From contig JAFMDE010000005.1 of the NCBI GenBank assembly GCA_017857425.1, positions 1 to 33,587 on the forward strand: a stretch of 33,587 nt of DNA, written 5' to 3'. The position numbers were made by a program, and so were the translations under genes. This DNA comes from Akkermansiaceae bacterium. Lineage in GTDB: Bacteria > Verrucomicrobiota > Verrucomicrobiia > Verrucomicrobiales > Akkermansiaceae. Of this stretch, positions 1 through 33,587 are shown piece by piece. The notes under the pieces are model-generated. The model worked only from the letters and a program-made list of their open reading frames with translations, was not told the DNA's origin and did no database searches. Within the stretch, counting starts at the first letter, position 1. Each line of letters begins with the position of its first letter.

Positions 1-2131
1 CCTTCTTGATGGTTTCGTGTAATACCTTGAGCAGGTCCTTCTGAGCTTGAGCTTCGTCATGGGTGAGCTTACTAGACAGAACCCACTCGCCTTCTTGGTT
101 TTGCTCAAAGGCGAGCCGCCAGACTTTGGCGAGGAAACGCGAGACGCCTTCGACCCCTTTCATCTGCCACGGTTTGACTTGTTCAAGTGGGCCCATGAAC
201 ATTTCGTAGAGACGCAGGGCATCGGCACCATACTCGGAGACGACATCATCGGGATTGACGACATTGCCGAGGGACTTGGACATCTTGGCTCCGTCCTCGC
301 CCAGGATAAGACCTTGGTTGACCAGTTTCTGGAAGGGCTCGATGGTAGAGACGTGGCCGAGGTCGTGGAGGACTTTGTGCCAGAAGCGAGCGTAGAGTAA
401 GTGCAGCACGGCGTGTTCGGTGCCACCGACATAAAGGTCAACCATGCCAGTAGCCGAGGAGACATCAGTCGTTCCAGACCAATACTTTTCAGCTTCTTTG
501 GAAATGAATCGATCGGTGTTGCCGGGATCACAGTAACGCATGTAATACCAGCAGGAGCCGGCCCACTGAGGCATGGTGTTGGTTTCACGTTTTGAGCTTT
601 CTGAGTAGTTGATCCAATCAGTGGCTTTGGCCAGCGGACCTTCGGGGGATCCGGTGGGTTTGAAGTCGTCCATCTCAGGCTGCAGCACCGGGAGCTCGGA
701 TTCAGGCACGGCTTGATGGTTGCCGTTTTCCCATAGGATGGGGAAGGGCTCGCCCCAGTAGCGTTGGCGTGAGAACAGCCAATCACGAAGTTTGAAGTTC
801 ACTTTGAAGGTGCCCTTGTTGTTATCGCGCAGCCATTGGATGATGGCTTTCTTGGCATCTTTGGTTTTCATGCCGTCGAGGAAGCCTGAGTTAACAGCGA
901 CTCCATTGCCGGTGAAACCTTGCCAGTCTGAGCCCTTATTGGGCTCGACGACCTGGGTGACGGGAAGTTCAAACTTGTTAGCGAATTCGAAGTCGCGTTC
1001 ATCGTGAGCGGGCACGGCCATGATGGCTCCGGTGCCGTAGCTCATCATCACGTAGTCAGCAATCCAGACAGGTATTTGCTCGCCATTGACAGGGTTGGTG
1101 GCAGTGGCGCCGGTGGGGACTCCAGATTTATCTTTGTTGAGGTCGCCGCGTTCGAGGTCTGACTTGGATGCGCAGGATGCGATGTAGGCATCTACGGCCT
1201 CCTTTTGGGCCGAGGTGGTGATGTCCTGCACGAGCGGGTGCTCCGGAGCGAGGACCATGTAGGTAGCGCCGAAGAGGGTGTCAGGCCGAGTGGTGAAGAC
1301 GGTGACTTGGTGACCTTGGATGTCGAAGTGGACTTCGGCACCGGTGGATTTGCCAATCCAGTTTTTCTGCAGGAGCTTGATGGATTCAGGCCAGTCGAGG
1401 GGCTCAAGCTCGTTGATGAGGCGATCCGCGTATTTGGTGATGCGCAGCATCCATTGGCGTAGCGGCCGGCGCTCGACGGTTTCGCCTTTGGCTTTCCATT
1501 CCTCGATTTCCTCGTTGGCGAGCACGGTTCCCATCGAGGGGGACCAGTTGACTGGAGCTTCATGAATGAAGGCGAGCCGGACATCGTCGATTTGTTCGCG
1601 GCTCCAGCCTTGGGCTTCAAGCTCAGAGACAGGAGCGGCTTTCTGGGTTTCCTCGTTAAAGTAGGAATTGTAAAGCTGCAGGAAAATCCACTGGGTCCAG
1701 CGGACGTAGTTGGGGTCGGTGGTGTTGACTTCGCGGTCCCAGTCATAGCCAAATCCGAGGGACTTGAGTTGGCGCCGGAAGTTATCAATGTTCTGTTCCG
1801 TGGTGATGCGCGGGTGTTGGCCGGTTTTTATGGCGTATTGCTCGGCAGGTAGTCCAAAGGCGTCCCAGCCCATTGGGTGGAGCACGTTGTGACCATTCAT
1901 CTTCTTGTAGCGACCAAGGATGTCTGTAGCGGTGTAGCCCTCGGGGTGTCCTACGTGTAGTCCAGCACCAGACGGGTAGGGGAACATATCAAGAATGAAG
2001 TACTTGGGCTTCGATGCGTCAAAGTCCTCGTCACCCGGGTTTGGGGTGTGGAAAGTTTTGTGCTCATCCCAGTGCTGTTGCCACTTGGATTCGAAGTCGG
2101 CAAAGGGGAATGGTTTACGTTGATCAGACAT
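1..2131 (-). CDS. leuS: Leucyl-tRNA synthetase, 3' end cut by window
   Basis: Class I aminoacyl-tRNA synthetase that charges tRNA-Leu with leucine in the cytoplasm. About 710 residues are visible from the start at 2131; bacterial LeuRS is usually 800-900 residues, so the C-terminal anticodon-binding and tail region lies left of base 1. The HIGH motif appears as HVGH near residues 59-62 after PYPSGAG, and the KMSKS motif appears intact in [10 protein letters not shown] near residue 616. The central region carries the editing-domain signature [12 protein letters not shown] and the following [10 protein letters not shown]. The ATG at 2129-2131 is chosen because the protein begins [10 protein letters not shown] just before the conserved KWQQHW segment. 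There is no Shine-Dalgarno sequence; the leader reads ACATTTAAT. It starts 27 bases after the LURP-one-like gene and may be co-transcribed with it. Very sure of the identity. Confidence 0.97.
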
Positions 2132-2158
2132 ATTAAATGTAGAGTAGTGAATGATTCA

Positions 2159-2749
2159 TTAACCGCGATCTCTTTCAAGCAGAAGCAGCATCAGGAAGGA
2201 ATAAATCAGGTTGAGTTCTTCTTGGGGGGTGAGGTCTGCGAGTTTTTCGATAGCGAACTTGCCCTCGAAGAAGGCGGGTTGTTTTTTCACACGCATGACC
2301 GGAGTGCCATCAGGGCGGGCGGCGGTGTAGGCAGGGTGAAGAAAGTAGCCGCTAAGAAATCCGATAATTGGGATGTCACCTAGGATGCTGTCGAAGACTT
2401 TGGTCCAAGGGTTTTCCTCGTGGATACTGAAGTCGGCGGATTCGTCACCCGGGTTGAATACATCATAGCTTGCTCGCCATAGAGACTTTAATCCCCGTCT
2501 GCCTATCGAGCCAATGTCGCTACCCTGTGGATCTGTGAAGAAGTAGCGGGCAGACCAGTCTAGAATTTTGTTCGACTTGATGTTGGCGATCTGCCGGGAC
2601 TTGGATGAGTCGGAGAAGACAATGATATCCTCCTTGAGCTTAAAAAGCTTCTGTTTGACGTAACAGACGGAAGCACCCTGAGCATCGCTGACATAGATCT
2701 GCGGCGCAATCGCCACGATTTTGAAGCTGAGGTTCAGCGGGTAGTTCAT
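2159..2749 (-). CDS. LURP-one/tubby-C-terminal-like domain protein
   Basis: 196-residue protein of unknown function. The pattern of short beta strands (FKIVAIAPQIYVSDAQG, then VCYVKQKLFKLKEDIIVFSD, then a IGSIGRRGLKSLWRASYDVF segment) resembles the LURP-one-related/phospholipid-scramblase beta-barrel fold, with one hydrophobic stretch (IPIIGFLSGYFL) near residue 130. That fold assignment is from overall look only. The frame is open to an ATG at 2791, but I prefer the ATG at 2749 (MNYPLNLSF), because the upstream 14 codons consist of a GC-rich hairpin and read as low-quality protein. It lies between lpdA and leuS on the same strand, with short gaps on both sides. No catalytic motif is visible. 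Confidence 0.7.
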   Translation of the reverse strand: MNYPLNLSFKIVAIAPQIYVSDAQGASVCYVKQKLFKLKEDIIVFSDSSKSRQIANIKSNKILDWSARYFFTDPQGSDIGSIGRRGLKSLWRASYDVFNPGDESADFSIHEENPWTKVFDSILGDIPIIGFLSGYFLHPAYTAARPDGTPVMRVKKQPAFFEGKFAIEKLADLTPQEELNLIYSFLMLLLLERDRG

Positions 2750-2774
2750 GGCGCGATGAGATGTAGGGCTAGCT

Positions 2775-2789
2775 GGGGGCATGGCCCCC
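2775..2789 (-). other. Short GC hairpin between lpdA and the LURP-one-like gene
   Basis: GGGGGC-ATG-GCCCCC: a perfect 6-bp stem with a 3-base loop, 38 bases after the lpdA stop codon. No run of T follows it on the minus strand, so it is not a standard intrinsic terminator. It could protect or attenuate the lpdA transcript. It would be coding if the next gene started at 2791. Confidence 0.4.
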
Positions 2790-2826
2790 ATGATGCATCC
2801 CCAGGGACGACTTAGAAGTGGGTGTC

Positions 2827-4206
2827 CTAGAAGTGGATGGCGTGGCCGTCGGCATCGAGGGTGGCCTCGTGGATAGCTTCTGCGAGCGTTGGGTGGGCGT
2901 GGATGGTGGAGTGGATCTCATCGGTGGTGAGCTCCATCTCGAGGGCGAGTCCCATTTCTGCGATCAGCTCGGTGGCATTGTCCCCAATGATGTGGGCTCC
3001 AAGTAGCTCGCCGTGTTCTTTTCCGAAGATGAGTTTGACAAAGCCTTCGGCGTCAGCGGAGGCCTGGGCCTTGCCGCTGGCAGCGTAAGGGAACTTGCCA
3101 ACCTTGTAATCGATGCCTTCTTCTTTAAGTGCGCGTTCGGTTTTGCCAACCGAGGCGACCTGTGGGTGGCAGTAGGTGCAGCCTGGGAAGTTGCCTAGCT
3201 GACGTGGGGTGTGGCCATCTACAAAAAGGCCTTCGACACACTGAACTGCCTCGAAGCTTGCAGTATGGGCAAGCCAAGGAGGACCTGAAATATCACCACA
3301 GGCGTAAACATTTTCAATAGAGGTCTGGTAGCGGTCATCAACGCTGATGAAACCACGATCATCGAGCTCAGGCTGAATCCCGCCAGGAAGAACGGGAGCA
3401 ACACCAATGGCAACAAGGCAAACGTCGGCGGTGATCGTTTCATTCCCTTTGGGGCCTTCGACATCAATGGATACCGAGTCGCCATTATCTTGGAAGTTTA
3501 CACACTTGGTATCTGTTAGGCTGCGGACTCCTTGTTTGGTGAAGGATTTTTGAAGTTCCTGACCGACTTCTTCATCTTCAACAGGAAGGAGGTTTGACTG
3601 CATCTCGATGATGGTGACCTTGGTGCCGTATGCGTTGTAAACGTAGGCAAACTCAACGCCAATTGCGCCAGCGCCAATGATGACCATGCTCGCTGGTTGT
3701 TTTTTGAGAACCATGGCTTCCTTGGAGCTGATGACGGAAGTGCCATTGAATGGGAGTGGTGGAAGTTCACGACTTTTGCATCCAGTGGCAACTAGGATGT
3801 TGGCAGCTTCGTGGAGCTGCTTGGAGCCGTCAGCGGCAGTGACCTCGACATGATTGCTATCTATGAGGTCTCCAAAGCCTCGGATATAGTCGACTTTGTT
3901 TTTCTTAAAGAGGAACTCGATACCGCCTGCGAGGCGTTCTGAGACTTGGCGTGAGCGGCCAACGACCTTTGACCAATCGTAGGATAGATTATCGAAAGAA
4001 ATACCGAAGGTGTCTGCTTTTTTAGTTAGCGTTTGGTAGAGTTCAGCATTCTTGAGAAGTGCCTTGGTAGGAATGCAGCCCCAGTTGAGGCAGGTGCCTC
4101 CAGCGCGGTCCGCTTCGATAACGGCAACATTTTTTCCGAGTTGGGCAGCGCGAATGGCTCCGACATATCCGGCAGGGCCGCCGCCGATGACAATGAGATC
4201 ATACAT
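2827..4206 (-). CDS. lpdA: Dihydrolipoyl dehydrogenase (E3)
   Basis: FAD flavoprotein disulfide oxidoreductase that reoxidises dihydrolipoamide in pyruvate/2-oxoglutarate dehydrogenase or glycine cleavage complexes, reducing NAD. 459 residues, the normal family length. The N-terminal FAD dinucleotide fold shows GGGPAGYVGAIRAAQLG, followed by the redox disulfide GGTCLNWGCIPTKALL (two cysteines five apart, near residues 39-44). The NAD fold has GAGAIGVEFA, a second FAD contact reads YACGDISG, and the C-terminal dimer domain has the catalytic HAHPTLAEAIHEA. No E1 or E2 gene is adjacent, so this looks like a stand-alone shared E3. The start follows CTACTAATACC with no Shine-Dalgarno sequence. The 114-base gap upstream of the start carries a TTGACA hexamer but no convincing matched -10. 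Confidence 0.97.
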   Translation of the reverse strand: MYDLIVIGGGPAGYVGAIRAAQLGKNVAVIEADRAGGTCLNWGCIPTKALLKNAELYQTLTKKADTFGISFDNLSYDWSKVVGRSRQVSERLAGGIEFLFKKNKVDYIRGFGDLIDSNHVEVTAADGSKQLHEAANILVATGCKSRELPPLPFNGTSVISSKEAMVLKKQPASMVIIGAGAIGVEFAYVYNAYGTKVTIIEMQSNLLPVEDEEVGQELQKSFTKQGVRSLTDTKCVNFQDNGDSVSIDVEGPKGNETITADVCLVAIGVAPVLPGGIQPELDDRGFISVDDRYQTSIENVYACGDISGPPWLAHTASFEAVQCVEGLFVDGHTPRQLGNFPGCTYCHPQVASVGKTERALKEEGIDYKVGKFPYAASGKAQASADAEGFVKLIFGKEHGELLGAHIIGDNATELIAEMGLALEMELTTDEIHSTIHAHPTLAEAIHEATLDADGHAIHF

Positions 4207-4319
4207 GGTATTAGTAGACAGTTGGTGTTAGAAAATAGAGAGGGTGGCTAATCTGAATAGCCGCAGAAAGGTGGGCAGAAACGGGATAGATTGTCAATGT
4301 TTGGGGGGTGGAGGGCATG

Positions 4320-4345
4320 AAAAAGCCAGCCTGCGGGCTGGCTTG
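4320..4345 (-). terminator. Intrinsic terminator of icd
   Basis: On the minus strand AGCCAGCC-CGCA-GGCTGGCT, a perfect 8-bp GC-rich stem with a tetraloop, followed by a run of T (the A run at 4320-4325). It lies 38 bases past the icd stop and separates icd from lpdA. Confidence 0.9.
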
Positions 4346-4382
4346 ATTGAGTAAGAGGGCTGAGCTGGGTGATATCGAGGGG

Positions 4383-6605
<2,223 letters not shown>

Positions 6606-6735
6606 TTAAAGGAACCTGCGATGAGGTCAATGTTATTCCTTTAAGCTTCATGCTCTGAGGCCAAAAACCTCAATTTCTCAGCGGAAATCCGCCCAACAAA
6701 TTTAATCTCAACTAAGTATGACTGGCTGACGGGCG

Positions 6736-7536
6736 TCAAAGCCAAGCCAGGCAGCATATACTGTGATGATTATGTTCCCAAGTGTGGGCGTTTTTAATAA
6801 GTTGCTGCAGGTAGGCGATGGCATCGCTGACAGCCTCTGTCATTTCCTTCTTGTGGGCTAGGCCCGCGGTGATGGCGGCAGATAGGGTGCATCCGGTGCC
6901 GTGCATGCCGTCGGGTAGTGCAATGTATGGATGCCGAAAGTGATGAGCGTGGTCAGCATGCCATAATACGTCGAGACGCTCGGCATCACCTGACAAGTGC
7001 CCGCCTTTGACAAGACATGAGATTCCATAGCATTGGGCAATATCACGAGCGGCTGTGACAAGCTCGTCTTCAGATTGAATGCTGCGTTGTAGAATGGCTT
7101 CAGCTTCAGGGATGTTGGGGGTGACCAGTGTTGCCAAGGGAAGTAGTTGATGGGTCAAGGCGTGAAGTGTGTTTTCCTCTGTCAGGCTTGAGCCTGTTGA
7201 GGCGATCATCACGGGATCAACAACGAGCGGAATCCCGCTTTTTATCAATACCTTTGCCACACTATGAATGCTCGCTTGTGATGGTAGCAGTCCCGTTTTG
7301 GCAGCGCTAATGGGATAACTCTCTGAGAGAATGTTGAGCTGGGCCTCGAGTGTCGATTCTTGAACCTGTTCGATATGGCGCACCTCTAGCGGTGTCTCGG
7401 CAACGATGCAAGTCACCGCACTGAGGCCTTGAACGCGGTGGTTGAGAAATGTTTTCAGGTCCGCCTGGATGCCTGCCCCGCCAGAACAGTCTGAACCGGC
7501 GATGGTCAGGGCTACTGGGATATGGTTGCTATCCAT
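6736..7536 (-). CDS. thiD: Hydroxymethylpyrimidine/phosphomethylpyrimidine kinase
   Basis: Bifunctional ribokinase-fold kinase that phosphorylates HMP and then HMP-P, providing the pyrimidine half of thiamine pyrophosphate. 266 residues, normal length. The N-terminal signature [20 protein letters not shown] binds the pyrimidine, [14 protein letters not shown] is the middle conserved strand, and the C-terminal [18 protein letters not shown] carries the anion hole and catalytic region (the usual DTHGTGC has changed Asp-Thr to Gly-Met). No other thiamine gene and no TPP riboswitch-like structure is seen nearby. The upstream neighbour is the toroid protein gene, ending 42 bases before this start, so transcription may continue from there. 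Confidence 0.93.
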
Positions 7537-7578
7537 TTGAGCGCTGCTGGGACAAGGCCAAGTCGGCCAATGTCATGG

Positions 7579-9033
7579 CTATCGTGTTTTCAGACCTGTA
7601 GCAGGCAGGAAACGGTAATAGACCTCAAGCATGAACGTTGCCAGGCAGGTGGCCATGTGTGGGCCGTTGGCTCCGTGGTGGACTTTTTCTCCACGCCACC
7701 ATGATCCATCCTCATTTTGTGCTGCGAGTAATTTGTCTCGGAATAGCGCATTGTAATCGTCCCAATCATCGCCGCCTCGGTTGATCATCGCCTGAGCGTT
7801 ATAATAATGATAGTAGAGGTTAGAGCTTTCATCCTCCCAATCAAATTCAGTGTTTTTTCTGATGTATTTAATGCCATCGCGAACGACTGAATCACTGCTC
7901 TTGTCCCACATTTGGTAGGCAAGCACACCTCCGCCTGTCAGCTCCGGACTTCTTGAGGCACTCTTTCTGTAACCAATGGCTCCGTTACTTCCTTGCACGT
8001 CCGCAAGGTAATCAAGAGCGTTATCAATGACCTTGTCGAAAGACTTCTTTTCCCACAGTCCTGTATGTTTACAGGCTTTCAGTGCCTGGATTTGCCAAAA
8101 GCCCACTGAGTTATCACCATCATCTGAGCCTGCATCAAAGTTGTAGACCCAGCCGCCACTGCGGGCTTGGCCCTCCATGATGGCATCGCCTGCTTGTTTG
8201 GTGACTGTGTCGAGATTGGGAATATTGATGCCAAGCTTATTGCAGAAGGTGTAGGCCTCAGCTAAAGCGTAGGTAGCGATGCCGTGTTCATATACCCATC
8301 CATGACCCTTAGAGCCATCGCGGAGCAGGCCATTATCTTTCATGCCTTTATCGACGAGGTATAAAATGCCTCTGGTAACAGAGTCACCAAATTCTTCAGA
8401 GTTTGGGGTTTCGCAATGTCCAAGGTAGGCAAGGACGGAAAAACCTGTCATTGCGACCCTGTATTTGGCTTCCCAACTGCCATCGGGGTTTTGTTTGCTT
8501 TTGATCCAGCGCAGAGCCTTCATCACGGCTTCCTCACATTCTTCGTTGCCGCCGTTGTTGGCGAGTCGTTGCAGGCGGTCTTCTTTTGAGCATCGCTCAC
8601 GCATGGTTGCGGGTATGCTTGAAAATCCAGCACCATCTTCTTCTGCGGTTCCCCAGCCATCTCCAAAGTCATTGCCATCGCCAAAATCAGCAGACGGATC
8701 GGGCGTGTCCACATCAGGTATAGGAACGGCGGTGAGGGAGGTTGTATTGGCGGCGATCACTTTGGCCATTGAGCTCGATGGTGCTGAAGGTTTGCGCTCT
8801 ACGGCACGCGTCATTTCCCGTTTGGTGATTTTTTGCTCATCTTCTGCACCGGACTGGTAGGAGACGATTTCCGGGGTGAAGGTCTCAACCGTTGGTAGCA
8901 GAATCCAGAGCAGGAGAATACCAATGAGCACCACGGATAGAATGGAGATGATGATACTCGTAATGGTAGAATTGCGCTGCTGGGCACGGAGGCGTGCCTC
9001 AGCTTCTGGTGATAGTTGTGCGTGTAGGCTCAT
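7579..9033 (-). CDS. Membrane-anchored squalene-cyclase-like toroid protein
   Basis: 484 residues from the chosen ATG at 9033 (MSLHAQLSPEAEARLRAQQR); the frame is open to 9102 but that extension looks non-protein-like. One membrane helix (about residues 25-45, TSIIISILSVVLIGILLLWI) is followed by a low-complexity, Asp/Gly-rich spacer and then alpha/alpha-toroid repeats with the QN/GSW signature: ALRWIKSKQNPDGSWEAKY, EGQARSGGWVYNFDAG, YLADVQGSNGAIGYR, KLLAAQNEDGSWWRGE. Such prenyltransferase/squalene-oxidase repeats are common in Planctomycetes and Verrucomicrobia proteins of unknown role. The class II cyclase motif DxDD is not present in its usual setting, so terpene cyclisation is unlikely; a periplasmic structural or binding role is more plausible. 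No function is claimed. Confidence 0.85.
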   Translation of the reverse strand: MSLHAQLSPEAEARLRAQQRNSTITSIIISILSVVLIGILLLWILLPTVETFTPEIVSYQSGAEDEQKITKREMTRAVERKPSAPSSSMAKVIAANTTSLTAVPIPDVDTPDPSADFGDGNDFGDGWGTAEEDGAGFSSIPATMRERCSKEDRLQRLANNGGNEECEEAVMKALRWIKSKQNPDGSWEAKYRVAMTGFSVLAYLGHCETPNSEEFGDSVTRGILYLVDKGMKDNGLLRDGSKGHGWVYEHGIATYALAEAYTFCNKLGINIPNLDTVTKQAGDAIMEGQARSGGWVYNFDAGSDDGDNSVGFWQIQALKACKHTGLWEKKSFDKVIDNALDYLADVQGSNGAIGYRKSASRSPELTGGGVLAYQMWDKSSDSVVRDGIKYIRKNTEFDWEDESSNLYYHYYNAQAMINRGGDDWDDYNALFRDKLLAAQNEDGSWWRGEKVHHGANGPHMATCLATFMLEVYYRFLPATGLKTR

Positions 9034-9171
9034 GGTTGTAGAAAGCGCAGGATATAGGAGGTAGGGAGGGAGCTGGTTTAAATTGTCGCAAGAACAATAC
9101 AAGTCAATCTAAGCGAGCTGAGTGTTTTTTCCAGCGTAAAAGTATGGTTTTTAGGAAACTTTGTTCTGCGT

Positions 9172-9187
9172 GTATGCCATGGCATAC
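9172..9187. promoter_or_regulatory. 16-bp perfect palindrome in divergent intergenic region
   Basis: GTATGCCATGGCATAC is perfectly self-complementary. It sits in the 243-base gap between the divergently transcribed toroid-protein and Gfo/Idh/MocA genes, and is followed directly by a second palindrome, ACTGGCCAGT (9186-9195). This geometry suits a dimeric repressor acting on both promoters, but no regulator is identified. The rest of the gap holds nothing I can name. Confidence 0.45.
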
Positions 9188-9276
9188 TGGCCAGTCTGGT
9201 ATAAGTGAAGATTGTGATGTGTAGAGCCTGACCATGAGCCTTGCCATCGCCGAGAGATTCGATTAGGTCTGTGCGC

Positions 9277-10188
9277 ATGAAATTACGTGCAGGAGTTGCG
9301 GGGGCAGGAGCGATGGGCAGGAACCATGCGAGGGTTTTTTCCCTTTTAGATGGTGTCGATCTGGTGGCAATCTATGACCGGGATAAGTCTCTGGCCGAGT
9401 CGGTCGCGGCCGAATTTGGTGCCGTGGCTGTTGATTCGCTGGATAAGTTCGCTGAGACCGTTGACGCAGCTACCGTTGCCGTTCCCACCATTGCCCACAG
9501 AGAGGTAGGTTGTCAGCTCATGGAAAAAGGCGTGCATGTCCTTATGGAAAAGCCCATTGCCGATTCACTGGATGATGCGCGCGCATTGATTGAAACTTCA
9601 CAGCGGTGCGGGAAAATACTTCAGGTAGGTCATATTGAACGTTTCAATCCAGTCATGAAGGAATTGGAGGACCGACTCACAGAGCCAACGTTTATCGAAG
9701 CTCACCGGCTTTCACCATTTCCAAACCGAAGCATCGATATCGGCGTGGTGCTGGATCTCATGATTCATGATTTGGAGATCATTTTACACCTGGTAAAATC
9801 TCCCGTTGAGAGTGTCGATGCGGTTGGTGTGCCGGTGATGACTTCTCGTGAGGATATTGCCAATGCGCGTATACGGTTTGAGAATGGTTGCGTGGCGAAT
9901 GTGACCTCAAGCCGAATCAGTCCTGAGAGAATGCGCAAGATCAGAGTGTTTCAGGGGGATTGTTATTTGTCACTCGACTACCAAGAGCAGAGCGCTGAAA
10001 TGTATCGCATGGGTGCGGCTGGTATTGAAAAAGTGGAGGTGAATGTAGAAAAAGGTGAACCCCTTAAACGTGAGTTGGCGGCTTTTGTCGAATGCGCTCG
10101 CGTTGGTTCTGCACCCGCAGTTTCAGGGCAGCAAGGAGCCGCAGCGCTCGACCTCGCGCTTGAGATTACCAATTTAATCAATCGGTAA
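9277..10188 (+). CDS. Gfo/Idh/MocA family NAD(P)-dependent oxidoreductase
   Basis: 303-residue sugar-type dehydrogenase. The N-terminal Rossmann fold reads AGVAGAGAMGRNHARVFS with the nucleotide-specificity Asp in AIYDRD. The family signature EKPIADSLDDAR supplies the catalytic Lys, and the C-terminal domain has GHIERFNPVMKEL and IHDLEIILHLV. I choose the ATG at 9277 (MKLRAGVAGAGAMG) because it begins two residues before the Rossmann strand; the ATG-less extension to 9241 adds an unlikely tail. Members act on nucleotide sugars, inositols or similar; the substrate cannot be read from sequence. It precedes rex by 74 bases on the same strand. Confidence 0.9.
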   Translation: MKLRAGVAGAGAMGRNHARVFSLLDGVDLVAIYDRDKSLAESVAAEFGAVAVDSLDKFAETVDAATVAVPTIAHREVGCQLMEKGVHVLMEKPIADSLDDARALIETSQRCGKILQVGHIERFNPVMKELEDRLTEPTFIEAHRLSPFPNRSIDIGVVLDLMIHDLEIILHLVKSPVESVDAVGVPVMTSREDIANARIRFENGCVANVTSSRISPERMRKIRVFQGDCYLSLDYQEQSAEMYRMGAAGIEKVEVNVEKGEPLKRELAAFVECARVGSAPAVSGQQGAAALDLALEITNLINR

Positions 10189-10262
10189 TTCATTGAAATC
10201 GGGTGTTGCTCGGGATCGTTTCACTTCTTGACCTGGGTGGATCCGTTGCTCATGCTTAGTCT

Positions 10263-10889
10263 GTGGATAAAGTTGAAATACCGCAAAAGTCAATTTACCG
10301 GATATCGCTGTATGGCCGCTGTTTAGAGCGGCTGCACGAGAATGGCCGGGAAATGGTCAGCTCTGCGGCCTTGGCTACTGCAGCAGGAGTGAAGCCATCT
10401 CAGCTGAGACGTGATTTGGCATACTTCGGCACTTTTGGAACCCGTGGCAGAGGTTATCCCGTAGAGGCCCTTCGCAAGGCTATCCACGAAGGTCTGGGTC
10501 GGGCTAAATTTCAGCCCGTGATTATGGTAGGAGCAGGGAATTTAGGGCGCGCTTTGCTAAGATACGACGGCTTTAAAAAAGAGGGTTACGAAATGTTAGC
10601 GGCATTTGACTCTGCAGCCGAAAGCTTGCGAGATAGAGATATTCCTGTGCCCTTGCATTCGACAGATGGGATGGAAGATTTTATCAGGGAGAATAAAGTT
10701 CAAATGGCTGTGCTGTGCGTTCCTGCGAACTTTGCTCAGCAAGTTGCTAACAATCTCATTCAAGCGGGCATACAAGGCATTCTTAATTTCTCACCAGTCG
10801 TACTTGAAGTGCCCGCTGAGGTGACAGTGAACAACGTAGATTTGGCCCTTGAGCTTGAAAACTTAAATTACTTTATACGCCGAAAGTAA
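10263..10889 (+). CDS. rex: Redox-sensing transcriptional repressor Rex
   Basis: Dimeric repressor that senses the NADH/NAD ratio and controls fermentation and respiration genes. 208 residues, typical length. The N-terminal winged helix shows IYRISLYGRCLERL and the highly conserved recognition segment GVKPSQLRRDLAYFGTFGTRG. The C-terminal Rossmann domain shows VGAGNLGRALLRY and AAFDSAAES, with the domain-swap helix ALELENLNYFIRRK at the end. The start is a GTG; the nearby ATG at 10252 is in another frame. A weak promoter, TTGACC (10228-10233), 17 bases, CATGCT, would put transcription start almost at the GTG. I found no convincing Rex operator (TTGTGA-N6-TCACAA type) in its own upstream region or elsewhere in the window. 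Confidence 0.95.
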   Translation: MDKVEIPQKSIYRISLYGRCLERLHENGREMVSSAALATAAGVKPSQLRRDLAYFGTFGTRGRGYPVEALRKAIHEGLGRAKFQPVIMVGAGNLGRALLRYDGFKKEGYEMLAAFDSAAESLRDRDIPVPLHSTDGMEDFIRENKVQMAVLCVPANFAQQVANNLIQAGIQGILNFSPVVLEVPAEVTVNNVDLALELENLNYFIRRK

Positions 10890-11044
10890 AACAATCGAAT
10901 CAGAGCTATTCAAGTTTGTTCCGTGTGGTTTGGGCTGAGGTAGTTCAGTTGGCTTTTTTCTTTTCATCCTGGTTAAAGAGCGTATCCCTTCGTCATCCAT
11001 CTCAACGAGATAAACAGGGAATTCCAAATACGCCCAAATAAGCT

Positions 11045-11851
11045 ATGGCCAAGAAAATAAGAATACCGATCAAGAGCGCAGCTGACATCAAGAGGATGCG
11101 TGTCGCCTGTGAGACTGCCAGTGAGATTCTTCAGCTTTGTGCGAAGGCGGTGCAACCCGGTAAGACAACGGCGGAGATCGATGCTTATGCAGCAGAGCTG
11201 ATGAGGGAGCGTGACTGCAAAAGCGCTTTTCTCGGCTACCGTGGTTTTCCCGGTCAAATTTGTATTTCTCGCAATGAGGAGGTGGTTCATGGCATTGGCT
11301 CAGATACAGTCATTAAGCCAGGTGATATTCTTAAAATTGATGTTGGTATTACCAAGGGGGGATGGATTGGAGACAATGCAACAACGGTTCCGGCTGGCGA
11401 GATTGACCTAGAAACCAAGCGGCTGATGTGTGCCACTGAGCAGTCTCTTTACGATGCGATTGATCAAGCGCGGCCGGGTAACTTGCTCGCTGACGTTTGC
11501 GGAGCTGTCGAGGCTCACGTAAAGCCTCATGGCTTCACGGTGGTAAGAGAATTTGTCGGTCATGGTGTTGGGCGTAATCTGCATGAGGAGCCACAAGTCC
11601 CCAACTATCGACCATCGGGAAGATCTCCCAAGCTGCGTCCTGGTATGGTCTTGGCTATTGAGCCGATGGTGAACGCGGGGGTGGCAGGGGTTACCATTCT
11701 TAGCGATGGCTGGACAGTCATCACCAATGACCGCAAGAACTCATCCCACTTTGAGCACACCGTATTGGTGACCAGTGGTAAGCCCGATATCATGACAGCA
11801 CGTCCTCGTGAAGCTACCGAGGAATTGTTGGGCATTAACATGCAAGATTAA
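11045..11851 (+). CDS. map: Methionine aminopeptidase type I
   Basis: Removes the N-terminal Met from new proteins. 268 residues. The five metal ligands of the pita-bread fold are in place: Asp in KIDVGI, Asp in GDNATT, His in FVGHGVGRNLHEEP, Glu in LAIEPMV and Glu in SHFEHTVLV. The His-containing substrate loop reads EVVHGI. The N-terminus is short (KKIRIPIKSAADIKRMRVAC), with no SEC-C zinc extension, so it is type Ia-like. The stop codon shares one base with the start of the following SDR gene, so the two are translationally coupled. No Shine-Dalgarno sequence before the ATG (CCAAATAAGCT). Confidence 0.96.
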   Translation: MAKKIRIPIKSAADIKRMRVACETASEILQLCAKAVQPGKTTAEIDAYAAELMRERDCKSAFLGYRGFPGQICISRNEEVVHGIGSDTVIKPGDILKIDVGITKGGWIGDNATTVPAGEIDLETKRLMCATEQSLYDAIDQARPGNLLADVCGAVEAHVKPHGFTVVREFVGHGVGRNLHEEPQVPNYRPSGRSPKLRPGMVLAIEPMVNAGVAGVTILSDGWTVITNDRKNSSHFEHTVLVTSGKPDIMTARPREATEELLGINMQD

Positions 11852-12663
11852 TGGCAAGGGTGCTCATTGCTGGTTATGGATTTTTGGGGCGTGCTCTCGA
11901 AAGCAAGTTTGAAGCTGGCGGTTGGCAGGTGAGCAAGCTGAACCGAAGTGGTACTGACGGAGCCATTGCCTGTGACCTTTCATCAGCAGATGACGTAGCG
12001 GCTTTGCCCGATGGCTATGACCTGATCATTCACTGCGCTGCTTCAGGTGGTGGCGGGGAAGAGTCTTATCGAAAGGTTTATCTTGAAGGCTGCCGTAGCC
12101 TATTGAGGCGATATCCCAATACACGTTTTATCTTCACCTCAAGCACGTCGGTCTATCCTCAGGAAGATCATTCCATAGTAAGCGAGGCCAGCGAGGCGAA
12201 CCCTACTAGCCCAACGGCTCAAGTTCTCAGGGAAACTGAGCAATTGGTGCTTCAGGCAGGGGGGGTGGTAGCCCGCTTATCGGGACTTTATGGTCCCGGT
12301 AGATGTCACGTCTTGAAGAGTGTCTTGTCCGGTGAAGCCAAGATCGATGGTCGCGGTGAGCGAATCATGAATTTTGTCCACCGCGATGATGTAGCTGATG
12401 CCATGATACTACTGGCCACCATGGAATCATTCCCCAGTGGTGAGATCTACAATGTTACAGCAGAACCTGTAAGTCAGTTTGATTGCTTCATGGCTCTGTC
12501 AGAACACTTTGGTGTGCCAATGCCCGGACAGCGGCAAGGGAAGGTGAAGCGTAAGCGTGGCAATAGCAGTAAACGTGTTTCCAACTCCAAGCTCAAGAGC
12601 TTGGGCTGGCAGCCAACATACGAAGATTTTCTATCCTTAGCTTTAGCGTGCCAAACAGGCTAG
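11851..12663 (+). CDS. Atypical SDR / NAD-dependent epimerase-like protein
   Basis: 270 residues with an N-terminal Rossmann motif VLIAGYGFLGRALESKF, an acidic residue near the end of the second half (CDLSSADD), and the SDR strand FIFTSSTSVYPQ. The usual catalytic Tyr-x-x-x-Lys is missing: the corresponding helix reads SPTAQVLRETEQL. This matches the atypical SDR_a5/YeeZ-like group, whose members lack the active-site Tyr. GLYGPGR and FVHRDDVADAMILL are typical downstream elements. The C-terminal tail is Lys/Arg-rich (KVKRKRGNSSKRVS). ATG overlaps the map stop (TAATG). Function and substrate unknown. Confidence 0.88.
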   Translation: MARVLIAGYGFLGRALESKFEAGGWQVSKLNRSGTDGAIACDLSSADDVAALPDGYDLIIHCAASGGGGEESYRKVYLEGCRSLLRRYPNTRFIFTSSTSVYPQEDHSIVSEASEANPTSPTAQVLRETEQLVLQAGGVVARLSGLYGPGRCHVLKSVLSGEAKIDGRGERIMNFVHRDDVADAMILLATMESFPSGEIYNVTAEPVSQFDCFMALSEHFGVPMPGQRQGKVKRKRGNSSKRVSNSKLKSLGWQPTYEDFLSLALACQTG

Positions 12664-12670
12664 TTACAGC

Positions 12671-13357
12671 TTAGTTATAAGTCGGCTTACTGTGGCGATG
12701 GAAATAGCCATCGCTAAGCATCATCGATGTTGGGTAGTTGGGCAGTGGTCCAGCATCTGGCGGGCGGGGCACATTTTTGCCTAAGCTTGCATCTTCAGGC
12801 AGCGAGTGAGCAATATAGACGGGAGTGCCATTTTTGACCAAGTTAAAGAATTTAGGTGAAAGGTTCTCATGCATGCGGATGCAGCCATGGGTGCATGGTC
12901 GGTGTTTCATCCAGCCGGTATGGAAGCCGTAGTGGGTTTTGAACTCACACCAGTAGGGCATCGGGGTGCCCTTAAAACTCCAGCCTGAGGGCTTGCTGCG
13001 CAGGTAGCATCGGCGCACTTTATTGCCCTGGTAGGCATAGCCGTGGCTGTTGGCGCGATGTTTTTGAACCTTTCGGAAAATACGGAAATGCCCTTTGGGC
13101 GTTGGGGTTGATGCAGTGCCGACCGAGACCGGCATGACAAGTAGCGCTTTGGATCCCTCCATGACGTAAACCATCTGGTGGCTGGTTGATACCTTGACCC
13201 TGACCTTGGATTGATTGCTGGGAAGGCTAGCTGGGCGGTTGTATGACTGATAAGCCGAGAGGCTGCTGCCACTCATAGAGGGTCCGGTGCCACAAGAGCT
13301 CAAGCCTAAGCAGGCGATGCCCGTGGTAAGTAAGGTTAAAAGAAGATTCTGTTTCAT
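12671..13357 (-). CDS. L,D-transpeptidase (YkuD) lipoprotein
   Basis: 228 residues from the ATG at 13357 (MKQNLLLTLL), chosen because it gives a clean lipoprotein signal: basic start, hydrophobic core, lipobox LSSC. The frame is open to 13381, which adds only MRGILLVV. The mature part has the YkuD fold with SVGTASTPTPKGHFRI and the catalytic HxxP...SHGC-type motif as RPCTHGCIRM, where the Cys is the nucleophile; an upstream His (HYGFHTGW) is also present. Such enzymes form 3-3 peptidoglycan cross-links or attach proteins to peptidoglycan in the periplasm. It converges on the map-SDR pair with only 7 bases between stops, and no terminator is visible there. Lipid anchoring is inferred from the signal. 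Confidence 0.92.
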   Translation of the reverse strand: MKQNLLLTLLTTGIACLGLSSCGTGPSMSGSSLSAYQSYNRPASLPSNQSKVRVKVSTSHQMVYVMEGSKALLVMPVSVGTASTPTPKGHFRIFRKVQKHRANSHGYAYQGNKVRRCYLRSKPSGWSFKGTPMPYWCEFKTHYGFHTGWMKHRPCTHGCIRMHENLSPKFFNLVKNGTPVYIAHSLPEDASLGKNVPRPPDAGPLPNYPTSMMLSDGYFHRHSKPTYN

Positions 13358-13486
13358 AACTACCAGCAAGATGCCCCTCATTTATCATGCCGACAAGTAG
13401 GAAAAGTGCATCGATAGGGGAAGAATACTATCAGGCTGGCGCTTGAAGCTTGCAATTTCACTCAAAAAACCGCATCAAACCGCGTC

Positions 13487-15184
13487 ATGAAGAGCGAAAG
13501 CATCCACAAATACCGTGCATTTCCAGCGGTGGACCTGCCTGACAGAAAATGGCCTGATCAGACCATTACCAGTGCCCCTGTCTGGGCGAGTGTGGACTTA
13601 CGTGATGGCAATCAAGCTCTGCCGGTGCCGATGTCGATTGAGGAAAAACTCGAGTTCTTTCAGCTCCTCTGCCGCATAGGTTTTAAGCAAATTGAAATTG
13701 GTTTTCCCTCTGCCGCTGACACCGAGTTCAACTTTTGCCGTCACTTAATAGAGAATGACTTGATCCCCGATGATGTGACCATTCAGCTTTTGGTGCAGAC
13801 TCGAGAGCACCTGATCCGCAGATCATTTGAGGCCATCAAGGGAGCCAAGCGTGTTATTGTGCATATTTATAATTCCACCTCACCATTGCAGCGACGAGTT
13901 ACTTTTGGCAATGCCAGCCGTGAGGAAATCAAGCAGCTTGCTGTGGATGGCGCGAAGCTTGTCAAAGAATTAGCCCCGTTGATTCCAGAGACGGAAATCA
14001 TGCTGCAGTATTCTCCGGAGTCATTTTCTGATACCGAACTAGATTTTGCCTTGGAGTGCTGTAATGCCGTGATCGATGTCTGGCAGCCTAGCCCAGAGCA
14101 CAAGATGATTATCAACCTGCCCGATACGGTGCAGTGGACTACACCTAACATACATGCAGATATGATTGAGTGGATGGGCCGAAACCTTAAGCGCAGGGAC
14201 TCGGTTCTTGTTTCTCTGCATACCCATAACGACCGTGGCACCGGAACTGCAGCCACAGAGCTCGGCTTGATGGCTGGCGCAGATCGTGTTGAAGGCACGC
14301 TCTTCGGCAATGGCGAACGCACTGGCAATCTTGATATTGCCAACGTGGCACTCAACATGAACAGCCATGGTATTGAGACGGGGCTTGATTTTTCTGATCT
14401 GCCAGAGATCCGTGCCGTATACGAGCGGGTTACGCGCATGAGTATTCCTGAACGTTATCCATACGCAGGGGAACTGGTTTTCACTGCATTCTCTGGATCC
14501 CATCAGGATGCTATTAAAAAGGGCTTGGATCTCCGTAAGAAGGAGCTTGAAGAGGATGCTGATACACCCTGGGCGGTCCCTTACCTGACGATTGATCCTC
14601 AAGATATCGGCCGTTCCTACGAGGCGATTATCCGTATTAACTCCCAGTCCGGCAAAGGAGGCGTGGCCTATGTGCTAGATCGTGAGCACGGCTTTGATTT
14701 ACCCAAAACAATGCATCCGACGGTCGGCATGTTAGTGTATGCATTGGCTGATGAGTTGGGGCGTGAGCTAACACCAGATGAGATTCGCGAGGTGTTTTTC
14801 GATAAGTTTGTCAATCTAGATGAGCCCTTGGCCTTGCGTGACTATGAGCTAGATCATCATGCTGGCAATAAAGGAGAGGTGGCATGCCATGCTGATATTT
14901 CAATCAATGGGGAACTCAAAAAAATCAGCGGTTTAGGTAATGGTCCGATCAACGCATTTGTGCATGCGCTTGAACAAGTGGATTTGAAAACTTTCACGCT
15001 CACTGATTACAGGTCTCATGCGGTTCGCGGTGGATCTGATGCTGATTCCGCGGCATACATTCAGCTGAAGAGTCTGGATGATCAAACCTTAGTGTGGGGC
15101 TGTGGTGTCGACCCATCTATCGAAATGGCTGGCCTCAAGGCGCTGGTTTCTGCAGCTAACCTATTGGCTGCTGCTAAGAGTTAA
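13487..15184 (+). CDS. leuA: 2-isopropylmalate synthase, LeuA type 2
   Basis: First committed step of leucine synthesis: condenses acetyl-CoA and 2-oxoisovalerate. 565 residues with the N-terminal region KYRAFPAVDLPDRKWPD of the long (actinobacterial/yeast-like, LeuA2) form. The TIM barrel shows SVDLRDGNQAL (metal Asp and catalytic Arg), the metal-binding pair in SLHTHNDRGTGTA, and GTLFGNGERTGNLDIAN. The C-terminal leucine-sensing dimerisation domain follows (from about residue 430, with YRSHAVRGGSDADSAAYI), so feedback inhibition by leucine is expected. It is divergent from the L,D-transpeptidase gene with 129 bases between starts. No leucine-rich attenuator peptide was found in that gap. 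Confidence 0.96.
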   Translation: MKSESIHKYRAFPAVDLPDRKWPDQTITSAPVWASVDLRDGNQALPVPMSIEEKLEFFQLLCRIGFKQIEIGFPSAADTEFNFCRHLIENDLIPDDVTIQLLVQTREHLIRRSFEAIKGAKRVIVHIYNSTSPLQRRVTFGNASREEIKQLAVDGAKLVKELAPLIPETEIMLQYSPESFSDTELDFALECCNAVIDVWQPSPEHKMIINLPDTVQWTTPNIHADMIEWMGRNLKRRDSVLVSLHTHNDRGTGTAATELGLMAGADRVEGTLFGNGERTGNLDIANVALNMNSHGIETGLDFSDLPEIRAVYERVTRMSIPERYPYAGELVFTAFSGSHQDAIKKGLDLRKKELEEDADTPWAVPYLTIDPQDIGRSYEAIIRINSQSGKGGVAYVLDREHGFDLPKTMHPTVGMLVYALADELGRELTPDEIREVFFDKFVNLDEPLALRDYELDHHAGNKGEVACHADISINGELKKISGLGNGPINAFVHALEQVDLKTFTLTDYRSHAVRGGSDADSAAYIQLKSLDDQTLVWGCGVDPSIEMAGLKALVSAANLLAAAKS

Positions 15185-15201
15185 TCTAAGTCACTAAGTT
15201 C

Positions 15202-15918
15202 ATGTTACGTTTTACTTTATTTGGCATTCCTATCGTCGTTGAGCCATGGTTTTGGCTAACGATGGCTTTCCTTGGTGGTGGGCTTAACGCCTTGCAGAGA
15301 AATTACCCTGGAGATTACTTGGGGGTGGTTCTTTTCATGATGGCTGGTTTTGTTTCCGTGCTAGTGCATGAGCTGGGACATGCCCTCACTGGGTCGAAAC
15401 GTGGAGGCGGCCAGGTATGGATCAGGCTTTGGGCATTGGGTGGTCTTGCCTACCAGCAAGGGGGCCGCTTAGATCGAAAAAACCGCTGCTTGATGATACT
15501 AGCAGGCCCAGGTGCGGGTCTCTTACTTGCGGTTGTCAGCATTGCCTGTCTGTTTGTTATTTTTCCGGCGCCAGAGGCTTTGCTGAGATTGCAGTATTAC
15601 CTCAAATACACGAATATCTTCCATCAGGATATGGTGAGCATTTTTCCTGACAATCGACCGATCTACGGATTTTTGAATTCATTGATTTGGGTCAACGTTT
15701 GGTGGTCTCTGTTAAACCTCATCCCGATTTTCCCACTAGACGGCGGCCAGTTTATGGAACAGATCATCAAATCCCGCAAAAAAATGCACCAGATTGGCAT
15801 GATCGCGGGCGCTGGGTGCATGCTTTTACTGCTGTCCATGGGCTCTATCTTTGGATTGGTGATCTTCGGTTTTTTGACCTATCAGAACTACCAATCATAC
15901 AGGCAGGCGAGTTCCTAG
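15202..15918 (+). CDS. Site-2-protease-like M50 membrane metalloprotease
   Basis: 238 residues, mostly hydrophobic with about six membrane segments. The intramembrane zinc site is complete: HELGH in VSVLVHELGHALTGSK (about residues 52-62), and the second ligand Asp in IFPLDGGQFMEQ near residue 180. No PDZ domain or CBS domain is present, so it belongs to the minimal S2P-like group (like SpoIVFB or rhomboid-sized family members). Substrates cannot be predicted. It follows leuA by 17 bases and is probably in the same transcript, which I take as positional rather than functional. Confidence 0.9.
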   Translation: MLRFTLFGIPIVVEPWFWLTMAFLGGGLNALQRNYPGDYLGVVLFMMAGFVSVLVHELGHALTGSKRGGGQVWIRLWALGGLAYQQGGRLDRKNRCLMILAGPGAGLLLAVVSIACLFVIFPAPEALLRLQYYLKYTNIFHQDMVSIFPDNRPIYGFLNSLIWVNVWWSLLNLIPIFPLDGGQFMEQIIKSRKKMHQIGMIAGAGCMLLLLSMGSIFGLVIFGFLTYQNYQSYRQASS

Positions 15919-15983
15919 CGCTAGGCTACTTGCTGCATGAGGATAGTCCTTGGAAAATGATCTGAGTTACTTATTCTTAATCA

Positions 15984-16511
15984 ATGGAAACATTCATGCT
16001 GATCATCTCGGAGCCCTTTACTTGGGGACTTGTTGTCGGGTTATTTTTACTCGTCATGGTCTGGAGGCTGATGCGCAAGGACATCAGCATGCTGCGCAGC
16101 GAAAAGAAGCGTTTGCAGGAGGAAAACAAAGAGCTTCAGGGGCATCTTAACACCCAGCTTAAAATCAATGCCAAGGGCAATGATCAGCTTGAGGCTGATC
16201 TCATCGAGCTACGTGAGCAGAATGAGAATTTGAGGTCTAATCTCAACGTGGCCAAGCAGAAGCCTGGGCGTGCGGAATTACGTCACCTTCAGATGATGGA
16301 GAATGCGGTCAGTGTGATGAGAGAGCAGGCGCCTGGTTTTGCTCCCGCATGGGAAAAGGCAATGCGTGATGCCGAAGCCGCTGAACTAGCTGCTGAGGGG
16401 GGCTTGAAGAAGCTGATCCGCAAGGTGCTCCCCACCAGCAAATCGGCACCAGCTATTTCCACTCAGGAGCAAACCACTCCTGCTGAGGACGGCAGACAAA
16501 CAGAGGATTGA
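15984..16511 (+). CDS. Membrane-anchored coiled-coil protein
   Basis: 175 residues, not recognised. One membrane helix at residues 8-28 (TWGLVVGLFLLVMVWRLM) is followed by a long charged heptad region, MLRSEKKRLQEENKELQGHL through EADLIELREQNENLRSNL, predicted to be a coiled coil, then a helical segment WEKAMRDAEAAELAAEGG and a Ser/Thr/Gln-rich disordered tail. Architecture is like cell-division or envelope scaffold proteins, but that is only resemblance. It lies 65 bases after the M50 protease gene and 130 bases before argG. Confidence 0.78.
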   Translation: METFMLIISEPFTWGLVVGLFLLVMVWRLMRKDISMLRSEKKRLQEENKELQGHLNTQLKINAKGNDQLEADLIELREQNENLRSNLNVAKQKPGRAELRHLQMMENAVSVMREQAPGFAPAWEKAMRDAEAAELAAEGGLKKLIRKVLPTSKSAPAISTQEQTTPAEDGRQTED

Positions 16512-16641
16512 GAGAGCACGTTAAAGATCTGTCATCGCTGGACTATCTTGACTCTTGTCTCTTAGGGCTGAATATGCTTTTCTCCGCGCATCTCACGGTA
16601 TGTAGGGCCGGGATAGATTTTACCAATAACGCAATATCACT

Positions 16642-17925
16642 ATGAAAATCGTCGTCGCATATTCAGGAGGTTTAGATACCTCAGTTCTCCTTCTTTGGCT
16701 TAAGGAAAAGTATAATGCTGAAATCATCGCTTACTGTGCTGATGTTGGCCAGGGAGAGGAGCTTGATGGGCTCGAGGAAAAGGCGCTGAGCACGGGTGCT
16801 AGTAAGTGTTACATCGGAGACCTGAAAGAGGAATTTGCCGCTGATTATATTTATCCTATGTTTCAAGCTAATGCCCTTTATGAAGGTCGTTATCTGCTGG
16901 GAACCTCAATTGCTCGCCCATGTATTTCGAAAGGAATGGTAGATGTGGCTATCAAGGAGGGTGCAGATGCCATTGCTCACGGAGCAACGGGTAAAGGCAA
17001 TGATCAGGTGAGATTCGAACTTTCCGTCGCTGCCCTCGCACCAGATATTAAGATGATTGCTCCATGGCGTGATGCTGAGTTCCGTGCCCAGTTCCCCGGT
17101 CGCTCAGAGATGATCGCCTACTGTGAAGAGCATGGGATTGATGTCACTGCATCGAAGAAGAAGCCATACTCGATGGATCGTAATTTACTGCATATTTCTT
17201 TTGAAGCAGGAGCGCTTGAGGACACTTGGTATGATGCTACTGGTGAAGCCGATCGTGATATGTATGTGCTCTCTGTCTCTCCTGAGGAAGCTCCAGATAC
17301 TCCCGAGTATGTTGAGTTTTTGTTTGAGAAGGGTAATATTATAGGTCTCAAGTATGATGGGTTGGCTCAGATCATTGAGGACTTGGGTGACTTCAAGGTA
17401 GAGGGCGACAAGGACGGCTATACCTTACTCAGCCCCTATGGTGTCATGCGGGTGTTGAATTTCCTGGGTGGCAAACATGGCATAGGCCGTATCGATATTG
17501 TCGAAAACCGTTTTGTCGGCATGAAATCACGCGGTGTTTACGAGACTCCTGGAGGCACCATCATTCTTGCGGCGCACCGAGACCTGGAGACATTAACTGT
17601 GGATCGTGAGGCACAGTATGTGCGTGATAGCTTGATCACCAAATACTCGCAATTGGTCTACAACGGATTTTGGTTTGCTCCTGAGCGAGATGCAATTCAG
17701 GCCCTAGTTACCGAGACACAAAAGACGGTGTGCGGTGAGGTGAGACTCAAGCTTTACAAAGGAAATTGCCTGCAAGCAGGACGCCGCTCGCCACTTACAC
17801 TTTACTCGGAGGATGTTGCTACCATGGAAGGTGGCGCCGAGGAGGCATATAATCAGGATGATGCCACAGGTTTCATTGCCCTCAACGCTCTTCGTCTCAA
17901 GGCCTCAGCTCGTCAAGGCGAGTAA
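16642..17925 (+). CDS. argG: Argininosuccinate synthase
   Basis: ATP-dependent ligation of citrulline and aspartate in arginine synthesis. 427 residues. The PP-loop [15 protein letters not shown] starts at residue 7, followed by the aspartate/citrulline-binding region [31 protein letters not shown], and the C-terminal IENR-type strand [20 protein letters not shown]. All expected motifs are present. A possible promoter upstream is TTGACT (16548-16553), 19 bases, TATGCT (16573-16578); the spacing is long, so this is weak. No Shine-Dalgarno sequence (leader CGCAATATCACT). No other arg gene is in the window. Confidence 0.97.
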
Positions 17926-17971
17926 TAGAAAGCTGGTCTCTTGTCAGATGACTGCTAAATAATCAATCACC

Positions 17972-18349
17972 ATGGACGAAGCAGTCATTTATACCATTCT
18001 CGGTGAAGCCGGATTCACCAAGATGGTGGCCGCTTTTTACCGAAGAATTAAACAAGATCCTTTGATCGGCCCGATGTATCCTGAAGAGGACCTCGCAGGG
18101 GCGGAAGAACGTTTGCGTGACTTCTTGTTATTTCGTTTTGGCAATGATCCACGCTATCAAGCTAAACGTGGCCATCCACGCTTGAGGATGCGGCACGCTC
18201 CCTTCTCCATTGGTGAAGCCGAGGCTGTGCGCTGGCTGGAACTTATGGACGAGGCGATGGATGAAACCAATGTTCCAGCGTCCATCAAGCTTGAGCTGAA
18301 TGCCTTCTTTACGATGGTTGCGCATAACATGCGCAACCGGCAGGAATAA
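17972..18349 (+). CDS. Truncated hemoglobin, group II (GlbO-like)
   Basis: 125-residue heme protein of the 2-over-2 globin fold. The group II signature RRGHPRLRMRHAPF-like segment is present as KRGHPRLRMRHAPFSIGEAE and contains the proximal His (RMRHAPF); the G8 Trp is in AVRWLELM and the B10 Tyr in AAFYRRI. The CD region reads FLLFRFGNDPRY, so the Tyr-Trp pair usual in group II proteins at this place is changed. Proposed roles for the family are oxygen, NO or peroxide chemistry; none is shown here. It lies 46 bases after argG and 25 bases before the in-frame-TGA gene, so the last two are likely co-transcribed. Confidence 0.93.
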   Translation: MDEAVIYTILGEAGFTKMVAAFYRRIKQDPLIGPMYPEEDLAGAEERLRDFLLFRFGNDPRYQAKRGHPRLRMRHAPFSIGEAEAVRWLELMDEAMDETNVPASIKLELNAFFTMVAHNMRNRQE

Positions 18350-18374
18350 AAAAGTTAAACAAACACATATAGAG

Positions 18375-18665
18375 ATGAACAGTATTTGGTTATTTGTCGG
18401 TTTTATTGGCCTCTATTTCTCCATGCAGTTATGGATTTTGCCTGCATGCGGTATTCCTACATGAATGTCGGGTAGAAATTCTCCGGGTGAGAATGAAGGC
18501 AAGGCAGCAGCAGTTACTAGCGAAGCAGTGGTAGTAGATAAGGTGAGTGAGCTAGATAAGCCGATCGACGTTGAGGCCTCAGAGACTGCTGATGTAGTTG
18601 AGAAACAGGATCAAGGAGGGCAACCCGAGGAAACTGAGCAACTTGATCCAACTAAGGGGCTTTAG
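18375..18665 (+). CDS. Candidate small membrane selenoprotein with in-frame TGA
   Basis: ATG at 18375 opens a 29-codon frame, MNSIWLFVGFIGLYFSMQ and onward, ending in LPACGIPT, then TGA at 18462-18464. The same frame continues without a stop for 66 codons (MSGRNSPGENEGKAAA and onward, a Glu/Asp-rich, probably disordered tail) to TAG at 18663-18665. Reading TGA as selenocysteine gives a 96-residue protein: one N-terminal membrane helix, a C-x4-U pair (C25, U30), then M-S-G and an acidic tail. Neither half looks like a complete gene alone. A hairpin matching bacterial SECIS rules follows the TGA. Alternatives are a Cys-to-TGA nonsense mutation, a sequencing error, or two coupled mini-genes, the second starting at the ATG just after TGA. 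No sel gene is in the window. The A-rich leader (CACATATAGAG) lacks a good Shine-Dalgarno. Confidence 0.6.
18478..18494 (+). promoter_or_regulatory. Candidate bacterial SECIS hairpin
   Basis: ATTCTC-CGGGT-GAGAAT: a perfect 6-bp stem closing a 5-base loop. The loop begins 19 bases after the TGA at 18462-18464 and has G at its second position. As I recall the published bacterial SECIS model, the loop is 3-14 bases, has a G in its first two positions, and lies 16-37 bases from the UGA; all three hold here. The stem is only moderately stable (two G-C pairs). Confidence 0.55.
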
Positions 18666-18718
18666 TTTAAAGATGTTTTTGTTTTGGTGTCATCTACAAG
18701 AGTCCAAAATTGAGGCCC

Positions 18719-18750
18719 AAAAAAGGGGCGTCCCGTTAAGGAGCCCCTGT
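18719..18750. terminator. Bidirectional terminator between convergent genes
   Basis: AGGGGC (18724-18729) pairs with GCCCCT (18743-18748), with an inner TCC/GGA extension. On the minus strand it is followed by six T (18719-18724), giving a good intrinsic terminator for hpf. On the plus strand it is followed by GTTTGTTTGG, a weaker tract that could end the hemoglobin/selenoprotein transcript. Confidence 0.82.
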
Positions 18751-18771
18751 TTGTTTGGTCGCTTAATCTAG

Positions 18772-19365
18772 TTAAGGCTCAATGATGGCATAATCTCCGT
18801 CTTGGCGGCGGTAGAGAATTTGCATCACATTGCGACGCTCGTTGTTGTATACGATGAAAGGCTTTTCTGAGAGCTCAAGTTCCATGATGGCTTCCTCCTT
18901 AAGTAAGGTGCGCAAGCGGTATGCCTCACGATGAATGATCATGGGTTCTGGATCAGCCTCCGGCTCTTCCGCTGAGGAAATTTTATCAAGGACATCGGAA
19001 GCAAAAACTTTTTCGTCAAGATGGCGAATCGTATCTTTTCTTCTGTTAGGTCGGTGCTTTCTGAGCAAGCGAGTTTTGTGCTTGCGCATACGGCGGGCTA
19101 TTTTGTCGATAGTCTCATCAATAGCAGCATACATGTCCTTGCTCTCAGTCGAGGCGTCGATGACGATGTGGTTGGCGCAGAAGAGAATGATTTCAGCATG
19201 ATGTCGGTTTTTGTGCGCATCGAGAATGGCTTTGGCCTCGATGATTTTGGGGTAATCTAGGTGTAGACCTTGGATTTTCTTGGTGGCGTAATCGCGCAGG
19301 GCATCGGTGACTTCTTCGTGACGTACGGTAATAGTAATTTGCGTATTAGCATTAGCTGATTGCAT
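18772..19365 (-). CDS. hpf: Ribosome hibernation promoting factor, long form
   Basis: 197 residues. The N-terminal domain (ITITVRHEEVTDALRDYATK, about residues 10-100) is the YfiA/HPF fold that sits in the 30S mRNA channel; a basic helix (KIARRMRKHKTRLLRKHR) follows, then a linker and the C-terminal dimerisation domain (EAIMELELSEKPFIVYNN, RRQDGDYAIIEP). The long form makes 100S ribosome dimers by itself. Unlike nearly all its neighbours it has a recognisable ribosome binding site, AAAGGA about 10 bases before the ATG. It follows lptB, the position it holds in many Gram-negatives after rpoN, but rpoN is absent here. Confidence 0.94.
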   Translation of the reverse strand: MQSANANTQITITVRHEEVTDALRDYATKKIQGLHLDYPKIIEAKAILDAHKNRHHAEIILFCANHIVIDASTESKDMYAAIDETIDKIARRMRKHKTRLLRKHRPNRRKDTIRHLDEKVFASDVLDKISSAEEPEADPEPMIIHREAYRLRTLLKEEAIMELELSEKPFIVYNNERRNVMQILYRRQDGDYAIIEP

Positions 19366-19395
19366 ATTTGTTTTTTCCTTTCTTGTTTGTGTTAT

Positions 19396-19410
19396 GCAGC
19401 ATTTAGCTGC
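19396..19410 (-). other. Small hairpin in hpf leader
   Basis: GCAGC-TAAAT-GCTGC on the minus strand, a 5-bp stem 31 bases upstream of the hpf ATG in the 92-base lptB-hpf gap. No T run follows, so it is not a terminator; it could influence hpf mRNA stability. Weak. Confidence 0.3.
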
Positions 19411-19457
19411 GAAATAAATGAGTATCTAAAATTGGACTGTGATGAGTGGTATGATGA

Positions 19458-20294
19458 TTAAAGCACAAAATCCTCGCCAAGGTAATGTTTTTGAGCGAGG
19501 GGGTTAGTGGCAATATCTTTGGCTTCGCCTTCGAGGATGAGTTGCCCCTCATGCAGTAAATAAGCATGGTCGGTAATGTGCAGGGTTTCACGCACATTGT
19601 GATCGGTAATTAAGATGGAAAGCCCATCTTGCTCACGTAAGTCTCGTACGATGGTTTGAATGTCACCTACGGCGATCGGGTCAACTCCACTAAAAGGCTC
19701 ATCGAGCATGAGTAGAGTGGGGTCTGTGCACAGAGATCGTGCGATGGTAAGGCGGCGCTTTTCACCTCCGGAAAGTGAGAGGGCTTCAGAATCTCGCAGC
19801 TTGGAAATATTAAAGCGCTCAAGTAATTGGTCAGCTCGGTGATGGCGCTCCTTGCGGCTGATATCTTTACGGGTCTCGAGCACAGCGAGGAGGTTGTCGA
19901 GCACGCTGAGGTGACGGAAGATGGATTCTTCTTGGGGCAAGTAGCCCATGCCTAGTCTGGCGCGTTTGTGCATGGGTAGCGTTGAAATATCATTGCCTGA
20001 GAAACTGACCACTCCGGCATCAGCGGGGATGAGGCCGGCGATCATATAAAAGCTGGTGGTTTTACCAGCTCCATTGGGGCCAAGGAGGCCAACGATTTCA
20101 CCTTCTCGCACACTCAGATTGACATTATTGACGACGGTGCGGCCAGCATAGGTTTTCATTAAACCGCGAGCTTCTAGTAGTGTTGGTGAGCTTCGGCGCG
20201 TCCCTGTATCCAGATGCAGAGTCGTGTGATCTGATGGTGGGGCGAGAGCTGGCTGCTGCTCAGTTGTTGAAGCGTCTGTTGTGGTTTCTGGCAT
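19458..20294 (-). CDS. lptB: LPS export ABC transporter ATP-binding protein
   Basis: Cytoplasmic ATPase that drives LPS extraction by LptFG. 278 residues from the ATG at 20294 (MPETTTDAST), chosen because the alternative at 20360 would run into the end of lptA. The ABC domain begins near residue 40 (LLEARGLMKTYAG) after a Thr/Pro-rich extension not usual in LptB. Walker A is GPNGAGKTT, Q-loop YLPQEESIFRHLSV (typical of LptB), signature LSGGEKRRLTIARSL, Walker B LLMLDEPFSGVDP, switch His in ILITDHNVRET. It begins 26 bases after the lptA stop. LptF and LptG are not in the window. Confidence 0.94.
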   Translation of the reverse strand: MPETTTDASTTEQQPALAPPSDHTTLHLDTGTRRSSPTLLEARGLMKTYAGRTVVNNVNLSVREGEIVGLLGPNGAGKTTSFYMIAGLIPADAGVVSFSGNDISTLPMHKRARLGMGYLPQEESIFRHLSVLDNLLAVLETRKDISRKERHHRADQLLERFNISKLRDSEALSLSGGEKRRLTIARSLCTDPTLLMLDEPFSGVDPIAVGDIQTIVRDLREQDGLSILITDHNVRETLHITDHAYLLHEGQLILEGEAKDIATNPLAQKHYLGEDFVL

Positions 20295-20320
20295 CGTTGT
20301 TCGTGTAGCTAGATTCTTTT

Positions 20321-21238
20321 TTAGCGAGATTCTTTTTGGGTGACAGCTTGCATTACCCACTTTCCCTTGCTGGTGATAATGCTTTCGATATCCTTGTCTT
20401 TCATTTGTATTCTAATCCATTGGCCATCCTCTCCGGCCTGAAGGTATTCATTGGCGCTCTGTTGAAGCGTGGGGCGCCCTCCTTTAAGAATCATTTCACC
20501 AGTTTTTGCATTGTAGCTGGCTATGTTACCGGAAGCGAGAAAGGGTTGATCATCACTATTTTTCCCAAGGATTTTGACGCTTCCTGTGGCGATGATTTCT
20601 TGGAGATCTCCGAGTTCCGAAAAGCTGCTGTCTTTTTGCTCTGGTATCGGCTCTGTTTTTTGAGGCTCGGCTCCCTTGGGTGCATTGTTCTTTTTTTCCT
20701 CCTTGGGGCTGTTGTCGAATAAGATTTTGAGTTCATCACTACACCTTAATTTGAAGTCAGAGTTAGACTCATCAAGCCTGATGTTTTTGAGATAGGCTAG
20801 TATTCCTTCTTCGTTGTCGAAATAGATGCCGCCATCACACTCTATCTTGATGGTGCTTAGCTCTTTCTCTTTATTTGCCGTCTTTTCGTCAGGACTGGTT
20901 TGATTGTCGGCTTGTGTTAGCTCTGTTACTGGCTCGGTTGGTATATTTTGTTCGAGCTTTTTGTCTTGGCCGCTGTGTTTGAGGAAGGCCTGAATTTTTT
21001 GGTCAGCCGCAGCAGAGCGCTCATCACTATGCAGAATAGCTTTTTCTGCTTTCTGCTGACGCGCTTCATTATTTTCAGCGATAGGCGCAGCATGCTTGTC
21101 GATGGCATCCAGTTTTTCCGTGGATGGTGGCTCAGGGGTTGCTGCTGTAAGCACGCAGGTCAGTGCCATCAACATCGCAGCAGTAGCCATCGTGGCGGAT
21201 GCCCATCGGGCATTTTCAGTGATGTGGTTAGGCTGCAT
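20321..21238 (-). CDS. lptA: LptA/OstA-like periplasmic LPS transport protein
   Basis: 305 residues from the ATG at 21238 (MQPNHITENARWASAT), which gives a signal peptide ending near LTAATPE; the open frame to 21532 overlaps lptC and is not protein-like. After an Ala/Gln/Glu-rich linker (about residues 35-120) comes the beta-jellyroll OstA region: IKIECDGGIYFDNEEGILAY, a charged loop, IIATGSVKILGKNSDDQ, ASYNAKTGEMILKGGRPTL. The alternation of 'x-x-G-x-V/A' strands fits the LPS bridge protein LptA, and the position between lptC and lptB supports it. It is longer than the roughly 185-residue E. coli protein because of the linker. Confidence 0.85.
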   Translation of the reverse strand: MQPNHITENARWASATMATAAMLMALTCVLTAATPEPPSTEKLDAIDKHAAPIAENNEARQQKAEKAILHSDERSAAADQKIQAFLKHSGQDKKLEQNIPTEPVTELTQADNQTSPDEKTANKEKELSTIKIECDGGIYFDNEEGILAYLKNIRLDESNSDFKLRCSDELKILFDNSPKEEKKNNAPKGAEPQKTEPIPEQKDSSFSELGDLQEIIATGSVKILGKNSDDQPFLASGNIASYNAKTGEMILKGGRPTLQQSANEYLQAGEDGQWIRIQMKDKDIESIITSKGKWVMQAVTQKESR

Positions 21239-21272
21239 GGTTTGGTTTGGATTGAGTGTCGTGTAAGGGGAC

Positions 21273-21812
21273 TTAGGGCTTTGTGTCTGAAGCCTTAAGC
21301 GCTTTAAGATAAAATAAGGATGAAGCAGGACCAGTGATGAAGCCTTGTCCGGTGTTGATGTCATAGACCATGCCTGTTCCAGAGGCCTTGAAGTCTTCGC
21401 CGCTAATATAGATGGCTTCTTCTGCTTTAAGAATAGCGTCGTTTTCATGGTAGATGGCACGCCTGACCTTGGTGCGTGCCTGGACGCTGCCGTCTTGATC
21501 GTAAAGCTCCAGCGAGACGTCGCGTGCCTCAATGGTCTCGCCCCCGATCACTTCCATTCTTTCTGCATGGAGCAGAGAGAGAGGGTTAAAATTCTCATCG
21601 TATCGAGGTAGTCTTACCTGCCTTAAAATCGTATCGTTATGGAGTTGTCCTAGCAGGGCGATGTTGGATTTCTTTTTGGCGTCTTTTTGTTCAGACGATG
21701 CGGCGAGATCCTTCACGGATTGTTTGATTTTTTCTGACTCTTGAAGTTCCTTGGTTTGAAGATCCTTAGGTTTTTTGTCGTCCGTGCATGCGGTGAGCAA
21801 GACGCTCATCAT
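21273..21812 (-). CDS. lptC: LptC-like lipoprotein, start uncertain
   Basis: At least 179 residues. Beta-rich central region VSLELYDQDGSVQARTKVRR, AEEAIYISGEDFKASGTGMV, NTGQGFITGPASSLFYL resembles the LptC/OstA fold, and it precedes lptA-lptB. A lipobox LTAC lies only eight residues from the first ATG (21812), too short for a signal peptide. Reading upstream in frame gives SRLALLSCCVIGMMSVLLTAC, a good lipoprotein signal, but the frame contains no ATG, GTG or TTG between there and the kdsA stop. Either the gene starts at a rare codon (ATT/ATC/CTG) or a base is wrong. E. coli LptC is membrane-anchored rather than lipidated. Confidence 0.72.
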   Translation of the reverse strand: MMSVLLTACTDDKKPKDLQTKELQESEKIKQSVKDLAASSEQKDAKKKSNIALLGQLHNDTILRQVRLPRYDENFNPLSLLHAERMEVIGGETIEARDVSLELYDQDGSVQARTKVRRAIYHENDAILKAEEAIYISGEDFKASGTGMVYDINTGQGFITGPASSLFYLKALKASDTKP

Positions 21813-21910
21813 GCCAATGACACAGCATGACAGCAGGGCGAGCCGGCTTGTATCTGTGCAATGATGGAAGATTTTAGTGATGGTGACTTCTGGAGTTTGG
21901 AATCTAAAAT

Positions 21911-22726
21911 TTAATCGGTGCTGTGCGCTGCATGGTGGACGGCAAGCAAACGGGTAAGGACGGCTTCGATATCGGTAAGAGGAATTTGGTTGGGACCGTC
22001 TGAAAACGCTTTTTTAGGGTCTAAGTGAGTTTCCATGAAAACGCCATCTACTCCGGTGGCGATGGCGGCTCTTGCCAGAACGGGGGCAAGCTCTCCGTCT
22101 CCTCCGGTTGTGCCACCCTCTCCACCGGGGCGTTGCACAGAGTGGGTAGCGTCAAAGATCACTTTCATGCCCATGTCACGCATCCAATAAAGAGAGCGCA
22201 TGTCGGCCACAAGATTGTTGTATCCGAAGGTGGATCCACGTTCAGTGATGTAGAAATTCTCACAGTTAAATTCCTTCATCTTTCCGGCGATAGGCTTTAC
22301 ATCCCAAGGAGCGAGAAACTGTCCTTTTTTGATATTCACTGGACGTCCCGTTTTAGCACAGGCCTCCAGTAAGTCGGTTTGGCGACAGAGGAAGGCGGGG
22401 ATCTGCAAGAAGTCAACGGTCTCTGCCGCGATGGCGGCTTCCGCGGGTGTGTGGATGTCTGTGGTTACAGGTAGACCGAGTTCCTTACCTATTTCGCCTA
22501 GGATGCGGCAACCTTCGACGACACCAGGGCCACGGAAGGAGTCTACGGAAGTGCGGTTGGCCTTATCATAAGAGGCCTTAAAAATAAACTGGATGCCAGT
22601 GCGCTCAGCGATGTCTTTGAGAGAGCGTGCCATTTGCCAGGCAAATTCTTCAGATTCCAGTGCGCATGGGCCGAGGATAAAAAACGGGGCGGAAGGATCG
22701 AGGGTGAGATTGCCGATTTGACTCAT
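21911..22726 (-). CDS. kdsA: 3-deoxy-8-phosphooctulonate synthase (KDO-8-P synthase)
   Basis: Condenses phosphoenolpyruvate with arabinose-5-phosphate to make KDO-8-P for the lipopolysaccharide inner core. 271 residues from the ATG at 22726 (MSQIGNLTLD); the frame is open to 22777. Conserved segments: FILGPCALES, FKASYDKANRTS, GPGVVEGCRIL, VTTDIHTPAEA, NIKKGQFLAPWDV and FDATHSVQRPGG. The Cys in GPCALES, with KKGQFLAPWD, marks the metal-dependent class II enzymes (Aquifex-like); the metal-free E. coli enzyme has Asn there. It lies upstream of the lpt genes, linking LPS synthesis with export. Confidence 0.96.
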   Translation of the reverse strand: MSQIGNLTLDPSAPFFILGPCALESEEFAWQMARSLKDIAERTGIQFIFKASYDKANRTSVDSFRGPGVVEGCRILGEIGKELGLPVTTDIHTPAEAAIAAETVDFLQIPAFLCRQTDLLEACAKTGRPVNIKKGQFLAPWDVKPIAGKMKEFNCENFYITERGSTFGYNNLVADMRSLYWMRDMGMKVIFDATHSVQRPGGEGGTTGGDGELAPVLARAAIATGVDGVFMETHLDPKKAFSDGPNQIPLTDIEAVLTRLLAVHHAAHSTD

Positions 22727-22803
22727 GATAAATTGAAAAGGTCCATTTAAGTTAAGCATGAACAGGGCAAATGGCACGTTAAAACTGTGTCCACCCTGCT
22801 TTT

Positions 22804-23757
22804 TTACTTCACGCTGCTTGCTTCCTCACGCGCTAAGGTGGCAGCTCCTATGATTCCCGCATCATTACTAAATTGAGCGGGGATGATTTCTAGCCCATTG
22901 AGAAAAGCCGGGGCCAGTTGTTTTTGGATACTTTCCTTAAGTGGGTCAAAGAGAAGATGGGCAGCTTTAGCAACACCTCCACCTATGATAATAGCGGCAG
23001 GGTTGAGAAGCCAGCAGGCGTTGACAACGGTGCAAGCGAGTTTTTGGGCAATGCCTTGCCAGATTTCTACTGCGACTTGATCTCCCTGAGCTGCAGCTTG
23101 GGAGAGCGCCGCTGGTGTGCATTCTGTAATACTTTTATCAATGTTATGCTTGGCGTAGGTTTGGCGAGCGTCAGCGGCGATCTCGTTGTTGCCGATGTAA
23201 TCTTCGAGTGAGCCGAGGTTGCCGTAAGCGCCCTTCCGCCCAGAGTAATCAATCGATGTCTGGCCAAGCTCTCCAGCGACGGAATGAGCACCTCGGAGCA
23301 TGTGGCCATGCGTGATGATGCCGCCGCCCACACCCGTGCCCAGCGTGATGCAGACTAAGTGGTCCTTGCCCATGCCTGCTCCTACTTTCCACTCGGCATA
23401 GGCCATGCAATTGGCATCGTTTTCGACAGTCACGGGAAGCTTTGTGCGATCTTGTAAAATATCTCGCAGGGCAATGTTGGTCCAGCCTTTGACATTGGTG
23501 AGGTTGTGGATATTGCCGGTCTCGAAATCAACAAATCCTGGCACGCCTACTCCAATGGCGCAAATTTCAGGGTGGTGGGCACGTAGATCCTCGATGACGT
23601 ATACGATGGCATCGATCAAGGGTTGAGCTTCATTAAAATCCTCGGTGGCGATGGCCGGCGCCTGGGCGATCACTTCATGTCCCTGGACAACTCCAAATTT
23701 GACACTGGTGCCACCAAAATCGATGCCGAGAGATAGGGGTAGGGCTGTTTGGTTCAT
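22804..23757 (-). CDS. ROK family kinase (glucokinase-like), zinc cysteines absent
   Basis: 317-residue sugar kinase. The ATP phosphate motif is SLGIDFGGTSVKFGVV, the sugar-binding/catalytic strand is VENDANCMAYAEW with the base Asp, GTGVGGGIITHG is phosphate 2, and IIIGGGVAKAA the adenosine motif. The ROK consensus CxCGxxGCxE is degenerate: here RKGAYGNLGSLEDYIG, with all three zinc Cys replaced while the Gly-x-x-Gly-x-x-Glu skeleton remains. Glucose or another hexose is the likely substrate, but it is not proven. The start overlaps the coaX stop by 4 bases (ATGA), so the two are translationally coupled. Confidence 0.9.
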   Translation of the reverse strand: MNQTALPLSLGIDFGGTSVKFGVVQGHEVIAQAPAIATEDFNEAQPLIDAIVYVIEDLRAHHPEICAIGVGVPGFVDFETGNIHNLTNVKGWTNIALRDILQDRTKLPVTVENDANCMAYAEWKVGAGMGKDHLVCITLGTGVGGGIITHGHMLRGAHSVAGELGQTSIDYSGRKGAYGNLGSLEDYIGNNEIAADARQTYAKHNIDKSITECTPAALSQAAAQGDQVAVEIWQGIAQKLACTVVNACWLLNPAAIIIGGGVAKAAHLLFDPLKESIQKQLAPAFLNGLEIIPAQFSNDAGIIGAATLAREEASSVK

Positions 23758-24623
23758 GGGTATGATATATTCAGATGGGCGATGATTTTTAATCCTTCGA
23801 GGGTGAGGTCTGGAGCGAGATGAGCGATTTCATCCAAGCCACGAGTAATGAGTGGGGCGTCTCCGCCAGTGGCTATAACTAGCGGGTCGTTAGCAAATTC
23901 CTTGTTGAGATTGTGCAGAATTTCACGCACCAAACCACGGTATCCATAGACGGCTCCGGCCAGCATGGCCTGCTCAGTTGATTTGCCAATAGCGCATTCA
24001 GGTTCTTGCAGTGTGATGTGGGGGAGCAGGGCGGTACGATTTGCCAGCCCCTCTGTCATTGAGGCAAGGCCAGGGGCGATAACGCCTCCTTGGTAGGAGG
24101 GGTGGTTTGAAGCTTGCACTCCTCCCGCCCGCTGCGCGGACGCACTGTCGTTCGCTGGGGCTTGCACTTCTCCCGCCCGCTGCGCGGACGCACCGTCGTT
24201 CGCTGGGGCTTGCACTTCATTGGGTTCGTCCGCTGGGGCGATGACGTCGAAGGTTACGGCAGTGCCGAAGTCGAGTACGATGCAGGGGCTGCCGTAGAGG
24301 GTGTGGGCACCGACGGCGTTGGCCAGACGGTCTGCGCCGATTTGCTCGGGCTTGGGGTAGTTGATACCAATGGGAAGTTTGCTGAGGTGACTGAGCTGAT
24401 GGCAGGGTTTATTGCCGAGCCATGATGCGAGGATAGCTGCTTTTTGGGGAACCACGGAACTGATGATGGAAGCGTCCCAGCTGATATCTGCGAGGCATTC
24501 CTCTAATGAATTCGGGGAGATTTCTGGAGTGGCAATGATCGCACGCCATGGGTCGAGCTGATCGCCATCAGCTAGGGCAAACTTCGTCCGTGTGTTGGAG
24601 TTATCGACGATCAGGAGGCGCAT
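23754..24623 (-). CDS. coaX: Type III pantothenate kinase with in-frame repeat insertion
   Basis: First step of coenzyme A synthesis. 289 residues; usual CoaX proteins are about 250-260. The ASKHA nucleotide motif is LLIVDNSNTRTKFAL (consensus D-x-G-N-T; Gly is Ser here), then GINYPKPEQIGADRLANA, the second Asp motif IVLDFGTAVTFDVI, GGVIAPGLASMTEGL and VIATGGDAPLITRG. Between FDVIAPAD and GGVIAPGL, where family members have a short turn, there is an extra segment of about 45 residues made of two near-identical 16-residue repeats, EVQAPANDGASAQRAG and EVQAPANDSASAQRAG, plus a partial third. The insert is in frame and lies at a surface loop, so the enzyme probably still works. No Shine-Dalgarno. 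Confidence 0.93.
   Translation of the reverse strand: MRLLIVDNSNTRTKFALADGDQLDPWRAIIATPEISPNSLEECLADISWDASIISSVVPQKAAILASWLGNKPCHQLSHLSKLPIGINYPKPEQIGADRLANAVGAHTLYGSPCIVLDFGTAVTFDVIAPADEPNEVQAPANDGASAQRAGEVQAPANDSASAQRAGGVQASNHPSYQGGVIAPGLASMTEGLANRTALLPHITLQEPECAIGKSTEQAMLAGAVYGYRGLVREILHNLNKEFANDPLVIATGGDAPLITRGLDEIAHLAPDLTLEGLKIIAHLNISYP
24113..24238. repeat. 48-bp tandem repeat inside coaX, two and a partial copy
   Basis: Copy 1 is 24113-24160, copy 2 is 24161-24208; they differ at two of 48 positions. A third, internally shortened copy of 30 bases (24209-24238) shares both ends with the others. Each unit contains CCGC-TGC-GCGG (self-complementary) and is GC-richer than the rest of coaX. 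The length is a multiple of 3, so the reading frame survives. Confidence 0.93.
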
Positions 24624-24710
24624 AAGGAAAAGGGGATCATTCAGTATCTGGGGCGACTATAGATCGTGCTATGGGGTGATGGAAAGTACTCGATAGATAA
24701 AAAAGGATAT

Positions 24711-24743
24711 AAAAAAAGCCGGAGGAGCGATGCTCCCCCGGCT
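24711..24743 (-). terminator. Intrinsic terminator of amt1
   Basis: AGCCGGGGGAGC-ATC-GCTCCTCCGGCT on the minus strand, a 12-bp stem with one A/C mismatch, followed by seven T. It lies 22 bases after the stop codon of the first ammonium transporter gene and separates it from coaX. Confidence 0.93.
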
Positions 24744-24764
24744 AGTGGTTATTATGATGAGAAA

Positions 24765-26111
24765 TTAATCGTTGTATGCTGGGGAACCGTGTTCGGCAAT
24801 GTCCAGTCCCTCATGCTCTTCTTTTTCGTCTACCCGCACGCCCATGATGAGCTTGATGATTGAGAATACGATGATGGAGAAGATAAAGGCAGCAGCTGCT
24901 ACAGAGAGCACTCCGACAAGTTGGCCACCGATGGTGAAGCCACTCTCGGTGGTGTCGAACAGAGCACAGGCCAGAATTCCCCAAACACCGCAGATACCGT
25001 GGACGGAGATAGCTCCAACTGGGTCGTCGATCTTGATCTTGTCGAAGAACAGGATGGAGAACACTACGATGATACCTGCAATCAGTCCGATCAGCATAGC
25101 GCCGTTGGTCGATACGATGTCGGCATTAGCCGTGATACCTACCAGTCCAGCAAGGAATCCATTCAGAGCCATGGAAAGGTCTGGCTTCTTGAGGACGATC
25201 CAAGAGGTGAACATGGAGCCAAGTGCGCCAGTGCAAGCTGCGAGGGTCGTGGTGGTAAATACCAGTCCAAGAGGTCCAGGAGCAGCTGAGAGAACAGAAC
25301 CGCCGTTGAATCCGAACCATCCGAAGAAGAGGAGGAATACGCCGATAGTGGCGAGTGGTAGGTTGGATGGCAGGATGGGCTTCATGCCATTCTTAGTATA
25401 CTTGCCCTTCCGAGGTCCTAGGACGATAACACATGCGAGAGCTGCAAATCCACCGAAGGCATGGACTACTGCGGAACCAGCGAAGTCTTTGAAACCAGCG
25501 CCGCCGTTGAGGCTTCCCATCCAGCCGCCGCCCCAGTGCCAGGAGCCAACGATGGGGTAAGCGAGACCTACGAGCACAGTGGCGAAGATCATGAAGCTAG
25601 GTAGCTTGACACGTTCAGCGACAGCTCCGGACACGATCGTGGCAGCGGTAGCTGCAAACATGGCCTGGAAAATGAAATCACCGTAACCAGTCATTGCAAG
25701 GCCTACGCCTCCGTAACCAAAGGTGTCATCGATGTTGCCCTCACCGAAGGGGCCGCCGATACTAAACCAGCCATTGAAATCGCCTGGGTAGTGAGTATTG
25801 AAGCCGACAAGGCAGTAAGTGACGATACCGATTGCGATGATGAAGCAGTTTTTGAACAGGATGTTAACCGTGTTCTTTTTCTGAGTGAGGCCAGCCTCGA
25901 GAGAGGCAAAACCGAGGTGCATCAGAAACACGAGAGCTGCAGCGATGCAGGTCCAGAGCATGGATGTGGTGAAAAAGTCGAAGGCGTAGGCGTAATCACC
26001 CTGGCCTGCAACTAGCTCATCGTAGCCAGCTTTTGTTTCAGCATCGTCTGCGAGCAATGATCCTGTTCCTATTGCGAGGAAGGACAAGGGTAATATTGAT
26101 TTGGTAATCAT
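24765..26111 (-). CDS. Ammonium transporter, Amt family (first copy)
   Basis: 448 residues from the ATG at 26111 (MITKSILPLSFLAIG), which gives a signal peptide ending near SLLADD; the longer open frame to 26237 runs through the promoter. About eleven membrane helices follow. The pore twin histidines are in SAVVHAFGG and SVHGICGVW; the ammonium-recruiting region is FQAMFAATAATIVSGAVAER and the strong family motif FFGWFGFNGGS. The C-terminal tail EEHEGLDIAEHGSPAYND resembles that of the second Amt gene and is the region where PII (GlnK) regulates channels. No glnK is adjacent. A sigma-54 promoter lies upstream with a roughly 32-base leader. Confidence 0.96.
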   Translation of the reverse strand: MITKSILPLSFLAIGTGSLLADDAETKAGYDELVAGQGDYAYAFDFFTTSMLWTCIAAALVFLMHLGFASLEAGLTQKKNTVNILFKNCFIIAIGIVTYCLVGFNTHYPGDFNGWFSIGGPFGEGNIDDTFGYGGVGLAMTGYGDFIFQAMFAATAATIVSGAVAERVKLPSFMIFATVLVGLAYPIVGSWHWGGGWMGSLNGGAGFKDFAGSAVVHAFGGFAALACVIVLGPRKGKYTKNGMKPILPSNLPLATIGVFLLFFGWFGFNGGSVLSAAPGPLGLVFTTTTLAACTGALGSMFTSWIVLKKPDLSMALNGFLAGLVGITANADIVSTNGAMLIGLIAGIIVVFSILFFDKIKIDDPVGAISVHGICGVWGILACALFDTTESGFTIGGQLVGVLSVAAAAFIFSIIVFSIIKLIMGVRVDEKEEHEGLDIAEHGSPAYND

Positions 26112-26153
26112 GGGTAGGTTGGTTGTTGTTTTGTAGTATGAAAAAACAATTAC

Positions 26154-26170
26154 AGCATGAGGTGTGCCAA
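26154..26170 (-). promoter_or_regulatory. Sigma-54 promoter of amt1
   Basis: Minus strand TTGGCACACCTCATGCTG: GG (-24, bases 26168-26167), exactly ten bases, GC (-12, bases 26156-26155). It matches the consensus TGGCAC-N5-TTGC apart from A for the first T of the -12 box. Predicted transcription start is near 26143, about 32 bases before the ATG. Confidence 0.75.
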
Positions 26171-26209
26171 AACTGGATACGGAGAGGCTGAAAATACAAT
26201 TCAAGGTGT

Positions 26210-26225
26210 TGGCACGCATATTGCT
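26210..26225 (+). promoter_or_regulatory. Sigma-54 promoter of amt2
   Basis: TGGCACGCATATTGCT: a full match to TGGCACG-N4-TTGCW, with GG at 26211-26212, ten bases, and GC at 26223-26224. Predicted start near 26236, about 96 bases upstream of the ATG. It lies back to back with the minus-strand sigma-54 promoter, the two GG elements about 43 bases apart. No clear NtrC palindrome (GCAC-N-GTGC type) is visible between or beside them. Confidence 0.85.
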
Positions 26226-26331
26226 GTAGTCTGTCACACGCGCGCGAAAAATGCCGCTGCCCAGTAAATATTTTTCTTAATTAGCCGCCTAAGATTGTGG
26301 CTAGCTCATTAACACAAACCAAATAATAACT

Positions 26332-27612
26332 ATGAAACTACTGAAAACCTACATCATGCCATTGTTCCTATTGGCACTGACTACATCGAACGCCTTTGCC
26401 GGGGATGACACCCTCGATTCTGGTGATACCGCATGGATGCTCACATCAACCGTGCTTGTGCTGATGATGTGTTTGCCTGGACTGGCTTTATTTTATGGCG
26501 GTTTAGTCCGTGCCAAAAACGTGCTTAGCATCTTTGTGCAATGTTTTGCCCTAGCTGGTGTCATGTCGATCCTGTGGGTGGCTTTCGGTTACGCAGTCGC
26601 TGCAGGCGGCGGTGGTAATGCCTACTTTGGCTGGGACCAATCACTGCTCTTTCTCAACCACATTACTGAAGATACACTCAGTGGAACGATTCCCGAGAGT
26701 GTCTGGGTCACCTTTCAAATGACATTCATCATCATTAGCCCAGCTATTATTGTTGGTGCCTTTGCCGAGCGGATGAAGTTTTCTGCGATCTTAATTTTCA
26801 CGGTCGTCTGGACTATTCTCTCCTACTTGCCCATGTGGCACATGGCGTGGGGAGGTGGTCTATTCCATCACTGGGGCGCTATTGACTTTGCTGGAGGTAA
26901 CGTGGTTCATATCAATGCCGGTATTGCTGGATTGGTAGCCTGTATTTTCCTAGGTAAGCGCAAAGGATATCCTGGCCCTGCGCTCGTTCCTCACAACGTG
27001 CCGTATGTTCTGGTGGGTGCGGCCTTGCTTTGGGTCGGCTGGTTTGGCTTTAACGCAGGGTCTGCGGGAGGTGCTAGTGGAAGTGCTGGTATGGCGATGC
27101 TCACTACGCAGGTTGCCACAGCGGCTGCTATCGTGGTTTGGATGGTTCTGGAGTGGGTCATTGCCAAGAAGCCTACAGCGGTTGGTGTCGCCACTGGTGC
27201 CGTAGCTGGCTTGGTGGCAATCACGCCTGCTGCTGGATCGGCCGGGGTTGGTGGCGCGATGGTCATCGGTGCAATCTCTAGCCTGTTATGCTATTTGGCA
27301 GTGACAAAGCTGAAGCATGCCTTCGATTATGATGATAGTCTCGACGTATTTGGTGTCCACGGCGTAGGAGGTATCGTCGGTGCTATTCTGACCGGTTGGT
27401 TTATCCGAGGAGAGGACGGCGGCAGCATTGCTCAGGTCATCATTCAGGCAAAAAGTGTCGGTGTGACGATTGTCTGGAGTGCGGCAGCTGCTCTGATAGG
27501 GCTTTACGCTGCAAAAATTCTCTGTGGAGGAATACGCGTTGAAGAAGATACAGAGCATGGCGGTCTTGACCGTGATGAACACGGGGAAGAGGCCTATAAC
27601 TGGGAGGCGTAA
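26332..27612 (+). CDS. amtB: Ammonium transporter AmtB-like (second copy)
   Basis: 426 residues. Signal peptide MKLLKTYIMPLFLLALTTSNAFA, then eleven membrane helices. Phe gate region SVWVTFQMTFIIISPAIIVGAFAERMKF, twin pore histidines in VVHINAGIAGLVACIFLGKRKG and FGVHGVGGIVGAILTGWF, and WVGWFGFNAGS. This is closer to the proteobacterial AmtB type than the divergent neighbour. C-terminal tail HGGLDRDEHGEEAYNWEA. Divergent from amt1; driven by a sigma-54 promoter. Ends in a strong terminator. Confidence 0.96.
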   Translation: MKLLKTYIMPLFLLALTTSNAFAGDDTLDSGDTAWMLTSTVLVLMMCLPGLALFYGGLVRAKNVLSIFVQCFALAGVMSILWVAFGYAVAAGGGGNAYFGWDQSLLFLNHITEDTLSGTIPESVWVTFQMTFIIISPAIIVGAFAERMKFSAILIFTVVWTILSYLPMWHMAWGGGLFHHWGAIDFAGGNVVHINAGIAGLVACIFLGKRKGYPGPALVPHNVPYVLVGAALLWVGWFGFNAGSAGGASGSAGMAMLTTQVATAAAIVVWMVLEWVIAKKPTAVGVATGAVAGLVAITPAAGSAGVGGAMVIGAISSLLCYLAVTKLKHAFDYDDSLDVFGVHGVGGIVGAILTGWFIRGEDGGSIAQVIIQAKSVGVTIVWSAAAALIGLYAAKILCGGIRVEEDTEHGGLDRDEHGEEAYNWEA

Positions 27613-27630
27613 ACCATAGACAAATCTTCA

Positions 27631-27661
27631 AGCCGAGGCCCTCTAGGGTCTCGGCTTTTTT
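27631..27661 (+). terminator. Intrinsic terminator of amt2
   Basis: AGCCGAG-G-CCCT-CT-AGGG-T-CTCGGCT, a 7+4-bp stem with one internal mismatch, followed by six T. It lies 18 bases after the stop codon. Confidence 0.9.
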
Positions 27662-27687
27662 GTGCCTGTAGTTGCATGTCGAAAGAT

Positions 27688-27703
27688 TGGCACGCCAGCT
27701 GCT
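27688..27703 (+). promoter_or_regulatory. Sigma-54-like promoter before the porin
   Basis: TTGGCACGCCAGCTGCTG: GG at 27689-27690, ten bases, GC at 27701-27702. The -24 half is a full match; the -12 half reads CTGCT. The predicted start near 27714 leaves only about 6 bases before the chosen ATG at 27720, which is unusually short and lowers confidence. Confidence 0.6.
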
Positions 27704-27719
27704 GAGAGCGATGGTGATT

Positions 27720-28460
27720 ATGAAAACAACAATCAAGTCACTATTGATAGGCGGCAGTTTGCTAACAGCAACCTCCGCATTCGCAGAAATTGAAGCAGAA
27801 CTTTACACAGGTTATCATTCCATCTACGAGTTTCGTGGCGTTGACCTTGGTGATGACCTAGTCGATATCGGCCTTGATCTCAATTACGAACTTGCCGAGG
27901 GTCTATCACTCAACGGTGGCGCTTGGTACGCAAGCTGGGATTCAGGCGGAGCTGCTGATGAACTCGACCTCTACATTGGTTTGACCAAGACACTTGGTGC
28001 TGTAGACCTTAGTGTTGGATACACCTATTACATGTTCCCGGGTGCCAGTGATGACAACACAGAAGAGGTATTTTTCGGTTTGTCAACCGAGCTTGGTTGT
28101 GGTCTCGGTCTTGCCCTGACCTACTATGAGGACATCGATCAGTACAGCGGAGGTTACTTTGAGTTCGAAGCGGCCAAGAGCTTTGAGTTATCTGAGTGCA
28201 TTGTGGTTGATGTCGCGGCCGGTGTAGCCTGGTGTGATGATTACGAACTAAACACAGAGGTCGATGGAAGCAACATGGATGGGTTTAATCACTGGTATAT
28301 CTCAGCATCAGTGCCATTCGAGCTCAAGGAGGATGTCTCACTGACTCCCTACATCAAATACGTAGGCACTGCGAGCGAACTTGATACGGATTTTGTCAGT
28401 GACGTTGAAGGAAACGATGATCTCTTCTATGGCGGTGTGACTCTCTCCATAGCATTCTAA
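27720..28460 (+). CDS. TorF-family putative outer-membrane porin
   Basis: 246 residues from the ATG at 27720 (MKTTIKSLLIGGSLLTATSAFA), a clean signal peptide; upstream codons to 27672 look like promoter, not protein. The mature protein is acidic and beta-rich, with amphipathic strands alternating aromatic and polar residues (YHSIYEFRGVDLGDD, WYISASVPFEL) and ends in VTLSIAF, a typical outer-membrane beta-barrel C-terminal Phe. The FRGVDLGDD region is typical of TorF-type porins. Its sigma-54-like promoter and position right after amtB suggest a role in uptake of nitrogen-containing solutes; this is inference. Confidence 0.82.
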   Translation: MKTTIKSLLIGGSLLTATSAFAEIEAELYTGYHSIYEFRGVDLGDDLVDIGLDLNYELAEGLSLNGGAWYASWDSGGAADELDLYIGLTKTLGAVDLSVGYTYYMFPGASDDNTEEVFFGLSTELGCGLGLALTYYEDIDQYSGGYFEFEAAKSFELSECIVVDVAAGVAWCDDYELNTEVDGSNMDGFNHWYISASVPFELKEDVSLTPYIKYVGTASELDTDFVSDVEGNDDLFYGGVTLSIAF

Positions 28461-28505
28461 AAACACTTTAACTGAATTAATTCATAGTTCAGTTTGTCTG
28501 GAGAA

Positions 28506-28537
28506 TGAGGGTCTGCACCGCAGGCCCTCATTTTTTT
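28506..28537 (+). terminator. Intrinsic terminator of the porin gene
   Basis: TGAGGGTCTGC-ACC-GCAGGCCCTCA, an 11-bp stem with one T-G wobble and a 3-base loop, followed by seven T. Confidence 0.94.
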
Positions 28538-28576
28538 GTGGCCAGATTTGAAGGCCAAATGCTCATGTAGCTATGG

Positions 28577-29044
28577 CTACTTGATATCGCTTTTGGTTTT
28601 GAGTAAATCAAAAGAGGTTCCGCAGTACATGCATCGCCATCGCTGAATGACGGCCGCATTGAGGACCGCGGTGGTGCCATAGTTGAATGGCTTAACTCGA
28701 TATGCCTTGTCGTGTTTGCGGGCCAGATTATCAAGAAATGGGGTCGATTTACACAGGGGGCAGAGTGTGCCCCTGCGTTTCATGTAAGCGATAAGCCATG
28801 AGAGCATACAGAAGCCTAAGCTGGCCACGATCAACTCTGCCGAACGTTTTTTAAACTCGGGAGCAACGTAGAAAAAGGCTACCACAGAGGTGATCAAGGC
28901 GACGATGCCTAGATAGAAAAGCAGGGTGAAGAATACAGCTCCGATGAACTTTTTTTTGTAGGGCACAGATCGCGCCCTTTGGTCTAACGAGGGCTTATGC
29001 TCTTTGTGATTGGCACCATGGTGTGTGTGTTGCGAATCTGGCAT
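28577..29044 (-). CDS. Two-helix membrane protein with zinc ribbon
   Basis: 155 residues, not recognised as a named family. A His/Lys-rich cytosolic N-terminus ([12 protein letters not shown]) precedes two membrane helices (about residues 35-60 and 70-87, [34 protein letters not shown]). The C-terminal domain has two Cys pairs, CPLC and CMYC, about 45 residues apart, forming a probable zinc ribbon. It follows hppA by 27 bases on the same strand and is probably co-transcribed, so a link to pyrophosphatase assembly or regulation is possible but unproven. Confidence 0.78.
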
Positions 29045-29071
29045 AAGGCGTTGGTTTAGCTCTGAGCATTC

Positions 29072-31138
29072 TTATAAGAGAGGAGCAATGACAAGGCTGA
29101 CAATCGCCATCACGTTGATGAGGATATTCATCGATGGACCAGAAGTGTCCTTGAAAGGGTCACCAACGGTGTCGCCGACAACGCAGCCTTTGTGAGTCTC
29201 TGAGTTTTTGCCGCCATAGTGACCTTCTTCGACGTATTTCTTGGCGTTGTCCCAGGCGCCGCCTGCGTTGGACATGAAGAGCGCCATAAGAATACATCCT
29301 AGCAGGGCGCCGCAGAGGGTGCCAGTGAGGGCGATGGCTCCGACTCCTGCTCCGCCGATGGCGTTAAAGCCAAAGCCGACTACAAGCGGAGTTCCTACTG
29401 CAAGCACAGCAGGCATGATCATGCGCTTGGTGGCGGCACGGGTGGCAATATCGATGCACTTTTCGGAATCCGGTTTTCCGGTGCCTTCGAGTAAGCCTGG
29501 AATCTCGCGGAATTGACGACGGATTTCGTTGATCATTTCAAAGGCGGCGTCGCCTACGGCATCCATGGTGATAGCACCGTTAAGGAAGGGGACAATACCA
29601 CCGATGAAGAGGCCTACAAAAAAGGTCCTCAAGACAGCTTCGTCGGCAAAACTAAAACCTTCACCAACACCGGACTTCTTGATGAAAGCGGTGATCAGGG
29701 CAAGTGCTGCAAGTCCCGCAGCGCCGATGGCGAAGCCTTTGCCGATGGCGGCGGTGGTGTTACCCACGGCGTCGAGACCGTCAGTGATTTTACGTGTTTC
29801 AGGCCCCATGGCGGCCATCTCAGCAATGCCGCCTGCGTTATCGGCAACTGGGCCGTAGGCGTCGATGGCCATAGTGATGCCAACCGTTCCGAGCATGCCG
29901 ACGGCAGCGAGGCCAACTCCGTAGAGACCGGCGAACTCGTAAGAGACATAGATGGTGGCAGCGAGAGTAAGAAGCGGGATGGCGACGGATTTGAGTCCGA
30001 CGGACAGGCCGCTGATCATTACGGTGGCGACCCCGGTTTCCCCCGACTTCGCGATATCGCGGATGGGTTTGCCTCCGGTGTAATACTCGGTGATGAGTCC
30101 GATAATGATACCACCTACGGCGCCGCAAAGTACGGCCAGAGCAATGTTGGGGCTGTATCCCTGCATGCTGGTGTAGCCAAATGAGGCGATGATGAATATG
30201 ATGGCGGCTCCGATGGTTCCGATGCGCAGGGCGCTGGCTGGATTCTTGGCGGACATCATCTTGACTAGGAAGATGCCAAGAACGGAGCACAGCAGGCCAA
30301 CCGTGGTAAGGGCCAGAGGCAGGAACATCAAATCACCAGCTTTGTCAGCCGTTGTGCCAAGTTGTTCAAGTAGGGCGGAGTTTTTTGCGGTATCCGCTGC
30401 GATGGCACCAGCGATGGCAAGGGTGGCAATCTGGGCACCACAATAAGATTCAAAGATATCTGATCCCATGCCGGCTACGTCACCTACGTTGTCGCCGACG
30501 TTGTCTGCGATGACACCAGGATTACGAGGGTCATCCTCGGGGATGCCTGCTTCCAACTTGCCCACCAAGTCGGCTCCGACGTCGGCAGCCTTGGTAAAGA
30601 TACCTCCACCGACACGGTAGAAGAGGGCGACGAGTGAAGCTCCCATGGCAAAGCCTTCTAGGATTTCAGCGACGTGTTGGTTGTCTTTGTAGTAATAAAA
30701 TAGTCCTCCGAGGCCGACCAAACCCATGGAAGCGACGGTCAGACCCATGACGGATCCTCCGAAGAAAGCGACGCCGAGAGCGTCTGCCTGACCGTTGTCG
30801 CGTGCTGCCAGAGTGGTTCTTACGTTGGCACGGGTGGCGGTGAACATGCCGACAAAACCGGCAAAAGAAGACGCCAAGCAGCCGAAGATGAAGGCGAGTG
30901 ACTGGTCTTTACCGTATTCAGCCTTTTGAAAAAGGAAGAGCAGCAGTGCGATGACGATGGCGAAAAATGAAATGAGGATGAATTCACGTTTCATGAAGAC
31001 CATGGCCCCCTTTTGAATCTGTTCGGCAATATCTTTCACTTTGCCTTCGCCTCCTGGGCGTTTCAAAATAGTGGCAAGTATAAGGAATGCGACTACAAGA
31101 CCTGTTAGGCCGGCAAAAGGAGTAATGATAGGATTCAT
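29072..31138 (-). CDS. hppA: Membrane-bound proton/sodium-translocating pyrophosphatase
   Basis: Couples PPi hydrolysis to ion pumping across the inner membrane. 688 residues with about 16 membrane helices. Active-site segments are intact: [71 protein letters not shown] and [15 protein letters not shown]. The Ala in [10 protein letters not shown] marks the potassium-dependent subfamily (Lys in the potassium-independent one); that subfamily includes both sodium and proton pumps, and I cannot settle which from sequence alone. The leader ACAAACC has no Shine-Dalgarno and contains a 14-bp exact tandem repeat. Confidence 0.96.
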
Positions 31139-31166
31139 GGTTTGTCGGATGTTTTTGTTGTTAGGT

Positions 31167-31194
31167 GTTCAGTCTATTTTGTTCAGTCTATTTT
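31167..31194. repeat. Exact 14-bp tandem duplication in the hppA leader
   Basis: GTTCAGTCTATTTT occurs twice head to tail (31167-31180 and 31181-31194), 29-56 bases upstream of the hppA ATG. It could be a recent slippage duplication or a direct-repeat protein site. No matched -35/-10 pair is clear in the 74 bases between hppA and the terminator. Confidence 0.8.
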
Positions 31195-31212
31195 CGATTC
31201 TGGTAACAAAAT

Positions 31213-31240
31213 GAAAAAGCGGGGAATAAAAACCCCGCTT
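31213..31240 (-). terminator. Intrinsic terminator after the HtrA-like pair
   Basis: AAGCGGGG-TTTTTATT-CCCCGCTT on the minus strand, a perfect 8-bp stem with an 8-base loop followed by TTTC. It lies 56 bases past the stop of the inactive HtrA-like gene and upstream of hppA. Confidence 0.88.
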
Positions 31241-31295
31241 GGACTGAGGCGTGAGCATAGGAATTGAACACGCTCTGGCAAGAAAAAGATACGTA

Positions 31296-32570
31296 TTATG
31301 GGTCGTTTTTATGCCTCTGAGGCAATTTTTCGAGCACTTCTTGAATTTTACGTATGTTTTCTTGGTTTTTATCGCCCGTAACAGTCGGTTTGCCGAGAAG
31401 ACGCCGGACTTGATCACGAGGGTTTTCATCACGAGGGTTTTCAGCTTGGTTGTCAAAGTCTGATGGCCCACGCTTGATGAGCTGTGCGTTCCCATGACTC
31501 GCGGTCTGCGGTGCTTTGGTAAGTAGATTTTGGATCGTGCTCGTTGGTATGATGTAGGTTTTGATCCGGCTTCCGCGGGCGATGACAATACCGGCGATCT
31601 TTCCGTCAAGGTCGGTAATGGGGGCTCCTGCATCGCTTGGCGCAATAGGCATATCAGACTGTATAACGCTAGGGAAACCCGTCCGGATATCACTGGGGGT
31701 AGCACCCATGCGTTCCATGATATTCATGCGTTCTTGGGGAATGCGGCGAATGGTCGGATTTTCAGAGAGGGAGCCAAGCGCTACTTTGGTTTTTTTGCGA
31801 GCATTGCCCCGTTTGTAAGTCACGATAATTTCTGAGCCTGGCTGGAGTCTCTGCAGCAGAGTTCTCATTTCCATGAATCCCGTCAGATTTTCTTGATCCA
31901 CAGCTAAAATAATGTCGCCTGCTTGCAGCCCGGCTTTGGCGGCTGCAGAACCAGGCATGATTTTCTGAAGTGCAATGCCCTCTTGCTCCTTACTAAAGTC
32001 CATCATGACGCCCAGGTAGGCTTTGTCCATATCTCGAAGACTGCGAGATTCAACACTGACAACTCCCAGGCTCTCGACGTTGCCGTCAGGGTTTGCCATG
32101 AGAATAAAACTGCCGAGAGGTAGCGGAGCGGCTTGAGAAAGATCGAGCGGAGTTAGCTCGGCATTATTCCCGTCATAATCCAATAGCGCGAGGTCGTGAT
32201 CTGGATAGACGCCTGTAAGGGTAGCGGCAAATGCTTTACCTGCTGAGGTCATCACAACGAGCTGGTTACTGGCCTTTTTAATTTCACTCCATTTGGTGAG
32301 AATGGAAGGCTGCTGGCTCGAGCCGGTCATGACAACTGTGCCGTAGCAGATTCTACCACCCTGGTAATATATGCTCACCGTGCTCTTTGCCGCTTTGGCA
32401 ACCACTGGCTCAGAAGCATTGAAGAAGCCGGAGGCCTGATTTTTTAGTTCCCTTTTTTCATGCCACGAGAGACCTGCAAATGGGTCTGGCATCCTCACGG
32501 CATACTGCGCGACCCCTTGGCAAGACAAGCAGATCCATCCCGCAGCTGCTAGTAGTGATTGAATTTTCAT
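31296..32570 (-). CDS. HtrA-like PDZ protein with lost catalytic triad
   Basis: 424 residues. Signal peptide MKIQSLLAAAGWICLSCQGVA, a trypsin-like domain, one PDZ domain (AYLGVMMDFSKEQEGIAL to AGDIILAVDQENL) and a second protease-like half. The catalytic residues of S1C proteases are gone: the His segment reads SILTKWSEIKKAS where LTNxHV is expected; the Ser segment reads APSDAGAPITDLDG instead of GNSGGPL. Only the Asp-like DHDLALLDYDG remains. It is therefore likely a non-proteolytic binding or regulatory partner. A 15-bp tandem duplication (31413-31442) makes ENPRDENPRD near the C-terminus. It follows the active HtrA-like gene by 39 bases. Confidence 0.85.
   Translation of the reverse strand: MKIQSLLAAAGWICLSCQGVAQYAVRMPDPFAGLSWHEKRELKNQASGFFNASEPVVAKAAKSTVSIYYQGGRICYGTVVMTGSSQQPSILTKWSEIKKASNQLVVMTSAGKAFAATLTGVYPDHDLALLDYDGNNAELTPLDLSQAAPLPLGSFILMANPDGNVESLGVVSVESRSLRDMDKAYLGVMMDFSKEQEGIALQKIMPGSAAAKAGLQAGDIILAVDQENLTGFMEMRTLLQRLQPGSEIIVTYKRGNARKKTKVALGSLSENPTIRRIPQERMNIMERMGATPSDIRTGFPSVIQSDMPIAPSDAGAPITDLDGKIAGIVIARGSRIKTYIIPTSTIQNLLTKAPQTASHGNAQLIKRGPSDFDNQAENPRDENPRDQVRRLLGKPTVTGDKNQENIRKIQEVLEKLPQRHKNDP
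31413..31442. repeat. 15-bp exact tandem duplication in inactive HtrA-like gene
   Basis: ATCACGAGGGTTTTC twice, head to tail, in frame, encoding repeated ENPRD in the disordered C-terminal tail. Confidence 0.85.
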
Positions 32571-32609
32571 GATTGTCTGTGTGCTTGTCTATCGGTGACT
32601 TTTTGATGG

Positions 32610-33587
32610 TTAAGGCTTCTCACCCGGGATGATGTCGCCACGGCGACCCAGGGTGAGCTTTCGAGTGAGCCGATCTCGGCCTCGAATAAGGTGAATGTTG
32701 ATGGTTTCGCCCGGTTCATGCTGCGCGATGACGATGTGGAGGGTTCGAAGATCAGGAACGTTTTTCTCGTTGATGTTGTGGATGATGTCTCCTGCCCGCA
32801 GCCCAGCCTTGCTTGCTGGCCCGCCCTCAAAAACGTGTCTGATGCTAATACCGGATTTGCTTGGTCGGCCTGTGATGATGCCAATGACCGGAGCATCGGG
32901 GTTGTCCAACAGTGAGCTTCCCCCAAGGCTGCCCCAGGTCTCCCCTTTTTTGAGTTTCTCCCAGTCTTGCAGAACACCAGTGATGCCAGCGTGGTTGTTG
33001 GAGGAAAGAGAGTCTCCAATCGATGAGTGGATACCTATGACGTTGCCGTTTAAGTCAAAGAGTGGGCCTCCGCTATCACCACCGATGAGCGTGCAATCTG
33101 TGTTAAGAAAATGATCTTGTCCTTGAGCGATCACTCGGCCGAAGCGCACAGGAGGAGTGCGCACCGGGTCATATCCTCCGGCGTGACCCAGTGCGATAAC
33201 CAGATCTCCGCTAGCAAGTTTCTGTGATTTTCCAATGCCCGCATGCGGCCAGCCGAAAGTAGGTTTGGGATCCATGATTTGAACCATGGCGGAGTCTCGT
33301 GTGTAGTTGGCGCCGAGCACTTTCCCTGTTGCTTGTTTTCCATTGGGAAAAACAACCGTCATTTCATCGGAGCCTCGAACGACGTGACCAGCGGTGAGAA
33401 TAAGGCCGTCCTTGCTGACGACAACACCACTGCCAGAGGCACCGCTTTTGGTCGAGAACAGCGATATAGTGGCAGGGAGCACTTTTTGCACAACGCCTGT
33501 AACTTTCTGTTCCAGTGATTTGAGCTGAGAGATGTTCTGCGGGCTGGGAGCTGCCGCTAGGGGCTGAATCGCCAGTATGGCTATGGC
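32610..33587 (-). CDS. HtrA/DegP-like serine protease, 5' end cut by window
   Basis: Periplasmic quality-control protease. 325 residues are visible and the frame is open to the last base (33587), where it reads AIAILAIQPLAAAP, the end of a signal peptide, so only a few N-terminal residues are missing. Catalytic triad intact: His in ILTAGHVVRG, Asp in TRDSAMVQI, Ser in GGDSGGPLFDLNG. One PDZ domain follows (GGPASKAGLRAGDIIHNINE to the C-terminus); a second PDZ is absent, so the layout is DegS/DegQ-like with one PDZ. It is directly upstream of the inactive paralogue. Confidence 0.93.
   Translation of the reverse strand, partial: AIAILAIQPLAAAPSPQNISQLKSLEQKVTGVVQKVLPATISLFSTKSGASGSGVVVSKDGLILTAGHVVRGSDEMTVVFPNGKQATGKVLGANYTRDSAMVQIMDPKPTFGWPHAGIGKSQKLASGDLVIALGHAGGYDPVRTPPVRFGRVIAQGQDHFLNTDCTLIGGDSGGPLFDLNGNVIGIHSSIGDSLSSNNHAGITGVLQDWEKLKKGETWGSLGGSSLLDNPDAPVIGIITGRPSKSGISIRHVFEGGPASKAGLRAGDIIHNINEKNVPDLRTLHIVIAQHEPGETINIHLIRGRDRLTRKLTLGRRGDIIPGEKP

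Follow-up and report, generated by a model that had tools for sequence, protein, structure and literature searches.

Evidence for a family of small membrane-anchored selenoproteins in Akkermansiaceae

Small membrane proteins of the DUF6132 type carry a CxxGxC motif. Among described bacterial selenoproteins, those with UxxC or CxxU motifs combine an in-frame UGA, a bacterial-type SECIS element, cysteine (Cys) homologues and a nearby second Cys, and the families with several selenocysteines (Sec) hold two or three of them (PMC13188914). The bacterial SECIS rule places the hairpin loop 16-37 nt away from the UGA and requires a G among the first two bases of the loop (PMC13188914). Here we describe a locus in a window of 33,587 nt (the whole stretch of DNA analysed) whose product would be a one-helix membrane protein with Sec at residue 30, right after the helix, and a low-complexity tail. 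We are very confident that this is a real selenoprotein gene, of a family absent from the resources we checked and with a biochemical function that is inferred only; with little less assurance, and leaving its partner outside that judgement, we conclude that it encodes a membrane protein whose UGA is decoded as Sec and which has another redox-type residue. The features of the locus are:

17972..18349, plus strand: truncated globin gene, 25 nt upstream of the selenoprotein gene (Pfam Bac_globin, E 2e-24), a genus-conserved neighbour
18375..18665, plus strand: inferred selenoprotein gene of 96 residues, Sec at residue 30, TAG stop (translated with TGA = U); homologues in more than 60 genomes
18384..18440, plus strand: single membrane helix, residues 4-22 (IWLFVGFIGLYFSMQLWIL), mean hydropathy 1.84 over 19 residues
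18447..18449, plus strand: Cys25, five residues ahead of Sec (-5) and its probable partner thiol, replacing the +5 Cys of most single-Sec relatives
18462..18464, plus strand: UGA inferred to be read as Sec; TGA in 64/69 homologous genes, Cys codon in 5/69
18478..18494, plus strand: bacterial SECIS hairpin of 6 bp, loop CGGGT; compensatory changes in relatives

A single frame runs from ATG at 18375 through 29 codons to TGA (18462-18464), and through a further 66 codons to TAG at 18663-18665. These coordinates, the frame and codon counts, the one membrane helix and the 6-bp hairpin with its CGGGT loop had all been proposed in a first-pass annotation of this DNA, and each was borne out. The hairpin pairs ATTCTC (18478-18483) with GAGAAT (18489-18494) around the loop at 18484-18488; it begins 13 nt past the TGA with its loop 19 nt past it, and this spacing, the loop sequence and the covariation described below meet the bacterial SECIS rule. 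No other ORF of at least 80 aa overlaps the region of the gene, Rfam gave no match in the window, and promoter and terminator scans returned nothing exceeding chance. The Shine-Dalgarno sequence of the gene is weak, which counts against our reading. Elsewhere in the window, at 24112-24207, a 48-nt unit stands in two tandem copies (96% identical) within a minus-strand ORF (23754-24623), where it encodes a repeated QAPAND-ASAQRAG segment; this ORF appears to be a pantothenate-kinase-like gene, an identity that is unverified.

If translation ended at this TGA, the product would be a membrane peptide of 29 residues and the downstream frame would remain untranslated; TGA is indeed a normal stop in this genome, ending 4 of the 28 genes of the window. 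The homologues speak against it. Using a query with X in place of residue 30, we first screened 58 related genomes and recovered TGA-bearing relatives in 21 of them; an alignment-based screen of 260 genomes from the same family then raised this to about 61. Over 69 genes, the residue-30 codon is TGA in 64 and Cys (TGC or TGT) in five, and never TAA or TAG. The first-pass annotation had named just such an alignment of TGA or Cys as support, and its impression of a G-[VI]-x-T-C-M-S-G motif in Cys versions was right (GIPTCMTG, GIPTCMSG, GVPTCASG, GVPTCMGG); none of the homologues stops at residue 29, an outcome that it held would refute the proposal. Leucine 22, P23, G26, T29 and residue 30 do not vary across an alignment of 20 sequences, and 10 of the 13 differences between the window's own genome (G000) and its nearest sister (G003) downstream of the TGA fall at third codon positions. 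Given 64 homologues with TGA and none with TAA or TAG, the five Cys replacements, variation mainly at third codon positions and a covarying hairpin, we regard a true stop as very improbable.

It is more improbable still that the TGA is read as some other residue, through a code change or suppression, or that it is a sequencing error, readings for which we have no specific support. Against them, other window genes end in TGA, the TGA is common to many separately assembled genomes, the replacing residue is Cys, not Trp, recoded TGAs have a hairpin after them, and selA, selB and selD are present. The Cys forms occur in G027, which has neither selA nor selC, and in four Omnitrophota genomes, one of which (G625) has the Cys form despite possessing selA and selC, a point we count against our reading. 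Confident matches in a 388-genome phylum-wide sample were confined to the window organism's own family, and no plasmid or viral relatives were found. Genome G601 holds, at locus L140 (G601:C267), a second, divergent member (RTUMSGGCSV) in addition to its usual one, representing either a paralogue or contamination.

Family hairpins lie 17-23 nt past the TGA and show compensatory base changes, and the five Cys genes have none. A hairpin equal to or better than that of the window follows 52 of the 64 family TGAs and 0 of the 5 Cys codons, against a background of 0.95% for an equally good hairpin at 16-23 nt among 14,239 other TGA triplets of the same loci; TGAs that end the reading are mostly without one. 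About a dozen members, many in genus g16, have a weak or shorter hairpin, which counts against our reading. Within the window's genus, both-side changes occur in 4 of 7 stem pairs and 96% of cells are paired, a proportion that falls to 45-66% when the partner is slid by 1-3 columns, and in genus g9 compensatory changes are seen in the hairpins of both the first and the second TGA. Stems with a GGTC loop contain 32 double-change cells, compared with 7 in shuffles. Alignments A2 and A3 contain no gaps and were trimmed at a set distance from the TGA; in alignment A4, stems were chosen by loop and pairing with letters unedited, a choice which biases the count of 32 cells upward, and the arm-swap test has the same upward bias. 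The hairpin is also visible in the protein: translating the SECIS loop gives the conserved post-TGA peptide SPGE (CCGGGTGAG), which Cys homologues lack, and the other conserved post-Sec peptides, SGGG, PVG and SQSG, are likewise SECIS loops in translation. The Cys genes lack these four peptides because they are translated hairpin loops, and since the hairpin sets the post-Sec peptide, the family shows an RNA signal shaping protein sequence.

Decoding of the UGA at 18462-18464 as Sec would be carried out by ribosomes via SelB and tRNA-Sec, with the hairpin at 18478-18494 directing it. The sel genes, proposed earlier as a check on the selenoprotein reading, are found in the own genome only in part: selA is present, selB is above its curated cut-off and selD above cut-off, and no selC turned up in this incomplete, 237-contig assembly, though it is present in the sister G003 and in seven other family genomes. 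The best tRNA-Sec model matches in the own genome are ordinary tRNAs, and we claim no selC there; a 38-nt match on its contig C121 is not a tRNA. Among 12 genomes searched, nine (G003 included) have a tRNA-Sec that passes the Rfam threshold, and ARAGORN gives its anticodon as tca in every case. The selC gene of G003 adjoins what we read, without a library search, as a type-II topoisomerase B-subunit-like gene; the own assembly misses both the tRNA-Sec and the start of this adjoining gene, which makes a gap in the assembly the likely explanation for the missing selC. The own-genome selD (L151, G000:C23:13094-14017) has one in-frame TGA (CAGUASK), a codon from which we infer that SelD is probably a selenoprotein too. 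Across the 58 genomes, selA occurs in 20 of the 21 TGA carriers vs 11 of the 37 others (Fisher p = 1e-6, kinship uncorrected); G005 has the gene with no selA found, and counts against our reading. The decoding element and machinery are thus evident in sequence, and Sec insertion is without direct proof. Taken together, the TGA/Cys homologues, the covarying hairpin and selA, selB and selD in the genome strongly support the original selenoprotein proposal.

Several members appear to contain more than one Sec. In genus g9 a second TGA follows 10 or 11 codons further on, with its own GGTC hairpin; two in-frame TGAs also occur in G024, G288, G565, G583 and G012; and G566 (L132, G566:C82) has four, each with its own SECIS-like hairpin, three of them joined by a repeated SQSGSTUGS-like segment. 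Each of the 69 members has a further Cys or Sec close by. In 34 the sole partner is Cys at +5, in four (the window's lineage) it is Cys at -5 alone, 30 carry an additional Sec, and one has Cys at both places. A second TGA was scored as Sec if it lay close or had a hairpin, and these second-Sec counts are therefore inferred from sequence. On this evidence, the second Cys or Sec near residue 30 suggests a redox or sulfur-transfer pair, and Sec and the second thiol (Cys25 here) may be linked by a Se-S bond that opens and closes reversibly at the surface of the membrane. The Sec/Cys pair of a genuine selenoprotein could instead bind a metal or ligate heme without Se-S cycling, which we consider unlikely though it deserves weight. 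In its favour, the second Cys or Sec is always there, and globin and TANGO2 occur as neighbours; against it, the partner shifts among -5, +5 and +10 to +29, which a flexible redox pair would accommodate more easily than a fixed metal site would, and the Omnitrophota neighbour is a disulfide-reductase/rhodanese fusion.

The truncated globin lies at the same place in 11 of the 12 members of the window's genus, ending about 120 nt ahead of the Sec codon. In other genera a TANGO2-like gene lies downstream at 28 loci (2 of these by weak partial match), with DoxX upstream in three of them; all four Omnitrophota Cys genes are 49-85 nt ahead of a pyridine-nucleotide-disulfide-reductase/rhodanese fusion, and peroxiredoxin is also among the family's neighbours. 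A VTT (DedA-like) domain protein is downstream in L134 (G586; Pfam), with a similar-looking one in L042 (G020). Bacterial TANGO2 homologues act in heme traffic (PMC10470608); for the human protein, a 2026 crystal structure casts doubt on specific binding of heme (PMC13044924). The characterised enzymes that we judge closest to the Omnitrophota fusion are the NADH-dependent persulfide reductases, whose activity is the reduction of persulfides (PMC7969121). These neighbours suggest a role in redox chemistry or in the handling of heme or sulfane sulfur without deciding among them, and because they differ between clades the partner of the selenoprotein is uncertain. Judged by charge bias, the Omnitrophota proteins would be C-in and those of genus g16 N-in, and charge counts do not settle the topology.

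Of the roles we can envisage for a Se-S pair, that of a membrane-held selenol/thiol carrier, which would reduce, or exchange sulfur with, heme- or persulfide-handling partners, seems the most likely, and we give it about an even chance. A little more tentatively, the family may consist of membrane-anchored selenol proteins for heme or persulfide handling that gained Sec by duplication of a UGA-plus-hairpin module, giving a single Sec in the window, a pair in several genera and four in G566. This natural series of 1, 2 and 4 Sec, with one hairpin per UGA, offers a system in which to study SECIS-directed decoding, and the presence of globin and TANGO2 genes nearby hints at a connection, open to testing, between selenium and the way bacteria handle heme. 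The family also adds to the known selenoproteins one that usual gene calling truncates, as standard annotation would cut the gene at the internal UGA.

Pfam and NCBIfam (June 2026), searched at E up to 10 with the window protein and four homologues, gave no meaningful match, and the family is absent by name and by motif from the 119 families of a 2026 review, including its Table 1 (PMC13188914). Literature searches found no description; they left subscription papers mostly uncovered, and an earlier mention in a groundwater-genome selenoprotein survey (cited in PMC13188914) is not excluded.

Among known systems, the window protein is like DUF6132-type proteins in being a short membrane protein with a CxxGxC-like motif, a likeness we treat as a lead only, and unlike them in having no DUF6132 Pfam match at E up to 10; a search of phages with a DUF6132-like sequence found nothing and has no bearing on the case. 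With the YeeE/YedE thiosulfate transporter selenoprotein (GUxSG) it shares a membrane location and a Ser-Gly soon after Sec, a motif likeness taken from the review table alone (PMC13188914), but YeeE/YedE is a different, larger family to which no sequence relation was found. A further parallel is with the UxxC/CxxU selenoproteins, whose in-frame UGA, bacterial-type SECIS, Cys homologues and nearby second Cys are all matched here. Unlike them, the window family has no thioredoxin-like domain, with a single helix and Sec beside the membrane; its spacing is U-x4-C or C-x4-U rather than UxxC or CxxU; and its members contain up to four Sec, compared with the two or three of known multi-Sec families.
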